DNA from: an uncultured Chloroflexota bacterium
GTDB taxonomy: Bacteria; Chloroflexota; Anaerolineae; Anaerolineales; Anaerolineaceae
Direction: 5' to 3'
NCBI GenBank assembly: GCA_902786265.1
Contig: CADACE010000002.1
Location: forward strand, 93,711-157,710
DNA length: 64,000 nucleotides
Shown here one piece after another: positions 1 through 64,000 of the stretch. Positions within the stretch are counted from its first letter, which is position 1. Each line of letters starts with the position of its first letter. The position numbers and the translations under genes were made by a program. Under the pieces are notes generated by a model that ran no database searches, was not told the DNA's origin, and saw only the letters and a program-made list of their open reading frames with translations.

Positions 1-439
1 TCGCGCCGTCATTAGGAATATTATTATTATCGTTGCTCATAGGATTTCCTTGCTTTTTTTCAAAATTATAAGAATCCGGCGCATTTCCAGCCGGCATATC
101 CGTGCTATTCCATTGGCTGCCGGGATCATATCCCGCCACCTTTTGAAAAACCAGCATCACTTCTCCGCCCAGACCAATCACATCATTTTCAGACAATTGG
201 ACCGGAGCAGAAATCTGATAATTGTTAACGACAGTTCCGTTCGTTGAATTGTTATCGACCAGAACAACAGATCCATTCTGCTGCACATACAAAAACACAT
301 GGATTCTTGAAACGGAGTTTTCGGTCAATACAATATCACAGGAAGCATCCCGTCCGATTTTTGTTTCCTCTTTAACGATCGGAAAGATTTTTCCTGTCAG
401 CGAGCCGGAATAAAAACAAAGCTGATACTGTGTATTCAT
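1..439 (-). CDS. FHA domain protein, N-terminal part (runs off the window)
   Basis: The reading frame starts at ATG 439 and stays open to the window edge, so about 146 N-terminal residues are visible. The first 95 or so form a forkhead-associated phosphothreonine-binding domain: Gly-Arg at about residues 27-28, the Ser-Arg-Ile-His strand at about 43-46, and the Asn-Ser-Thr-Asn-Gly-Thr loop at about 62-67. An Asn/Pro/Gly-rich linker follows, so other domains may lie outside the window. An AAGGGA ribosome site precedes the ATG. Such proteins dock onto partners phosphorylated by Ser/Thr kinases; the partner cannot be told from here. Confidence 0.85.
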   Translation of the reverse strand, partial: MNTQYQLCFYSGSLTGKIFPIVKEETKIGRDASCDIVLTENSVSRIHVFLYVQQNGSVVLVDNNSTNGTVVNNYQISAPVQLSENDVIGLGGEVMLVFQKVAGYDPGSQWNSTDMPAGNAPDSYNFEKKQGNPMSNDNNNIPNDGA

Positions 440-478
440 TCTAAATCCCTTACAGACTTGTTCCAAGACTTGTATACC

Positions 479-506
479 ATTATAACATGCACAATCAAAT
501 AATCAA
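479..506 (-). promoter_or_regulatory. Promoter of the FHA gene
   Basis: On the minus strand TTGATT lies 16 bp upstream of a perfect TATAAT that also carries an extended TG. The predicted start point gives a leader of about 30 nt before ATG 439. No other gene starts here on this strand. Confidence 0.6.
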
Positions 507-670
507 GTGTTTTTAAATGATAAAAGGGAGTTTTTTTATTACGATTCATTTATTGAACAGAGAATAACAGGTTAATAGGTCATCAGAGCACACCAGAACC
601 TGCTCACTTTCCTGAATTGTATTCCATACTTTTTCGGTTACGATTTATAATTATCCACGGAGAGAAAAAG

Positions 671-3145
671 ATGGGCGGCAGGAACCCTTTATCAAAATTC
701 GGAGAAATAACATATACGCATATTCAAAACAGGAAAGACGCTGTATATGTACCGCTTCCTGCATGGCTGAATGAAAAAACGATTTCTCTTCTTTCAGATC
801 AAAATATTCACCTGCTCTTTCACCATCAGCGGAAAGCGATAGAATCTGTTTATAACGGCGAAAACACCGTGATTTCCACCGGAACATCCAGTGGGAAAAG
901 TCTCTGCTATCAAATACCGCTCATCGAAATGCTGCTTTCCGATGAATCCGCGACAGCGATCCTGATTTTTCCTACCAAAGCACTGACCCAGGACCAGCAC
1001 CGCAGTCTCACCAGACTCTTCCCGGAAAAAGCCGATAAGATTGCCATTTATGACGGCGACACGCCGAAACAGCTCCGCAGCCGGATACGCGCACAGGCGC
1101 GCATTATTCTCACCAATCCGGATATGCTCCACATGGGTATTCTTCCCTACCATCCCGGATGGAGTGAATTCTTTTCCCACCTCAAATGGATCGTATTCGA
1201 TGAAATTCATATCTATAAAGGTGTCTTCGGAGCCCATACGGCCAATGTTATCCGCAGAGCCAAACGGATCGCTCATCACTATAAAAGCGATCCCCGGTTT
1301 ATATTTTGCAGCGCGACCGTATCCAACGGGAAAAATCTTGCCGAGAAGCTGACGGATGAAACATTTACCGCCATTACGGAAGACGATTCCGGCAGCGGCA
1401 GGAGAGAGATCTCATTCCTGAATCCGCCAATCATCAATGAAGAGCTTCAGCTCCGGGCCGGAGCAATTTCCATAGCGGCACAAACAGCAAAATCCCTGTT
1501 GGAATCCAGCCGGCAGATCCTGCTTTTCTGCCAGTCAAGGCAATCCGTCGAATTCACTGTGCGGCGCCTTCGGGATTATGATGTCGACGCGTCCGGTTAC
1601 CGCTCCGGCTATCTCGCACGGGAACGCAGAGCCATCGAATCCGGGCTGAAATCCGGCGAATCCCGCTGCATCGCAGCTACCAACGCCTTGGAACTGGGGA
1701 TGGATATCGGCGGGATCGACGCGGTGATTTCAATCGGTTATCCCGGCTCCTTTTCAGCGCTGATGCAGCGGCAGGGCAGGGCAGGACGGCGCAGCGGAGA
1801 TTCACGGTTTATCCTGATCGGGACACAGACTCCCACGGACCAATACATCATCAACCATCCTGATTTTCTGTTTGAAAAGCGTTACGAACCGGTACTGATC
1901 GATCCGGACAATCTGCTGATCCTCATTCAGCATCTCCAATGCGCTCTGTTTGAACTTCCGTTCACGATCGGCGAAGCATACGGCAGTCTGAGTGCTGAGG
2001 AGACAGAAGACCTGATGAATTATTTTGCCGCACAGGGAATCGCGCGCTTCAGCGGAGGACGGTATTTTTGGATGGACAGCGGACAGCCGCAGGCGACTGT
2101 TTCCCTGCGCAACGCGGGACTTCATCGCATCGGTATCATGAGCGATGAATCGGGCAAACCGGAACTGATCGGCGAAGTTGATCAATCCTCCGCATACTGG
2201 ATGGTCCATCCGGGCGCAATATACTATCATAACGGTGTCTCTTATCTGATCAAAGACCTCGACCTGAAGTCAAATATCGCATCCGCTAAACGCTTTATCG
2301 CGTCCTATTCCACGGAAGCACAAAAACAGACAAAGATCACGGTCAATGAGATCCTGACGACAAAAGATCAGCCCGGAGCAGAGATCCTTACCGCGGCCAT
2401 AACCGTCCATTCGCAGGTCATCAGTTACAAAAAAATCGACAACGAAACCCGTCAGACGCTGGAAGTAAACCCGCTGGATCTGCCGGAGGAAATACTTGAA
2501 ACCAAGGCTTACATCATGGTTTTGAAGGATGAATTCCGCGAAGAGCTGCGCTCCAGTCTCCAATGGAATTCCGACCGGAATGATTACGGTCCGGAATGGA
2601 ACACGATACGGGCCCTGATCATTGAGCGGGACCACCATGAATGCACTTTATGTCATACAAAAGGTTCCGTTTCCATGCTGCATGTCCATCACATCCAACC
2701 TTTCCGCAGTTTCACCGATAAACGTAAAGCCAATGATCCCGCAAACCTTGTTACGCTCTGCCCGGACTGCCACCGCCGTGTTGAGCAGAATGTCCAGATG
2801 CGCAGCGGGCTTGCCGGTTATGCCGCGGCATTTCATCAGCTGGCAGCCCTTTTTATTGAATGTGATCCGGGAGACCTGAATATTGCCATAGAGCCGGATT
2901 GCGTTGATTTTGAAGGACGCTCCGCTGTATTTATATACGAAAACACACCGGGCGGTATCGGTCTGTCCCAGGCGATCAGTGAAAAATGCGAAGAGATCAA
3001 TGAAGCTGTCGTCAGCCTCATCCGCAGCTGTCCCTGTACAGACGGATGCCCGGGCTGTGTCGGAGCAGCCGGAGAAAACGGGACGGGCGGTAAAGCAGAA
3101 GCAATTGCCATCTGCCGGGCCATCGGGGAAGTTCATCATGAGTGA
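671..3145 (+). CDS. mrfA: MrfA/YprA-like DEAD/DEAH helicase with inserted HNH domain
   Basis: An 824-residue superfamily 2 helicase. Walker A (GTSSGKS) lies near residue 71, the DEIH box near 177, the SAT motif follows, and QRQGRAGRR lies near 366. The C-terminus is a DUF1998/MrfA zinc-binding region ending in CPCTDGCPGC near residue 787. In Bacillus, MrfA acts with the nuclease MrfB in mitomycin-lesion repair, and an MrfB-like gene follows here with an 8-nt overlap. Oddity: residues about 645-710 form an HNH nuclease module (CTLC at 657, HVHH at 671, CPDCH at about 697) just before the zinc domain. I chose ATG 671 over the longer frame at 617 because GGAGAG lies 6 nt upstream. The helicase family is clear; the cellular role is by analogy. 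Confidence 0.88.
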   Translation: MGGRNPLSKFGEITYTHIQNRKDAVYVPLPAWLNEKTISLLSDQNIHLLFHHQRKAIESVYNGENTVISTGTSSGKSLCYQIPLIEMLLSDESATAILIFPTKALTQDQHRSLTRLFPEKADKIAIYDGDTPKQLRSRIRAQARIILTNPDMLHMGILPYHPGWSEFFSHLKWIVFDEIHIYKGVFGAHTANVIRRAKRIAHHYKSDPRFIFCSATVSNGKNLAEKLTDETFTAITEDDSGSGRREISFLNPPIINEELQLRAGAISIAAQTAKSLLESSRQILLFCQSRQSVEFTVRRLRDYDVDASGYRSGYLARERRAIESGLKSGESRCIAATNALELGMDIGGIDAVISIGYPGSFSALMQRQGRAGRRSGDSRFILIGTQTPTDQYIINHPDFLFEKRYEPVLIDPDNLLILIQHLQCALFELPFTIGEAYGSLSAEETEDLMNYFAAQGIARFSGGRYFWMDSGQPQATVSLRNAGLHRIGIMSDESGKPELIGEVDQSSAYWMVHPGAIYYHNGVSYLIKDLDLKSNIASAKRFIASYSTEAQKQTKITVNEILTTKDQPGAEILTAAITVHSQVISYKKIDNETRQTLEVNPLDLPEEILETKAYIMVLKDEFREELRSSLQWNSDRNDYGPEWNTIRALIIERDHHECTLCHTKGSVSMLHVHHIQPFRSFTDKRKANDPANLVTLCPDCHRRVEQNVQMRSGLAGYAAAFHQLAALFIECDPGDLNIAIEPDCVDFEGRSAVFIYENTPGGIGLSQAISEKCEEINEAVVSLIRSCPCTDGCPGCVGAAGENGTGGKAEAIAICRAIGEVHHE

Positions 3146-4334
3146 TATTCTCTCCAAACTGAAAGCGCTTGGGGTAACGAAAGGCATGCCGGAGAATGTG
3201 AAACCACCGGAGAAATCTGTCACTGAGCAGGCACAAATGGACGCATTGCTCCGAACCTTCCCAAACGGATTGGTCGTGGAAAATGATCATGGCTATGCTT
3301 TTATCAACCGGCTCCGCCAGCCGCTTTCCCGGCCGCACGGACTGGTTGATATGGAGAATATTCTTCAATTTTCACCGTTGTTTGATTCTATCATGGAATT
3401 ACACGTCGAAAAAAAGGAAGATACACTGGCATTTGACACAGAAACTTCCGGCCTTTCCAACGGCAGCGGCAGCTTTATTTTCATGATGGGGCTGGGGTAT
3501 TTTGAAAAGGATGAATATGTTGTCGACCAGCTGATTCTTCCGGACCTAAGCGCGGAATCCGCTTTTTTGCGCCAGACAGAGCTGATTTTCAGCCGCTATC
3601 CGGTGCTGCTCAGCTACAACGGAAAAGGCTTCGATATTCCCATGCTGCAGTCACGGCTGCATTTCCATTTGTTTCCTGATTTCACGAAAGAGATCGCCCA
3701 TATTGACCTGCTGAACCTGACCCGGCGGTATTGGAAGCCCTCACTCGGAAGCGTCCGCCTTGCCAATATCGAACAATATATACTCAAGCTGCAGCGCGGA
3801 GATGAAGAAGTCCCGGGATACCTTGCGCCGGAGCTTTACCGTGACTTCTTGCGTGACGGAGATGCTGAACATATATCAGGGGTGGCATACCATAACCAAA
3901 TCGATGTCGTCAGCCTTTCGGCATTTCTGCTCTATCTGAATGATCTTGCTGCCCGTGGGGAAAGCGACCCTGCAGTCATGGTCGGCAGCGGTATGCATGA
4001 GCCGGCATTACTTCGCCATAATCTTTCGTTTTTCTCCGGAAAAGTCATTTCTGAGATCGATGGATTTACTGATAAAGAAAAAAAGTCCATCGCATCCGGA
4101 TTCATGAAATCGGGTGAAACGGAAAAAGCCCTGCCGATCCTTGAAAACCTTGCCGCAGGCGGCGACCAGGATGCCGCTTCAAAGCTAATGAAATATTATC
4201 TGAAAACAAAAGACAGGGAAAAATTCGAACAGTACAAAACGCTCGTCATCCGCCTGACCGAACAGGACGAGACCATCGGAAAATGGTCAAAGATCGATAA
4301 GATCGAAAAACTGCAAAACACAGTGATCCGCTGA
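3138..4334 (+). CDS. mrfB: MrfB/YprB-like DEDD 3'-5' exonuclease
   Basis: A 398-residue protein with an RNase H-like exonuclease domain. Visible acidic motifs are Asp100-Thr-Glu102 (motif I), Asp166 in YNGKGFDIP (motif II) and His252 with Asp256 in YHNQID (motif III), which is a DEDDh-like arrangement. A C-terminal helical region of about 100 residues, possibly TPR-like, follows. The gene overlaps the stop of the MrfA-like helicase by 8 nt, which implies translational coupling. YprB/MrfB of Bacillus is the nuclease partner of the helicase in mitomycin-adduct repair, so the pair is likely a repair operon. A longer frame starting at 2904 lies inside mrfA and is not used. Confidence 0.87.
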   Translation: MSDILSKLKALGVTKGMPENVKPPEKSVTEQAQMDALLRTFPNGLVVENDHGYAFINRLRQPLSRPHGLVDMENILQFSPLFDSIMELHVEKKEDTLAFDTETSGLSNGSGSFIFMMGLGYFEKDEYVVDQLILPDLSAESAFLRQTELIFSRYPVLLSYNGKGFDIPMLQSRLHFHLFPDFTKEIAHIDLLNLTRRYWKPSLGSVRLANIEQYILKLQRGDEEVPGYLAPELYRDFLRDGDAEHISGVAYHNQIDVVSLSAFLLYLNDLAARGESDPAVMVGSGMHEPALLRHNLSFFSGKVISEIDGFTDKEKKSIASGFMKSGETEKALPILENLAAGGDQDAASKLMKYYLKTKDREKFEQYKTLVIRLTEQDETIGKWSKIDKIEKLQNTVIR

Positions 4335-4477
4335 AAAATACTTCGGGATATACCGGAACCGCGATGCGAAGTTTTCGGACATCCCGGCAATTCGGTCTTC
4401 TGATATTCCCTGTCGGAAGTATTTACCCGGGCCGTTTTTTCATTTATACCTGACCATTTATACTTGAGAAATATAAA

Positions 4478-4510
4478 GAAAAAAACGTCTGTCACAGTCA
4501 GGTACAGGCG
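4478..4510 (-). terminator. Intrinsic terminator of the candidate ncRNA
   Basis: A hairpin at 4486-4510 with a 7-bp stem (one mismatch) is followed on the minus strand by seven Ts. It ends the minus-strand transcript that starts near 4696. Confidence 0.55.
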
Positions 4511-4696
4511 TTTAAAAAAACCCCCCAACGTGCCGTTATCCGCCATGTTTTTGAACCTGCAAAGACGCAGGATGGTGTTCCCCGCACTGACGCTGCCTTG
4601 GCTCAGGCCTATCGCATTACCAGTAGATCAAGAAGAACTCCTTTTTGATAGTGTTGGCTCAAACGCATTAGCGGCCTCGCGAACACACCAGGGTTA
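4486..4696 (-). ncRNA. Structured non-coding RNA, possibly 6S RNA
   Basis: There is no convincing gene between 4335 and 4867, but the minus strand has a promoter, a foldable transcript and a terminator. The proposed RNA opens with a strand at 4681-4689 that pairs with 4574-4580 (7 bp, one bulged G). Inside are a large open region and a terminal hairpin at about 4627-4650. The 5' part contains GTTCGCGAGGCC and then TTGAGCC, which resembles the start of enterobacterial 6S RNA (GTTCGCAAGC, later CTGAGCC). A rod with a central bubble is the 6S architecture. The match is by eye, so the RNA is likely but its identity is tentative. Confidence 0.45.
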
Positions 4697-4702
4697 ACAA
4701 AT

Positions 4703-4731
4703 AGTTTAACCGATTTTTTTATTTTTGTGAA
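4703..4731 (-). promoter_or_regulatory. Promoter of the candidate 6S-like RNA
   Basis: TTCACA (4726-4731), a 17-bp spacer and TAAACT (4703-4708) on the minus strand place a start near 4696. A small inverted repeat (GGTTAA / TTTAACC) overlaps the -10 region; on the plus strand the same repeat followed by Ts could act as a terminator. Confidence 0.45.
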
Positions 4732-4812
4732 GGGTAAAAGTCAATGAAAAAGGCGTTTTTCTGTAATATTCTTTTCTCCTGTGACACTGTCCTCCCTGGC
4801 TGCCATTAAAAT

Positions 4813-4840
4813 GATCCCCCGGCATTTCTGCCGGGGGATC
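4813..4840 (-). terminator. Terminator downstream of hydA
   Basis: A perfect 12-bp stem (4813-4824 with 4829-4840) and a TTTC loop lie 28 nt beyond the hydA stop. It is followed by a short T run on the minus strand (ATTTTAA) and by GTTTT on the plus strand, so it may work in both directions. Confidence 0.75.
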
Positions 4841-4867
4841 GTTTTACAAATATTTGGTCTTTGAGGT

Positions 4868-6643
4868 TCAGTCGTTGAAACCTACACGAGCGGCATAGGT
4901 AGTATGCAGCAGTTCGTGAGACTTGTGAGAATTCGGTTCGCCGAGGAACTTTTCGTACAGTTCAGCAATCTGCGGATTGTTATGGGACTGACGGATCGTC
5001 TGGCGTTCATCTTCGGAATACAGAGCTTTCGCCCGCTTTTCCTTGTAAGTATCAAGGATGTTATCCTCTTCATTCGGCAGGAAGCACGGACGGACATACG
5101 GCTGACCGCCGCCATTGATACAACCGCCCGGGCAGCCCATGATTTCAATGAACTGATATTTGGACGTACCATTGCGGATCTCATCCAGCAGGACCTTCGC
5201 GGATTTCATACCGGAAGCGATTGCCACATTCACAACTGTGCCGTTGATATCGATCGCGGCTTCGCGGATACCGGCGTCATGACCGCGGACTTCCGTGAAT
5301 TCGATCTTCTCATATTCTTTGCCGGTCAGCTTGAAGTAGACAGTACGCAGAGCAGCTTCCATCACACCACCGGTAACACCGAAGATCACACCGGCACCGG
5401 TGTAATCACCCATGATATCCGGATCCCAGTCTTCATCGGGCAGACGGTTGTACATGATACCGGCGCGCTTGATCATCTTCGCGAGTTCGCGGGTCGTGAT
5501 GACAGCGTCGACATCCGGGATCCCGTTGACCTTTTCCTGTTCGCGTTTGCTTTCGAACTTCTTGGCGATACAAGGCATAACGGAGACAACGAAGACGTCC
5601 TGCGGATCGTACCCGTGCTGTTCAGCCCAGTAGGACTTGATGATGGCACCCTGCATCTGATGCGGGGATTTGCAGGAGGAAAGGTGATCCAGCAGATCGC
5701 CGTAGTTGTATTCAGCATAGTTGATCCAGCCCGGGGAGCAGGAGGTGATCATCGGCAGCACGCCGTTGTTGGTCAGACGGTGCAGCAGTTCGGTTCCTTC
5801 TTCCATGATGGTCAGGTCAGCACCGAAGTTGACGTCATAGATCTTTTCGAAGCCGAGGCGGCGGAGAGCTGCGATCATCTTGCCGGTGGTCGGAGTGCCG
5901 ATCGCATTTCCGAATTCTTCACCGATAGCGGCACGAACAGCCGGGGCAACCTGGCAGACAACGTGTTTGCCGGCTTTGATGGCGGCATCGACTTTGTCGA
6001 TCTCGGATTTTTCCATCAGAGCACCGGTCGGGCAGACATTGACACACTGACCGCACTGGATACACGGGGAATTGGCAAAGCTGCGGTTTTCAGCAGGGGA
6101 GACGATGGTCTTGAACCCGCGGTTTTCGAAACCGAGGATGCCGAGGCCGTGAGCATTGGCACAGCGGGCAATGCAGCGTCCGCAGAGGATACACTTGGAG
6201 GTATCGCGGACCAGAGCCGGGGCGATCTCATCGAGAGTCGTTGCAGACTTTACACCCTGGTAAGCACCTTCGCGGGCACCAACGAGCTGGGCGACATGCA
6301 GCAGTTCACAGTGGCCGTTTTTGCCGCACTGCTGGCAGTTTACATTATGGTTGGACAGAAGCAGTTCAACGCTTCGTCTCCGGGCCTGAACAGACTTCGG
6401 GTCGGAGATACGGATCTCCATTCCTTCGCTGATCGGGAAAACACAGCTCGCGACAAGTCCGCGGGCACCGCCGCCGGTAGCGGCGACAAGGCAGACGCGG
6501 CAGGAACCCACATTGCATTCCCCATGGTTAAAGGTGCACAGAGAGGGGATCTCATAACCGCATTTCTTCGCAGCTTCAAGAACCGTAAGACCGGCTTCCA
6601 CCTGATAGGGTTGGCCTTCGATCTTAATATTAACTAATGACAT
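4868..6643 (-). CDS. hydA: [FeFe] hydrogenase catalytic subunit (HydA type)
   Basis: A 591-residue catalytic subunit that makes or consumes H2. An N-terminal [2Fe-2S] domain (Cys36, Cys48, Cys51) is followed by a His-Cys3 [4Fe-4S] site (HNVNCQQC region), two [4Fe-4S] motifs (CILCGRC, CIQCGQC) and the H-cluster domain with TSCSPGW near residue 300, MPCIAKK near 354 and GCPGGC near 500. It sits 13 nt downstream of hydB and after hydC, the usual trimer for NAD(H)-linked, electron-bifurcating hydrogenases such as that of Thermotoga. ATG 6643 is chosen because GGAGGA lies just upstream. Bifurcation is inferred from subunit composition. Confidence 0.93.
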   Translation of the reverse strand: MSLVNIKIEGQPYQVEAGLTVLEAAKKCGYEIPSLCTFNHGECNVGSCRVCLVAATGGGARGLVASCVFPISEGMEIRISDPKSVQARRRSVELLLSNHNVNCQQCGKNGHCELLHVAQLVGAREGAYQGVKSATTLDEIAPALVRDTSKCILCGRCIARCANAHGLGILGFENRGFKTIVSPAENRSFANSPCIQCGQCVNVCPTGALMEKSEIDKVDAAIKAGKHVVCQVAPAVRAAIGEEFGNAIGTPTTGKMIAALRRLGFEKIYDVNFGADLTIMEEGTELLHRLTNNGVLPMITSCSPGWINYAEYNYGDLLDHLSSCKSPHQMQGAIIKSYWAEQHGYDPQDVFVVSVMPCIAKKFESKREQEKVNGIPDVDAVITTRELAKMIKRAGIMYNRLPDEDWDPDIMGDYTGAGVIFGVTGGVMEAALRTVYFKLTGKEYEKIEFTEVRGHDAGIREAAIDINGTVVNVAIASGMKSAKVLLDEIRNGTSKYQFIEIMGCPGGCINGGGQPYVRPCFLPNEEDNILDTYKEKRAKALYSEDERQTIRQSHNNPQIAELYEKFLGEPNSHKSHELLHTTYAARVGFND

Positions 6644-6656
6644 GAAATCCTCCCTT

Positions 6657-8543
6657 TTATTTCTTGCTGATTGCACCGAACTTGCAGGTGGCTATACAGG
6701 CACCGCACTTCACACAGACGCTCGCGTCGATCTTCATGGAAGCAAGCTTGTGTTTCGGAGCGATATAATCTGTCCTGGTAATGCAGTTCGCCGGGCAGCC
6801 CTTCGCGCACATACCGCAGCCGATACACTTTTCAGGATCGATCACGTAGGACATCAGCTTCTTGCAGACATGGGCCGGACATTTCTTGTCGACGATATGG
6901 GCGATATATTCATCGCGGAAATGAGCAACGGTGGAATTGATCGGGTTCGCGGAAGTCTGACCGAGCGCGCACAGGGAATTGGTTTTCACGGTGTCGCTGA
7001 GTTCTTCCAGCTCTTCCAGATCATGCATGGTGCCTTTACCTTCGCAGATGCGGGTCAGGATCTCAAGCATGCGCTTGGTACCGATACGGCAGGGTGTGCA
7101 CTTACCGCAGGATTCGTCGCAGATGAATTCCATATAGAATTTCGCGACGTCAACCATACAGTTGTCTTCATCCATGACGATGGCACCGCCGGAGCCCATC
7201 ATGGAGCCCTTGGCGACCAGGTTGTCGAAATCGATCGGTTCATCGAGATATTCTTCGGTCAGACAACCGCCGGAAGGACCGCCGGTCTGAATGGCTTTGA
7301 ATTTCTTATCGTTCGGGATACCGCCGCCGATGTCATAGATCAGTTCACGGAGGGTGGTGCCCATCGGAACTTCGACCAGACCGACATTGTTGACCTTACC
7401 GCCGAGGGCGAACACTTTCGTGCCCTTGGACTTTTCGGTACCGACGGAAGCAAATTCAGCAGCACCGTTGCGGAGAATATACGGAACACAAGCCAGTGTT
7501 TCCACGTTGTTCACGCAGGTCGGTTTGTCCCACAGACCCTTCACAGCCGGGAACGGCGGACGCGGGCGGGGCATGCCGCGTTTGCCCTGGATGGAGTTCA
7601 GCAGAGCTGTTTCTTCACCGCAGACAAAGGCACCGGCACCGAGGCGCAGGTGGCAGCGGAAGCTGAAATTGGTACCCATGATGTTGTCACCCAACAGGCC
7701 CATTTCCTCGGCTTCCTTAATGGCAATGCGCAGACGTTTGACCGCGATCGGGTATTCCGCACGGACATAGAAGTAACCGTTGCTGGCACCGAACGCATAA
7801 CCGGCAATGACCATACCTTCGATAACTGCCAGCGGATTACCTTCCAGAATGGAACGATCCATGAACGCACCGGGGTCGCCTTCATCGCCGTTGCAGACGA
7901 TGTATTTTTCAGCGCTTTCGACGTTCTTCGCGAACTGCCATTTCCGGCCGGTCGGGAAGCCCGCACCGCCGCGGCCGCGAAGGCCGGAGGCCAGAACTTC
8001 GTCGATAACTTCCTGCGGGTCCATGCTCAAAGCACGGCGCAGGCCCTGGAAACCGCCCATACCGAGCGCTTCGTTGATATCTTCCGGATTGATAACACCG
8101 CAGCCATGCAGGGCAATGCGCTTCTGTTTTTTATAGAAGTTGATGTTATCCTGTTTGATGACCTTTTCATGAGTCGCGGGATCGACATAAAGCAGACGTT
8201 CGACGACTTCGCCGCCGATGATGTCTTTTTCAACGATCTCTTCAACATCATCGATCTTGACCAGACGATAGAGTGTATCTTCCGGATAGATCTTCACGAA
8301 AGGTCCCTGAGAACAGAAACCAAAGCAGCCGACGAGGTTGACAGTTGCTTTGTCAGCAACACCGCGGGCAGCCAGAACTTCTTCAAACTTTTCTTTGATT
8401 TTGTCAGAGTGGCTGCTCAGACAACCGGTACCGCCGCAAAGGACGATGTGACGCTTGCCGTCAAGACCTTTGATTTTTTCATCAAAAGCCTTTGTGCAGG
8501 CATCGATTTTTTCATTCAGGTTTTCAACTGATTTGATGATCAT
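6657..8543 (-). CDS. hydB: NAD(H)-linked [FeFe] hydrogenase flavoprotein subunit (HydB)
   Basis: A 628-residue NuoF-like subunit that binds FMN and NAD(H). An N-terminal thioredoxin-like [2Fe-2S] domain is followed by the NuoF core with the glycine-rich GLRGRGGAGFPTG loop, an SLBB-like segment and a [4Fe-4S] motif CGKCTPC. A C-terminal ferredoxin domain has two [4Fe-4S] sites (CIGCGMC, CVKCGAC). The added N- and C-terminal iron-sulfur domains are typical of HydB rather than complex I NuoF. The start codon overlaps the hydC stop (ATGA), so the two are translationally coupled. Confidence 0.94.
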   Translation of the reverse strand: MIIKSVENLNEKIDACTKAFDEKIKGLDGKRHIVLCGGTGCLSSHSDKIKEKFEEVLAARGVADKATVNLVGCFGFCSQGPFVKIYPEDTLYRLVKIDDVEEIVEKDIIGGEVVERLLYVDPATHEKVIKQDNINFYKKQKRIALHGCGVINPEDINEALGMGGFQGLRRALSMDPQEVIDEVLASGLRGRGGAGFPTGRKWQFAKNVESAEKYIVCNGDEGDPGAFMDRSILEGNPLAVIEGMVIAGYAFGASNGYFYVRAEYPIAVKRLRIAIKEAEEMGLLGDNIMGTNFSFRCHLRLGAGAFVCGEETALLNSIQGKRGMPRPRPPFPAVKGLWDKPTCVNNVETLACVPYILRNGAAEFASVGTEKSKGTKVFALGGKVNNVGLVEVPMGTTLRELIYDIGGGIPNDKKFKAIQTGGPSGGCLTEEYLDEPIDFDNLVAKGSMMGSGGAIVMDEDNCMVDVAKFYMEFICDESCGKCTPCRIGTKRMLEILTRICEGKGTMHDLEELEELSDTVKTNSLCALGQTSANPINSTVAHFRDEYIAHIVDKKCPAHVCKKLMSYVIDPEKCIGCGMCAKGCPANCITRTDYIAPKHKLASMKIDASVCVKCGACIATCKFGAISKK

Positions 8544-9028
8544 GCTGCCGCTTCCTTTGCTTTGTATTCATCGATGACAGCTTTCACCTTGTCAACGCTC
8601 ATCTTGGGATATACTGTCCCATTGATACTTACTGCCGGGGCAATACCGCAGGCACCAATGCAGCGAAGTGCATCAAGCGTAAAGAGACCATCTTCTGAAG
8701 TCTCTCCCGGATTGATCTTGAGGATCTCCGAAAACTTGTCGATGACTTGCTGTGCGCCTTTGACGTAACAAGCAGTACCGAGGCAGCATCCAATGACATA
8801 CTTGCCCTTGGGTGTTAAAGAAAAGAACGAATAGAAAGTCACAACACCGTAAATTTCAGCAACGGAAATATTTGTTTCTTTGGAAACGATTTCCTGAACT
8901 TCCAACGGAATGTAACCATATTCGTTCTGAATATCACTCAGGATCATCATGAGAGGAGTATTCTCATTGTCATAACGATGACAGATCTCGGTGATAGTCT
9001 GTACAGCACTTTCGCTTAATTTGGCCAT
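8540..9028 (-). CDS. hydC: Hydrogenase NuoE-like [2Fe-2S] subunit (HydC)
   Basis: A 162-residue thioredoxin-like ferredoxin, the first gene of the hydrogenase operon. The [2Fe-2S] ligands are in CLGTAC and CIGACG, spaced as in NuoE. It passes electrons between the flavin subunit HydB and the rest of the complex. A possible start at 9037 touches the GGAGA ribosome site directly, so ATG 9028 with normal spacing is preferred. The stop overlaps the hydB start by 4 nt. Confidence 0.92.
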   Translation of the reverse strand: MAKLSESAVQTITEICHRYDNENTPLMMILSDIQNEYGYIPLEVQEIVSKETNISVAEIYGVVTFYSFFSLTPKGKYVIGCCLGTACYVKGAQQVIDKFSEILKINPGETSEDGLFTLDALRCIGACGIAPAVSINGTVYPKMSVDKVKAVIDEYKAKEAAA

Positions 9029-9062
9029 AAACACCATTCTCCATTTCTTCTCGCTTGCGACA

Positions 9063-9106
9063 AAAATATGCCAAAATGCATATTTTGACTGAACAAGTAA
9101 ATTATA
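9063..9106 (-). promoter_or_regulatory. hyd operon promoter with downstream palindrome
   Basis: On the minus strand a TATAAT preceded by TG (extended -10) lies at 9101-9106, with a start point near 9094. Directly downstream is a perfect 9-bp inverted repeat (9063-9071 with 9078-9086, spacer 6) rich in A/T, placed where a repressor could block transcription. It does not match the Rex consensus I know. No strong -35 box is visible. Confidence 0.5.
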
Positions 9107-9216
9107 CCATCATTTTTCTGAAGAACATCACCTCACTGCATGTCATTTGATATTACACGAACATGATATAAGGCATGATTTAAAAAAATCCCAATCATGT
9201 ATTTCGTACCAAACTG

Positions 9217-9261
9217 TTGACAAATTATTTGAATTGCATATACTTATGAATAGTTGTTCAT
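9217..9261 (+). promoter_or_regulatory. Promoter and ArsR-type operator of the metal operon
   Basis: TTGACA (9217-9222), a 16-bp spacer and TATACT (9239-9244) form a strong promoter. An inverted repeat ATGAATAGTTGTTCAT (9246-9261) covers the start point and resembles known SmtB/CzrA operators, which share the TGAA...TTCA form. It implies that the regulator encoded next represses its own operon until metal binds. Confidence 0.75.
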
Positions 9262-9277
9262 ATGTTGCGAGGTTGAT

Positions 9278-9640
9278 ATGAAATCAGAAGATGAAATTGA
9301 ATTCAACGGCGAAGGTGTGATCCACGAAGATGTGGTCAAAAGAGCTCTTGCGGTACAGCCTGAAGAAGAACTTCTGGCTGACCTTGCTGACCTGTTCAAA
9401 AACTTCAGCGATACCACCAGGATCCGCATCCTTTCATTGCTGATATCTGACGAGATGTGTGTCGCGGACATCACCGCCGCGCTGAACGCCACCCAATCAG
9501 CCGTATCCCACCAGCTGCGGATCCTCAAGCAATCCCGGCTGGTCAAATCCCGCCGCGCGGGAAAAATCGTTTTTTACTCTCTGGCTGATGACCATGTCAA
9601 AACGATCATCGCCATGGGAATGGAACATATTACAGAATAG
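9278..9640 (+). CDS. ArsR/SmtB-family zinc-type metal repressor
   Basis: A 120-residue winged-helix repressor. The DNA-reading helix lies in the ATQSAVSHQLRILK region, followed by the wing. The last helix carries Asp-x-His, ten residues, then His-x2-Glu (DDH to HITE), the alpha-5 zinc site of CzrA and SmtB, so zinc, cobalt or cadmium sensing is likely. One Cys sits at the alpha-3 position (MCVAD), but the full CxC motif of ArsR is absent. ATG 9278 is chosen because GAGG lies 5 nt upstream; a TTG at 9254 would lie inside the operator. It leads an operon with an HMA protein and a metal ATPase. Confidence 0.9.
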   Translation: MKSEDEIEFNGEGVIHEDVVKRALAVQPEEELLADLADLFKNFSDTTRIRILSLLISDEMCVADITAALNATQSAVSHQLRILKQSRLVKSRRAGKIVFYSLADDHVKTIIAMGMEHITE

Positions 9641-9649
9641 GAGTACATC

Positions 9650-9871
9650 ATGAAAAAGGTTTTTAAACTGAAGGATCTGGATTGCGCAAACTGCGCGGCA
9701 AAAATGGAAAACAACATCAAGAAAATCCCGGGGGTCACCAACGCATCGGTTAATTTCATGATGCAGAAAATGACGATTGAATCCGATACCGACGATTTCG
9801 ACGCGCTGATGGACGAAGTTCAAAAGGTCTGCGCCAAAGTGGAACCCGACTGCGAGATCATTCGGAAGTAA
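9650..9871 (+). CDS. Free-standing HMA heavy-metal-binding protein
   Basis: A 73-residue protein made of one HMA (ferredoxin-like) domain with the metal-binding motif DCANCA at residues 11-16. Its gene starts 9 nt after the repressor stop, with an AGGAG ribosome site. The P-type ATPase encoded next lacks an N-terminal HMA domain, so this protein probably supplies it in trans as a metallochaperone or regulatory domain. Two acidic residues flank the Cys pair region, as in zinc/cadmium-type HMA domains. Confidence 0.85.
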   Translation: MKKVFKLKDLDCANCAAKMENNIKKIPGVTNASVNFMMQKMTIESDTDDFDALMDEVQKVCAKVEPDCEIIRK

Positions 9872-10050
9872 CAGGTTTCAGGTTTCAGGGGCCAGGTTTC
9901 AGGTGCCAGGTGCCAGGTTTCAGGTACCACGTTTACAGGGGCCAGGTGCCCGCCAACCGCCAAACACTGATCACCGCCCACCAACCACTGATCACTGAGC
10001 ACTGACCACCGATCACTGACCACCTGTCACTAACCACCAGCAACGAGGTA
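9872..10050 (+). repeat. Degenerate short-unit repeat inside the metal operon
   Basis: The 182-nt gap between the HMA gene and the ATPase gene is almost wholly low-complexity. The first part repeats variants of CAGGTTTCAGG and CCAGGTGCCAGG. The second part repeats variants of ACTGATCACC and CACTGACCACC about eight times. Units are 9-12 nt and imperfect. It contains no plausible reading frame and no clear terminator. Confidence 0.8.
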
Positions 10051-10053
10051 AAT

Positions 10054-11916
10054 ATGAGTAAGAGTCAAAAGCGACGTTTAAGAATGATCATTATCAGCGC
10101 TGTGCTTTTCGTCCTTGCGCTGGTTTTCCCGTTTGACAAGGTTTTCTCCGGTAAAGCGGCGGAGATCATCCCCGTGATCATTTATCTTGCTGCATATCTC
10201 ATTATTGCCCGGGATGTCCTTCTCAAAGCCGCACGCAACATCAAAAACGGACAGGTCTTTGATGAAAACTTTCTGATGGCCATCGCTTCTCTCGGCGCGA
10301 TCGCGCTGCAGGATTATAAGGAAGCGGTAGCGGTCATGCTCTTTTATCAGGTCGGGGAATTATTCGAAGATTATGCCGTCGGTAAATCAAGAGAATCGAT
10401 CTCTGCCATGATGGACCTGCGCCCCGATATTGCCAATGTAATACGCGGGGAAGATGTTGAGGAAGTCGACCCGGAAGAAGTGGAAGCGGGCGAAATTATC
10501 CTTATCAAACCCGGTGAACGCGTCCCGCTGGACGGCATCGTGATCGAAGGCGAATCGCGTCTGGACACTGTAGCGCTGACCGGGGAATCTGTCCCGCAAA
10601 GCATCGGTCCGGATCAGGATATTTATTCCGGTGCCGTAAACCTGAACGGGCTCCTGAAAGTCCGGGTAACCAAACCTTACGGAGAATCGACTGTCGCCCG
10701 AATTCTTGAGCTGGTTGAAAACGCTTCTGATAAAAAATCCCGTTCGGAGAATTTCATCACCAAATTCGCCGCGGTTTATACTCCTGTTGTCGTTATCTGC
10801 GCGGTACTTCTGGCAATTGTTCCTCCGCTGGTCTTCAAACAGCCATGGTCGGTCTGGATCAACCGCGCGCTGATTTTCCTGGTCGTCTCCTGCCCGTGTG
10901 CGCTGGTCATTTCCGTACCGCTCAGTTTCTTCGGCGGCATCGGAGGCGCTTCCCGGAAGGGGATCCTGGTCAAAGGCAGCAACTATCTTGAAGCACTGGC
11001 AAATGTCAAAACCATTGTATTTGACAAAACCGGAACGCTGACCAACGGTACATTCACCGTCACTGCCGTCCATCCGGATCTGATTTCCGAAGCGGAGCTG
11101 CTCGAATATGCCGCATTCGCGGAAGCCTTCAGTTCTCACCCGATTGCGCAATCCATCAAGAACGCCTACGCGAAAGAAATCGACCTCAGCCGCATCACAG
11201 CCAATGAAGAAATTTCCGGTCATGGCGTCGCTTCAACTGTAGATGGGAAACATGTTCTTGCCGGCAATACAAAATTAATGGAAAGCCGCGCCATCCATTC
11301 TCACGAATGCCATATGCACGGGACGATCATCCACGTCGCTGTTGACAGCCTCTACGCCGGCCATATCGTGATTTCCGACACCATCAAACCGGACTCTGCT
11401 GAAGCAATCAGCGGACTGAAAGCTAATGGGATCCGCCGGACCGTGATGCTCACCGGAGACAAACAGGCAGTCGCTTCTGAAGTTGCGGAACAACTCAGGC
11501 TCGACGAATGCTATGCGGAACTGCTGCCGCAGAATAAAGTTGAAATTGTGGAAAAATTAATTTCTGAATGCAGCGGAAATGAGAAACTGGCTTTTGTCGG
11601 CGATGGCATCAACGACGCGCCGGTACTCACCCGCGCAGATGTCGGAATTGCCATGGGTGCGATGGGATCCGATGCCGCGATCGAAGCAGCAGATATTGTC
11701 CTGATGAATGACAAACCTTCCGATATCGTCAAAGCGCTTGCCATTGCCAACAAAACACTCCGCATCGTCCGGGAAAACATCATTTTTGCCATCGGTGTCA
11801 AGCTGCTGGTCCTTGCATTGGCTGCCCTTGGCCAGGCTTCCATGTGGATGGCAGTTTTCGCTGATGTAGGCGTGGCTTTTCTCGCGATCCTCAACGCGAT
11901 GCGATGCCTGCGCTGA
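10054..11916 (+). CDS. Heavy-metal translocating P1B-type ATPase (Zn/Cd/Co type)
   Basis: A 620-residue membrane pump that exports divalent metals using ATP. Visible are the TGES loop, the metal-binding Cys-Pro-Cys in a membrane helix near residue 280, the phosphorylated DKTGT near 324, MLTGD, and GDGIND near 516. The protein is short because it starts at the first membrane helices and lacks an N-terminal HMA domain; that domain is encoded separately upstream. The CPC motif and the zinc-type repressor of the operon favour zinc/cadmium over copper. Ribosome site: GAGG before ATG 10054. A strong terminator follows. Confidence 0.93.
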   Translation: MSKSQKRRLRMIIISAVLFVLALVFPFDKVFSGKAAEIIPVIIYLAAYLIIARDVLLKAARNIKNGQVFDENFLMAIASLGAIALQDYKEAVAVMLFYQVGELFEDYAVGKSRESISAMMDLRPDIANVIRGEDVEEVDPEEVEAGEIILIKPGERVPLDGIVIEGESRLDTVALTGESVPQSIGPDQDIYSGAVNLNGLLKVRVTKPYGESTVARILELVENASDKKSRSENFITKFAAVYTPVVVICAVLLAIVPPLVFKQPWSVWINRALIFLVVSCPCALVISVPLSFFGGIGGASRKGILVKGSNYLEALANVKTIVFDKTGTLTNGTFTVTAVHPDLISEAELLEYAAFAEAFSSHPIAQSIKNAYAKEIDLSRITANEEISGHGVASTVDGKHVLAGNTKLMESRAIHSHECHMHGTIIHVAVDSLYAGHIVISDTIKPDSAEAISGLKANGIRRTVMLTGDKQAVASEVAEQLRLDECYAELLPQNKVEIVEKLISECSGNEKLAFVGDGINDAPVLTRADVGIAMGAMGSDAAIEAADIVLMNDKPSDIVKALAIANKTLRIVRENIIFAIGVKLLVLALAALGQASMWMAVFADVGVAFLAILNAMRCLR

Positions 11917-11943
11917 CATGATCATCACCTGAAAATCATGAAA

Positions 11944-11980
11944 AGACAAAAGACGCTCTCACAGCTTTTGTCTTTTTTTT
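11944..11980 (+). terminator. Terminator of the metal operon
   Basis: A perfect 9-bp stem (AGACAAAAG, 11944-11952, with 11965-11973) is followed by eight or more Ts. Confidence 0.88.
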
Positions 11981-12050
11981 ATTTTTCACAGGAACTTTTT
12001 CCTCCCGATGCCGTATTACAATCATAAAGAATAATTAGGAGGAGAATATT

Positions 12051-12788
12051 ATGAAAATAAAATACATCCTGTTATTACTGGCTTTGACAGGGCTGTTCAT
12101 TTCAGTATCCGCTGCAGGTGCTGATGGAAATGTACCGTCATGGAACACACACAACCAGCAGACTTATCCGATTCCGCAGCTGTATCCGATCGGGCCGAAT
12201 CAACCACAGAATCAACCACAGAATCAGCCGCAGAATCAGCCGCAGAATTGGTTTCCTAACCCTCCTCAGCAGGATCCTAAGCGTCCGCCTGAACAAAACC
12301 CACGGCCGTTTCCGTATCCGGGCCCGTATTATGATCCATGGTCAGATCTATATTTCTATCCGATTGAGGATGAAACGCAGCAGCCATGTTATCCGTATTA
12401 TCCGTACCAGCCAAATACCCCATATCAGCCATACAACCCGTATCCGCCGTATGATCCGTATCCGCCGTATGACCCTGGAAACAGAAATTCGAATGTTCAG
12501 GTCAGCAAACATTGGAATAGCAATGGTTCTATTGATCTGACATGGACGATCACCAATATTACGAATGAGTTTTGGGACAGGAAAAATATTGATATCAAAT
12601 GCACATCCGGATGCCATCTGCTGACCAGACCGGAACGGACATTATGGGACCTTCCATACAGCGTAAACCGCGGCGGACAGCTCAGCTTCACTGTCAATAT
12701 CTGGCGTCCGATGTACGGAGAAACGATGTCGTTTGCTATCATCGCCGGATCAAAGACACTGTACACATTCAACGTAAATCCAAATTAA
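12051..12788 (+). CDS. Secreted Pro/Gln/Tyr-rich protein with NBR1-Ig-like C-terminal domain
   Basis: A 245-residue exported protein. Residues 1-25 form a signal peptide. Residues about 40-145 are low complexity: four to five NQPQ units, then Pro-Tyr-rich segments with repeated YPPYDP. Residues about 150-245 form a beta-rich domain with the pattern TWTITN, two Cys six residues apart (CTSGC region), and PYSVNRGGQLSF, resembling the NBR1-type Ig-like domain frequent in Chloroflexi surface proteins. GAGGA precedes the ATG and a terminator follows, so it is a single-gene unit. The binding target is unknown, and the domain call is by pattern only. Confidence 0.7.
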   Translation: MKIKYILLLLALTGLFISVSAAGADGNVPSWNTHNQQTYPIPQLYPIGPNQPQNQPQNQPQNQPQNWFPNPPQQDPKRPPEQNPRPFPYPGPYYDPWSDLYFYPIEDETQQPCYPYYPYQPNTPYQPYNPYPPYDPYPPYDPGNRNSNVQVSKHWNSNGSIDLTWTITNITNEFWDRKNIDIKCTSGCHLLTRPERTLWDLPYSVNRGGQLSFTVNIWRPMYGETMSFAIIAGSKTLYTFNVNPN

Positions 12789-12816
12789 TTAAGGATCTAA
12801 TAATCCTCCTTTATCG

Positions 12817-12853
12817 TGGGACAGAAAAACGTGTTTTCCTGTCCCATTTTTTA
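12817..12853 (+). terminator. Terminator after the secreted protein gene
   Basis: An 8-bp stem TGGGACAG (12817-12824) with CTGTCCCA (12839-12846) is followed by a T-rich tract. Confidence 0.85.
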
Positions 12854-12957
12854 TTGTTCTATTATTTCCTCGGGCTCTACCACAATTTTTTAAAAAGTCA
12901 AGGGACAACATTGCCGGTTTTCTTTTTGAAAAATCAGGTATAGAATCCAGATTAACA

Positions 12958-13034
12958 AGTAAAAAGTGAGAAGCGAGAAGTTCTCAGGCTCAGCAGGATT
13001 CAGTAAAGCTTAACTTCACTCTTCACTCTTTACT
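12958..13034 (+). repeat. Imperfect inverted repeat of GTGAAGA-like units
   Basis: The left arm (12958-12980) is built of AGTAAAAAGTGAGAAG-like units. The right arm (13014-13034) is built of CTTCACT units and is its approximate reverse complement. It sits just upstream of the ribosome site of the next gene and may fold in the leader. Confidence 0.65.
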
Positions 13035-13065
13035 CTTCAAACTGAAGGAAAGGAGGTGCGGCAAA

Positions 13066-14430
13066 ATGAACAACGAGCAAAACAGTCTGAACGATCTGAT
13101 GCTTCAGGATGCTTTGTCAGACCTGCAGGCGGGATGCGTAAACGCTGCAGACAAACAGATTTTGTCGTATTCTCCTCTGCCTGATGCTGTCATTGATCCT
13201 TACTTATCACAGCAAGTTGAATCGAATGCCGTAATGGACCTTACATACAATTCCCTTGTCGCCTGGATCGGGGAAGCAAAGAAGGCAAGTTATTTCACCA
13301 AACATTTCGTCACTTTGAGTAAAATGATCAACAACGGCGTTGCAACCATGGCACGCGGTCTGGTGACACTGCATTTGAATGGTGAAGATCTGAGCCGGGC
13401 ACCAATGTCGATCGATGACCTGATCAGTGTCGGTTCTTATCAATTCCGGAAAAGCTATCTTGGAGTAATTCAAACATCTTCCCGAAACCCGGAAATCGGA
13501 GAACGTCTGCTGCTGAACCAGCTGAGCTGGACTACCACACTGCTGCGCCTTTATAAAACAAAAGATAAACTGGCAGAGAAACCGGCTATCAAAAACCATA
13601 AACCGGAATCAGCATCCATTGAAAGGCATGATGATATCAACGGCAAACAAGCAGAAATTTCTGATCAGATGACTGTTGATGAACCTCTGCTGAGCATGGG
13701 AAATGCACGCGCGATATCTGAACCACAGGCTTTGTCTGAACCCGGTGCTTTCTCTGCTGTCCGCAGCTACAGCGGATTCAGTGCGAAAGAGGACCGGAAA
13801 TCAGGCACCGGCAAAAACCAGCTTCAAAAAAACACAGCCAGCCGCCCGGAGATCTCATTTACAAGCGAAATTCCGAAAGAATGGAATGAACATGAAATTT
13901 CAATGTTCAATGAAACCAAAAAACTGCCGGACGGCAATAAAGAACCGGCAGATGATTTATCCGGAAACGGAAGTTCCCTTTCCGCAGAAGCAAAAGATGA
14001 TACTGTTTTAGGGATGAATAAGATCACCAAAGAAATAAATATAGACCAGAAGAATGGATCCGAAACCAAAAACGAAAAACCGGAGACAGATCCTGAAAAC
14101 AAAGAAAAAACAGCTTCTGCGCCAAACCCGGATGAAGAAAACCGGAAGACCCGCACATTAAATCTATACGAAAACATCAACGATCCTTCCGATGACAGAT
14201 TGCATGTTCCGCCGCAGGAAATTCCGATACTTGATGCAGAACATCCACCGCGATATTTTCGAATTCTGTATGACGCTTTATGCCGGAACGGAGGTTCGGA
14301 AGACGGAACACTCGTTTTTACAAATGAAGAAATTGAGCAGCTTCTTGCGGATCCGGCATTCTGTTATTATGAAAAAGACACAGCCGACGCGATGAGAAAG
14401 CTTTTCGATTCAGAGAAAAATACGGAATAA
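13066..14430 (+). CDS. Protein of an unrecognised family (paralogue of 40924-42051)
   Basis: A 454-residue protein I do not recognise. It has no signal peptide or membrane helix. Residues about 55-165 are a predicted helical domain. Residues about 170-390 are a hydrophilic, probably disordered linker rich in Glu, Lys, Asn and Ser. Residues about 396-450 form a compact domain. That last domain aligns without gaps over 36 positions with the C-terminus of the protein encoded at 40924-42051 (14 identities including Gly, Ser-Glu-Asp-Gly, Thr, Glu-Ile, Leu, Asp, Phe). The N-terminal helical domains also line up, sharing Phe-Arg-Lys at about 127-129. A perfect AGGAGG precedes the ATG. Function unknown. 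Confidence 0.75.
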   Translation: MNNEQNSLNDLMLQDALSDLQAGCVNAADKQILSYSPLPDAVIDPYLSQQVESNAVMDLTYNSLVAWIGEAKKASYFTKHFVTLSKMINNGVATMARGLVTLHLNGEDLSRAPMSIDDLISVGSYQFRKSYLGVIQTSSRNPEIGERLLLNQLSWTTTLLRLYKTKDKLAEKPAIKNHKPESASIERHDDINGKQAEISDQMTVDEPLLSMGNARAISEPQALSEPGAFSAVRSYSGFSAKEDRKSGTGKNQLQKNTASRPEISFTSEIPKEWNEHEISMFNETKKLPDGNKEPADDLSGNGSSLSAEAKDDTVLGMNKITKEINIDQKNGSETKNEKPETDPENKEKTASAPNPDEENRKTRTLNLYENINDPSDDRLHVPPQEIPILDAEHPPRYFRILYDALCRNGGSEDGTLVFTNEEIEQLLADPAFCYYEKDTADAMRKLFDSEKNTE

Positions 14431-14449
14431 AACACGCCTCATGAAAAAA

Positions 14450-14490
14450 GGACAGCAGCGCATATTACCGAAGCAATACGCGGCTGTTCC
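14450..14490 (+). terminator. Hairpin terminator after the unrecognised gene
   Basis: GGACAGC (14450-14456) pairs with GCTGTTCC (14483-14490), with extra inner pairing, and is followed by TGTTTTCTGTTTT. Confidence 0.6.
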
Positions 14491-14570
14491 TGTTTTCTGT
14501 TTTAAGAGAATACAAAAATTAATGTCGTTTTCAAGTATAATAAAATATGTATTTTTTCGGGGAGGAAAAA

Positions 14571-15950
14571 ATGAAAAGACTATCCGGGTACCTTGCCGCA
14601 CTGTTATCTGTTTTTTTGCTGTTTCAGACATGCATGGCAGAAAATCTGACTTTTGAAAACTTTACCTATACGATCCTTGCAGACGGAAACATTGAAATTG
14701 TCCGCTATACCGGAGATGAGGAATATCTGATTATCCCTGAACAAATTGAGGACCGCCCGGTGATCTCGATCGGAGTCAGCGCTTTTTCCCACAATGAGCA
14801 GCTGAAACAGGTGAGAGTCCCGGAGACCGTTACAGCACTTGGAAATTACGCGTTTGCCGAATGTACGAATATCCAGGCTGTTCTTTTGCCGGAAAGTCTG
14901 GTTACTCTCGGTGATCTGGTATTCCAGGGAGATGTAAAACTGGAAAGTATCACCCTGCCAAAAAGAATTGCCGCCATCGGGATAAATCCCTTCGATCGCT
15001 GTGATCTGCTTTCGGAGATCACTTTTTCCGATAACAATCCATATTATTCCTCTGATGACGGGATCCTCTTTGACCGCAGAAATACGAAATTGATCGCATA
15101 TCCGTCAGGAAAAACCGGCAGCGAATACACGATTCCCGAATGGATCACCGAAATTGACTATGCAGCTTTTTCTGAAAATAAATATTTGAAAGAAATCACT
15201 CTGTCTGATGCGCTGATGACGATCAACGGAAATCCATTCTGCGGCTGTCTCGGATTGACAGACATCCATGTATCTATTTTCAACCGCATATTTGAAATGC
15301 ATTCAGGGGCTTTATACAACACACATGAGCGGGAACTGATTGCCTATTTATGGGGGACTGATACGGAATCCTTTACGGTACAATCAGGGATCACATCCAT
15401 CGGTCAGGAAGCTTTTTACAAGCACCCGGAATTGAAAGAGATCAAATTACCCGGGACACTGACAAAGGTCGGAGATGCAGCTTTTGCCGAATGCGGTCTG
15501 ACTTCGATCAAATTGCCTGAAGGAGTCATTTCGCTCGGAAACAACACTTTTATCGGGAGTACTGACCTGAAAAAAGTTATCCTGCCTTCAAGCCTGACAT
15601 GGATCGGCAGATATGCTTTTTCCGAATGTACCGCATTGGAATCAATTTCTTTACCAAAAGCTTTGGATTCAATCGGTGAAGGCGCTTTTTACCATTGCAC
15701 ATCACTGAAAGAGTTGAAACTGCCGGAAAATCTCCGCAGTATCGGTGAATTCGCTTTTCTGGAATGTTCCTCTCTTACATCCGTCGAATTTCCGGACCAT
15801 CTGTATTCCATCGGACGGGGAGCATTTTACGGAATCGAAAATCTTACTGCAATTGTCTCCCCCGGATCACTCGCGGAAAAATGGGCAATTCAGTCTGATG
15901 TTAAATATACGCTGAAAAATGTCACTTATCTCAACGATCAGTTTATATAA
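14571..15950 (+). CDS. Secreted leucine-rich-repeat (BspA-type) protein
   Basis: A 459-residue exported protein. Residues 1-21 form a signal peptide ending near the Cys-Met-Ala-Glu junction. The rest consists of about a dozen LRR_5 (BspA-like) repeats of about 23 residues with the pattern Ile-Gly, Ala-Phe, Cys, Leu, Leu-Pro. Such proteins often mediate adhesion or binding at the cell surface. Whether the protein stays anchored is unclear, as no sortase motif or membrane helix is seen at the C-terminus. ATG 14571 is chosen over the frame at 14547 because GGGGAGG lies just upstream and the signal peptide then starts with Met-Lys-Arg. A TATAAT lies at about 14536. Confidence 0.85.
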   Translation: MKRLSGYLAALLSVFLLFQTCMAENLTFENFTYTILADGNIEIVRYTGDEEYLIIPEQIEDRPVISIGVSAFSHNEQLKQVRVPETVTALGNYAFAECTNIQAVLLPESLVTLGDLVFQGDVKLESITLPKRIAAIGINPFDRCDLLSEITFSDNNPYYSSDDGILFDRRNTKLIAYPSGKTGSEYTIPEWITEIDYAAFSENKYLKEITLSDALMTINGNPFCGCLGLTDIHVSIFNRIFEMHSGALYNTHERELIAYLWGTDTESFTVQSGITSIGQEAFYKHPELKEIKLPGTLTKVGDAAFAECGLTSIKLPEGVISLGNNTFIGSTDLKKVILPSSLTWIGRYAFSECTALESISLPKALDSIGEGAFYHCTSLKELKLPENLRSIGEFAFLECSSLTSVEFPDHLYSIGRGAFYGIENLTAIVSPGSLAEKWAIQSDVKYTLKNVTYLNDQFI

Positions 15951-16076
15951 CATTATATAAACCTTATTCAGAGATAAGAAAGGCTGTGATAAAATAGTTT
16001 TGAGTCAATGGGGCGCTTATGCTGATACAAGTCTCTGCGAAAGGAATACGTCCCCATTTTGTCCGGAGGAGAAACA

Positions 16077-16985
16077 TTGGATAAACCTGTATTGATTATT
16101 ATGGCTGCCGGGATGGGCAGCCGTTATGGCGGATTGAAACAGATGGATCCCATTGATGAATATGGGCACCTGCTGATGGACTATTCGGTATTTGACGCGA
16201 AACGCGCGGGTTTTGAGAGAGTTATTATTGTCATTAAGCCCGAAAATGAAACTTTATTTGAGGAAAAAATCGGCAGCCGGCTGCGAAAATATATATCTGT
16301 TGACTACGCTCATCAGGTTCTTGAAAATCTGCCGAAGGGATTCAGCGTACCGGAAGGCCGGACAAAGCCCTGGGGGACTGCTCACGCGGTACTCTCCGCA
16401 AAAGATCTGGTTCATGGACCATTTTGCGTTATCAATGCGGACGACTATTACGGGGAGCATCCTTTCCGCAGCGTCTATGAATTTCTCACAAATGACAAAG
16501 ATCCGGCACACCATGTCATGTCCGGTTTCCGCATAGAAAACACGCTGACAGAAAATGGTTATGTCTCGCGAGGAGTCTGTTCCACAGATGAAGCGAATCA
16601 CCTTACCGGTGTCAAAGAGTGTCTGCATATCGTTCCCGCTGAGGGCGGAGCGATCTATACAGAAGGAGAAACAAAGCAGTTTCTGCCCAATGGGACCATT
16701 GTTTCCATGAATTTCTGGGGCTTCCAGTTTTCCATGATGAAAGAGATCGAAGAACGTTTCAGCGGATATCTGAGGGAAAACCTTCCGGTTAATCCCCTGA
16801 AATGTGAATATTTTCTTCCGATCATTCCCAACGCGCTCATCAGTGAAAACAAAGCAAGCATAACCGTACTGCCGACCGATGAACGCTGGTACGGTGTGAC
16901 TTATCATGAAGATAAAGATTCAGTTGTCGCGGCACTAAAAGCCATGCGGGAAAACGGGAAATACCCGCTGACGTTATGGGAATAA
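16077..16985 (+). CDS. Sugar-1-phosphate nucleotidyltransferase-like protein
   Basis: A 302-residue protein with an N-terminal nucleotidyltransferase fold: IIMAAGMGSRYGGLKQ at residues 7-22 is the nucleotide-binding signature of the glucose-1-phosphate transferase superfamily, and NADDYYG near residue 120 supplies the metal-binding acid residues. Substrate specificity cannot be read from sequence; UDP- or TDP-sugar formation is plausible because galE follows 84 nt downstream. The start is a TTG at 16077 with GGAGGAG 5-6 nt upstream; a TTG at 16059 overlaps that site. Confidence 0.8.
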   Translation: MDKPVLIIMAAGMGSRYGGLKQMDPIDEYGHLLMDYSVFDAKRAGFERVIIVIKPENETLFEEKIGSRLRKYISVDYAHQVLENLPKGFSVPEGRTKPWGTAHAVLSAKDLVHGPFCVINADDYYGEHPFRSVYEFLTNDKDPAHHVMSGFRIENTLTENGYVSRGVCSTDEANHLTGVKECLHIVPAEGGAIYTEGETKQFLPNGTIVSMNFWGFQFSMMKEIEERFSGYLRENLPVNPLKCEYFLPIIPNALISENKASITVLPTDERWYGVTYHEDKDSVVAALKAMRENGKYPLTLWE

Positions 16986-17060
16986 GATGTAAGCAGTATA
17001 AGATCAGCAATCAGAACGATGATGCTTATAACTGAGAACTAATGACTAACAGATAATTCA
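16986..17060 (+). repeat. Degenerate AACTGAGAACT-like spacer before galE
   Basis: The gap before galE contains imperfect units such as ATCAGCAATCAG, AACTGAGAACT and AATGACTAAC. They resemble in style the short-unit repeats at 9872-10050. No promoter is obvious. Confidence 0.4.
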
Positions 17061-17069
17061 GGAGGATTT

Positions 17070-18083
17070 ATGACAAAAGTTTTGCTCTGCGGAGGAGCCG
17101 GCTATATTGGTTCACATACAGCGGTCGAACTGCTTGAAAATGGTTACGATATCGTTGTGGTTGACGACCTTTCCAATTCCAGCGAAGAATCACTGGAGCG
17201 GGTAAAGAAGATCACCGGGAAAGATTTTCCCTTCTATAAAGCTGATGTATGCGATAAAGCAGCATTGGACAAAATCTTTGATGAAAACAAAATTGATGCC
17301 GTCATTCACTTCGCGGGGAAAAAAGCCGTTGGTGAGTCTGTTCAAATTCCTCTGACATATTATCGGATCAATCTCAACGCAACTCTTTCTCTTTGCGAGA
17401 GCATGATCGAACATGGTGTGATGAACATCATCTTTTCCTCCTCCGCGACCGTTTACAGCGCGGATAACAAAGTCCCCTTTACAGAAAATTCCCATCTCGG
17501 CTGTTCCAACCCGTACGGATGGACAAAGCTGATGAATGAACAGATCCTTCAGGATATCGCGAAAGCTACACCGGGATTTTCTGTTGTGCTGCTGAGATAT
17601 TTCAACCCGGTCGGAGCCCATCCGTCAGGTATGATCGGAGAAGATCCGCAGGGGATCCCCAACAATCTGATGCCGTTTATCGCCCAGACCGCGGTCGGCA
17701 AGAGGGACCACATCAACGTCTTCGGAAATGATTATGACACACCAGACGGCACCGGTGTACGCGATTACCTGCATGTGGTCGATCTTGCGGCCGGGCATGT
17801 TGCAGCACTGCGTTACGTTCTCGATCATGAAGGGACAGAGATTTTCAACCTCGGAACCGGGAACGGCGTATCCGTTTTGGAAATGATCAAATCTTATTCC
17901 AAAGCCTGCGGGCATGACCTGCCCTATGTCATCGCTCCCCGCCGTGCGGGCGACCTGGCGACTGTCTATGCGAATGCGGAAAAAGCCAAAGAGGTTTTGG
18001 GCTGGACAGCGGTCAAGACTCTTGATGACATGTGCGCGGATTCCTGGAACTGGCAGTCCCATAATCCGAACGGATATAAATAG
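17070..18083 (+). CDS. galE: UDP-glucose 4-epimerase
   Basis: A 337-residue short-chain dehydrogenase-type epimerase that interconverts UDP-glucose and UDP-galactose in the cytoplasm. The NAD-binding GGAGYIGSH lies at residues 7-15, the catalytic Ser region is SSSATVYS, and Tyr-x3-Lys is in NPYGWTKL near 148. Length and the C-terminal VYANAEKAKEVLGW segment are typical of GalE. An AGGAGG ribosome site precedes the ATG. Together with the nucleotidyltransferase upstream it probably supplies sugar nucleotides for cell-surface glycans. A strong terminator follows. Confidence 0.94.
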   Translation: MTKVLLCGGAGYIGSHTAVELLENGYDIVVVDDLSNSSEESLERVKKITGKDFPFYKADVCDKAALDKIFDENKIDAVIHFAGKKAVGESVQIPLTYYRINLNATLSLCESMIEHGVMNIIFSSSATVYSADNKVPFTENSHLGCSNPYGWTKLMNEQILQDIAKATPGFSVVLLRYFNPVGAHPSGMIGEDPQGIPNNLMPFIAQTAVGKRDHINVFGNDYDTPDGTGVRDYLHVVDLAAGHVAALRYVLDHEGTEIFNLGTGNGVSVLEMIKSYSKACGHDLPYVIAPRRAGDLATVYANAEKAKEVLGWTAVKTLDDMCADSWNWQSHNPNGYK

Positions 18084-18104
18084 ACAGTAAAAAGCAAGAA
18101 AGAG

Positions 18105-18160
18105 CGGTGAACAAATCAGGCTGCCCGGGGCTGTTTATTCCTGATTTGTTCACTGCTTTT
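18105..18160 (+). terminator. Long hairpin terminator after galE
   Basis: A perfect 14-bp stem (18107-18120 with 18140-18153) is followed by TGCTTTTA. Confidence 0.75.
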
Positions 18161-18198
18161 ATGAATGATTGTTTGTATTGTTGCTCAAGGAATTCAGA

Positions 18199-18486
18199 AT
18201 GTCGTTACCCGTAATTTGTGAAACGATCATGATCATCTGTTTCGGGCTGTCCTGGCCCGCAAACATCATGAAATCTTTGCGTTCAAGGACGGCAAAAGGG
18301 AAAAGCCTTCCTTTCCTGTGCCTGATCGAAGTCGGATATATATTTGGTATTTTCGGAAAAATCATCACACACACTTACAACCTGGCAACCGTGTTTTACT
18401 TCATCAATTTTTTCATGGTCCTGGCTGATATAATTCTCTATTTCCGCAATTCACGTCTGGATCGTGAACGGGATGCAGCCGGATGA
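18199..18486 (+). CDS. Small three-helix membrane protein, PQ-loop/SemiSWEET-like
   Basis: A 95-residue membrane protein with three hydrophobic helices. The segment GLSWPANIMKSLRSRTAKGK resembles the PQ-loop region of SemiSWEET-type proteins, in which a Pro lies in the first helix followed by a basic loop. Small proteins of this kind are common in anaerobic Firmicutes and Chloroflexi, but their substrate is unknown. ATG 18199 follows AAGGAAT. The 3' end overlaps the next gene, so the two are probably co-expressed. Confidence 0.65.
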   Translation: MSLPVICETIMIICFGLSWPANIMKSLRSRTAKGKSLPFLCLIEVGYIFGIFGKIITHTYNLATVFYFINFFMVLADIILYFRNSRLDRERDAAG

Positions 18487-19558
18487 TCCGCGTGAGATTT
18501 CAGCAGCGAAAACAGCAAGCATGACACCGGAAAAACATCAGCGCTATAATTCAATAGATTTATGCAAATTTCTGATGGCGTTTTGTGTTGTCGCCATCCA
18601 TACGCATCCGGTAGATTCCACGATCAATAAGACTCTCTTTACCTTATATTCCGTGCTTCTTGATCTGGCAGTTCCGTTTTTCTTTCTGGCAGGCGGATTT
18701 CTGTTGGGAAAAGATTTGCGGTATCCGTATTCCGATAGAAACAGTCTTTCGAAAATCCGTAAATATTTGATGCGGATGGTCAAATACTATTGTATCTGGT
18801 CTCTCATTTATCTGCCGCTGGCGATCAGCAGCTACCGGTCCAAAGGCTGGGATATCGGCAGATCGATCCGCTCGTACATCCAGGGTTTTTTCTTTATCGG
18901 AGAACATTTCAATTCATGGATGCTGTGGTATCTGCTTTCAGCAATATACGCATTAATACTCATTCTCTTCCTGCTGAAATATTTGCGCTGCTCACCGGAA
19001 ACGGCTGCAAAAACCGGTTCTGTGATCCTGCTGGTCAGCATCGGTCTGACTTTTCTTTCCGGTTATGACGGACCGCTTCCCGGATGGCTTCATTTTATAC
19101 GTACCCGTCTCCCGGGAACAATTGTTAATGGAAGAATATTGCTGGGCTGTTTTTATCTGCCGATAGGAATACTCCTATCCCGTTACGATGTTTCGGCTTT
19201 CGTTTCTGTATATGCATTTATTTTGGGCTTATGCCTTCGCTTCAGCGCAGACAACAGTTTCTCAAATGGCATGTCCGCGGTACTCTGCAGCACCGGCTTT
19301 TTTGTTCTTGTAAAAGGGATCAAACTTCCTGATTCAAAAATCTATTTCGTTTTGAGGAAAATGAGCACCGTGATTTATTTCATCCATCTGCTCGTCTGGA
19401 CAGCTTATTATTCGCTCAAATACGAAAAAATCACTTATGGGGTTGAAAGCTTTCTGGCGGTTTCTCTCATAAGCACCATAACAGCCGCTGTTTACGTCTG
19501 CTGCAGATACAGGAAAATTCTTCGTAAAAATCAGCGGTCTTTGATCAACAGCAAATAA
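18464..19558 (+). CDS. Acyltransferase-3 family membrane protein
   Basis: A protein of up to 364 residues with about ten membrane helices. It opens with SIDLCKFLMAFCVVAIHTHP, the signature start of acyltransferase-3 (OafA/WecH-like) enzymes, with the catalytic-type His in the VAIHT segment. These enzymes O-acetylate sugars or other surface molecules at the membrane. The start is uncertain: GTG 18464 gives a 23-nt overlap with the preceding gene, while ATG 18473 or 18521 are also possible and none has a strong ribosome site. The 3' end overlaps the convergent thiN by 28 nt. Confidence 0.8.
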   Translation: MNGMQPDDPREISAAKTASMTPEKHQRYNSIDLCKFLMAFCVVAIHTHPVDSTINKTLFTLYSVLLDLAVPFFFLAGGFLLGKDLRYPYSDRNSLSKIRKYLMRMVKYYCIWSLIYLPLAISSYRSKGWDIGRSIRSYIQGFFFIGEHFNSWMLWYLLSAIYALILILFLLKYLRCSPETAAKTGSVILLVSIGLTFLSGYDGPLPGWLHFIRTRLPGTIVNGRILLGCFYLPIGILLSRYDVSAFVSVYAFILGLCLRFSADNSFSNGMSAVLCSTGFFVLVKGIKLPDSKIYFVLRKMSTVIYFIHLLVWTAYYSLKYEKITYGVESFLAVSLISTITAAVYVCCRYRKILRKNQRSLINSK

Positions 19559-20154
19559 CCGTTTTCGACTTCAACTTCAGCTGTTTTTCCGGGAAGAGTT
19601 TCATTGCTGACGCCAAACTGATACTCAGCTGCTATATCGGCTTTTTCGAGCCGATATTTTGCGTTCCTGATCGTTACCCCTTTTGCGGTCCCGGCAATCG
19701 CCAGAAGTGAGAAATAGGAATACCTGCATTCAATTTTCGCGGTTTCACCTGAGGTAATGATCTCAAATTCAGAATAATCATCCACAGCCATAACCTTTTT
19801 TTGGCGGTTTGTCAGCCAGAGAAGAATATAAATGTTCGCCAGAGTATGATCCATACGTTCGCCGAATACACCCAGCAGAAGGAAATCCTCAAAGCCCCGT
19901 AAATCCGCTTTTCTTACCGCAGCCATTGTGTCTGTGTCGTCCTTTTCACAGGGAAGCACAACCGTCTCAACAGGCAAATCAGGATTTTCATGGGAATCAA
20001 AATCGCCAATGATCAAATCGGCATTTACTTTCAATCCCGCCTGATGTTTCAGTCCGCTGTCACAAAATATAATAAAGTCATCCGGATGCAGGTACGTCCG
20101 GATCACGTCGTAATTATTGATATCAGCACCCCCGATAATTACGCAGCGCCGCAT
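19531..20154 (-). CDS. thiN: Thiamine pyrophosphokinase
   Basis: A 207-residue enzyme that makes thiamine diphosphate from thiamine and ATP. The motifs IIGDFDS (residues about 49-55) and KDDTDT (about 70-75) are the metal and pyrophosphate-binding signatures of the family, and GVFGERMDHTLAN follows. The C-terminal part is beta-rich as expected for the thiamine-binding domain. ATG 20154 is chosen because GGTGGA lies upstream; the longer frame to 20220 runs into the nitroreductase gene. It starts just 4 nt past the stop of that gene and is likely co-transcribed with it. Confidence 0.9.
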   Translation of the reverse strand: MRRCVIIGGADINNYDVIRTYLHPDDFIIFCDSGLKHQAGLKVNADLIIGDFDSHENPDLPVETVVLPCEKDDTDTMAAVRKADLRGFEDFLLLGVFGERMDHTLANIYILLWLTNRQKKVMAVDDYSEFEIITSGETAKIECRYSYFSLLAIAGTAKGVTIRNAKYRLEKADIAAEYQFGVSNETLPGKTAEVEVENGYLLLIKDR

Positions 20155-20158
20155 CTTT

Positions 20159-20686
20159 TTATTCCACCCAATAAACACGGCCGGGCTTACGCGGAGCAGC
20201 AGCCGGCATTTCGCCGTCAATATATCCGACCGCGCAATGACCTATGCCTTCATAGTCACCTTCGGCACCAAGGTCACTGAGCAATTTCTTCCATTCTTCG
20301 GATTCAAACTCTTCTTTTGCCCGATGGATCCAGATACTGCCGAGTCCAAGCGAATGTGCTGCCAGCATCATGTTTCCCATCACAAGGCTTCCATCATAAA
20401 CATGGGTAAAAGCACTTTTGTCGGCGAGAACGATAAAAATCACCGGGGCTCCGTAAAACGGGTCAAAGCCCTCTTTCCATCCGCCGATCTTCCGGTTTGC
20501 TTCGGCAAGCTTATCCCTGACATCTTTATTGGTGACAGCAATGATCATACCAGCCTGTTTTCCCATACCGCTCGGTGCGTAAAGTCCTGCTTCCACGATT
20601 TGTTCAAGATCCGCTTTTTCCGGCATTTCCGGCTTGAATTTCCGGATACTTCTGCGCTCCTTCATTGCAATAATGATCTCGTTCAT
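20159..20686 (-). CDS. Nitroreductase family flavoprotein
   Basis: A 175-residue FMN-dependent oxidoreductase. The N-terminal ERRSIRKFKPE segment binds FMN phosphate, APSGMGKQ follows, and a Gly-Leu-Gly-Ser-Ile-Trp segment lies near residue 115. Physiological substrates of this family vary widely (nitro compounds, quinones, flavins), so none is assigned. It is the first gene of a minus-strand pair with thiN. Confidence 0.88.
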   Translation of the reverse strand: MNEIIIAMKERRSIRKFKPEMPEKADLEQIVEAGLYAPSGMGKQAGMIIAVTNKDVRDKLAEANRKIGGWKEGFDPFYGAPVIFIVLADKSAFTHVYDGSLVMGNMMLAAHSLGLGSIWIHRAKEEFESEEWKKLLSDLGAEGDYEGIGHCAVGYIDGEMPAAAPRKPGRVYWVE

Positions 20687-20776
20687 ATGTGATAACCGTC
20701 CCTTCTAAATAAACAATAAAACCATATTCCTAATTATAAACACAAACCAGTATTCCGGTTATATTATTTTTACAGT

Positions 20777-20791
20777 TATAATAACCCCATG
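20777..20791 (+). promoter_or_regulatory. murJ -10 box placed for a leaderless transcript
   Basis: A perfect TATAAT (20777-20782) ends 6 nt before ATG 20789. The expected start point falls on the start codon, and no ribosome site is present, so murJ mRNA may be leaderless. Confidence 0.55.
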
Positions 20792-22381
20792 GAGAGAAAA
20801 ACGAAACATTCAATAAATCTTTCAAAACTGTCAAAAACATCACTTTTGCTGTTTTTCTGTTTCGGTATTGATAAATGTGTTGCGATGCTGAGACAGATGA
20901 TCATCGGACGGCAGTTCGGTCTTTCTATGGAATTGGATGTATTCAACATTGCCAATAACCTGCCGGATATGCTCTTTACGCTTATCAGCGGAGGAGCACT
21001 TTCCATGGCTTTGATACCGGTAATGTCAGACATCATCAATAAAGACGGAAAAAAAGCCGGATGGAAACTGTTTTCTTCTGTTGCCAATCTGTCTTTCCTC
21101 TGTGCGGCAGTTCTGGCTGTATTGACAGCTATATTCGCCAAACCGCTGGTCGTTTCCGAAATCGGCATCGCTCCGGGATTCACATCGGAACAGCAGTCAG
21201 CAGTGATCCGTTTGATGCGCATGAACCTGATCGCTATGCTGATATTTGCCCTAAGCGGTTATATTGTCGGCGGGCTTCAGGCAAACCAGCATTTTCTGAT
21301 GCCGGCGCTCGCTCCGATTTTTTATAACATCGGTCAGATATTCGGGGCGGTTATCCTTTCTCCGACCGAAGCATATCAGATCGGACCGATAACTCTGCCT
21401 TGTTTCGGCATGGGTATTGACGGGCTTGTATACGGTGTCATCATCGGAGCAGCCGCCCATCTGTTGATCCAGGTACCGGCCCTGATCAGGCATAATTTCC
21501 GCTGGTATCCTGATATTGCACTGCGGGACCATAATGTTCATCGCGTACTGCGCATATTGGGACCCCGGATCTTATCCGTATTCTTCGTGCAGATCATCTT
21601 TATTATCCGGGATAATTACGCGTCGCGTCTGGCATCCGGAGCAGTTACAGCATTGAGCTATGGATACATGTTCCAGCAGCTTCCTGAAACCCTGATCGGT
21701 ACAGCAATCGGAACAGCGATCCTGCCGTCACTTTCCTTGTATATTTCGAATAAGGATGCTGTTTCTTATCAGGAAGTCATCGAAAAAGCCTGCCGCATTG
21801 CGTTGGCTTTTTCTCTCGGTGCTGCTGTAATTATGGCAGTAGGTCTGGGTCCTTTGATCGGAGCTTTTTTCGCTTTTGATGAAGCCCAGAACCTGCTGAT
21901 GATGCGAACACTGCAGGGATTCCTTGTCGGTCTGGCCGGGCATTGTTTATTGGAAATTGCCAACCGTGCATTTTACGCACAGGAACAGGCATTGGCTCCC
22001 CTGTTGGCAACAATTCTCAATGTGGTTATCTATATCGTTGCCGGATTTCTGTTATTCCGCAGGCTGGATGCACCCGGCCTCAGCCTGACAGACTCCATCG
22101 CATTCACGGTCCAGGCTGTCCTTATGCTGATCATCCTTGCTCACCCGAAAAAGTTCAGCCGGTTTCTGTCAGGTGAAAATTTTCTTTCCTCTGCTCCGGA
22201 TTTACGAAATACGCTCCTGCGTTCCATTCCAGGTGCTGCCGCGGCAGGTGGTATATGTTTTGCCGTGATGAACTTCCTAATTATGAATAATCTGGTAAAA
22301 TCTATTGTGGGAATGGTTGCAGCTTTGGCTTTTTACTGCATTATCATTCTTCCAGAGATAAAGTTACTTAGACGTTTTTGA
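20789..22381 (+). CDS. murJ: Lipid II flippase MurJ (MviN family)
   Basis: A 530-residue membrane protein with about 14 helices. The N-terminal NIANNLPDMLFTLISGGALS segment is the hallmark of MurJ, with the small-residue patch following DVFN. MurJ flips the peptidoglycan precursor lipid II across the membrane. Later in the window rodA and an ftsB-like gene also serve cell-wall growth. The start lies 7 nt from a -10 box with no ribosome site, so translation may be leaderless. A downstream gene follows within 40 nt. Confidence 0.92.
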   Translation: MERKTKHSINLSKLSKTSLLLFFCFGIDKCVAMLRQMIIGRQFGLSMELDVFNIANNLPDMLFTLISGGALSMALIPVMSDIINKDGKKAGWKLFSSVANLSFLCAAVLAVLTAIFAKPLVVSEIGIAPGFTSEQQSAVIRLMRMNLIAMLIFALSGYIVGGLQANQHFLMPALAPIFYNIGQIFGAVILSPTEAYQIGPITLPCFGMGIDGLVYGVIIGAAAHLLIQVPALIRHNFRWYPDIALRDHNVHRVLRILGPRILSVFFVQIIFIIRDNYASRLASGAVTALSYGYMFQQLPETLIGTAIGTAILPSLSLYISNKDAVSYQEVIEKACRIALAFSLGAAVIMAVGLGPLIGAFFAFDEAQNLLMMRTLQGFLVGLAGHCLLEIANRAFYAQEQALAPLLATILNVVIYIVAGFLLFRRLDAPGLSLTDSIAFTVQAVLMLIILAHPKKFSRFLSGENFLSSAPDLRNTLLRSIPGAAAAGGICFAVMNFLIMNNLVKSIVGMVAALAFYCIIILPEIKLLRRF

Positions 22382-22419
22382 AATAAACCGGTCTGTAATG
22401 GACCGATAATGAGGAAAAA

Positions 22420-23679
22420 ATGAATCAACTGCCCAATCAAAACCAACAGACTCCTTTCACACCAATGAATCAGAATCAGGCAGGAAATCCGCAGGGATTT
22501 CCGCAGCAGCCTCCTATGAGCGGACAACAATGGAATGCAGCTCCCAATTTCAATGGACAGCCTGTCACAAATCCTGCCGGACCCCAGATAAACAATTCAA
22601 ATGCCAAACCGGGTAAGGAAAAGAAAAAAAAGAAAAAATCAGGCGGCTCTGTTATCGGATGGATTTTATTGGGAATTGTTTTGATGATCGCTTTAGGCAT
22701 TCTGGGCGGTGTTTTAGGCTACAATACAGCCATCAGTGCCCGTCAGGCAGAATATTCCCGTCGGTCCATGATGGCTGCTGCTGAACAGTATCAAATGGCA
22801 CTTGCAGACATTGAGCAGGGAAAATATCAAAACGCCAAAACCCGATTGGATTATGTAATTGAAGTGGATTCTGCATATCCGGGAGCTATGGAAACATATC
22901 AGACGGTCATGTTAGCTCTCTATCCGACAGCATCACCCACTCCTGTAATAACTGCAACCCCTGCACCCACAGCGACTGTGGATACCCGCGGAGAAGAGGA
23001 AATGTTTCAGGCAATTCAGCAGGCTGTTTACAGTCAGAACTGGGAATACGCGATCAATTTAATCACCGCACTTCGTGACCGGGACATCAGTTACCGTGGC
23101 TTAGAGGTCGATGGATTATATTACATTGCCCTGCGTAATTACGGAATGCAGCAGATCAATGCGGGTTACCTTGAAAACGGCGTCTACAATATCACACTGG
23201 CAGAATCCTTCGGTCCTATTGATAACCAGGCTGACAGCCTGCGCAATGCCGCCCGAGCATATCTCTCCGGAGCAGGCTTCTGGGAAATCAATTGGAGCAA
23301 AGCTCTTGAATATTATTCAAACGCAGCTTCTGTAATGCCCAATTTAATGGATCGTGCTACAAACTTGACCGCAAATCAGCGATACGCGGAAGCCTCATTT
23401 GCTGTCGCTTCTGAATATGTCGCCAGAGAAGATTTCTGCGGTGCCATCCCGTTCTATCAGCAGGGGTTAGTGATATCGATATCAGAACCCGTACAAATGA
23501 CAGCAACAGCTGTATACCTTGAGTGTTATCCGCCCCAGCCTACTGATGTACCTGTGGAAACAGGTGATAATTTTGGTTTTATTGATGGTTATGATTTGTA
23601 TAATGACCCGGGATTTGAAAATTATGACCCGGGGGTTGAAAATTATGACCCGGGGGTTGAAAACTTTGGATACTTCTGA
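22420..23679 (+). CDS. Membrane-anchored protein with TPR-like domain and C-terminal repeat
   Basis: A 419-residue protein without a clear family. Residues 1-65 are Asn/Gln/Pro-rich and disordered, followed by a run of Lys. One membrane helix lies near residues 73-103. Residues about 108-165 look like a TPR unit (AEQYQMALADIEQGKYQNA). A Thr-Pro linker with ATPTPV-like repeats follows, then more helical repeats. The extreme C-terminus repeats Asn/Asp-Pro-Gly-Val/Phe-Glu-Asn-Tyr units, coded by a 24-bp tandem repeat. GAGG precedes the ATG. The layout suggests an anchored extracellular scaffold; function unknown. Confidence 0.7.
   Translation: MNQLPNQNQQTPFTPMNQNQAGNPQGFPQQPPMSGQQWNAAPNFNGQPVTNPAGPQINNSNAKPGKEKKKKKKSGGSVIGWILLGIVLMIALGILGGVLGYNTAISARQAEYSRRSMMAAAEQYQMALADIEQGKYQNAKTRLDYVIEVDSAYPGAMETYQTVMLALYPTASPTPVITATPAPTATVDTRGEEEMFQAIQQAVYSQNWEYAINLITALRDRDISYRGLEVDGLYYIALRNYGMQQINAGYLENGVYNITLAESFGPIDNQADSLRNAARAYLSGAGFWEINWSKALEYYSNAASVMPNLMDRATNLTANQRYAEASFAVASEYVAREDFCGAIPFYQQGLVISISEPVQMTATAVYLECYPPQPTDVPVETGDNFGFIDGYDLYNDPGFENYDPGVENYDPGVENFGYF
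23604..23668 (+). repeat. 24-bp coding tandem repeat
   Basis: Three nearly identical 24-bp units coding for DPG(V/F)ENY close the preceding gene. The two last units differ at a single position or two, so the tract may vary in copy number between strains. Confidence 0.8.
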
Positions 23680-23740
23680 TGTTCTGAAGCAATCTCTTTA
23701 GAGAATTTCTGTTATTGTTTGTCATTTTCTTTTAAGATTT

Positions 23741-23771
23741 AAGCGACTTGTGATATAATGATAAGTCGCTT
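23741..23771 (+). promoter_or_regulatory. rpoC promoter with palindrome over the -10 box
   Basis: A perfect 9-bp inverted repeat (AAGCGACTT 23741-23749 with AAGTCGCTT 23763-23771) encloses TATAAT (23754-23759). The -35 region (near TTTAAG) is weak. The arrangement looks like an operator for a dimeric regulator; as the start point would lie near 23766, the hairpin would not be fully transcribed. Confidence 0.6.
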
Positions 23772-23877
23772 ATAAAATGCTTATGGGCGAATTGTGCCTT
23801 AAACCGCTGTATGCTTACAGCCTGTTTTGCTACATAAATCAAATGATGTTTACATCATATAATTAAGGAGAAAAAAC

Positions 23878-26800
23878 GTGGAAACGAAAGGTTTGGTTGC
23901 ATTAGGAATCAGTCTTGCATCTCCGGACACCATCCGCAGCTGGTCTCACGGCGAAGTTTTGAAGCCGGAAACCATTAACTACCGGCGCCTCCGCCCGGAA
24001 AAGGACGGCCTCTTTTGTGAGGCGATCTTCGGGCCTACCCGTGACTGGCAGTGTTATTGCGGTAAGTATAAGAACCCTCGTTACAAAGGGATCATCTGTG
24101 ACAAGTGCGGTGTTGAAGTTACAAAAGCTTCTGTTCGCCGCGAACGTCTTGGACATATTGAACTTGCAACCCCGATTGCTCATATTTGGTATACACGCCG
24201 TATCCCGTCATATCTCGGTTTGCTTTTAGATATTTCCCGCAGAAATTTAGACCGTGTTCTCTATTTTGCGCAGTATATCGTCACCTATGTCGATGAAGAA
24301 GCCCGACAAAAAGCACTCAGCAAATTAGAAGATGATATCAATGGTACAGAACGCGAACGTGCTCAGGAAGTAAATGCGAAAATTCTCAGCGTAAAACGTG
24401 AACGTGATGCAAAACTGAAAGCTCTTCAGGAAAAACGCGATCAGCTTCAATCAAGGGCTGAAGAAGAAATCAGCAAGCGGCTGGATCCTGTCATGCGCGA
24501 AGGACAGCGTCTGGAACAAACCCTGCAGGATTCTGTAGGACAGGCAGCAGCTCTGGATTTACATTTTAACGCTGCAGACGTGACAATTGTAAAAGCCGGC
24601 GAAACCATTTCTTTCCAGCATATTTCCACCGTTCAGGATACCGTTCGGGAAAAGCTCGAATCACTTGAGAAAGAAATCAAACAACAGCAGCAGGCTGATA
24701 TCGAAAAACTCGACATCGAAAAAATGAAAATTCGTGCCGAAGCTGAAGAACAGATGGAAGCATTGCGCAGCCAGCACGCGGATCAGTCTACTGAAACACA
24801 AAGCCAGAATTCCAAACTCCGCGAAGAATTGGAAGATCTGCAGCCTTTCACTTTCCTGAGTGAAACTTCTTATCGCGAACTGCGCTCCCGCTGGGGGCAG
24901 GTTTTCCGCGCTGACATGGGTGCAGAAGCTTTCTATGATATTCTCAAGCGCCTGGATCTGGATCAACTTTCCAAGGATCTTTGGAATGAAGTCCGCACCA
25001 CAAAATCCAAGCAGAAACGTAAGAAGGCAACTTCCCGACTGAAGGTCGTTGAATCTTTCCGCGCTTCTCATAATCATCCGGAATGGATGATCATGACAGT
25101 TTTGCCGGTTATACCTCCGGATCTGCGCCCGATGGTTCAGCTGGATGGCGGCCGTTTCGCTACTTCTGACCTGAACGATCTTTATCGCCGCGTCATCAAC
25201 CGCAATAACCGTCTGAAGAGACTGTTGGAACTCGGCGCTCCGGATGTGATCGTTCGCAACGAAAAACGTATGCTCCAGGAAGCCGTTGACTCTCTGATCG
25301 ACAACTCTCAGCGCGGCAAAGCACTTTCCCGCCGTGGCCGCCGCGAGCTGAAATCTCTGAGTGACATGCTGAAGGGTAAGAAAGGTCGTTTCCGCCGCAA
25401 TCTGCTGGGTAAACGCGTCGACTATTCCGGCCGTTCCGTTATCGTTGTCGGTCCGAAGCTCAAGCTGTACCAGTGCGGTCTGCCGAAGTCCATGGCATTG
25501 GAACTTTATATGCCCTTCGTCATTTCCCGCCTGTGCAAGCATGGCTATGCTACTAACGTTAAAGGTGCACGCCGCTTGATCGAACGCAACCGCACCGAAG
25601 TATGGGAAGTTCTGGAAGAAGTTATCGGAGAACGCCCGGTAATGTTGAACCGTGCGCCAACCCTGCACCGTCTGGGTATTCAGGCTTTTGAACCGATCCT
25701 GATCGAAGGGTCCGCCATTCAGCTGCACCCGCTGGTTTGTACAGCTTTCAATGCTGACTTTGACGGTGACCAGATGGCTGTCCATGTACCGCTTTCCGAT
25801 AAAGCTGTCAATGAAGCCCGCACCCTGATGCTGGCTTCCAAGAACCTGCTGAAGCCTGCAGACGGCGAACCGATCATCAGCCCGTCCAAAGATATGGTTC
25901 TCGGTATTTATTATCTGACTATGGAACTTGGGCAGGATCATCCTGGCGATGGACGCGCTTTCTATGACTTCGATGAAGTCAAATACTGCTACGACGTCAA
26001 CCAGGTCAATCTGCACACGAAGATCAAGTTCAAAGCCACGACTTACTATGATGAAGATGGCAAACGCATGGATGAACCGGTGACCAAGATCATCGATACC
26101 ACCGTCGGCCGTGTGATCTTCAACAACATTCTGCCGGAAAAGATGCTCTTCAAGAACATGACCTTCGGCAAGGGTGAAATTAAAGACCTGATTTCTGAAG
26201 TTTACGATGTCTGTGGTCAGGATGAAACGACAATCGTTGCCGACTCCATTAAGGATATCGGTTTTGAATTCTCCATGCGTTCCGGTCTTACCATGGCTGT
26301 TTCCGACATTACTGTTCCGCCGGAACGAAATCAGCTGCAGCATCAGGCAGACGAAGAAGTTGAAAAGATCAACAAACAGTATCGCAAAGGTCTGCTCACA
26401 GCAGCCGAACGCGATGACCGTATCGTTGCAGTCTGGCAGGAAACAACCAATAAGGTATCCAAGGCTGTTCGCAACTTCATGGATCCGGAAGGTGACATGG
26501 CTATCATGGCAAACTCCGGAGCTACCAAGGGTGGTTTCGGTCCTATCGGTCAGTTGGCCGGTATGCGCGGTTTGATGGCTGACCCGTCCGGTCGTATCAT
26601 CACCCTGCCGATTAAATCGAACTTCCGTGAAGGTCTGGACGCACTGGAGTACTTCATTTCCACTCATGGTGCCCGAAAAGGTCTGGCAGATACCGCGCTG
26701 CGTACGGCAGATGCCGGTTACCTGACCCGCCGTCTTGTAGATATTGCTCAGGATCTGATCATCAATGATGAAGACTGCGGTACCGATGAAGGTATTTACA

Positions 26801-28110
26801 TCCGCCGTTCTGATGATGTTGCTAAACAGTCTTACGCAGAACGTATTTACGGCCGTGTAACCGCTGAACGCGTTGTCGATCTCGAAACAGGCGAAATACT
26901 CCTTGAAAAGGGCGAAATGATCGATCATGAAGCAGCACGCAAGATTCAGGCTGCAAATGTTCAGGAAATGAAAGTCCGCTCACCGATGACCTGTCAGCTC
27001 AAACATGGTATCTGCGCAAAATGCTACGGTATGGATCTCGGCCGCGGAAAACTGGCTGAACTGGGTGCCGCTGTCGGTACCGTTGCAGCTCAGTCCATCG
27101 GTGAACCGGGTACCCAGCTGACCCTGCGTACCTTCCACTCCGGTGGTGTTGCCCAGGGTGGTGACATTACTTCCGGTCTGCCTCGTGTTGAGGAACTTTT
27201 CGAAGCCCGCCGTACACCGAAGGGTGAAGCTATCATTGCTCAAATCTCCGGTAAGGCATTTATCATGCAGAATGATAAATACGACGATGTCCGCATTGTA
27301 CGCATCGAAAACAGCGAATTGGTCTCTGACACATATACCATCGAAGAAGGCTGGGATATCGCGGTTGAAGATGAAATGCGGGTTGAACTGGGAGACACAA
27401 TTGCGTCACAGGGTGAAACAACTATCGGCGCAGCTCACGCTGGACAGGTTCGCGTGGAAGACAACAAAGTGATCGTGACTTATGAAAATCATATGTCTGA
27501 GGAATACAACATTCCGACGAACGCCCGCTTACTGGTCAAGGATGGAGAAATCGTTTCCGCTGGTACACCGCTGACAGAAGGTTCACTGAATCCGCACATG
27601 ATCCTGAAACTGAATGGCCGCGATGCCTGCCAGATGTATATGCTGAAGGAAATCCAGGATGTTTACCGTACTCAGGGTCAGAATATCAATGATAAACACT
27701 TTGAAGTGATTATCCGTAAGATGCTCGGCAAGGTCCAGATCACAAGCTCCGGTGACTCACCGTATCTGCCGATGGATGTAGTCGATTATCTGACATTGAA
27801 AGATATCAACCGCCGGCTCGAAGAAGAGGGCAAGACCCCTGCGAAATATGTTGAAATTCTTCTGGGTGTCACCAAGGCTTCACTGTCAACCGATTCCTGG
27901 CTGTCCGCATCCTCATTCCAGCATACCATCAAGGTTCTGGCCAGCGCAGCTATCGGCGGTCTGAAAGACCCGCTCTATGGTCTGAAAGAAAACGTTATTA
28001 TCGGTAAGCTGATCCCCGCCGGTACCGGTTTCGTACCCGGACGCTTTATCCAGGGCGATGAGATCGTTGACGGTCAGCAGGCAGTCATCTCTAATCTGCC
28101 GACTGAGTAA
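23878..28110 (+). CDS. rpoC: RNA polymerase subunit beta-prime
   Basis: A 1410-residue catalytic subunit of RNA polymerase. The N-terminal zinc site (CYCGKY and CDKCG) lies near residues 59-82, the Mg-binding NADFDGD near 625, the bridge/trigger region includes [18 protein letters not shown], and a second zinc site includes [10 protein letters not shown] near 1050. Residues about 150-320 are a long Glu/Gln/Lys coiled coil inserted in the clamp, longer than in Escherichia or Bacillus, as I would expect for Chloroflexi. The start is GTG 23878 with AAGGAG upstream. rpoB is not adjacent and not in the window, which is unusual. Confidence 0.97.
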
Positions 28111-28129
28111 TCAATTTTGATGAGTTATC

Positions 28130-28160
28130 AAAACCGGAACTCAATAGGGTTCCGGTTTTT
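28130..28160 (+). terminator. Terminator of rpoC
   Basis: An 11-bp stem (AAAACCGGAAC, 28130-28140, with its partner at 28148-28159) is followed by TTTTT. Confidence 0.88.
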
Positions 28161-28277
28161 CGTTGTATAAGAAAGATTTTCGCGAATTCTAAAATGCAGC
28201 TGTAGTTTTTCCATATTTATACTTATTACTATTGATTTAAAAATGTCATCAAATTTCATTGATTTTTTACAAATATC

Positions 28278-28305
28278 TTGACACATATTTGTAATGGTAT
28301 ATAAT
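28278..28305 (+). promoter_or_regulatory. Consensus promoter of tRNA-Leu
   Basis: Perfect TTGACA (28278-28283) and perfect TATAAT (28300-28305) are separated by 16 bp, 15 nt before the tRNA. Confidence 0.88.
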
Positions 28306-28320
28306 CAATATTGTTGACGA

Positions 28321-28407
<87 letters not shown>

Positions 28408-28408
28408 A

Positions 28409-28438
28409 AGAGACCCCTAAAAAGGGTCTTTTTTTTTC
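28409..28438 (+). terminator. Terminator of tRNA-Leu
   Basis: The stem AGACCC (28411-28416) with GGGTCT (28424-28429) is followed by a run of Ts. Confidence 0.88.
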
Positions 28439-28471
28439 AAACTTTTGACATTTTTCTGGTATATTTATAAT

Positions 28472-28846
28472 ATGGGTTTATTAAAGGTTATTAAACGGCA
28501 TTTTTACATCCTGGTCCTGATTTTGATCGTTGTTTATCTGGTTATCGATCTGAACACACGTTTATCTACACTGACATTTTTGGAAAATCAGGAAGCAACA
28601 CTCCAGGCGGATGTGGTAAATTTGCAATCTACACTTGACACCGTTCATGACCGCATTGTCTATGCTGAATCTGACACAGCTGTAGAGGAATGGGCAAGAC
28701 AACAAGGATTGATGAGAAAAGAGGACGACCATGTTATAATCCCTCTTCAGGGGCATTATGATACTCCAACTCCTACACCATATCCGGAAATTGCTGTAAC
28801 ACCCGCCCCAAATTGGGAAATTTGGAAATCATTAATTTTTGACTAA
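28472..28846 (+). CDS. FtsB/DivIC-like septum formation protein
   Basis: A 124-residue protein with one N-terminal membrane helix (about residues 10-28), a coiled coil (about 32-65), and the segment AVEEWARQQGLMRKEDDHVIIPL, which matches the end of the FtsB/DivIC family. A short Thr-Pro tail follows. Family members help assemble the division machinery. The ATG at 28472 directly abuts a TATAAT with TTGACA 15 bp further upstream and there is no ribosome site, so either the true promoter lies elsewhere or expression depends on read-through from the tRNA unit. folD follows 13 nt downstream. Confidence 0.75.
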   Translation: MGLLKVIKRHFYILVLILIVVYLVIDLNTRLSTLTFLENQEATLQADVVNLQSTLDTVHDRIVYAESDTAVEEWARQQGLMRKEDDHVIIPLQGHYDTPTPTPYPEIAVTPAPNWEIWKSLIFD

Positions 28847-28859
28847 ATTGGAAGAGAAA

Positions 28860-29732
28860 ATGACTGCAGAAATAATAGACGGGAAAAAACTCGCTGAATC
28901 GATCAAGGAAGATATAAAAAACACTATTGCTGTGCGTAAAGCCCAGAATCTGCCAATACCCGGGCTCGCAACTGTTTTGGTTGGGAATAATCCTGCTTCT
29001 AAAACCTATGTAGCGAATAAGATTAAAACTACCGCAGCGTTAGGAATCCGGTCTTACTCATATGAATTAGAAGAAAATACATCTCAGGAATCTCTTGAGA
29101 TGTTGATTTCAGAATTAAATGACAATCCTGAAGTACAAGGTATTTTGGTGCAGCTTCCGCTTCCGGAACATCTTTCTGAAGATAAAGTACTCCATTCCAT
29201 TTCTCCCAAAAAAGATGTTGATGGTATCCATCCTTACAACGCAGGGCTTCTGTCACGAAAGTATAGTGAACCGCTTTTTTACCCCTGTACACCGTCCGGA
29301 ATCATGCGCATGATCGAAAGTGTGTGCCCAGATATAAGCGGAATGAAAGCGGCGGTAGTAGGGAGATCATCTATTGTCGGCATGCCAACCGCTATGATGC
29401 TGAGCCGCTCCAATGCCACACCCACGATTTGCCACAGCTATACAAAAGATTTGGATGAAATCTGTCGTGAATCGGATATATTGGTTGCTGCCGCGGGATC
29501 TCCTCATCTGATTCAGGGAGACTGGATCAAACCCGGTGCCATTGTCATTGATGTGGGTATTAATCATATACCCGATTCGACAAAACCACACGGCTATCGT
29601 CTGGTTGGAGATGTTGATTTCGATGAAGCTGTGAAACGCGCGGGAGCAATATCTCCTGTTCCGGGCGGAGTCGGTCCGATGACTATTGCTATGCTTATGG
29701 CCAATACCCTGAAAGCAATAGAATACCGATAA
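28860..29732 (+). CDS. folD: Methylene-THF dehydrogenase / methenyl-THF cyclohydrolase
   Basis: A 290-residue bifunctional folate enzyme that converts 5,10-methylene-THF to 10-formyl-THF with NAD(P). Visible are the YVANKIK segment with the catalytic Lys, QLPLPEHL, KDVDGIHPYN, the dinucleotide loop VVGRSSIVGMP, and PVPGGVGPMTIAML near the end. Length is typical. ATG 28860 is chosen for the GGAAGAG ribosome site; an earlier in-frame start at 28839 overlaps the preceding gene. Confidence 0.96.
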   Translation: MTAEIIDGKKLAESIKEDIKNTIAVRKAQNLPIPGLATVLVGNNPASKTYVANKIKTTAALGIRSYSYELEENTSQESLEMLISELNDNPEVQGILVQLPLPEHLSEDKVLHSISPKKDVDGIHPYNAGLLSRKYSEPLFYPCTPSGIMRMIESVCPDISGMKAAVVGRSSIVGMPTAMMLSRSNATPTICHSYTKDLDEICRESDILVAAAGSPHLIQGDWIKPGAIVIDVGINHIPDSTKPHGYRLVGDVDFDEAVKRAGAISPVPGGVGPMTIAMLMANTLKAIEYR

Positions 29733-29823
29733 TTTTGAATTCATGCCGGTAATTTCCACTTTACTGCTTTCGGGAATGTCTTCCGGTTCGAATCAATTAA
29801 AAAGCAGCCAATTCGGAGGAAAA

Positions 29824-30567
29824 ATGTCTGAATACACGAATTCAAATGACAATTTGACCTTATTTCAAAAACTGAACATGCAGCTCGCAGAAATAATTGA
29901 AGCAACACCTGCGGGGCAAAAATTAAAATCGGAACCGGAGCTGGCTGCTTCCCTGGGAGTGTCAAGAGCTACACTCAGAGAAGCAATGCGCAGTTTTGAA
30001 AGCCAGGGATTGATCCGAAGACGTCAGGGTGTAGGCACTTTTGTACTCGATCAAAAACAAAATATCGAATCCGGATTGGAAATATTAGAAAGCATTGAAA
30101 CCCAGGCTACCCGATTAGGGATGGACGTAAAAATGGGCTATCTGGGAATAAATAAAACAGTAGCCGGTGAGGAATTCGGGAGAAAACTTAATATCAGCCC
30201 CAAATCTCAAATAGTAAAAATATCGCGGGTCATTTGGGTCTCAGATCATCCGGTCGCTTTCCTCATAGATGTTCTGCCTGATCATATCTTGTCAGACGAT
30301 GATCTTGTCAATGGATTTACAGGATCTGTTCTTGACCTTATCATAAAACGCGGCACATATGATTTATCCCACTCAAAAACCTATATCAGTGCCTGTCCTG
30401 CAACAAGTGACATAGCAAAAAAGATACAAATGCAGCGAGGGGATGTTATACAGAAATTTGAAGCATATCTCATAGAAAAATCAGGAAGAATCATAGATTA
30501 TTCAGAGAGTTATTTTGCTCCGGGCTTTTTTAAATTCCATGTGATTCGAAAAATCGGTAATTTTTAG
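29824..30567 (+). CDS. GntR-family regulator with UTRA domain
   Basis: A 247-residue transcription factor. The N-terminal winged helix includes LASLGVSRATLREAMRSFES-like residues near 35-60 and the RRRQGVGTFV wing. Residues about 85-245 match the UTRA effector domain of the HutC subfamily, which binds sugars, amino acids or phosphonates. The effector is not known. CGGAGGA precedes ATG 29824; a longer frame from 29743 has no such site. The next gene, a large membrane protein, may be a target or simply a neighbour. Confidence 0.88.
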   Translation: MSEYTNSNDNLTLFQKLNMQLAEIIEATPAGQKLKSEPELAASLGVSRATLREAMRSFESQGLIRRRQGVGTFVLDQKQNIESGLEILESIETQATRLGMDVKMGYLGINKTVAGEEFGRKLNISPKSQIVKISRVIWVSDHPVAFLIDVLPDHILSDDDLVNGFTGSVLDLIIKRGTYDLSHSKTYISACPATSDIAKKIQMQRGDVIQKFEAYLIEKSGRIIDYSESYFAPGFFKFHVIRKIGNF

Positions 30568-30616
30568 ACTGTAAAGTAGAATTCAAGACAGATTCTCATA
30601 TCAAAGGATTACAGAT

Positions 30617-32611
30617 ATGGATCATTTGAAAAAGAAGCCTGAATTAAAAAACAATATTGTTTTCATTGGATTGCTCACAATAGTTGTGAGCATTTCTTAC
30701 GGTATTGGTATTTCAAGGCTGAGCTTCTATGGAGATGACTGGATCTATATTTACAATTACCACATCGCAGGTTCCGAAAGCTTCACTCTTTTCACTCAAA
30801 CGGATCGTCCTTTTTCCGCATGGATTTATATCCTGACATCCTCCTTATTCCGTGAATCACCAATTTATTATCATATTTACCTCTTGGTTTTTCGCTGGCT
30901 TTCTGCATTTCTTTTCTGGAGAATTTTATCCGATTCATTTGAGAATAAAAAAATTCCGCTGACGGCAGCCCTTTTATTTTCTACGTATCCGGGTTTTCAG
31001 CAGCAACCGATATCGGTCGAGTTTGTGATGCATTTTACAAGCCTGGTATTGGTAGAATTTTCTCTAAGAATTATGCAGAAAGCTTTTTTTCAATCCCGTG
31101 GAAAACTATTTCTTTTGCTGATCCTCAGCATCGCATCCGCCGGATTGGGAATCTTTACTTGCGAATACTTTTTGGGATTAGAACTGGCAAGGCCGTTATT
31201 TCTTATTTTCACCATAAAAAAACACAACGATGGCCAAAATCAGCTTTCATGGAAAAGAATAATTCCTTTTCTGATCCCTTATATTCTGATGGCAGGTTTC
31301 TATTTCATATGGCGTATTTTTATTTTCTCTTTTACAACATATGAGCCCAAATTAGTCAATGCGTTAAAGGATGATCCATTTACAGGAATTAAATTATTGT
31401 TCACCAAAATCGTGCAGGATCTTATTACAGTGCTGTTTCGTGCTTACCGACTGATATTCTCCCGTCCTGCAAATATATCCAGAATCGCAGGTATTAGCAT
31501 ATTTGCTATTATTTTTTGTATTATTTTTACTTTGTATTACCTTTCGTTCCGAAACGATAAATCAAGCACAAAAAATAAAGAACATATCGGAATGCTTATA
31601 CTTGGATTTGCTTTGTTGTTCTTATCAGGTATTCCTTATTGGGGAACATTTTTAGATGTATCAACCGACTTTCCGTGGGATCGTTCCACATTATCATTTT
31701 CTCCCGGTGCTGCCATTGTTATCGCGGTATTGCTTGAGATTGCATTCACCCCGCTTTTTTTCTATGCTGCCGCTGCTACAGTAACGGCTCTTTCAGTGCT
31801 TTTCCATATTCAGAACACACAAATATACATCTATGAAGCTGAAAAAATGAATGATTATTTCTGGCAGCTCGCATGGCGCGCACCGGAGCTTGAACCGGGA
31901 ACGATCCTGGCTTCTGAAAACATTCCGCTGGACCGCACCAGTGACAGTGACCTCTCTCCGGTAGTCAACTGGCAGTATGCGCCGGAAAAACGCGGACTGT
32001 GGTATGACTATAAATATTTTGATCTCGACTTGCGGGAAGGTTTCTATTACATTGATCCCTCAACACCGATACCGGTAGATCATACCTATCGGTCGCATAT
32101 GTTCAGATCATCCACAGACAAAACTCTGGGAATATTTTACAAAAAAGGCGGATGCCTGCAAATTATCGATGGATCCAACACAGACTACCCCGGACTTCCC
32201 GATTCCCTCATTCGTATCGCACGGCTTTCTGACCCGGGACTGATCAATATCCAGACGGGATCACAGGCTGTTCCGCCGCTCCCTATTGGAAAAGAACCGG
32301 AACACGGATATTGTTATTATTTCCAGAAAGCAGCATTAGCTCAACAATCCGGAAAAACCGATGAAGCCTACAATTACGCATTGAATATCATTCAGAATGA
32401 TCTTCACCCCCTTTATGCCCCCGATCTGGCTCCGGTCATCCGTGCATTTCTGGAATCAGGCGATATCGAGAATGCAGAAACGATGTTAGCAAATAATCAG
32501 ATCGGAAGCGAAGATTGGGGTTACCTTTGCACCTTCTGGCTCAACAGCATACCTGCCGACCCGAATAACTATGATCTGATGGATTTTTACAAAAGTCATG
32601 ACTGTTTATGA
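30617..32611 (+). CDS. Large membrane protein, GT-C glycosyltransferase-like
   Basis: A 664-residue protein with about ten membrane helices in residues 1-400 and a soluble C-terminal part. The first external loop contains FYGDDWIYIY, an acidic pair after helix 1 as in lipid-sugar-dependent GT-C glycosyltransferases (GT39/PMT-like), which use polyprenyl-phosphate sugars outside the membrane. The C-terminal 250 residues include a helical TPR-like stretch (AQQSGKTDEAYNYALN). AAAGGA precedes the ATG. The enzyme class is inferred from topology and the Asp pair; substrate unknown. Its codon use is more A/T-rich than the neighbouring genes. Confidence 0.6.
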   Translation: MDHLKKKPELKNNIVFIGLLTIVVSISYGIGISRLSFYGDDWIYIYNYHIAGSESFTLFTQTDRPFSAWIYILTSSLFRESPIYYHIYLLVFRWLSAFLFWRILSDSFENKKIPLTAALLFSTYPGFQQQPISVEFVMHFTSLVLVEFSLRIMQKAFFQSRGKLFLLLILSIASAGLGIFTCEYFLGLELARPLFLIFTIKKHNDGQNQLSWKRIIPFLIPYILMAGFYFIWRIFIFSFTTYEPKLVNALKDDPFTGIKLLFTKIVQDLITVLFRAYRLIFSRPANISRIAGISIFAIIFCIIFTLYYLSFRNDKSSTKNKEHIGMLILGFALLFLSGIPYWGTFLDVSTDFPWDRSTLSFSPGAAIVIAVLLEIAFTPLFFYAAAATVTALSVLFHIQNTQIYIYEAEKMNDYFWQLAWRAPELEPGTILASENIPLDRTSDSDLSPVVNWQYAPEKRGLWYDYKYFDLDLREGFYYIDPSTPIPVDHTYRSHMFRSSTDKTLGIFYKKGGCLQIIDGSNTDYPGLPDSLIRIARLSDPGLINIQTGSQAVPPLPIGKEPEHGYCYYFQKAALAQQSGKTDEAYNYALNIIQNDLHPLYAPDLAPVIRAFLESGDIENAETMLANNQIGSEDWGYLCTFWLNSIPADPNNYDLMDFYKSHDCL

Positions 32612-32718
32612 CTTAATTACCTAATTTGTCTGACAACTATATCTGTTTTTTATGTATAATAAATTATGAAATAAAATTCATCGCAATGGATTAACAAACC
32701 ACGGGAAAGGCGGCTTGT

Positions 32719-33963
32719 ATGGGAAATTTTACCGGATATCAATGTTCTGTTTGCGGAAAGACGCTTAATTCGGATTATAAAGGTTATGTATGCCCTGAAT
32801 GCGGCGGAAACCTGAATGTAATTCTCGATTATGAGCAAATTAAAAATACTGTCAAACCGGAGGATATTTTTGCATCATCAGAAAAATCGCTCTGGCGCTA
32901 TCTGCCTTTACTCCCGGTATCAGATCCCGGTTTTGAGGGCACCGCATTACATTCCGCGGGCTTTACTCCCGTTTATAAATCAGAACCACTTGCCCAAAAA
33001 TCCAGTGTCAAAAATCTCTGGATCAAAGATGAAGGAAGAAATCCTACAGCATCCTTCAAAGACCGTGCCAGTGCCATTCTGATTGCTCGTGCAAAAGAAA
33101 TAGGCGCCCAAATTATCGCAACGGCATCAACAGGGAATGCAGGAGCCGCCCTGGCAGGTATGGCGGCAGCCAGCCAATGGAAAGCGATCATCTTCGCACC
33201 GAAAACCGCTCCACAGGCGAAAATAGCGCAGCTGCTCATCTTTGGGGCAAAAGTTATCCTGGTGGACGGCAATTATGATTCCGCATTTGACCTTTCCGTT
33301 GAAGCCTGTGATAAATACGGGTGGTACTGCCGCAATACCGGTTACAACGCCTTCACCGCTGAAGGAAAGAAAACCGCGGCTTTTGAAATCTGGGAACAGA
33401 TCCTTTGCAAAAACAAATCAGAAAAACCTCTGAATATTTTCGTATCCGTTGGTGACGGCAACATCATATCGGGAATCCATAAAGGGTTCAAAGACCTCCA
33501 TGAACTCGGATGGCTGCCGGTTATGCCGCGCATTTTCGGTGTCCAATCGGAAAAATCCGCGGCGATTTTCAACGCTTGGGCTGCCCATACGGAAACCATC
33601 ACGCCGGTTAATGCGACTACGATCGCGGACAGCATTTCCGTTGACCTGCCGCGTGACGGAGTTCGCGCGGTACGTGCTGCAACAGAGACAAACGGAGCCT
33701 ATATCGCGGTTCCGGACGAATCCATTTATGAAGGCATCGCGGAACTCGGAAAAATCGGCGTATTTGCCGAACCGGCCGGTGCAACTGCTTTCGCTGGAAT
33801 GAAGAAAGCCATCGCAATGGATATTATCGGCGAAGAGGATGATGTATTGGTCGTGAATACCGGTTCCGGATTGAAAGATATTCGCTCAGCAATGATTGCA
33901 GCCGGTCAGGCTCCGATCATTGCTCCGACAATGGACGCACTGGAAAAATTCCTGAGCGAATAA
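32719..33963 (+). CDS. thrC: Threonine synthase
   Basis: A 414-residue PLP enzyme that converts O-phosphohomoserine to threonine. It opens with a zinc-ribbon-like region (CSVCGKT and CPECGG, residues 11-36), typical of one threonine synthase subgroup. The PLP-binding Lys is in NPTASFKDRASA near 117, and the phosphate-binding TASTGNAG loop lies near 140. The preferred ATG follows AAAGGCGG. A TATAAT lies at about 32655. It precedes another PLP enzyme by 89 nt. Confidence 0.93.
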   Translation: MGNFTGYQCSVCGKTLNSDYKGYVCPECGGNLNVILDYEQIKNTVKPEDIFASSEKSLWRYLPLLPVSDPGFEGTALHSAGFTPVYKSEPLAQKSSVKNLWIKDEGRNPTASFKDRASAILIARAKEIGAQIIATASTGNAGAALAGMAAASQWKAIIFAPKTAPQAKIAQLLIFGAKVILVDGNYDSAFDLSVEACDKYGWYCRNTGYNAFTAEGKKTAAFEIWEQILCKNKSEKPLNIFVSVGDGNIISGIHKGFKDLHELGWLPVMPRIFGVQSEKSAAIFNAWAAHTETITPVNATTIADSISVDLPRDGVRAVRAATETNGAYIAVPDESIYEGIAELGKIGVFAEPAGATAFAGMKKAIAMDIIGEEDDVLVVNTGSGLKDIRSAMIAAGQAPIIAPTMDALEKFLSE

Positions 33964-34052
33964 GTAAGGGTCAATATCGGGGAAGACGTTCCCCGGTTAA
34001 TTACAATCAGTTTTATAAACTGGAAACAACTTATAAATATTATTGAGGTACC

Positions 34053-35519
34053 ATGGCAAAAATCGATTTAACCATTAATGAAGAGCGACTCAAGCATGCG
34101 GTCGACCGTGCAAGAGAACGCAACATCGTTATTCCAACCCTGGAGCAGCAGCTTCATCCGGAGACTGTTCCCGATAAATTCAAGAAGGAACTGGAATCCA
34201 TCGGATTGTGGGATATCCATCCGCGCAACCTGTTCCGCATCACCTGGCACAACCAGCCGGTTGAAAAAGGCGGTGCTTTCGGGGGCGTCAACTTCATTGA
34301 ACTGCCATCCAGCCTGACCGGCGTTGATGCCCGCATCATTGCCCTTGTCGGTAAATGGTTCCCGACCGGCGCGCACAAAGTCGGTGCCGCGTTCGCCTGC
34401 CTCGTCCCGCGTCTGGTCACTGGCCAGTTTGACCCCACCACCGAAAAGGCTGTATGGCCTTCCACAGGCAACTACTGCCGCGGCGGTGCGTATGACTCCG
34501 CCCTGCTTGCCTGCAAATCCATCGCCATTCTGCCGGAAGGCATGAGCCAGGAACGTTTCAACTGGCTGAAGGGTGTCGCTGATGAAGTCATCGCAACCCC
34601 GGGTACGGAATCCAACGTCAAAGAGATCTTTGACAAGTGCTGGGAACTGCGCAAATCCGGTCAGGAACTGATGATCTTCAACCAGTTTGAAGAATTCGGC
34701 AACTATCTGTGGCACTACACCCTCACCGGTCATGCCATGCAGGAAGTTTATGAAAAGGTCAAGGGGCCGAACAGCCGCTTTGCCGGTATCGCTTCCAACA
34801 CCGGCTCCGGCGGTACAATTGCCTGCGGTGATTACATCAAACAGCAGTATCCGGACGCAAAGATCATTGCTTCTGAAGCACTGCAGTGCCCGACCCTGCT
34901 CGAAAACGGTTTTGGTGCACACCGCATCGAAGGCATCGGCGACAAGCATGTCCCGTTCGTTCACAACGTCCGCAACACCGATTTTGTCACCTCAATCGAT
35001 GACAATTCCTGTGTCAACATTCTCCGCCTGTTCAACGAACCGGAAGGCCACAAATATCTGGCTGACAAGGGCGTACCGCAGGAAACGATCGAAAAACTGA
35101 ACCTGGCAGGTCTCTCCGGCATCGCCAACATGCTGGCCGCGATCAAATTCGCGAAATACAGCGAACTGACCTCCGATGATGTTGTCATGACTGTCTTCAC
35201 CGACTCCATGCAGCTTTACAGCTCCCGTATTGATGAATACAATCAGGAATTCGGTCCGTTCACCCGCGATGATGCCGCCTACTCCTTCGGCCGCTACCTG
35301 CACGGTGAAAATACCGCCAACATGGCTGAACTGACTCTTGCAGACCGCAAACGCATCCACAACCTGAAGTACTACACCTGGGTCGAACAGCAGGGACGCA
35401 CCTCCGATGAGCTGAACGCCCAGTGGTATGACCGTGAATACTGGCTCGGCTATCAGTCACAGAAGGATGAGATCGACAAACTGATCAAAGCCTTCAACGA
35501 CGAAGTCGGCATTGCCTAA
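34053..35519 (+). CDS. PLP-dependent fold-type II enzyme of unknown substrate
   Basis: A 488-residue protein of the tryptophan synthase beta/cysteine synthase fold. The PLP Lys is predicted in WFPTGAHKVGAAFA near residue 110, resembling the HK pair of TrpB, and a glycine-rich phosphate site (SNTGSGGTIA) lies near 249-258. It differs from TrpB, CysK and threonine synthase in its extra N- and C-terminal segments and its length. It follows thrC, so an amino-acid role is likely, but I cannot name the reaction. GAGG precedes the ATG and codon use looks highly optimised, suggesting strong expression. Confidence 0.75.
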   Translation: MAKIDLTINEERLKHAVDRARERNIVIPTLEQQLHPETVPDKFKKELESIGLWDIHPRNLFRITWHNQPVEKGGAFGGVNFIELPSSLTGVDARIIALVGKWFPTGAHKVGAAFACLVPRLVTGQFDPTTEKAVWPSTGNYCRGGAYDSALLACKSIAILPEGMSQERFNWLKGVADEVIATPGTESNVKEIFDKCWELRKSGQELMIFNQFEEFGNYLWHYTLTGHAMQEVYEKVKGPNSRFAGIASNTGSGGTIACGDYIKQQYPDAKIIASEALQCPTLLENGFGAHRIEGIGDKHVPFVHNVRNTDFVTSIDDNSCVNILRLFNEPEGHKYLADKGVPQETIEKLNLAGLSGIANMLAAIKFAKYSELTSDDVVMTVFTDSMQLYSSRIDEYNQEFGPFTRDDAAYSFGRYLHGENTANMAELTLADRKRIHNLKYYTWVEQQGRTSDELNAQWYDREYWLGYQSQKDEIDKLIKAFNDEVGIA

Positions 35520-35540
35520 AAATTTATTCATTTGAATTGA

Positions 35541-35580
35541 AAAACAGGGTGTCACATATCAGGGACACCCTGTTTTCATT
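35541..35580 (+). terminator. Terminator after the PLP enzyme gene
   Basis: A 13-bp stem (35541-35553 with 35564-35576) is followed by CATTTTTT. Confidence 0.9.
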
Positions 35581-35767
35581 TTTTCAACTATTTACCTCAT
35601 TCTCATAACCGGATCCGGCAATAATTTCTCATTGAAAAATAAAATTTTCTCCCCGCAGCGTCATCATTACTTTTTATCCTGTTTCTGCTATGACAAAATA
35701 TTATATGAAATGTAATAAATGTCATCTTGTTCAGACACGAATTTCATGTTATCGGCAAAAAAAAAGT

Positions 35768-35773
35768 TATAAT
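35768..35773 (+). promoter_or_regulatory. Likely -10 box upstream of cbiK
   Basis: A TATAAT after an A-rich tract would give a leader of about 150 nt before cbiK. The leader shows no cobalamin-riboswitch conserved box that I can recognise. Confidence 0.4.
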
Positions 35774-35929
35774 ACGACCCATAGAATTTTTCATTACGGC
35801 ATTCGCCTTCAGGTATCAGTCAGACCGGTCAATATGCGGTTGGTTCGTGGTTCCCGCCTATTGTATTTGTTTGATGTTAAAAGGATTCTGAAGTTACAAA
35901 ATCACGAAGAAAGAGTACAGGAATTAGTT

Positions 35930-36712
35930 ATGAAAAAGAAAGCAATCATGTCGATCAGCTTCGGCACCAAACTGCATGATGTCAGCGAACGCAACCTTCA
36001 TGCACTCGAAGCTGATTTCCGTGCGGATCATCCCGGTTGTGATCTGTATCGTGTCATCACCAATGAATCACTGATCAAAATCATCCAGCAGGAAGGCGAC
36101 CCGGTTTACGCAGTACGAGAATGTATGGCCCGCATGGTTCTGGATGGTGTGACTCATCTCTATGTGCAGCCTGCTTATATTTTGAACGGTTCCGAATATG
36201 ACGAACTTACCGAAATGGTTTACTCCCACAAGGCAGATTTTATTACCGTGAAAATCGGGGCACCTCTTCTGAACAATCACGAAGATTATGTCCGCACCTG
36301 CCGTGCGATCATGGAAGAAGATTACCCGAACCTGCCGGCCAATGAAGCCGTAGTCCTCGTCGGTCATGGCAGCGACCACTCTTCCAACTCTGTCTACTGC
36401 ACCCTTGATTATGTTTTCAAGGATCTGGGATATGAAAACACTTCCGTGTGTACCTTCAATGCTTTCCCGCAGGTTGATACCGTCATCCGCCATCTCAAGA
36501 AGAACCCTGCCATTGATACCGTTCACATCGCGCCCTTTATGTTCGTCGCGGGTGAAATGGCTATGGAAGGTGTTTGCGGAGACGCGGACAACTCCATGAA
36601 AACCCTCATAGCTAACGCCGGCTACAAAACAATTGCCCACCGCAAGTGCCTTGGCGAATATACCGGTATCCGCAGAATTTACAGAGACCATCTGAACAGC
36701 TGCTTTGAATAG
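35930..36712 (+). CDS. cbiK: Sirohydrochlorin cobaltochelatase (CbiK family)
   Basis: A 260-residue anaerobic-type chelatase that inserts cobalt (or iron) into sirohydrochlorin for cobalamin or siroheme. The N-terminal SISFGTKLHDV segment and the histidines in VLVGHGSDHS (near residue 141-150) and HIAPFMFVAGEMA (near 203) match the metal-binding histidines of CbiK. No other cobalamin genes lie nearby. A frame extends up to 35690, but AGGA sits 7 nt before ATG 35930 and homologues start there. gdhA follows 20 nt downstream. Confidence 0.87.
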   Translation: MKKKAIMSISFGTKLHDVSERNLHALEADFRADHPGCDLYRVITNESLIKIIQQEGDPVYAVRECMARMVLDGVTHLYVQPAYILNGSEYDELTEMVYSHKADFITVKIGAPLLNNHEDYVRTCRAIMEEDYPNLPANEAVVLVGHGSDHSSNSVYCTLDYVFKDLGYENTSVCTFNAFPQVDTVIRHLKKNPAIDTVHIAPFMFVAGEMAMEGVCGDADNSMKTLIANAGYKTIAHRKCLGEYTGIRRIYRDHLNSCFE

Positions 36713-36732
36713 GAATTAAAGAGGAACAGACT

Positions 36733-38067
36733 ATGGCATACGTAGATGAAATTATGGAATCTGTCCTGAAGCGGAACCCCGGCGAACCGGAATTCCATCA
36801 GGCAGTCAGAGAAATTTTGGATTCAATCGCTCCTGTGATCGCAAAACATGAGCGTGACTATCGTGAAGAAAAACTTTTGGAACGCATCGTAGAACCGGAA
36901 CGCAGCATTTCCTTCCGTGTGGCCTGGACCGACGATAACGGGAAAGTGCACGTCAACCGCGGATACCGCACCCAGTTCAACAGCGCGCTTGGCCCCTACA
37001 AAGGCGGTATCCGTTTCCATCCGTCAGTCAACCGCTCGATCATCAACTTCCTCGGATTTGAACAGATTTTCAAAAACGCCCTGACCGGACAGGCTATCGG
37101 CGGCGGTAAGGGCGGCGCGGATTTCAACCCCCGCGGCAAATCCGATACGGAAGTGATGTCCTTCTGCCAGGCTTTCATGTCCGAGCTGTTCAATTACATC
37201 GGGCCAAACGAAGACGTTCCTGCGGGTGATATCGGCGTCGGCGGCCGGGAAATCGGCTATCTTTACGGCGCCTACAAGAAATTCACGCACCGCTGGGAAG
37301 GCGTACTGACCGGTAAAGGCGTTGGCTGGGGCGGTTCTCTTGCCCGTACAGAAGCTACCGGCTACGGTGTTGTTTACATCACCGAAGAAATGCTTTCCCA
37401 CAAGGGACAGTCTGTTGCGGGAAAGACCGCGGTCGTCTCCGGTTCCGGAAACGTCGCACTCTACACTATCCAGAAGCTGCAGACTCTCGGCGCCAAGGTA
37501 GTCACCGCCAGCGATTCCGATGGCTTTATTTATGATCCGGAAGGCATCGACTTCGCAGCATTGCGGGAGATCAAGGAAGGCAAACGCGGCCGTGTCAAGG
37601 ATTATCTTGCCTATCGCCCGCACGCCGAATATTATGAAGATGAAAAGCCCTGGGGCGTTCCCTGCGATCTGGCATTCCCCTGCGCCACACAGAATGAACT
37701 TTCTCTCGAAGGCGCGCAGAAGCTCGTCGCCAACGGATGCAAATCCGTCACCGAAGGCGCCAACATGCCGACGACCCGTGAAGCGACCGATTTCCTGCTG
37801 GATGCCGGTCTCGATTTTCTGCCCGGTAAGGCAGCCAACGCAGGTGGTGTTGCAGTTTCCGCGATCGAAATGTCCCAAAATGCTTCCCGCCAGTATCGCT
37901 CCTTTGCATCTGTTGACAGCCAGCTGCAGGAAATCATGAAAGGCATTTTCGCCCAGATCCAAAGCGCCTGTGATGACTACAATACGAAGGGCAATTATGT
38001 CAGCGGAGCCAACATTGCAGGTTTCCGTCTGGTTGCCAAAGCGATGCGCGCTCAGGGTTACGTATAA
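36733..38067 (+). CDS. gdhA: Glutamate dehydrogenase
   Basis: A 444-residue hexameric-type glutamate dehydrogenase linking 2-oxoglutarate, ammonia and glutamate. The catalytic Lys lies in GGGKGGADF near residue 125, preceded by KGGIRFHPSVN. The dinucleotide-binding fold begins at VVSGSGNVALY near 236. Length and the residues around GSGNVA favour the NADP-specific bacterial type, though cofactor choice is uncertain. GAGGA precedes the ATG. It lies 20 nt after cbiK and may be co-transcribed. Confidence 0.95.
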   Translation: MAYVDEIMESVLKRNPGEPEFHQAVREILDSIAPVIAKHERDYREEKLLERIVEPERSISFRVAWTDDNGKVHVNRGYRTQFNSALGPYKGGIRFHPSVNRSIINFLGFEQIFKNALTGQAIGGGKGGADFNPRGKSDTEVMSFCQAFMSELFNYIGPNEDVPAGDIGVGGREIGYLYGAYKKFTHRWEGVLTGKGVGWGGSLARTEATGYGVVYITEEMLSHKGQSVAGKTAVVSGSGNVALYTIQKLQTLGAKVVTASDSDGFIYDPEGIDFAALREIKEGKRGRVKDYLAYRPHAEYYEDEKPWGVPCDLAFPCATQNELSLEGAQKLVANGCKSVTEGANMPTTREATDFLLDAGLDFLPGKAANAGGVAVSAIEMSQNASRQYRSFASVDSQLQEIMKGIFAQIQSACDDYNTKGNYVSGANIAGFRLVAKAMRAQGYV

Positions 38068-38081
38068 ATCTGCGGAAAATC

Positions 38082-38110
38082 TTGACAGCAGATATACTGA
38101 TGTATAAAAT
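38082..38110 (+). promoter_or_regulatory. Promoter of the trpDCF unit
   Basis: TTGACA (38082-38087), a 17-bp spacer and TAAAAT (38105-38110) place the start at about 38117, upstream of the T-box leader. Confidence 0.75.
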
Positions 38111-38116
38111 AACATA

Positions 38117-38400
38117 TACATTCATTTCAAACCGTTGATGTGGAGATAAAAACGACCAAAGCCCTTACAGAGAGCCCGCGCTGCTGAGAGACGGACAGGA
38201 AACAGATCGTTAAATGGCCCACGGAGGGCGCAGTCAAAAGCTGAGAAAGCCGAGTATTCTGCGACGCAGGGTATGCGTTAATTACCGGGGATATGTTGGT
38301 ATCCCGCTAAGTGCATGACCGCAAAGTCATGAATCAGGGTGGCACCGCGAATCAGTTTGTTCGTCCCTGACAGAAAAAAAACTCTGTCAGGGACTTTTTA
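38117..38400 (+). promoter_or_regulatory. T-box leader sensing tRNA-Trp, with terminator
   Basis: The canonical T-box sequence AGGGTGGCACCGCG lies at 38336-38349. It is followed by a strong terminator (11-bp stem 38363-38373 with 38384-38394, then TTTTTA). The candidate specifier codon TGG at 38215-38217 sits in the stem I loop. The variable T-box base C pairs with a G discriminator, as in tRNA-Trp. All three clues fit control of the trp genes downstream by uncharged tRNA-Trp: uncharged tRNA lets transcription pass the terminator. Confidence 0.93.
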
Positions 38401-38434
38401 TTTCCTGACAAACACAGGAAAGGATTTATTTATT

Positions 38435-39454
38435 ATGATCAAAGAAGCTATCGTCAAAATCGTCAACAAGGGTGATCTCACGTATGATGAAGCATACACC
38501 GTGATGAATGAGATCATGAGCGGGGAAACCACCGCGACCCAGAATGCTGCCTTCCTTGCGGCGCTTTCCACAAAAAGCGCACGCGCGGAAACAAAGGACG
38601 AGATCGCCGGATGCGCCGCCGCGATGCGGGACCATGCCATAAAAGTCGAAACTGACCTCCCGGTGTTGGAAATCGTGGGAACCGGCGGTGACAATGCCCA
38701 CAGCTTTAATATTTCCACCACGTCCGCGCTGGTCGCAGCATCCGGCGGAGTGAAAGTCGCGAAACACGGCAACCGCGCGGCATCCTCAAACAGCGGCACC
38801 GCGGATTGCCTGGAAGCTCTGGGCGTAAATATCAACCAGGACCCCGAAAAATGTATCGAGCTTCTGAATGAAGCCGGTATGTGCTTTTTCTTCGCGCAGA
38901 AATATCACACATCGATGAAGTATGTCGGCGCGATCCGCAGGGAGCTCGGATTCAGGACGGTCTTCAACATTCTCGGGCCGCTTACCAATCCTGCCAGCCC
39001 GAAAATGCAGCTGTTAGGCGTATATGACGAATATCTGGTCGAACCGTTAGCCCAGGTCCTGATCGATCTCGGCGTCAGACGCGGCATGGTCGTCTACGGA
39101 CAGGACAAACTTGATGAGATATCGATGAGCGCGCCGACGACCGTATGCGAATTCAAAGACGGCTGGTATAAAAAATATACCATCAAACCGGAAGACTTTG
39201 GATTCGAGCGCTGCACAAAAGCCGATTTAACCGGCGGCACCCCGGCAGAAAACGCCGAAATCACCCGCGCCATCCTGAGAGGTGACGACCGGGGACCGAA
39301 GAGAAATGCCGTCCTGATGAATGCCGGTGCTGCACTTTTCATCGCGGATAAAGCGGATTCCCTTCGGGAAGGGATCAATAAAGCAGCGGAATTGATAGAC
39401 TCCGGCGCAGCCATGGCAACGCTTGAAAAACTGATCGAGGTAAGCAACCGATGA
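38435..39454 (+). CDS. trpD: Anthranilate phosphoribosyltransferase
   Basis: A 339-residue enzyme joining anthranilate and PRPP in tryptophan synthesis. The PRPP motif [14 protein letters not shown] lies near residue 80, and [23 protein letters not shown] follows at 108. ATG 38435 follows GGAAAGGA; the frame extends upstream into the T-box but that part is not coding. Together with trpC and trpF it forms a coupled set. trpE, trpG, trpB and trpA are not in the window. Confidence 0.95.
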
Positions 39455-40239
39455 ACATTCTGGATCAGCTGGCAGCCCATGCTCATGAACGGGTCACCGC
39501 GGACATGCAGCGGATCCCGTTGGAAGAGATGAAACAGCTTGCCCGGAAGAGCAAACCGGAGCGCAGCGGTTCCTTTGCCGCTGCTCTCCGAAAGCCCGGG
39601 CTGTCCTTCATCTGCGAAGTCAAACGGGCCAGTCCTTCCAAAGGGCTGATCGCACCTGACTTTCCTTATATAAAGATCGCCCGGGAATATGAAACCGCGG
39701 GAGCGGACTGTATCTCCTGCCTGACCGAACCGAAATGGTTTCTCGGCTCAGACGATATCTTCCGTGATATCCGTGCCGCGGTTTCGGTCCCGATGATCAG
39801 GAAAGACTTCACCGTCAGCGAATACCAGATCTACCAGGCAAAAGTGATGGGAGCAGACGCGGTGCTGCTGATCTGCTCGATCCTGAACCCGGAAGCACTC
39901 GGGAAATATCTGGCGCTTTGCGGCGAACTCGGGATGGACGCGCTGACGGAAGCGCATACGGAAGAGGAGATCAGCATGGCAGTCCGGGCCGGTGCGAAGA
40001 TCATCGGGGTAAACAACAGGAACCTGAAAAACTTCTCCGTGGACTTTTCCAACGCGGCACGGCTCCGTGACCGGATCCCTTCCGATTGCATCTACGTCGC
40101 GGAAAGCGGCGTCAGCGGACCGGAAGACGCTGCCGCGCTGCGGAGGATCGGGGCGGACGCTGTTCTGATCGGAGAAACCCTGATGCGTTCGGAAAACAAA
40201 TTTGAAACACTGCAGAAGCTCCGGGAGGCAGCCCTATGA
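39451..40239 (+). CDS. trpC: Indole-3-glycerol phosphate synthase
   Basis: A 262-residue TIM-barrel enzyme of tryptophan synthesis. Visible are the [13 protein letters not shown] strand near residues 51-63 with the catalytic Lys, the [17 protein letters not shown] segment near 110, and [10 protein letters not shown] near 184. The start overlaps the trpD stop (ATGA). Confidence 0.96.
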
Positions 40240-40832
40240 CAAGAATAAAATTTTGCGGTTTGAAACGCATTGAAGATATCCAAACCGTGAACCAATTATT
40301 ACCGGATTATATCGGTTTTGTATTTGCGCAGAAAAGCAAACGATATATCAGCCCCGCTCAGGCAGCTGAGCTGAAATCTTCCCTTGATCCCGAAATCGCG
40401 GCAGTCGGGGTATTTGTGAACGAAAGACCCGAAAAAATCGCTGACCTGCTGAATAAGGACACGATCGACCTTGCCCAGCTGCACGGAAGCGAAGATGAAG
40501 CCTACATTTACCGGCTGAGATCGCTGACATACAAACCGTTGATAAAAGCCTTCCGGATCAAAGACAAATCGGATCTTGAAGCGGCAGAAAGTTGCTCCGC
40601 GGATTACATTTTGCTGGATGCCGGAGCAGGAGACGGGCTCACTTTTGACTGGAGTATTCTTCAGGGCTTCTCACGGCCTTATTTTTTAGCCGGCGGACTG
40701 GACCCTTCAAACGTGAAAACGGCAATCGAAAAACTGTCACCTTACGCAGTCGATGTCAGTTCCGGTATCGAGACCAATGGTTTCAAAGACGCGGCCAAAA
40801 TGAAAGCGTTCGCTGACGCGGTAAGGTTCTGA
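40236..40832 (+). CDS. trpF: Phosphoribosylanthranilate isomerase
   Basis: A 198-residue TIM-barrel enzyme. The N-terminal IKFCGLKR carries the catalytic Cys, QLHGSED follows near residue 75, LLDAGAGDG near 120, and the LAGGLDPSNV and DVSSGIE phosphate-binding loops near 149 and 168. It overlaps trpC by 4 nt and ends the unit. The 91-nt gap downstream has a degenerate repeat-like segment (GATCACCTGATACCTGACC) and no clear terminator. Confidence 0.95.
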   Translation: MTRIKFCGLKRIEDIQTVNQLLPDYIGFVFAQKSKRYISPAQAAELKSSLDPEIAAVGVFVNERPEKIADLLNKDTIDLAQLHGSEDEAYIYRLRSLTYKPLIKAFRIKDKSDLEAAESCSADYILLDAGAGDGLTFDWSILQGFSRPYFLAGGLDPSNVKTAIEKLSPYAVDVSSGIETNGFKDAAKMKAFADAVRF

Positions 40833-40923
40833 TCAAACAATCTGATGAAACTCGGTTAACGAGTCACAGCGCTGAAAGCCCTCTTCCAACGCTCATGATC
40901 ACCTGATACCTGACCATCTTGCA

Positions 40924-42051
40924 CTAACCGCTGTCCTCCGGCTCTTCATCCATGCCGTCATTATACCGGTCGAGGATCTGATAGAAATGCATCGCTATCA
41001 CCGGTTCATCCCTGCGGAATTCCTCATCGCACAGCATCGTACAGATCTCGTCGATCGTCAGGTTCATGACCCCGTCTTCCGAAATGCCGCCCCGACGCAT
41101 TATCTGTTCCAGCACCTCTTTATATGAGGGGAGCTCGGTTATCAGCTTCGGCCTGTCCGATGGCAGTCCGCCGCCGACACAGGGAGGAAGGCTGCTGCTT
41201 TCGGCAACCGCGCTTTCAGCTGCTGATTCGTTTTCTGAACTGACACTTTCTTCCGGAACAGCAGGCTCTTCCTTTTCAACATATGCGCCTTCGATCACCG
41301 CTCCTTCTCCATCCGCGGAGCTTACCGCGTCTGTGACCGGTTCCGGCAACGCGGACTGATCGGAAGCTGTTTCCAGCTGATTCCGGGCTTCCGCTTCCTG
41401 CAGCACCTCATGGCGCAGTTCATAAGACGGATATTCACGGAAAGGCGCGGCATGGACGGCTTTTTTTCTTGGGCTCCCATCCTGATGGTTGAAAGATGTG
41501 GTCCCTTTTGTATAATCATATGGGTTCTTGATGCCAAGATTGAGATCGAAGGTCCGTTCCTCTGTAGAGCGAAGACGTCCCATTACCTGCGCGAAGGTCA
41601 GCATCTGGCTGAACAGGTCCTGGTCAAATTCTTTCTGTGTTTGTTTTTTCTCATTCAGAGCCGCCTCTGTTTTACGGAAATTGAAGGACATCATCTCATA
41701 CAGCCGCTCAGCGGTAAGTATTTCCAGTTTCGATTCGTCAAAATGCTTTATGATCAAAGCTGATTTCGTCAGATAACAGCTGCCGAGGTGGTTGACTGAT
41801 CTCACCAGAAGTTTACATAATTTCAGATATTCGGGAGAGAAACGGTCGCAGGTCCGCGTAACAGCGAAAAGATCTTCCGTCTGTTCCATAATGCCGGCGG
41901 TAATATCTTCAAAAGACATGGAATCTGTGCTGAAATTCCGCGGCTGTTCTTTGGAATACACGGAGCTCTTATCAGAAGGTTCTGATCGTTTCACTTCAGA
42001 CAGGGTGTTATTCAGCTCTCTCAGCATTTCCGCATCTTTTTCGTAACCCAT
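40924..42051 (-). CDS. Second protein of the unrecognised family (paralogue of 13066-14430)
   Basis: A 375-residue protein with no known domain that I can name, no signal peptide and no membrane helix. Residues about 45-165 are helical, about 170-310 form a Glu/Ala/Ser-rich linker, and about 315-365 form a compact C-terminal domain. That domain reads Tyr, Leu, Arg-x-Gly, Ser-Glu-Asp-Gly, Leu-Thr, Asp-Glu-Ile, Leu, Asp, Phe at the same spacing as the protein at 13066. The N-terminal domain shares Phe-Arg-Lys at 125-127 at the same distance from the start of the helical region. GGAGAG precedes the ATG. It stands alone, convergent with trpF. Confidence 0.75.
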   Translation of the reverse strand: MGYEKDAEMLRELNNTLSEVKRSEPSDKSSVYSKEQPRNFSTDSMSFEDITAGIMEQTEDLFAVTRTCDRFSPEYLKLCKLLVRSVNHLGSCYLTKSALIIKHFDESKLEILTAERLYEMMSFNFRKTEAALNEKKQTQKEFDQDLFSQMLTFAQVMGRLRSTEERTFDLNLGIKNPYDYTKGTTSFNHQDGSPRKKAVHAAPFREYPSYELRHEVLQEAEARNQLETASDQSALPEPVTDAVSSADGEGAVIEGAYVEKEEPAVPEESVSSENESAAESAVAESSSLPPCVGGGLPSDRPKLITELPSYKEVLEQIMRRGGISEDGVMNLTIDEICTMLCDEEFRRDEPVIAMHFYQILDRYNDGMDEEPEDSG

Positions 42052-42260
42052 TTTCTCTCCTTTCCGAAACTCATTTTCTGAATCTCAAATGTTTTTAGCT
42101 ATTATTATCTATAATAATAATCAATATTTCAGGAAAGTCAAGTGTTTTAGAATCTTTTTCTAATATTAGTGACATTTATCATATGCTCTATAGGATTTGA
42201 TTCATAAATGTCAGAAATAATTTCTGTTATTTAAGCAAAAATATCAGGAAAAATTAAATC

Positions 42261-42296
42261 AAAAAAGATCTGCTTATTAAAAGTCAGATCTTTTTT
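42261..42296 (-). terminator. Terminator of the xdhD-like gene
   Basis: A 12-bp perfect stem (42261-42272 with 42285-42296) is flanked by runs of T on either strand, 28 nt past the xdhD-like stop. Confidence 0.85.
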
Positions 42297-42323
42297 ATTT
42301 GTAAATTTTTAATTCAGAGATTT

Positions 42324-45206
42324 TTAGATCTTTCCCAGAGCCTTCAAAAGCTTTTCTGAATTCATCGGCCAGGAGCGCAGCCACACGCCGCAGGCATCAT
42401 GGATCGCGATACCGATAGCGGGAGCAGCCCCGTTGCAGGCGATCTCCGAAATGGATTTCGCGCCATACGGACCGTCTTTATCGTCCACATCAATCAGGAC
42501 GGACTTAAAATCTTCAGGAGCTTCGGTGATCATCGGTACACCGTAATCGAGCAGATTGGCGTTGACGCAGCGCCCGTCCTTGTCCAGGATCATATTCTCG
42601 TACAGACTGTGCCCGATAGACTTCATCACGGCACCGTACATCTGGCAAAGCGCGATTTCCGGATTGATCGGCGTTCCCGCGTCCTGGAGCGCGTAGAATT
42701 TCTGCACCTTGATCTCCCCGGTCTTGACATTCACTGCCACCTGGGCGAAATGAGCGCCGTAAGGGACTGAAGAAGCGGCTGTAACAAAACTGCCATGGGC
42801 AACGACCTGTCCTCTGCCGGTACCGCTGATGGCCGTATGGGAAAGCTCGCCATAGGTCAGCGACTTGCCGGTCTTCTTTGAATAGACCTCACCCGGAGCA
42901 CGCACATCAAGGTCGGCAGCTTCTTCACCCATCTGCAGCGCGGCTTCAGCCAGAATCTTTTCCTTGAGCTTCTTTACCGCCACCAGGGAAGCATTGCCGC
43001 TGAAGAAAGTACCGGAAGAAGCATAAGCGCCGGTATCGAACACGCAGGAATCCGTATCACCTGAAACCACAGTCACCCGTTCCATTGGGACTTTCAGCTG
43101 TTCACAGACGATTTTCGCTGAGATCGTGTCGAGCCCTGTACCCAGATCCGCACCGCCGGAATTCAGAATCACGGTACCGTCCGTTTCAAGCTTTGCGATA
43201 GCCTCCGCGTGATCCAAACCCGGCAGCCCGGAGCCCTGCATGATCATGGCAAAGCCCTTGCCGATCTTCCAGTCTGGATCATCAGATTCTTCCTTATGAC
43301 CCCAGTTGATCATTTCACAGCCTTTTTCGATAGCCTCATCCAGACCGCAGGATCCAACCGGAACCACGTTGCCTTCACGGCCTTCACCAAGTCCTTTGAG
43401 GATCTCCAGCATGTAGCCTTCTTCGACACGGTTTTTCATGACCATATCTTTGTAATCAATACCGAGCTTGTCTGCCAGTTCCGCCATGGCCATCATAATG
43501 CCATAGGTTCCCTTCGGCGTTCCGTAGCCCTGGTAGGCACCGGCAGGCGGTGTGTTGGTGTAGAATACTTTCAGGTCATACCCCATGTTATCCACTTTGA
43601 AGAGCGGCAGGGTCTTTGAGCAGGAGTTCATCGGAACGGTCAGACAGTGATTGCCGTACGGGCCTGTATTGGCGCAGACTTCCATAAAGATCGCGGTGAT
43701 GGTACCGTCTTTCTTCCCACCCATCTTGACACGCGCGCGCATCGGATGGCGGGTCGAATTGGCGATAAACTCTTCCTCCCGGGTATTGCGGTAATAAACC
43801 GGCTTACCGGTGATCCAGGCTGCGTAGCCGGTAAGGTCCTCGACCAGGATATCCTGCTTTGATCCGTAACCGCCGCCGACACGTTCCTTGATAATGTGGA
43901 TCTTGTTTTCGGGAATGCCACAGACCCAGCTGACAATGCGGCGGACATGGTAAGGCACCTGTGTAGAGGCGTTGATCACCAGACGTCCGTTTTCAACATG
44001 AGCATAGCATACATGCGGTTCCAGCGGGGTATGCTGGATCTGTGAGGTCTGATAGGTGTGGTCAACAATAGCGTCCGCTTCCGCAAAGCCTTTTTCCAGG
44101 TCACCGATATGGCCTTTGTTGGAAGCGGCGATGTTCTTGCGGATGTCCGCGTGCAGCGGGAACTGGTAGATCACATCGCCTTCACGGGGATCACCCGCCT
44201 TTTTGTTATATTCATCCAGATCGGCGGGAGCACCCGCGTTATAGCGCACCGGCCCGTTATGGACCAGCGGAGCACCTTCCGCCATGGCTTCTTCCACGGT
44301 ATATACCGCATCTGTCGGTTCATATTCTACATGAATCAGGGAGGCAGCTTTGAAAGCGATCTCAGGAGTACGGGCGACGATTCCCGCAACACGGTCACCG
44401 ACATGACGCACCTTCCAGTTGAAAAGGCGCCGGTCATGAGGGGATGGTTCCGGATTACCCTGTCCTGCCTGCATGTAATAAACATCGGGGCAATTCGCGG
44501 CAGTGATCACGGCAGCGACACCATCCAGTTTTTCCGCCTCGCTTGTATCGATCGATTTGATATACGCACTGGCAAAAGGACTGCGGATGACATGCAAAAC
44601 CCAGGCATTTTCAGGAACCTTATCTTCCACAAACACCGGTTCCCCGGAGACCAGTGCCGCGCCATCGATTTTCCCGACCGGTTTGCCGATGATATCCAGA
44701 TGGGGGCGGAAAGAAGGCGCGATCTCGCTTTGAAAAGCACCGGTATCCCGCAGTTCGCAGGCAAGCTTCACAGCCAGATAATAATGTTCATAACCCGCGT
44801 CACGAATGAAAATACTGCTCAGCGCGTCTTTGATCTGTTCTTTTGTCGGGTTCGGATGCTGTTCAAGCAGCCAGGTAAGGATCAGTGCCGCAGCCGGAGC
44901 GTTATAGGCGCTCTGTACAATACCTGCAGCCACCATGGCCTTCTGCACATTATTTAATTCCCGTCCGTGCAGTAAGGATTCCGCTGTCCGGATTTCCGCA
45001 TTTTCCGCCTGATAGAGCAGGATCAGGTTGGAATAGCGAAGTTTGCCATTAAATATGATGGTATCCGATCCTGCAAAGCCTTCCGCGTCATCACTGTCCC
45101 GCACAGAACGGTATCCGGTGCGATACAGTACGTCACGGAGCCGGTCAGTCGCTTTACTGGTAAGAAATACAGTTTCACCGTTGATTTTACATTTCCACTG
45201 TTCCAT
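42324..45206 (-). CDS. Selenium-dependent molybdenum hydroxylase (XdhD-like)
   Basis: A 960-residue protein. Residues about 1-160 have the fold pattern of the two [2Fe-2S] domains of xanthine dehydrogenase, but all eight Cys ligands are gone: the CxxxxCxxC region is RDSDDAEGFAGS (36-47), QCGFC is QSAYN (98-102) and CRCTGY is IRDAGY (134-139). The rest is the molybdopterin-binding part, with GGGYGSKQD near 417 and GAYQGYG near 517. As I recall, Escherichia coli XdhD has the same Cys-free N-terminus. The selenium genes nearby (selD, yqeB, yqeC) support a labile selenium cofactor. Purine-like substrates are likely, not proven. GAGGAGG precedes the ATG. Confidence 0.87.
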   Translation of the reverse strand: MEQWKCKINGETVFLTSKATDRLRDVLYRTGYRSVRDSDDAEGFAGSDTIIFNGKLRYSNLILLYQAENAEIRTAESLLHGRELNNVQKAMVAAGIVQSAYNAPAAALILTWLLEQHPNPTKEQIKDALSSIFIRDAGYEHYYLAVKLACELRDTGAFQSEIAPSFRPHLDIIGKPVGKIDGAALVSGEPVFVEDKVPENAWVLHVIRSPFASAYIKSIDTSEAEKLDGVAAVITAANCPDVYYMQAGQGNPEPSPHDRRLFNWKVRHVGDRVAGIVARTPEIAFKAASLIHVEYEPTDAVYTVEEAMAEGAPLVHNGPVRYNAGAPADLDEYNKKAGDPREGDVIYQFPLHADIRKNIAASNKGHIGDLEKGFAEADAIVDHTYQTSQIQHTPLEPHVCYAHVENGRLVINASTQVPYHVRRIVSWVCGIPENKIHIIKERVGGGYGSKQDILVEDLTGYAAWITGKPVYYRNTREEEFIANSTRHPMRARVKMGGKKDGTITAIFMEVCANTGPYGNHCLTVPMNSCSKTLPLFKVDNMGYDLKVFYTNTPPAGAYQGYGTPKGTYGIMMAMAELADKLGIDYKDMVMKNRVEEGYMLEILKGLGEGREGNVVPVGSCGLDEAIEKGCEMINWGHKEESDDPDWKIGKGFAMIMQGSGLPGLDHAEAIAKLETDGTVILNSGGADLGTGLDTISAKIVCEQLKVPMERVTVVSGDTDSCVFDTGAYASSGTFFSGNASLVAVKKLKEKILAEAALQMGEEAADLDVRAPGEVYSKKTGKSLTYGELSHTAISGTGRGQVVAHGSFVTAASSVPYGAHFAQVAVNVKTGEIKVQKFYALQDAGTPINPEIALCQMYGAVMKSIGHSLYENMILDKDGRCVNANLLDYGVPMITEAPEDFKSVLIDVDDKDGPYGAKSISEIACNGAAPAIGIAIHDACGVWLRSWPMNSEKLLKALGKI

Positions 45207-45210
45207 TGTC

Positions 45211-45906
45211 TTACCTCCTCAAAGTGAACGCAGTTTCCGCAAGGTATTTTTTGTACGCGGCTCCGCCGGTAATGTCATCAACATAAGTCAATGATCCCGC
45301 GATTTCCGGACTGTGCCCGTAAACAAGACCGCTGCCATGGACACTCAGCGCGTATACATCACCGCTTTGCGCCGCGATCACAGCGGCATGGCTGGCAGCC
45401 GTATTTCCGAAGCGTTTCACCCAGCCGGTGCGGTCTTTGTCAATTTTGATATTCATGATCAGGGCTTTGCAGCTGCTTTGCAGATATTCCCCGATCTTCT
45501 TTTCTTTCTCACCGTGAGGTGTCATGCTGTCAAGCACCGCTTCCGAAGCGGTCAACACTGCTGCCAGATAACTGTCATCACGCCGCAGGCCGAGATTTCC
45601 GCCAACTGTTGCCGCGTTTCTCCTTGCAAGGGAAGAACAAAAATAAGCTGCCTCACGGATAAAATCCGGAACAAGATCACATTCCGCCAGGTCCTGAAGT
45701 GTGCAGCGCGCTCCGATACAGAGCTTATCACCGCAAATTTCGATTTTGTCCATACCAAGAGCATTGATATCGATCAGATCTTTTCCCTCAGCAGCTCCGC
45801 CCAAACGAAGGTCATCGGTTCCACCGGCCAAATAAACAGCAGTCTCCGCGTTTTCCTTTCGGAGTTTTACCGCTTCCAGCGGGGTTTGCGGATGGTAAAT
45901 ATTCAT
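45211..45906 (-). CDS. FAD-binding subunit of the molybdenum hydroxylase (YgfM-like)
   Basis: A 231-residue subunit of the FAD-binding molybdopterin dehydrogenase family. AGGTDDLRLG (residues 27-36) and RRNAATVGGNLG (near 93-104) are the FAD-binding segments. It is short compared with the usual 280-300 residues and resembles Escherichia coli YgfM, which is encoded with XdhD. It lies 4 nt upstream of the XdhD-like gene. No separate small [2Fe-2S] subunit gene is visible here, so the electron path between molybdenum and FAD is unclear. GGAGGA precedes the ATG. Confidence 0.85.
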   Translation of the reverse strand: MNIYHPQTPLEAVKLRKENAETAVYLAGGTDDLRLGGAAEGKDLIDINALGMDKIEICGDKLCIGARCTLQDLAECDLVPDFIREAAYFCSSLARRNAATVGGNLGLRRDDSYLAAVLTASEAVLDSMTPHGEKEKKIGEYLQSSCKALIMNIKIDKDRTGWVKRFGNTAASHAAVIAAQSGDVYALSVHGSGLVYGHSPEIAGSLTYVDDITGGAAYKKYLAETAFTLRR

Positions 45907-45968
45907 ATCCCGTCCTCCATTCCTTTCATCATTTCGGAAGGATGAAAAATCCTTTTATCTCATTCTTT

Positions 45969-45997
45969 ATGATAGCAAAAACAATTAAAATTGTAAA
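45969..45997 (-). promoter_or_regulatory. Promoter of the hydroxylase operon
   Basis: On the minus strand TTTACA (45992-45997), a 17-bp spacer and TATCAT (45969-45974) lie about 60 nt before the FAD-subunit gene. Confidence 0.65.
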
Positions 45998-46063
45998 GAT
46001 GACATTCATATACATTATGTAAGAGAGAAGCATTGACAAATGATATTATTTAATTAATAAGTA

Positions 46064-46240
46064 GAAAAGGTAACCACCGCATTTTACGGGTGAGTCAGAA
46101 AAAGAGCCTAAAAACACAGCAGGGGTATGGGGCCGCAGGCCCCGGGAAATCAGGCGCGGGCTGCGGCTTTCGCAAACACACGAACTTTCGTTCCCCCGCC
46201 TTGCGAAGCATGCTCTCCTGAACGCAAAGTGAGCTCTTAT
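46064..46240 (+). repeat. 177-bp structured repeat, copy 1
   Basis: The block shares about 85-90 percent identity by eye with 47188-47366. It starts GAAAAGGTAACCACCGC and ends near CTCTTAT. Inside are a perfect hairpin (GGGGCC GCA GGCCCC) and a second long hairpin from GCTTTCGCAA to TTGCGAAGC. No target-site duplication or transposase is seen. Confidence 0.9.
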
Positions 46241-46333
46241 AGTAGAATACTTACAGATACAGATTCTCTGAGGTATCTTCGGTTTCATATGATAAAATCA
46301 ATTTTATCATTGTCTGACAGGAGAAAAGGAAAG

Positions 46334-46831
46334 ATGGCACGCGCCTCCGTCAAAGATAATAAAACAATATACCAGAACAAGCGGGAAGAGCTTGGACTCA
46401 GCCGGGAAAAGGCAGCCGAACTGCTGCGTTACATAACGCCTGAACGCATTGAACGGATCGAAAGCGGCAAATCCAACGCGCATCCGGATGAAGTCATGCT
46501 GATGGCAGAAAAATATCAATGCCCTTATTTATGCAATTATTACTGCGCCAATGAATGCGAGATCGGCAGACATTATGTACCGGAAATAAAAGCAAAGGAA
46601 TTATCACAGATCATACTGGAAATGCTCGCGTCTCTCAATGCCATGCAGCGCAGACAGGAACGTCTGATCGAGATCACCTCCGATGGGGTAATTGAGGAAA
46701 CGGAATTTCAGGATTTTCTTACCATCCAAAAGGAGCTTGAAAAAATATCCATTACGGTTGAAACACTGCAGCTGTGGGCTGAAAAAAACATAGAGCACTA
46801 CAAAGAAACAAACGGCAAACCTGAAGAATAA
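46334..46831 (+). CDS. Helix-turn-helix protein with Cys-rich segment
   Basis: A 165-residue protein. Residues about 10-60 form an XRE-like helix-turn-helix (YQNKREELGLSREKAAELL). Residues about 65-85 are Cys-rich (CPYLCNYYCANEC), a pattern that could bind zinc or an iron-sulfur cluster. A C-terminal helical coil follows. I have seen similar proteins in anaerobic Firmicutes, where they are named only as HTH proteins. ATG 46334 follows a GGAGAAAAGGAAAG tract. The gene sits between the two copies of the 177-179 bp repeat together with the small gene downstream. Confidence 0.8.
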   Translation: MARASVKDNKTIYQNKREELGLSREKAAELLRYITPERIERIESGKSNAHPDEVMLMAEKYQCPYLCNYYCANECEIGRHYVPEIKAKELSQIILEMLASLNAMQRRQERLIEITSDGVIEETEFQDFLTIQKELEKISITVETLQLWAEKNIEHYKETNGKPEE

Positions 46832-46955
46832 CCGGTCCGGTATCTTTTACAAGGTATATCCCGGGATTGACGCCGCCGGAACAAGGCAGCTTATTTTTGC
46901 ACTTTTTGCGGAAATAAGCTGCTTTATTTTGCATCTGTTATGATTGCGCCGTTTT

Positions 46956-46986
46956 CCCTTATCCTTTATGATAAAAGCATAAGGGA
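46956..46986 (+). promoter_or_regulatory. Inverted repeat upstream of the DUF1232-like gene
   Basis: CCCTTAT and ATAAGGG form a 7-bp inverted repeat around TATGATAAAA. It may be an operator over a promoter, or a weak terminator of the HTH gene. Confidence 0.4.
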
Positions 46987-47023
46987 GATATGCCCAAGAA
47001 AAAAATTAGGGAGGGTCCATATT

Positions 47024-47197
47024 ATGAATAACAATGGTTTTATCAAAGGGATGCTGTTCGCGCTGCTTGCGATTTATGTAATTTCACCGGTGGATCTGGC
47101 GCCCGGTCCGATCGATGACCTGCTGCTGATCCTGTTTTCGATGGCTGCCAATTCCCGCAAACCCGGGAACAGGGAACTGCCTTCAGGGAAAAGGTAA
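47024..47197 (+). CDS. Small DUF1232-like membrane peptide
   Basis: A 57-residue protein with one or two short hydrophobic segments. The stretch YVISPVDLAPGPIDDLLLI matches the core of DUF1232/YkvA-type proteins, in which SPxDLxPxxxDD is diagnostic. Function unknown. GGGAGGG precedes ATG 47024. Its last codons and stop are contributed by the start of repeat copy 2 (aaaaggTAA), suggesting that the repeat inserted or was copied into its 3' end. Confidence 0.75.
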   Translation: MNNNGFIKGMLFALLAIYVISPVDLAPGPIDDLLLILFSMAANSRKPGNRELPSGKR

Positions 47198-47366
47198 CCA
47201 CCGCATTTTACAGGTGAGTCAGAAAAAGAGCCCATAAACACAGCGGGGGTATGGGGGCCGCAGGCCCCCGGAAATCAGGCGCGGGCTTGCTGCTTTCGCA
47301 AACACACGAACTTTCGATCCCGCGCCTTGCGAAGCATTCACTCCGGAATGCAAAGTAAACTCTTAT
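47188..47366 (+). repeat. 179-bp structured repeat, copy 2
   Basis: Direct repeat of 46064-46240 in the same orientation, 1124 bp downstream start to start. It differs by scattered substitutions and small indels, and the central hairpin is extended (GGGGGCC GCA GGCCCCC) by compensating changes on both arms, which hints at selection on structure. Confidence 0.9.
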
Positions 47367-47427
47367 GCAGTAAGCATCATCTGCTGTCGGGAAAATACAG
47401 AATCTGAATCAGAAAGGGGAACAAACT

Positions 47428-48765
47428 ATGAATACAATCATCATGATTCCTGTTATCTGCGCTGCCGCGCTTATCGTTATTTTCATTTTCTTCAAGACGA
47501 CTTATCTTACCGCGCCGCCGAACAAAGCGCTGATCATTTCCGGATTCCGCAAACATATGGGAAAACCCAGGGTGGTCATCGGAGGCAGCACGATCCGCAT
47601 TCCGTTTCTGGAACGGGTCGATGATATTTCCCTGGACCTGATCCAGGTAGATATCAAAACCAGCTCTTCCGTACCGACCTCCGAGTATATCAACATCAAT
47701 GTTGATGCGGTAGCCAATGTGAAAGTAGCCTCCAATCCGGAATATGTCGTCCGGGCTGCCGAGAACTTTCTCAATAAGGACGCGGACTACATCGGCTATG
47801 TTGCCCAGCAGGTCATTGAAGGCAACATGCGTGAGATCATCGGTCAGATGAAACTCTCCGAACTGATCCAGAAGCGTGATATTTTCGCCCAGAAGGTCCA
47901 GTCCTCGGTCCAGGAAGAAATGGCACGCATGGGTCTGGAAGTAGTCAACCTGACGATCCAGAACTTCATCGATGACAATTCAGTCATCTCCGACCTGGGT
48001 ATCGAAAACATCAGCCAGATCCGCAAAGACGCCGCAATCTCCAAAGCGAACGCGGAACGGGATGTTGCCATTGCTCAGGCACAGGCTCAGGACCAATCGA
48101 ACAGGGCCAAGGTCGAAGCGCTTGCCAGCATAGCCGAACAGAACAAGGATCTGGCGATCCGGCAGGCACAGTTCAAGATCGAAGAAGACCAGAAAAAGGC
48201 TGCCGCGGATGCCGCGTATAAGATACAGGAAGAAGCGGAACGCCGCTCCATTGAGGTCGCCAGTGCGGAAGCTGACATTGCCCGTCGTGAGAAGGAAATT
48301 GAACTCCGGGAGAAGGAAGTCCAGCTGAAGGAACGGGAACTGGAAGCAAATGTCCGCAAGAAAGCCGAAGCGGAACGCTATGCCGCGGAACAGGAAGCCG
48401 AAGCGAAGAAATATCAGGAAGCGCAGGCTGCCGAAGCGAAGCGCATCGCGATGGAAGAAGAGGCAAAAGGTATCGAAGCAATCGGTATCGCGGAAGCCAA
48501 AGCGCTGGAACTGAAGGCTGAAGCCATGGCAAAGCTGAACGAAGCCGGTAAACTGGAAATGCTTCTTTCAGCCCTGCCGGAAATCGTCAAAGCCGCGAGC
48601 GATCCGCTCAACAAGGTCGGCTCCATCACGATGTACGGGGACGGCAACAGCACCCGCCTGGTCAAGGACGTGATGACCACAGTCAATCAGATTTCCGAAG
48701 GTGTCGGTCTGGACATTCCGGGACTGGTCAACAAGGTAATGCCTAAGGGTGAAGCTTCCGAATAA
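47428..48765 (+). CDS. Flotillin-like SPFH protein
   Basis: A 445-residue protein with an N-terminal membrane helix (residues 4-24), an SPFH/band-7 domain (about 30-200) and a long Glu/Ala/Lys coiled coil (about 205-385) with repeated EAEAKK-type units. This matches flotillins of the FloT/YuaG type, which organise membrane microdomains. The C-terminal 60 residues are less coiled. AAAGGGGA precedes the ATG. It is transcribed alone, with a terminator at 48789. Its presence inside the selenium region is probably incidental. Confidence 0.9.
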   Translation: MNTIIMIPVICAAALIVIFIFFKTTYLTAPPNKALIISGFRKHMGKPRVVIGGSTIRIPFLERVDDISLDLIQVDIKTSSSVPTSEYININVDAVANVKVASNPEYVVRAAENFLNKDADYIGYVAQQVIEGNMREIIGQMKLSELIQKRDIFAQKVQSSVQEEMARMGLEVVNLTIQNFIDDNSVISDLGIENISQIRKDAAISKANAERDVAIAQAQAQDQSNRAKVEALASIAEQNKDLAIRQAQFKIEEDQKKAAADAAYKIQEEAERRSIEVASAEADIARREKEIELREKEVQLKERELEANVRKKAEAERYAAEQEAEAKKYQEAQAAEAKRIAMEEEAKGIEAIGIAEAKALELKAEAMAKLNEAGKLEMLLSALPEIVKAASDPLNKVGSITMYGDGNSTRLVKDVMTTVNQISEGVGLDIPGLVNKVMPKGEASE

Positions 48766-48788
48766 TAAAATATAATAGTTCAATACAG

Positions 48789-48822
48789 GGACGGTTCCGC
48801 TGATGCGCAGCCGTCCTTTTTT
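48789..48822 (+). terminator. Terminator of the flotillin gene
   Basis: GGACGG (48789-48794) pairs with CCGTCC (48811-48816), followed by TTTTTT. Confidence 0.8.
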
Positions 48823-49030
48823 CATCATTTTATATCAATACATAAAGCAGCAGTGCCCGGACGGGGAAGGTTACACATAAGCAGGAATTCTCGTGATCAG
48901 AGTCAACAGCTTTGGGAAATTTTAGACTCCGGGTGAAAAATACCGGAGTTGATTATAGAAGCGGGAATCGGATCACCCGGATAACCCCGACGGAAATTTT
49001 TCTGTTATACGGTAAATCCATATCTGCAAT
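48823..49030. other. Gene-free spacer
   Basis: I see no reading frame, RNA fold or regulatory motif that I can support here; it lies between two convergent terminators. Confidence 0.6.
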
Positions 49031-49065
49031 AAAAAAGAGAAGACCGGAAAAGCCTTCTCTTTTTT
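49031..49065 (-). terminator. Terminator of the 49088-49630 gene
   Basis: A 12-bp stem (49031-49042 with 49054-49065) with T runs at both ends; it also could serve plus-strand transcripts. Confidence 0.8.
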
Positions 49066-49087
49066 TCAGATAATTGGAATTATCAGA

Positions 49088-49630
49088 TTATTCAGCGTCC
49101 ATAATAGAGGCTGCCATGATGGTAGCAACTGCCATGAAACCTTCGTCTGAATAGGGTGAGAAATTGAACGTAATCATGTTTCCGTCTACGTCTTCAAAGG
49201 CAAGATTCATTGTATCATATTCGTTATCGATATATGAAATCGCGCCTAATCCATTAATAACAACCCACTCCACTTCAGAATAAGTCGGTTCTTCAAGATA
49301 GATGGAATACATATCTTCAAGAGTGACATCTTCCAAATCGAGAACATTTACGAATACAGAAGCTGTTTCATCGGTAGTGGCCAGCATCACTGCCATCCCG
49401 CCTTCACTTAATTCTGCAGGGATCTCCTGATCATGGAGAACAGAAGGGATCCACATCATCAGGCCGGTGTCGGCGACATAAAAGAATTGTCCATCCGGAT
49501 CAATTTCTGCTGCCGCGGCAGCTAATTCATCAGTCCAGGTAACTTCGGTAACAACATCAGTCTCCTGAGCGAATGCAGACGCAAAGCTCAGCATCAATAC
49601 AACAAGAATAGCAAATAAGATTTTTTTCAC
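49088..49630 (-). CDS. Secreted protein of unknown function
   Basis: A 180-residue exported protein. Residues 1-21 form a signal peptide (cleavage after ASAFA). The mature part is acidic and beta/alpha in character, with repeated segments about detecting or covering (FFYVADTGLMMWIP, ISYIDNEYDTMNLAFEDVDG). No known domain is recognised. The start is GTG 49630, with AAGGAG upstream. It is a single-gene unit between the flotillin gene and selD. Confidence 0.75.
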   Translation of the reverse strand: MKKILFAILVVLMLSFASAFAQETDVVTEVTWTDELAAAAAEIDPDGQFFYVADTGLMMWIPSVLHDQEIPAELSEGGMAVMLATTDETASVFVNVLDLEDVTLEDMYSIYLEEPTYSEVEWVVINGLGAISYIDNEYDTMNLAFEDVDGNMITFNFSPYSDEGFMAVATIMAASIMDAE

Positions 49631-49736
49631 TTTTTTACTCCTTACAAAAAACCATATTCCTGAACATTATACATTCATTTCATTGCTCTTTTCATTTTCT
49701 GTGATAAATTGCAGAAAAACGGGATAAACCGCATTT

Positions 49737-50774
49737 TTATAACACTTCAATTCCTCTTCCGTCAGTCACTTCTCCGATTACCCGGGCAAACTGTCCAAGT
49801 TTATCAGCTTTTTCAAGGAAGGCTTTGATCCGGTCCGGATGAATACCCAGCAGCAGTCCTCCGCTGGTTTGCGGGTCAAAAAGCATCATCTGATGGTTCT
49901 CATCGATACGGTCAGCAAACTTCACCTTGTCGATATAAAAGTTATAATTCTCGTTGGCGCCTGCGGAGAACATACCCATTTCCATGTATTTTTCATAGTT
50001 CGGGACAAAGGGAATATCATCATAGTTATAGCGCAGGCCGAGATCAGTACCGCGGATCATTTCCCAGCTGTGCCCCATCAGGCTGAAACCCGTTACGTCT
50101 GTTCCGGAATGGCTGCCGAATTCCACTGCCAGTTCCGACGCGGTCTTGTTCAGCACTTTCATCCAGCTGATCACATCCTGCAGGTCAGCCTCATCCGCAA
50201 GCCCTACCTTGGATGCGGTAACCGTCACACCAAAGCCAATAGGCTTCGTCAGGACCATTTTATCCCCGACACTCAGCCTCCCTTTATAGAGGATCTTATT
50301 CGGATGGACCATCCCCACAACAGCCAGTCCATACTTTGGTTCATTATCCCGGATGGTGTGTCCGCCGACGATAGGACAGCCGGCTTCTTTGGCCTTTTCG
50401 GCTCCTCCCCTGAAGATCTCGGAAATGATTTCTTTGGGAAGGTCAGCCGGCAGCGCGGTCACGTTCAGCGCCATCAAGGGTTTGCCGCCCATGGCGAATA
50501 TATCTGAAATACTGTTGGCAGCCGCTATGGCACCGTAATCATAAGGGTCATCTACCGGCGGCGGGAAAAAGTCTGTTGTAAATACCAGTGCCTGTTCATC
50601 ATTTAACTTCAAAACAGCGGCATCATCAGCTTTTTCCAGACCGATCAGCAAATCAGGATAATCCGCCTGATTAAAAACATTCCCGAAAGGATTGATCACA
50701 TCCATCAGGACCTCAGCCCGGAGTTTTGCCGCGCATCCTGCACAAAACGCAAGTTCAGTAAGCCTTATACTCAT
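49737..50774 (-). CDS. selD: Selenide, water dikinase
   Basis: A 345-residue enzyme that makes selenophosphate from selenide and ATP. The active-site segment CAGCAAK (residues 11-17) holds the Cys and Lys equivalent to Escherichia coli Cys17 and Lys20; here the key position is Cys, not selenocysteine. DDAAV near 58 and GHTIRDNEP near 162 bind ATP and metal. No selA, selB or selC is visible in the window, which fits use of selenophosphate for the molybdenum hydroxylase cofactor. ATG 50774 is chosen for the GGGGGA site upstream; the longer frame to 50798 lacks one. Confidence 0.95.
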   Translation of the reverse strand: MSIRLTELAFCAGCAAKLRAEVLMDVINPFGNVFNQADYPDLLIGLEKADDAAVLKLNDEQALVFTTDFFPPPVDDPYDYGAIAAANSISDIFAMGGKPLMALNVTALPADLPKEIISEIFRGGAEKAKEAGCPIVGGHTIRDNEPKYGLAVVGMVHPNKILYKGRLSVGDKMVLTKPIGFGVTVTASKVGLADEADLQDVISWMKVLNKTASELAVEFGSHSGTDVTGFSLMGHSWEMIRGTDLGLRYNYDDIPFVPNYEKYMEMGMFSAGANENYNFYIDKVKFADRIDENHQMMLFDPQTSGGLLLGIHPDRIKAFLEKADKLGQFARVIGEVTDGRGIEVL

Positions 50775-50830
50775 ATGATCCCCCATTGACAGCATCAAGC
50801 TGCCGGTATTTTTCTATTCTTTTTCCGCTA

Positions 50831-50858
50831 ATTATACCAATTACTTGAATTATTTCAA
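50831..50858 (-). promoter_or_regulatory. selD promoter
   Basis: On the minus strand TTGAAA (50853-50858), a 16-bp spacer and TATAAT (50831-50836, with an extended TG). It lies in the 143-nt divergent gap between selD and yedE. Confidence 0.7.
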
Positions 50859-50917
50859 AATACTCATAAAATAAATATTTAATGTTTTATCAACATAAAG
50901 GGGAAAGGAATGAATCT

Positions 50918-52045
50918 ATGAAAGATAAAATTACAGACTTTTTCAGCTCAAGACTCGGTATTATCATTACCGGTGCCATAATCGGTATTCTCGGACCGAC
51001 GCTGCAGAAATTCGGCAATCCGAAGAATATGGGTGTATGTGTAGCGTGTTTTGAACGCGACATTGCCGGCGCGTTAGGTCTGCACCGTGCTGCTGTTGTC
51101 CAGTATATCCGTCCTGAAATTATCGGTTTTGTTTTAGGTTCTCTGATTGCTGCTCTGCTTTTCAATGAATTCAAAGCCCGCGGCGGTTCCGCTCCGATCG
51201 TCCGCTTCATTCTCGGATTCTTTGCCATGACCGGCGCACTGGTATTCCTGGGCTGCCCGTGGCGTGCCTGGTTCCGCTTTTCCGGCGGCGATATGAACGG
51301 TCTTGTCGGTCTTATCGGTCTGGCGATCGGTATTTTGATCGGTATAGCTTTTCTCAAGAACGGTTATAACCTCGGACGTTCCCACAGCTGCAAAAAGGCG
51401 GCAGGCTGGGCATTTCCGGGCATCATGATCGCGCTGCTTGTCCTTGCCATTTTACAGCCGCGCTTCGGTGCTGACGGCGCAGGCCCGATCTTCAACAGTG
51501 AAAGCGGCCCCGGCTCCATGCATGCTCCGCTGATCATTTCCCTGTGTGCAGGGCTCATCATCGGCTTCATCGCGCAGCGCACCCGCTTCTGCACCGTTGG
51601 CGCGATCCGCGACGTCGTTATGTTCAAGGATACCCACCTTATCAGCGGTGTGCTGGCACTCGGCGTTTTCGCATTCCTTACGAACCTGGTTTACGGTCAG
51701 TTCAAATTCGGTTATAACAATATGCCGATCGCTCACAGCAACCTGCTCTGGAATCTGCTGGGAATGATCCTCTCCGGTCTTGCTTACACCCTCGCCGGCG
51801 GATGCGCCGGACGGCAGCTCTTCCTCGGCGGTGAAGGCGACATGGATGCCGGTATCTTCGTCCTGGGTATGATCACGGGAGCCGCGTTCAGCCACAACTT
51901 CGGTCTGGCCGGCGCTGCCAACAGCGTTCTGGAAGACGGGACCATCAAAGTATGGCAGCCGAATACACAGACAATGATTGCTGTTTGCCTTGGCCTGGTC
52001 ATCTGTGTGATCATTGGCCTGACTAACCGTGACAAAGTGGATTAA
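50918..52045 (+). CDS. yedE: YedE-type putative selenium transporter
   Basis: A 375-residue membrane protein with about ten helices in two related halves, of the YeeE/YedE family. Conserved Cys occur in RFCTVGAIRD (near residue 217) and GGCAGRQLFLGGEGD (near 293), as in thiosulfate/selenium-compound channels of this family. YedE with a TusA-like partner and selD is the recurrent selenium-uptake set. Diverges from selD. AAAGGA precedes ATG 50918. Confidence 0.87.
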   Translation: MKDKITDFFSSRLGIIITGAIIGILGPTLQKFGNPKNMGVCVACFERDIAGALGLHRAAVVQYIRPEIIGFVLGSLIAALLFNEFKARGGSAPIVRFILGFFAMTGALVFLGCPWRAWFRFSGGDMNGLVGLIGLAIGILIGIAFLKNGYNLGRSHSCKKAAGWAFPGIMIALLVLAILQPRFGADGAGPIFNSESGPGSMHAPLIISLCAGLIIGFIAQRTRFCTVGAIRDVVMFKDTHLISGVLALGVFAFLTNLVYGQFKFGYNNMPIAHSNLLWNLLGMILSGLAYTLAGGCAGRQLFLGGEGDMDAGIFVLGMITGAAFSHNFGLAGAANSVLEDGTIKVWQPNTQTMIAVCLGLVICVIIGLTNRDKVD

Positions 52046-52055
52046 GGAGGATAAA

Positions 52056-52283
52056 ATGGCAAAATCAACGCAAGCCGCAAAAGAAATCGATGCCCGCGGT
52101 CTTTCCTGCCCGCAGCCGGTATTCCTGACACTCAAAGCCATTGATGAAGGCAAATTCCCGATCCGGGTGACTGTGGACAACGCCACAGCCAAGGCGAATA
52201 TCCGCCGAATGGCCCAGGGGAAAAAATTCAATGTGGAAATTGAAGAAAAAGGTGAAGACATCATCCTGACGATTTCCAAATAA
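52056..52283 (+). CDS. TusA/SirA-family sulfur (selenium) carrier protein
   Basis: A 75-residue protein with the CPxP motif (RGLSCPQPV, Cys at about residue 18) of TusA-like carriers, which hold a persulfide or selenide on that Cys. It starts 10 nt after yedE with a perfect AAGGAGG, so it is co-translated with the transporter. In this context it probably relays selenium to SelD or the hydroxylase system. Confidence 0.9.
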   Translation: MAKSTQAAKEIDARGLSCPQPVFLTLKAIDEGKFPIRVTVDNATAKANIRRMAQGKKFNVEIEEKGEDIILTISK

Positions 52284-52302
52284 CCTTCAACAACAAACGC
52301 TG

Positions 52303-52330
52303 CCTCCCCTGAAAAGGGGAGGTAGTTTGC
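52303..52330 (+). terminator. Hairpin after the TusA-like gene
   Basis: An 8-bp stem CCTCCCCT with AGGGGAGG; only a weak T tract follows (GCTTTTTACC). Confidence 0.5.
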
Positions 52331-52348
52331 TTTTTACCACGGAACAGG

Positions 52349-52364
52349 TATAATTATAAGAATG
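52349..52364 (+). promoter_or_regulatory. csd -10 box placed for a leaderless transcript
   Basis: A perfect TATAAT (52349-52354) ends 7 nt before ATG 52362, so transcription would begin at or next to the start codon. No ribosome site is present. Confidence 0.55.
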
Positions 52365-53513
52365 ATGCCGGAAATGATATATTTAGATAATGCCGCCACC
52401 AGCTGGCCTAAACCGGACTGCGTTTCGGAAGCAATGACAGACGCTATCCGCCGCTGCGGAGGCAATCCGGGACGCGGCGGGCACCGTCTGGCGTTAGCCG
52501 CCGGCGAACTGCTCTATGAGGTTCGGGAACGCACCGCTGAGTTTTTCGGAGCAGATGATCCTTTCCGGGTTAGCTTTACATCAAACATCACCATGGCGGT
52601 CAACCTGGTCCTGAACGGTTTTCTGAACCCCGGAGATCACGTGCTCGTCAGCCCCATGGAACACAATGCCGTCATGCGTCCCCTGACGGCGATGGGAATC
52701 AGTTATGATATACTTCCGGGCGACCGTAACGGGAAGGTGCTGCTGTCCGAAATACAGCGAAAAATCCGTGAGAACACCAGATTGATCATCATCTGCCACG
52801 AATCCAATGTCAGCGGGATCGTGCAGCCTATACGCAAAATCGGACAGATAGCCCGGGAAAACAATATTTTTTTACTGACGGACTGCGCACAATCCGCGGG
52901 ACATATTCCCATTCATATCAATACCGACAACATCGATTTTCTCTGCTTCACCGGTCACAAAGGATTATTCGGACCGACCGGGACCGGCGGCGTTGTTTTC
53001 GGTGACCGTGTGGATATCGGCCGGATCCGTCCGTTGGTCCGGGGCGGCACCGGCAGCCTTTCTGAGAGTTTTGACCAGCCGGACTTTCTCCCGGACCGCT
53101 TTGAGAGCGGGACGCAAAACATCTGCGGCCTTGCCGGGTTGAACGCGGGGCTTAAGTGGATCGAAGATCAGGGACAGGAAAAGCTCACGCAGCGCTGCCG
53201 GATGCTGATGGATCAGCTCCGTTCAGGTCTGGAACTGGTCCCGGGGATCCATTTATACAGCGGAGAGGGACAGGTCCTTTCCATCACCATCGATGGTCTG
53301 GATAACGGGACCGCGGCGGCAGAACTGGAAGAGCGTTGGGGAATCATGACCCGCATCGGACTGCACTGCGCACCGCTGGCACATAAAACGCTCGGGACAT
53401 TTCCGAACGGTACCATCCGCTTTGCGGTCTCTCCTTTCACCACACAGAAAGACATCGAAATCTGCACTGAAGGGTGCAAAACGCTCGCGGAGGAATCATG
53501 GAAAAAGAAATGA
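52362..53513 (+). CDS. Cysteine desulfurase family protein of the selenium hydroxylase system
   Basis: A 383-residue class V aminotransferase-fold PLP enzyme. The N-terminus YLDNAATSWPKP, the His in ICHESNVSG, and the PLP Lys in CFTGHKGLFGPTGTGG (near residue 206) match the cysteine desulfurase subgroup found beside selD and yqeB in Enterococcus and Clostridia (the EF2568-type family). It is likely to mobilise sulfur or selenium for the hydroxylase cofactor. The following DUF3343 gene overlaps its end by 16 nt. Confidence 0.9.
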   Translation: MMPEMIYLDNAATSWPKPDCVSEAMTDAIRRCGGNPGRGGHRLALAAGELLYEVRERTAEFFGADDPFRVSFTSNITMAVNLVLNGFLNPGDHVLVSPMEHNAVMRPLTAMGISYDILPGDRNGKVLLSEIQRKIRENTRLIIICHESNVSGIVQPIRKIGQIARENNIFLLTDCAQSAGHIPIHINTDNIDFLCFTGHKGLFGPTGTGGVVFGDRVDIGRIRPLVRGGTGSLSESFDQPDFLPDRFESGTQNICGLAGLNAGLKWIEDQGQEKLTQRCRMLMDQLRSGLELVPGIHLYSGEGQVLSITIDGLDNGTAAAELEERWGIMTRIGLHCAPLAHKTLGTFPNGTIRFAVSPFTTQKDIEICTEGCKTLAEESWKKK

Positions 53514-53728
53514 TCCTTCTGGTCCATACCTCCGGTCACGCGTTCAACATTGAAAAAGCGCTGAAAAAGCGCGGCATTCAATGCCGGTTGACGCCCATTC
53601 CCCGCAAAGTCAGTTCCGACTGCGGGATCTGCGTGCGCTTTGATCCGCAAAACCTGCAGGCAGTTGAATCATTCGTACAAACACTTCCGTTTGAAATTCA
53701 GGGGATCATTTCCGAAGATGAAGCCTGA
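53498..53728 (+). CDS. DUF3343 family protein
   Basis: A 76-residue protein of the DUF3343 type, with the Cys-containing segment SSDCGICVRF near residue 40. This family recurs between the desulfurase and yqeC/yqeB genes in selenium hydroxylase clusters, and a carrier role for sulfur or selenium is plausible but unproven. GGAGGA precedes ATG 53498. Coupled by overlap to both neighbours. Confidence 0.85.
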   Translation: MEKEMILLVHTSGHAFNIEKALKKRGIQCRLTPIPRKVSSDCGICVRFDPQNLQAVESFVQTLPFEIQGIISEDEA

Positions 53729-54425
53729 GCTCATCAATTATGCTGAGATCCATGAAATTCTTCCGCCTCATCCGGTCATTTCCATCGCAGGAGCGGGCGG
53801 AAAGACGACATTGATGTTATCCCTGGCCAAAGACCTTCCAGGTACAGTTGTCACCACCACAACGACGAAGGTCGGTGAAACGCAGATCAGACAGGCGGAC
53901 AGGCAAGTAAGTCTGGAATGCTTTCCGTCAGATATTCCGGTGAAAAGCATCTGGGTTTCCCCCTCACTCGAGCCGCAGAACAGGAAAATCACCGGCTGCG
54001 GGAAAGATGAATTCACACAGCTTTCCGAATGCTGCCGAAAACGCTGCCTGACACTGATCGCGGAAACAGATGGAGCTGCCTGCCGCCACATCAAAGCACC
54101 TGCGGCTCACGAACCGAACATTCCTCCCGAGTGCGATGTCTGCTTTTACCTCGCCGGGCTGGATGTCCTGAACCATCCGGTGAGTCCGGAATTTGTGCAC
54201 CGGCCGGAGATCTTCAGCCGGCTGACGAATACGGAAGCGGGAATGCCCATTACCGTTCAGTCAGTGATCAACCTGTTTGAGCATCCGGATGGCGGGTTGA
54301 AAAACATCCCTGCAAACGCGCTGAAAATCGCTTACCTTACCCATGCGGATAATCCTGAACGGATCGCGGCAGCTGAAGAGATTTGCAGGCAGCTGCGCCA
54401 TTACGATTATGTCTGCATTCATTGA
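53718..54425 (+). CDS. yqeC: Selenium-dependent hydroxylase accessory protein YqeC
   Basis: A 235-residue protein with a P-loop-like segment GAGGKTTLM near residues 27-35, TTTTTKVG near 48, and ETDGAACRHIKAPAAHEP near 117. This matches YqeC, a protein of unknown activity found with YqeB and selD in organisms with selenium-dependent molybdenum hydroxylases. It is thought to help build or insert the labile selenium cofactor. It overlaps DUF3343 by 11 nt; a longer frame to 53640 is not used. Confidence 0.9.
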   Translation: MKPELINYAEIHEILPPHPVISIAGAGGKTTLMLSLAKDLPGTVVTTTTTKVGETQIRQADRQVSLECFPSDIPVKSIWVSPSLEPQNRKITGCGKDEFTQLSECCRKRCLTLIAETDGAACRHIKAPAAHEPNIPPECDVCFYLAGLDVLNHPVSPEFVHRPEIFSRLTNTEAGMPITVQSVINLFEHPDGGLKNIPANALKIAYLTHADNPERIAAAEEICRQLRHYDYVCIH

Positions 54426-54437
54426 CAAGGAGCCTAT

Positions 54438-55232
54438 ATGAAACGAGAACAAATAATTGCCATCAAAGGAGCCGGCGACCTTGCCTCCGGCATAGCTTTA
54501 CGCCTTTGGCGCTGCGGTTACCGCGTGATTTTCTCCGAACTGCCGGTACCGCTGTGTATCCGGCGGACCATCGCGTTTTCCAGCGCTGTTTTTGACGGCA
54601 GTGCTGCCGTTGAAAACGCGGAAGGCATACTGATCAAAAGTATCGGTGAAGCAGAAAGCGTCTGGGAGCAAAACAAACTACCCGTGATCGTTGACGAGAC
54701 TGCCGAACAGATCCTTTCCCTCAAACCGGACGTCCTGATCGACGCGCGCATCATAAAAACCTGGCGGGATGATACGCATATTACGGACGCCCCGTTAGTG
54801 ATCGGGCTTGGTCCCGGGTTTACAGCCGGAGAAAACTGCCATTGCGTCATCGAAACCAACCGCGGGCACAACCTGGGACGCGTATTCTGGACAGGCTCTG
54901 CCGAACCGGACACCGGTGTTCCCGGAACCATCAAAGGGGAAGGCATCAAACGCGTCATCAAAGCGCCCTGCGCGGGGAAATTTGAACCCATCGCCGCTAT
55001 CGGGGATTCCGTTGAGGTCGGACAAACGATTGCCGTTATTGACGGCACAGAGATCCGTGCGCAGCTTGCAGGGATCGTGAGAGGGATCATATACCCGGGA
55101 ATTCCCGTATGGAAAAACCTGAAGATCATGGACATCGATCCCCGCGGCAACCGTGATCATTGTTTTACGGTATCCGACAAAGCGACAGCCCTGGGCGGCG
55201 GTGTATTGGAAGCGATCCTTTCCAGGTTCTGA
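54438..55232 (+). CDS. yqeB: Selenium-dependent molybdenum hydroxylase protein YqeB
   Basis: A 264-residue protein of the EF2563/YqeB family, with IKGAGDLASGIALRLWR at residues 9-25 (Rossmann-like) and GLGPGFTAGENCHCVIETNRGHNLG near 118-142. It is the marker gene for the selenium-cofactor trait together with YqeC and SelD. AAGGAG precedes the ATG. It closes the plus-strand set of selenium genes. The exact reaction is not established. Confidence 0.92.
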   Translation: MKREQIIAIKGAGDLASGIALRLWRCGYRVIFSELPVPLCIRRTIAFSSAVFDGSAAVENAEGILIKSIGEAESVWEQNKLPVIVDETAEQILSLKPDVLIDARIIKTWRDDTHITDAPLVIGLGPGFTAGENCHCVIETNRGHNLGRVFWTGSAEPDTGVPGTIKGEGIKRVIKAPCAGKFEPIAAIGDSVEVGQTIAVIDGTEIRAQLAGIVRGIIYPGIPVWKNLKIMDIDPRGNRDHCFTVSDKATALGGGVLEAILSRF

Positions 55233-55309
55233 GTCATATTATCCGGAATAACAATTCCGATTCTATGATATCATCATAGGATATATACAATTATTCCGGA
55301 GAGGCTGCC

Positions 55310-55984
55310 GTGAAACTTTTATACGCAGAAGACGAAAAAGCACTGTCAGAAGCCGTTGTCGACATTCTTACTTATCATAAATACATCGTTGACGCCGTTT
55401 ATAACGGGGAAGATGCATATGATTACGCCATGTACGGTGACTACGACGGCGTCATCCTTGACATTATGATGCCCAAAAAAGACGGGCTGGAGGTCCTTTC
55501 CGAACTCCGCCGCAATGGTTACAAGAAGCCGGTCCTGCTTCTGACTGCCAGAAACCAGGTGGAAGACAAGATCAAGGGACTTGATTCCGGCGCTGATGAC
55601 TATCTCGCCAAACCGTTTGATATGGGTGAATTGCTTGCCCGCGTACGGGCGATGCTGCGCAGAAGCGAAGAATTCCATTCCAACCGGCTCCAATTCGGAG
55701 ATATAGCCCTTGATATCGAAAACGGGATCCTTTCCTGCGGCAGCAATTCCGTTGTCCTTCCCAAGCAGGAATACCGCCTGATGGAGCAGCTGATGCTGAA
55801 CCACTCCATGTACATGGCGTCCGAAGATCTGCTGGAAAAAGCCTGGGGATTCAACTCGGAGGCCGACATTAACAGCGTATGGCTGTACATATCCTATCTC
55901 CGGAAACGGCTGGCCGCAATTGAATCCAAGGTCGAAATCGTTTCCCGCAGAAATTTTGGTTACAAACTTGAAATGAACGCATGA
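55310..55984 (+). CDS. OmpR-family response regulator
   Basis: A 224-residue two-component regulator. Receiver residues Glu-Asp at 7-8, the phospho-accepting Asp in VILDIMMPKKDG (near 51), and Lys near 101 in DDYLAKPF. The C-terminal winged-helix DNA-binding domain includes PKQEYRLMEQLM and SVWLYISYLRKRL. GTG start at 55310 with GGAG upstream. It overlaps the sensor kinase gene by 4 nt. Confidence 0.94.
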   Translation: MKLLYAEDEKALSEAVVDILTYHKYIVDAVYNGEDAYDYAMYGDYDGVILDIMMPKKDGLEVLSELRRNGYKKPVLLLTARNQVEDKIKGLDSGADDYLAKPFDMGELLARVRAMLRRSEEFHSNRLQFGDIALDIENGILSCGSNSVVLPKQEYRLMEQLMLNHSMYMASEDLLEKAWGFNSEADINSVWLYISYLRKRLAAIESKVEIVSRRNFGYKLEMNA

Positions 55985-57204
55985 TAAAAACGATCCGCAA
56001 AAAATTCATAATCTTCGCGATGGCAGCCGTCACCATTCTGCTGGTCCTGCTGATGCTGACGATCAACGGTTTCACCTGGATCTCCTTTGAGCATCAGTCA
56101 GATGAAGTTCTAAATGAACTGGCAAGCACGGACGGAATGTTTATGAAGCTGATGCCGCCAAACTCCAAACCGCCTAACGGTATTCTGCCGCAAATTGACA
56201 TGATGCGTTCCGCGCGGTATTTTATCGCCAAAGCCGATTTGGACGGGAATGTGATATTTTTCGACCTGGATCAGATTTTTTATGTATATGAAGAAGACGC
56301 TGTCGATTACGCTAAAACAGCTATCACCAGAAATTCTCCTACCGGACGCATTGACCGATACAAATATAAGATCACAAAGAACAGCACGTACCAGACAATT
56401 TACTTTCTTGATTTGACAAGAGAGCTGCTCACCATGCGGACGATCTTTATCGTCTCCGTCTCCATTGCTGTCTGCAGCTGGCTGATCGTTCTTTTGTTTG
56501 TCGTGTTATTGTCCGGGAAATTTATTCATCCGATCATCAACAATCTCGAAAGGCAGAAGCAATTCATCACAAATGCCGGGCATGAGCTCAAAACGCCCTT
56601 AGCGATCATCCAGTCCAATAATGACGCGATGACGCTGATCCACGGCGAAAACAAATACAACCGCAACATCAAAGAACAGGTGACCAGGCTCAATGAACTG
56701 ACTTCCAATTTACTGATGCAGGCCAAACTCAATGAAGAAGTCGAACTGATGAAAGAACAGATCAATATCAGCGACCTCACCGGAAATCTGCTGCAGCCCT
56801 ATCAGGATCATGCCGCGATCCGGGAATTATCATTCCAATCCCACATTGAACCGGGTATCATCTGCCATACAAACAGGCAGGCATTTACACAGATCATAAC
56901 CGTATTGATGGATAACGCCATAAAATACACCTCGGAAAACGGAGAAATCTTTTTTTCACTTACAAAAGATTCCAAAAACATCGTCATTTGTGAGGAAAAC
57001 AGCTGTGATCCGGAGATGGACGTCAGCCCGGAGCAGCTGTTTGAGCGTTTCTACCGCGCGGATTCCGCAAGGACCCGGACCGATCAAAAATCCGGTTACG
57101 GCATCGGCCTTTGCGTCGCCAGATCAATTTGTGAGGCATTTGGCGGCGGAATGACGGCCGAATACCCCAAACCGGGTCTGATCCGTTTCACCGCCCGGAT
57201 CTGA
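55981..57204 (+). CDS. Sensor histidine kinase
   Basis: A 407-residue membrane kinase with helices near residues 15-35 and 145-170 flanking an extracytoplasmic sensor region of about 110 residues. The phospho-accepting His lies near 201 in FITNAGHELKTP. The ATPase domain has DNAIKYT (N box) near 318 and GYGIGL (G box) near 368. It pairs with the response regulator encoded just upstream. The signal is unknown. Confidence 0.93.
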   Translation: MIKTIRKKFIIFAMAAVTILLVLLMLTINGFTWISFEHQSDEVLNELASTDGMFMKLMPPNSKPPNGILPQIDMMRSARYFIAKADLDGNVIFFDLDQIFYVYEEDAVDYAKTAITRNSPTGRIDRYKYKITKNSTYQTIYFLDLTRELLTMRTIFIVSVSIAVCSWLIVLLFVVLLSGKFIHPIINNLERQKQFITNAGHELKTPLAIIQSNNDAMTLIHGENKYNRNIKEQVTRLNELTSNLLMQAKLNEEVELMKEQINISDLTGNLLQPYQDHAAIRELSFQSHIEPGIICHTNRQAFTQIITVLMDNAIKYTSENGEIFFSLTKDSKNIVICEENSCDPEMDVSPEQLFERFYRADSARTRTDQKSGYGIGLCVARSICEAFGGGMTAEYPKPGLIRFTARI

Positions 57205-57228
57205 ATTCAGCCTGTTTTCTGCCAAAAG

Positions 57229-57258
57229 AAAGAACAGCGTTCCCGCTGCTCTTTTTTA
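57229..57258 (+). terminator. Terminator of the two-component operon
   Basis: AAAGAACAGCG pairs with CGCTGCTCTTT with one mismatch (57230-57256 region), followed by Ts. It lies between convergent genes. Confidence 0.75.
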
Positions 57259-57280
57259 TACCTGCTTATTCCGCTTATTC

Positions 57281-58345
57281 TCAATTGCTTTCAGCGATCA
57301 GCGTTTCCTCCATGACTTTTGTCAGCTGGATAATTTCAGGCTCCAAAGTCGGTGTCGGGAGCGTCCATTCCATGGTTTCCTTAGAAATAGAACCTTCCTT
57401 CCAGGGCAAGAGTGAGAAGAACTCATTATAAGCCATCCCGCCGGTGATTTCCTTTCTGGGGATAAAGAATATCTGATCCCGTGAAACCGTATTATCCTGA
57501 ACCTTCAGCCGGCAGAATCCGGCTTTATAGTATTGAGTTGTACGGCGGATGATCTCCCCTTCCGGATCCGTATAACCGTCCGGGTAAGCGAAAGCCAGGA
57601 TCTGCGTATTCGGGAACAGCTCTTCCAGCTTGATCTTTGACATACCGATTTCCTGCCCATACTGAGAGTACTGCATGCCATTGCCATAATAACCGGCAGA
57701 CCCGATTTCCCACCCTTCGGCGAGCAGGGTATTGATCTGCTCGGAAGAAAGGGAGTTTTTGGCATCTACATGGTTCGCTTCGATGAACAGGTTCCCGACC
57801 AGGCCATATTTCTTCATCGTCGGATAAGCGTTTTTCCACTGTCCCAATTCCGTGGAATCAAATGTGATCAGCACAGGCCGCGGAGGAAGCTCACCGCCAT
57901 TATAGATCACGTTGATCATCTGTGAAAGTGTGATCGACGTGTATTTCATCTCATAGAGGATCCGCATCTGCTGTTCAAATTCAAGCGGTTTGACATACCA
58001 GTCAGCAAATTCCCACTGATAATACGCGTCATCATTGCGGTCCAGAACCACATCGTGATAATAGAGGACCAGAATTTCAGCGCTGCCGGCTTCGTGCATG
58101 GTCCAGGTAGCCGTAGGCTCTATTGTCGGCGACGGGGTGATCGTTGGTGTCGGTGTATCAGTCGGTACCGGAGTTATCGTAGGTGTCGGAGTCGGAGGGG
58201 TAGAAGACCCGATCGCATTGATCCTCGCCTGCAGGGTAGAAGCAACGATCGTCCGCTGCATCTCTTCTGTTACCTTTTCAGGCATATTGCAGGATGAAAG
58301 GAATAATGCCAATAAAACAAGGATGATGAGGATTTTACTTTTCAT
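57281..58345 (-). CDS. Polysaccharide deacetylase-like lipoprotein, probably inactive
   Basis: A 354-residue lipoprotein: lipobox LFLSSC at residues 14-19, then a Thr-Pro linker (about 48-85), then a NodB-like fold. The catalytic motif TFDDG is replaced by TFDST (near 160), and the metal-binding His-x3-His region is not recognisable (EIGSAGYYGNG). Fold elements such as LVLYYHDVV, KYGLVGNLFI and FAYPDGY are retained. Catalysis is therefore doubtful; a binding role is possible. Last of a minus-strand gene series. Confidence 0.78.
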   Translation of the reverse strand: MKSKILIILVLLALFLSSCNMPEKVTEEMQRTIVASTLQARINAIGSSTPPTPTPTITPVPTDTPTPTITPSPTIEPTATWTMHEAGSAEILVLYYHDVVLDRNDDAYYQWEFADWYVKPLEFEQQMRILYEMKYTSITLSQMINVIYNGGELPPRPVLITFDSTELGQWKNAYPTMKKYGLVGNLFIEANHVDAKNSLSSEQINTLLAEGWEIGSAGYYGNGMQYSQYGQEIGMSKIKLEELFPNTQILAFAYPDGYTDPEGEIIRRTTQYYKAGFCRLKVQDNTVSRDQIFFIPRKEITGGMAYNEFFSLLPWKEGSISKETMEWTLPTPTLEPEIIQLTKVMEETLIAESN

Positions 58346-58407
58346 ATCTGCACTCCCATCTCAAATTGCTGTCCAAAGCCGCTGAATACAACGTTCTTTC
58401 TCTTATT

Positions 58408-59139
58408 TTACTTCAATTTTGTGCCAAAGCGGGATCCATTATCAACAATCAGCTCCGAACCGGTAATTCCGGGATTCTTCATCAGAAAACGTATCCCGTC
58501 AAGGACAGAGTCAGCAATGGCATCGTTATTCAGCAGGGATTTTTCCCGCCGTTTTTTCCAGATTTCCTCCGGCTCACCTTCCCCGCGAAGCACAAGTCCC
58601 GGGGAAAGAAGATTGACCCGGATCGCGGGGGCAAATGCTTCCGCCATCTGTTCCGTCAAAAACTTCAGTGCATGCTTGCTCAGTGCGTATACGGCATGTC
58701 CCGGCATCAGGTTTCCGGTACCCGCGTCACCGATGGTGATGATCTGGCCGGCAGTCGGGAAGAGCTCAGCGAACCGCGACGACAGATACCAGACAGCTTT
58801 CAGATTGATATTCATCGTTCTGTCCCAGGCATCGGGCGCCGTTTGCCGGATCGTCCCGCGTGGAAATACGGATGCGTTATTGATCAATGCCGTAAGGCAT
58901 CCGTGCTCACTGTTTTGGATATCGGCCAGCATCCTGTCGATTTGATCGATATCTGCCAGGTCAGCCCTGACGCGATCCGCCTGACCGCCGTTTTTCCGGA
59001 TCTCCAGGCACAGCTGACGCGCTTCTTCCTCATGGGTCAGATAATGGACCCAGACATGGCAGCCGTCTTTCGCCAGATCCTCAGCGATCAGCCGCCCCAG
59101 CCGTCTTGCCGCACCGGTGATCAGAACCGTTTCCATCAT
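58408..59139 (-). CDS. Short-chain dehydrogenase, pteridine-reductase/FolM-like
   Basis: A 243-residue oxidoreductase of the short-chain family. NAD(P) loop TGAARRLG (residues 8-15), NNAS near 87, catalytic Tyr-x3-Lys in YALSKHAL near 150. The Arg-Arg after TGA is typical of pteridine reductases and FolM, which reduce dihydro-biopterin or monapterin with NADPH. Substrate uncertain. Two Met codons begin the frame. Its ATG lies next to the stop of the iron alcohol dehydrogenase gene, so the two are co-transcribed. Confidence 0.8.
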   Translation of the reverse strand: MMETVLITGAARRLGRLIAEDLAKDGCHVWVHYLTHEEEARQLCLEIRKNGGQADRVRADLADIDQIDRMLADIQNSEHGCLTALINNASVFPRGTIRQTAPDAWDRTMNINLKAVWYLSSRFAELFPTAGQIITIGDAGTGNLMPGHAVYALSKHALKFLTEQMAEAFAPAIRVNLLSPGLVLRGEGEPEEIWKKRREKSLLNNDAIADSVLDGIRFLMKNPGITGSELIVDNGSRFGTKLK

Positions 59140-60321
59140 TCAGACTTCCAGTGCCTTTCTGAGAATCTCTGCCAGGTCATCATCGCTGAAGCGGTAGCGG
59201 TCCCGTGTCAGCGGACCGCCGCCGACCCAATGGGTCATGCGCACCATTTCTTCAGCCTGATCCGGCGTAAAGCCATAATCACGGAGACGCAGGCGGTCCA
59301 GCCCGAGACGGGATTTCCACTGATGAAAGTCAGAAAGCAAATGCTCCGCGATCTCAGTCTCGGAAGCGCCTTCCGCGATCCCCATCGCTTCCGCTGCCTG
59401 CGCGTAACGCTGCGGAACATTTTCGGCAAGCTTCGCGTGAAACGCGTCGAATATCATCGCCAGTCCCCCGCCATGGGAAACCGCGGGATTCAGCCCGCTC
59501 AGCATATGCTCCAGCGTATGGGCAGCGGACGCGGAGGAAAGGTAAAGCACCATACCGCCCAGCATCGAACCGTAACTGACCCAATAGCGGGCTTCGATAT
59601 CGGACCCGTTTTCCACCGCTGCCGGCAGCCACCGGTATAAAGCTTTCATACCCGCGGCAGCCATCATATCACTGAAAGGATTCGCCTTTACGGAAAGGAA
59701 TGCCTCCAGACAGTGGCAGAAAGCGTCAAACCCCTGTTCCGCCGTATGCTGCGGCGGGATGGATAAGGTAAGCTCCGGATCGATATAAGCGGAATGGACG
59801 AAATCCGTCCGGACTCCGATTTTCTCATTCCGCTCTGTGTCTGTGATCACAGCGGTCTTGTTCCCCTCGCTGCCCGTACCGGCAGTCGTCGGGATCGCGA
59901 TCAGAGGCAGCGGTTTATGAGCCATGCTTTTCCCTGAACCGGACCCGGATGCTGTATAATCCCACAGGCTGCCCTCATTGACAGCCATCGCGGCGATTCC
60001 CTTGGCGGTATCCAGCGCGCTTCCACCGCCGAGACCGATCACACAGTCGATCTGATTTTCACGGGCGATGGCAGCGCCTTTCATGACCGAAGCAAGTGTG
60101 GGATTAGCCCGCACTTCATCGAAGATCACAATGGTTTCCGCTTTTCTCTCAACCATTTTCACAAGCCTGTCGACCGTTCCGTTCGCGCGGATCGTCTTCC
60201 CGCCGGTAACGATCATCAGCCTGCTGCCGGGCAGCGATGCCTTTTGAATTTCATCCATCACTCCGCAGCCAAACCGCAGTCTGGCAGGGATATCGAAAAG
60301 AAAACTGTCAAGCCCGCTCAT
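59140..60321 (-). CDS. Iron-containing alcohol dehydrogenase
   Basis: A 393-residue NAD(P)-dependent alcohol dehydrogenase of the iron type. GGGSALDTAKG near residue 97 binds cofactor, TTAGTGSEGN near 145 is the family signature, and GFDAFCHCLEAF and AHTLEHMLSG with a following His supply the metal ligands. The best match is to butanol/aldehyde-type enzymes in anaerobes; substrate unknown. No clear ribosome site is seen before the start. Confidence 0.92.
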   Translation of the reverse strand: MSGLDSFLFDIPARLRFGCGVMDEIQKASLPGSRLMIVTGGKTIRANGTVDRLVKMVERKAETIVIFDEVRANPTLASVMKGAAIARENQIDCVIGLGGGSALDTAKGIAAMAVNEGSLWDYTASGSGSGKSMAHKPLPLIAIPTTAGTGSEGNKTAVITDTERNEKIGVRTDFVHSAYIDPELTLSIPPQHTAEQGFDAFCHCLEAFLSVKANPFSDMMAAAGMKALYRWLPAAVENGSDIEARYWVSYGSMLGGMVLYLSSASAAHTLEHMLSGLNPAVSHGGGLAMIFDAFHAKLAENVPQRYAQAAEAMGIAEGASETEIAEHLLSDFHQWKSRLGLDRLRLRDYGFTPDQAEEMVRMTHWVGGGPLTRDRYRFSDDDLAEILRKALEV

Positions 60322-60347
60322 ATTTCCATCAGCCTTTCCGTATAAGA

Positions 60348-60384
60348 GTATGAGAGCCTTCCGAAAAAACGGGGGCTCTCATAC
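60348..60384. terminator. Hairpin between gltX and the alcohol dehydrogenase gene
   Basis: An 11-bp perfect stem (60348-60358 with 60374-60384). There is no long T run on either side, so attenuation or mRNA end protection is as likely as termination. Confidence 0.5.
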
Positions 60385-60396
60385 AATTTTGAATTA

Positions 60397-61890
60397 TCAA
60401 CTGTTTGCCTTCAAAAATTCGATCGCGTCCGCGATGCGCTGCAGCACTTTTTCCTTACCGATCACTTCCATGCAGTCGAAGAGCGGAGGGGTCACCTTCT
60501 GTCCGGAGATCGCACCGCGCAGCAGACCGAACACCTGACCGGGTTTATATCCGAGTTCACCGACCATATCCCGCAGCGGCTGTTCCATGCCTGCTGCGGT
60601 GAAATCTTCCAACCCGCTGATGACTTCATAGGAACGTTCCGCAATCTTGATGCAGTCGCTGATTTCCAGTTTTTTCTGCATCAGCTGGTCCATCACCGGA
60701 GGGATATCCTCTTCAAAGAGGAAGCGCGCGACTTCCGGCCCGTCGGTCAGTTTGACCATGCGCTCCTGGATGCAGGGGACGACTTTGTAGACGCCTTCAT
60801 AATCCGTATCGATTCCGGCCTTTTTGAAGAACGGGACCAGACGCTGCGCCAGGTCTTCCCGGGAAAGGCTGCGGATGTGAGCCCCGTTGAAATGGTCCAG
60901 CTTGAGGAAATTCATCGCGGCCGGAGCCGGATTCAGATGCTCAAAGGAGAATTTTTCGATCAGGTCATCCATCGTGAAGAAATCGTTTTCCCCATCGAAG
61001 CTCGCTCCCATCTGGGCGATCCAGTTGGTCACAGCTTCCGGGATATATCCGAGTTCCTCAAAATCAGTCAGGAACACGGCATAGCCCTGCTTCAGCAGCT
61101 CTTCCGATTCGCGCTTGGAAAGCTTACCCTTCCCGCTCGGGCTCAGCAGCACGGAAAGGTGGACCCATTCCGGTTCATCCCAGCCGAGAGCCTCATAGAT
61201 CATGTGATGAAGCGGCAGAGACGGCAGCCATTCGGAGCTGCGGATCACATGGGTGATGCCCATCATATGGTCATCCACCATCGCCGCCAGATGGTACAAA
61301 GCCCATCCGTCAGTCTTCAGGATGATGGCATCTTCCAGCTGTTTGTTGTCGATAGCGATATCACCGCGCAGCATATCATGCACGACCGTCGTCCCTTCAT
61401 GAGGGACCTTCAGGCGGACAACATGCGGTTCACCGGCAGCGACACGGCGTTTCGCTTCTTCCAGCGGGATATCACGGCAATGGCCGTCATAATGCGGGAA
61501 CTCATTCTTTTCAGCCTGCTGTTTGCGCATCTCTTCCAGACGTTCCGGTGTGCAGAAACAATAGTAAGCAGCGCCCATCTCGACGAGCTGTTCAGCAACC
61601 TTCTGATAGATTTCCTTCCGTTCGGTCTGGCGATACGGTCCGTAAGGTCCTCCGATATCCGGACCCTCATCCCATTCGATCCCCAGCCAGTGCAGGCCGT
61701 CAATGATTTCCTGCTCGGCAGTCGGCACATAGCGGGTGCGATCCGTATCTTCTATACGCAAAATAAACTGCCCGCCGGTCTTTTTGGCGATCAAGTAATC
61801 ATAAAGAGCCGTTCGGGCTCCGCCCAAATGCAGCCGTCCCGTCGGAGATGGCGCAAATCTGACACGTGCCGGTTTCATTTCATCTGTCAT
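60397..61890 (-). CDS. gltX: Glutamyl-tRNA synthetase
   Basis: A 497-residue class I synthetase that charges tRNA-Glu (and perhaps tRNA-Gln). The HIGH-type motif lies in FAPSPTGRLHLGG (residues 11-23). The KMSKS-type motif reads KLSKR (KGKLSKRESEE region near 245). The C-terminal anticodon-binding half is complete. ATG 61890 is chosen because an AAAGGGA site lies upstream. Confidence 0.95.
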   Translation of the reverse strand: MTDEMKPARVRFAPSPTGRLHLGGARTALYDYLIAKKTGGQFILRIEDTDRTRYVPTAEQEIIDGLHWLGIEWDEGPDIGGPYGPYRQTERKEIYQKVAEQLVEMGAAYYCFCTPERLEEMRKQQAEKNEFPHYDGHCRDIPLEEAKRRVAAGEPHVVRLKVPHEGTTVVHDMLRGDIAIDNKQLEDAIILKTDGWALYHLAAMVDDHMMGITHVIRSSEWLPSLPLHHMIYEALGWDEPEWVHLSVLLSPSGKGKLSKRESEELLKQGYAVFLTDFEELGYIPEAVTNWIAQMGASFDGENDFFTMDDLIEKFSFEHLNPAPAAMNFLKLDHFNGAHIRSLSREDLAQRLVPFFKKAGIDTDYEGVYKVVPCIQERMVKLTDGPEVARFLFEEDIPPVMDQLMQKKLEISDCIKIAERSYEVISGLEDFTAAGMEQPLRDMVGELGYKPGQVFGLLRGAISGQKVTPPLFDCMEVIGKEKVLQRIADAIEFLKANS

Positions 61891-61941
61891 TTTATCTTTT
61901 TCCCTTTCATGATCCGCTTCTAACATCAGCGGCCTTTTTAC

Positions 61942-61966
61942 TCATCCCGGGGACTGTCCTTTTACG
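61942..61966. repeat. Small GGGGAC-type hairpin
   Basis: GGACTGTCC and GGGACAATCC form an 8-9 bp hairpin. It shares the GGGGAC(T/G)GT motif with the ends of the element at 63362-63627. Confidence 0.5.
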
Positions 61967-62040
61967 GGACAATCCACCGCTTAATCCATTCCTACACGAA
62001 ATTTCATATAAAATTGCAGTCCTTTTCCCTCTGACTGCGA

Positions 62041-63168
62041 TCAGGCAATTTCCGCCTTCTTTTCCGAGGCACAGGCCACACATTCCACCAGACCGATCCC
62101 CATTGCCAGGGCCATCGTTGAGGAACCGCCGTAGCTGATGAACGGAAGCGTCAGCCCCGTCACAGGCAGTACCTGCAGATTCACGCCCATATTCACGACC
62201 ATCTGGAAGAAAAACAGCGTCGCGATCCCATAGCAGATCAGCGCGCCGAAAAAGTCCGGTGCGTTGCGGGCTATATGAATTATCCGCAGCACCATAAAGG
62301 ATAACACAATTATCACCAGCATGGCGCCGACAAATCCAAACTCCTGTCCCAAAGCCGAAAAAATAAAGTCCGTATGGCGCACTTTCAGAAACCGCAGCTG
62401 CACCTGCGTGCCCGCGCCATACCCCTGCCCGAACAGCTTCCCGGACCCCAGAGAGATCACTGCCTGGTCAATGTTATAGGAATCCCCATAGCGGGCATCC
62501 GGATCCGGCGCGATAAAAGTCCGAACGCGGTTCAGCTGGTATTCCTGTACAAAAGGCACGGTCTCCGGGGAAACAAAGATCCACACCAGCAGACCAATCG
62601 CCGCAAAAACGCCCGTGATGCCCAGCAAAATCAGGCTTTTCATAGGAATACCGCTCGCCCATATCATGGAAAACCAAAGCACGACCATCACAATGGACGT
62701 GGACATGTTCGGCTGAAGCAGAATGAAGACAACGATCCCAAAGTCCAGCGCGAAGCTCTTGATGATCCACATCAGGTCATGCTTTTCATTATCATGATCC
62801 GCAAAATATTTTGCCAGCCGGACGATCAATATCAGCTTCGCGAATTCGGAAGGCTGCAGGGAGATCGGCCCGATACGGAACCAGCGTGCGGAACCAAACG
62901 CGGCCGTACCGAACAAGCGCAGCGCGACCAGCAGCAGGATGATGCCGATATACATGATGTTCGCCAGGGAATCGAGGTAATGGTAATCAAAGAAGGCACA
63001 GGCCAGGATGAAAACAAGGCCAATGCTGACGTAAAGGATCTGGCTGTTAATGGAAACTTCCAGGTTTCCAGCCAACGCTGACTGGATCATCACGATGCCG
63101 AAAAAGCACAGAATGATCACCACGCCAAAAAGCCAGAAGTCAAAATTACGCCAACGCTCTCTCCTCAT
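62041..63168 (-). CDS. rodA: Rod-shape-determining SEDS protein RodA
   Basis: A 375-residue SEDS-family glycan polymerase with about ten membrane helices. Signature segments are WFRIGPISLQPSEFAKL near residue 102, and LPFISYGGSSTMALAMGIGL near the C-terminus. The catalytic Asp is expected in the HTDFIFSALGQEFGF region near 267. It is closer to RodA than FtsW because the N-terminus is short and no cytoplasmic tail is present. First gene of the minus-strand series rodA-gltX-adh. Confidence 0.9.
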   Translation of the reverse strand: MRRERWRNFDFWLFGVVIILCFFGIVMIQSALAGNLEVSINSQILYVSIGLVFILACAFFDYHYLDSLANIMYIGIILLLVALRLFGTAAFGSARWFRIGPISLQPSEFAKLILIVRLAKYFADHDNEKHDLMWIIKSFALDFGIVVFILLQPNMSTSIVMVVLWFSMIWASGIPMKSLILLGITGVFAAIGLLVWIFVSPETVPFVQEYQLNRVRTFIAPDPDARYGDSYNIDQAVISLGSGKLFGQGYGAGTQVQLRFLKVRHTDFIFSALGQEFGFVGAMLVIIVLSFMVLRIIHIARNAPDFFGALICYGIATLFFFQMVVNMGVNLQVLPVTGLTLPFISYGGSSTMALAMGIGLVECVACASEKKAEIA

Positions 63169-63361
63169 TTCCTCTCTCCACAGATTTGTATCTTCTATGA
63201 CAGCGGACAGGATATAAGCTGTCCATATGCCATTTCATTCAAGCTGCCTTCGATATCCTCTTCCGCATATAAAGCCAGCTTTCCACTTCTTAATTATATA
63301 CGTTTTTTGACCGATTCGTGCCACTTGTAATTTCTCATATATTATTCCAACAAACCCCCTC

Positions 63362-63627
63362 GGGGACGGTTCCTGACGAAGGAAGGAACTGTCCTCCCGT
63401 ATCGCAAGTATGAGCGCCATTTCATTCGTTCGATCGTAGTTTCGATCAAACCTTATCAGGATGAGCGCCATTCCTATCGTTTCCATGAGTTCCCATTCTC
63501 GGCTTTTAAAAAATCAGCGCTCATCCCCTGCAGGCAAGCGGGCGCAGCTCCCGTTCCGAATCCAAAATCAACGCTCTTCCTTCGAATACGGGAGGACAGT
63601 TCCCTCGTACCTCGGTAACCGTCCCCT
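63362..63627. repeat. 266-bp palindromic (MITE-like) element
   Basis: The ends are inverted repeats: GGGGACGGTT (63362-63371) with AACCGTCCCC (63618-63627), and an 18-bp arm (63385-63402) with its exact complement (63587-63604). The 13-nt spacing is the same on both sides. The centre has the repeated unit ATGAGCGCCATT twice and an inverted AATCAGCGCTCAT-like copy. No coding capacity. It fills the 524-nt gap upstream of rodA. Confidence 0.85.
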
Positions 63628-63653
63628 AACCGTCCACGACTTTTAAACACAGA

Positions 63654-63681
63654 CAGCCGAAATCCTCCGGATCCCGGCTGT
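63654..63681 (-). terminator. Hairpin downstream of the partial gene
   Basis: ACAGCCG pairs with CGGCTGT (7 bp). Followed on the minus strand by a short T tract. Confidence 0.45.
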
Positions 63682-63692
63682 TTGGGCTTGAT

Positions 63693-64000
63693 TTATTGAT
63701 TTTTTCGTTCCGGTATTCTGTTATAGTATGGGATCTCGTCATCATCCCAGGTCCGGTGCCGGAACACTCCCGGTTCCATATCCTCCAGGTTTTGCTGATA
63801 CAGCCGGACCTGGTATTCCGCTTCCCAGCTTCCCGGTATCCAGACGTCCCGCGGGTTTTCGTGCTTCACATATTTCCAGGTCACCCGCTCGCCGCCGACG
63901 TATCCCATGTCTACTTCCCGCCTGTCCGGATGCCAGACCACCGATTTGTCATCGATGAGCCCGTCCTCCGAAACATATCCTTCCGGTACTACGAACTCCC
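63693..64000 (-). CDS. Unrecognised protein, C-terminal part (runs off the window)
   Basis: The frame is open from the window edge to a TAA at 63693, giving 101 C-terminal residues. They are rich in Trp, Tyr and charged residues, with EYQVRLYQQNLEDMEPG and RHRTWDDDEIPYYNR. No domain is recognised. A GTG at 63941 could start a shorter protein, but no ribosome site precedes it, so the gene most likely begins outside the window. Confidence 0.6.
   Translation of the reverse strand, partial: EFVVPEGYVSEDGLIDDKSVVWHPDRREVDMGYVGGERVTWKYVKHENPRDVWIPGSWEAEYQVRLYQQNLEDMEPGVFRHRTWDDDEIPYYNRIPERKNQ

Follow-up and report, generated by a model that had tools for sequence, protein, structure and literature searches.

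We found that the gene P1, at positions 13066..14430 (+ strand) of the window (the whole stretch of 64,000 nucleotides analysed here, from an uncultured Chloroflexota bacterium of the Anaerolineaceae), belongs to a multi-copy family, F1, and carries a predicted promoter that also stands before phage capsid, portal and terminase-linked loci of the same genome. This common promoter is the most important point of our analysis. It leads us to propose, at about even odds (a probability of roughly 0.5), that P1, one of ~48 single-gene cassettes, serves as an accessory component of a particle resembling those of gene transfer agents (GTAs).

If this proposal is true, a phage has been domesticated in an uncultured clade of gut bacteria, its genes being split up among co-regulated loci and surrounded by dozens of mobile, recombining cassettes from two hitherto uncharacterised protein families, F1 and T. 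The one promoter would then serve as a sequence signature naming candidate parts at once, and how GTAs choose their DNA and why they are kept would become testable in one more phylum.

The F1 family and its two members in the window

P1 is an open reading frame of 454 aa, and the window holds a second F1 member, the open reading frame P2 (375 aa; 40924..42051, − strand). AlphaFold2 models, each built on its own alignment, place the same elements in the same sequence in both proteins. In P1, a high-confidence N-terminal four-helix domain (residues 53-170, 13222..13575, + strand; helices H53-73, H79-104, H116-137 and H142-170) is followed by a linker of computed acidic charge (residues 183-382, 13612..14211, + strand), predicted to be disordered with a pLDDT <50 except at single residues, and by a C-terminal helical domain (residues 396-451, 14251..14418, + strand; H396-407, H420-428, H430-435 and H437-451). 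A sequence-only reading of this DNA had described just this arrangement of helical N-terminal domain, long disordered linker and compact C-terminal domain. On the − strand, P2 has its four-helix domain at 41539..41913 (residues 47-171; H47-67, H73-101, H114-138 and H144-171) and its C-terminal helical domain at 40957..41124 (residues 310-365; H310-320, H333-340, H343-348 and H350-365). The N-terminal domains were delimited by hhalign and AlphaFold2, the C-terminal ones by BLASTP and AlphaFold2.

The same reading had aligned the C-terminal 36 residues of the two proteins without gaps, and its count of 14 identities was reproduced: none of 500 shuffles of the C-terminal part of P2 reached 14 in the best ungapped 36-mer, and BLASTP matched the two blocks gap-free with 15 of 38 residues identical (E 9e-5 for the single comparison). 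As single sequences, the N-terminal regions gave no convincing alignment by BLASTP (18% identity, E 0.74). Compared as profiles, they aligned over 119 columns with an hhalign probability of 97.7 and an E value of 1.4e-12 (profile A1, P1 plus 120 relatives, against A3, P2 plus 39 relatives), which bears out the proposed correspondence of the helical N-terminal domains.

Searches of the genome to which the window belongs returned 25 matches with P1 as the query and 36 with P2. Keeping one gene per locus and leaving out antisense and short ORFs pulled in by phmmer, we counted by hand ~48 places with F1, comprising 45 fetched genes and another three behind promoters at the ends of contigs C15, C38 and C16. 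The sequence-only reading was right in seeing a family of its own, but its two copies in 64 kb greatly undercount the ~48 places in the genome. This genome, like those of the relatives, is a metagenome-assembled genome (MAG), with 4.6 Mb in 77 contigs, 89% completeness and 4.6% contamination. Fifteen of the 45 fetched F1 genes are cut by a contig end. Of the 154 contig ends, 39 were counted by hand as lying within an F1, T or terminase gene or immediately behind the promoter of one, which helps to explain why the genome is fragmented. Broken copies (L055, L036 and L082) also occur.

Beyond this genome, the family is narrowly spread. A first sweep with P1 found F1 in 5 of 41 genomes, and a P2-type profile found it in 5 of the 147 genomes of the GTDB family, all five in one genus, with no match in the remaining 142; within the F1-bearing genus, 9 of the 14 genomes examined gave no match. 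The idea of a restricted family stands, the spread being much narrower than the Anaerolineae for which a census had been suggested. The protein database yielded 163 relatives of P1, and the P2 alignment holds 39; the P1 relatives considered (120 of the 163) and those of P2 lack a Pfam domain and are named "hypothetical protein" at most. Neither P1 nor P2 matched Pfam or, above the cut-off, NCBIfam; F1 matched no PHROG; Foldseek found no significant match in the PDB for either model and none among viral models for P1; P1 matched no phage in INPHARED; and the P1-type profile matched 0 of 132 candidate stretches from IMG/VR. As had been anticipated, none of these searches of Pfam, NCBIfam, the PHROGs and the PDB matched the F1 domains to a named family. 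Judging from these comparisons, F1 is a two-domain family restricted, among the genomes searched, to one small group of gut bacteria.

Several fold and sequence matches were considered and rejected. One or both models resembled de novo designed toroids, Nup170, STAT, 14-3-3 and CorA helices; the scores are no better than helical bundles in general would give, and they were not used to assign a function. Against PDB sequences, profile A1 gave hits to 18 chains at E values of 1 or below, the best being CFAP46 (4.9e-5) and Huntingtin (1.1e-4). Matches of this kind sit in the linker region and not in the N-terminal domain, and the few that reach C-terminal domain positions do so at E 0.03 or worse.

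Cassette edges, empty sites and module exchange

DNA identity between F1 copies begins ~20-410 nt before the gene and stops within ~160 nt after the stop codon. Outside these limits lies unrelated DNA, even for a pair of copies at 97.6% identity (L027/L028); another pair, L043/L044, has somewhat more upstream DNA in common than with a third relative. The P2 cassette ends in a 3′ hairpin, AGCGTTGGAAGAGGGCTTTCAGCGCT (40868..40893, − strand), found by a pattern search that located this hairpin at 11 genome sites (control, 0), every one of them just downstream of an F1 copy. No common neighbourhood was seen among F1 loci except in the pair L070/L086, in which different F1 subtypes occupy the same place in different species.

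Orthologous sites empty of F1 were found in relatives. At the P1 site, none of the three resolved relatives (G006, G007 and G013) has a copy, and the site measures ~290 bp in G007 versus 1771 with P1. Similarly, the alaS-mreB site lacks a copy in four of four relatives (65 to 421 bp versus ~1870), and so does the pheT site in all three resolved relatives (G005, G013 and G006; in G007 it is split over contigs). At the latter, G013 and G006 hold other DNA, free of F1 and T in G006. Synteny breaks fall at the sites of P2 and of the ATP-synthase copy (L030), whose flanks are not adjacent in relatives, and intergenic divergence from the relatives is too high for exact junctions or target duplications to be read. 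When tested for an IS200/IS605-like organisation, the cassettes showed hairpin ends and no transposase gene inside.

A number of further features lie in or near F1 loci. Two related proteins (52% identical; L061:7603-8361 and L039:1463-2218) near F1 copies look, by eye, like REP-associated Y1 transposases, and REP-like GGGGAC hairpins flank many F1 cassettes. At L027, L028, L066 and L067, P2-like genes meet contig ends: the 21.5-kb contig C54 breaks off on either side within a C-terminal half of such a gene, the two halves being inverted, and contigs C5 and C40 end in N-terminal halves; the C54 segment may be invertible, or its ends may be a mere assembly break at a repeat. Between genes named by eye as atpG and atpD, contig C7 carries a ~185-bp repeat (L030:2067-2255), of which G013 has dozens of MITE-like copies at 91-96% identity. 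Directly 3′ of P1, the window encodes a BspA-type leucine-rich repeat protein (14547-15950; PF13306, 1.2e-76); in relatives, the BspA-type gene adjoins a proline-rich gene (window 12051-12788) without P1 between them. By eye, the 5′ leader of several F1 copies, from promoter to start codon, contains inverted repeats that are long but imperfect (GTGAAGAGTGAAG ... CTTCACTCTTCAC), an example being window 12945-13060, and short dispersed repeats appear to be translated in F1 linkers.

To describe the copies we classified them by promoter, N-domain, C-domain and 3′ hairpin. P1 combines classes N1 and C1 behind a type A promoter, and P2 combines N2 and C1 behind type B. Across the family, promoter A stands before copies of classes N1 and N2, and promoter B before N1, N2 and N3; C1 is found on N1 and N2, C2 on N2 (L029 and L031) and N1 (L076), and C3 on N3, mostly with a basic tail. 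An example is given by two copies of G006, L076 and L080, whose N-domains are 97% identical and whose C-domains differ in class. The linker follows the C-domain in charge: among 13 copies computed, it is acidic with C1 or C2 and basic or near-neutral with C3. Taken at the sequence level, F1 promoters, N-domains, linkers and C-domains are reshuffled between copies. In L080 (G006, contig C36), inspection by eye also found a remnant of a C2-type C-domain downstream of the F1 stop codon; the gene itself now ends in C1, as though its former C-terminus had been pushed out by a newer one.

The modules also differ in their rates of change. Fifteen F1 pairs were compared, two of which were too short to split by domain; in the other 13, dN/dS was 0.05-0.30 in the N-domain, 0.06-0.38 in the C-domain, where two values were saturated, and 0.11-0.86 in the linker. 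The F1 N-domain is under purifying selection.

A predicted promoter common to F1 copies and phage-derived genes

The type A promoter of P1 consists of an outer conserved box, TACCACA (12878..12884, + strand; consensus of 93 promoter windows), an inner palindrome, AGGGACAACATTGCCGGT (12901..12918, + strand), with 2 mismatches to the searched consensus, and a predicted −10 box, TAGAAT (12941..12946, + strand), 31 nt from the palindrome centre; an overlapping TATAGA at 12939 is an alternative −10 box. The palindrome consensus is near A(C/G)(C/G)GACAACATTGCCGGT, and in 76 of the 93 windows, drawn from the genome itself and its relatives, 30-31 nt separate the palindrome centre from the −10 box. 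The form of the palindrome found at P1 also stands at further sites of its own genome.

Allowing up to 2 mismatches, the type A pattern gave 39 forward and 44 reverse rows in this genome, against 2 and 4 in controls. These rows collapse to 52 distinct sites, 40 of which have promoter context; the other 12 were set aside as lacking it, one of them (C42:21302) with a loose TACCA match. Promoter-context sites stand before 15 F1 genes (including P1), 19 T genes, one protease-capsid operon and one lysin-portal operon, with two more before an unassigned ORF and two cut before any ORF. Ordinary host genes were absent from the 36 gene-assigned sites. At the end of contig C24 (L295) and the start of C18 (L299), type A promoters precede an ORF starting MMENTDLIPKNEY that is cut by the contig ends; this peptide was absent from the proteins retrieved, and the ORF is perhaps a further F1 or T subtype.

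Relatives show the same combination, with type A promoters at the capsid operon of G007 and G006, the lysin-portal operon of G006 and G013, and the T-terminase pair of G006 and G007. That promoter-A F1 copies and particle genes have a promoter sequence in common is well supported by these motif matches, and the two sets quite probably belong to one regulon.

P2 stands behind a promoter of another type, B, with the box ATGATAAATGTCACTAATAT (42163..42182, − strand; 3 mismatches to the searched consensus ATGACAAATGTCACTATTTT) and a predicted −35 box, TTGACT (42136..42141, − strand). Sorted by promoter, the ~48 F1 copies comprise 15 with type A, 13 with type B (P2 and a cut copy at the end of C16 included), 11 with none recognised and nine without upstream DNA in their contig. 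Promoter B was not seen before particle or T genes, and five 3-mismatch matches to it were dropped for having no F1, T or particle gene nearby.

The genes behind promoter A include phage homologues. One locus (L231) encodes a fused head protease-capsid protein (PF25209, 6.7e-29), a phrog_1084 protein and a tail fibre; a second (L232), an M23 lysin (5.9e-35) and a portal (phrog_10963, 2.5e-28); and two more (L234 and L245), a T gene followed by a terminase. The terminase matched Pfam and the PHROGs weakly, and the G006 protein matched no PHROG; the chromosomal terminases are 35% identical to a phage terminase, at E 4e-87 (G000), 4e-59 (G006) and 3e-94 (G007). In the genome of the window, particle loci lie at C1:37 kb, C1:110 kb, C27 and C74, and in G006 the capsid and portal operons are at most 17 kb apart, with TerL ~75 kb off on the same contig. 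The capsid operons of G000 and G007 have, as judged by eye, the same kind of gene upstream. Also by eye, an FtsZ-like gene (L231:9620-10969) overlaps the last gene behind the capsid operon by 4 bp.

Capsid and portal loci share a 169-kb contig that also bears an F1 copy, at C1:124.6 kb. Since this contig carries all three, and F1 is found on many contigs, a binning error is not an easy explanation of the link between F1 and phage genes. Among the stretches examined, no capsid, portal or terminase operon contains an F1 gene.

T directly precedes the terminase in all four terminase loci seen. In the genome of the window, the T gene next to the C27 terminase is broken into ORFs of 65 and 257 aa, and T before the C74 terminase seems, by eye, to end in a shifted frame; with one or both T genes looking interrupted, the T-terminase pair of this genome may not work as such. 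T occupies the place usual for a small-terminase gene, and scans of T proteins gave no match to a DNA-binding family; two spurious frames were left out of the T alignment. F1 and T are unrelated by hhalign (probability 0.1 in that test).

Between chromosomes, dN/dS was 0.06-0.11 for the capsid, 0.19 for the portal and 0.11 for TerL, and ranged from 0.06 to 0.20 across capsid, portal, lysin, TerL, p175 and p447, values that are rough because synonymous sites are near saturation (dS 1.1-2.0). The chromosomal particle genes are under purifying selection.

A contiguous counterpart of these genes is found in the IMG/VR phage contig L272 (IMGVR_UViG_3300033463_000867, 25.9 kb), where homologues of the chromosomal particle genes form one cluster. 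Its capsid is 68% identical to the chromosomal protein, a 181-aa protein 77%, the portal 45% and the terminase 35%. L272 carries an integrase (phrog_1, 4.1e-36), and F1 and T are both without a match in the 21.2 kb examined. No ORF had the L272 integrase as its best match at E 1e-4 in the 12 chromosomal loci compared (L231, L232, L234, L244, L245, L251, L254, L257, L277, L279, L290 and L312). Because the phage genes are clustered in L272 but split, and under purifying selection, in the chromosomes, we interpret the latter as a putative domesticated, GTA-like element, with packaging of host DNA as a prediction.

Proposed role of F1 and comparison with known systems

F1 is likely the accessory repertoire of this GTA-like element, helping to build or load a virus-like particle; for a role in or on the particle as such, we see the chances as evenly balanced. 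In CRP-type promoters, a class II activator site lies near −42. The type A palindrome lies at roughly −42, in the position expected of a −35 box, and on this ground we propose that one dimeric activator would bind it and switch these loci on together. As the constant part of F1, the N-terminal four-helix domain should bind a constant partner, and it might dock on one common protein, with a component of the head or of the packaging machinery as the likeliest candidate. The linker and C-domain, which differ between copies and are exchanged among them, should hence bind variable targets; the charged, fast-evolving linker and the exchangeable C-domains would vary the target of each copy, for example the capsid interior or DNA. 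The resulting virus-like particle is predicted to carry DNA between cells. Several findings count against a particle role: only 15 of the ~48 F1 copies, P2 not among them, have promoter A, the P1 palindrome itself deviates at two positions, F1 and T are missing from the 21.2 kb examined of L272, none of the particle operons seen contains an F1 gene, no structure match was informative, and one or both T genes beside the terminases of this genome look interrupted.

A bolder version would see in these genes a Chloroflexota GTA with a roaming, self-diversifying repertoire. In it, nearly 70 promoter-gene-terminator cassettes (F1 plus T) would be switched on together with the capsid, reshuffle their modules and spread between genomes inside the particles that they help to make, and scattered T genes and cassettes would choose which chromosome regions are packaged. 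We offer this as a speculation that is probably wrong in at least some part.

Other explanations start from the same data. The cassettes could be selfish mobile units that an enzyme inserts at new sites, their phage-gene promoter being a relic of phage origin. Such units would have recurring ends, as seen here (TACCACA or TGAC-N4-GTCAC on the left, often hairpin plus GTTAA on the right), as well as sharp repeated edges without a common flank even at 97.6% identity; the hairpin, which follows an F1 copy at each of its 11 sites, the empty sites of relatives and the lack of common neighbourhoods outside L070/L086 point the same way. However, F1 matches no recombinase family, junctions and target duplications are unreadable at the divergence of the relatives, and the coding parts are under purifying selection, for which a passenger has no need; we regard pure selfishness as unlikely. 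Alternatively, F1 and T could be host proteins that do something else, for instance in defence or in cell remodelling during lysis, and the palindrome could be the operator of a host stress or life-cycle regulator that merely switches them on alongside the particle genes. Their absence from the examined part of L272 and the majority of F1 copies without promoter A would fit, but T stands directly before the terminase in all four loci seen and promoter A before no ordinary host gene among the 36 sites with an assigned gene; this account, too, is unlikely.

Very improbable, in our view, is a lineage-specific expansion of paralogues with gene conversion, beside decaying prophage remnants, in which the promoter motif is a coincidence or a generic strong promoter. 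It would account for the many paralogues of graded divergence and for the broken copies L055, L036 and L082. Against it stand motif counts far above control, the constant spacing to the −10 box, the recurrence of this promoter at particle genes of G006, G007 and G013, particle-gene dN/dS of 0.06-0.20 between chromosomes, and the turnover of insertion sites. An accessory part of a GTA-like particle remains our preferred reading of P1.

Phage scaffolding and internal head proteins have helical end domains and a long, disordered, charged middle. The likeness of F1 to them is one of functional analogy, no sequence or fold match having been found.

Outside the Alphaproteobacteria, very few GTA-like elements are described, according to the part of PMC12946183 consulted, and a literature search at title level on GTAs in Chloroflexi, Chloroflexota, Anaerolineae, Anaerolineaceae and Flexilinea found none for Chloroflexota. 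In the sections of PMC11841831 used here, GTAs are portrayed as having packaging and structural genes in several loci, usually with a small-terminase gene before TerL. The Chloroflexota element has phage-homologous structural and packaging genes (protease-capsid, portal, M23 lysin, tail fibre and TerL) at several chromosomal loci, in the genome of the window as in G006, and these are inherited with the chromosome and kept by purifying selection (dN/dS 0.06-0.20, dS 1.1-2.0). With RcGTA, DsGTA, CcGTA and BaGTA, as presented in those sections, it thereby has in common phage-derived capsid, portal, terminase and lysis genes on the chromosome in several loci, and a gene in the small-terminase position before the terminase, here T (PMC11841831). 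The likeness is one of gene anatomy. The element differs in belonging to another phylum and in its dozens of dispersed paralogous cassettes of F1 and T, which the same sections do not mention for known GTAs (PMC11841831).

A gut example is FpGTA of Faecalibacterium, which, in the passages of PMC12946183 consulted, has two operons separated by ~125 kb, and no identifiable tail; TerS, TerL, portal and capsid belong to the first operon, and tail fibre, holin and endolysin to the second. Its particles have been demonstrated (PMC12946183), whereas those of the Chloroflexota element are predicted. The two differ further in gene grouping and in phylum, and no multi-copy family is described for FpGTA in those passages (PMC12946183). 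What the elements have in common is a gut anaerobe as the host and particle genes that lie in separate operons (PMC12946183, same passages).
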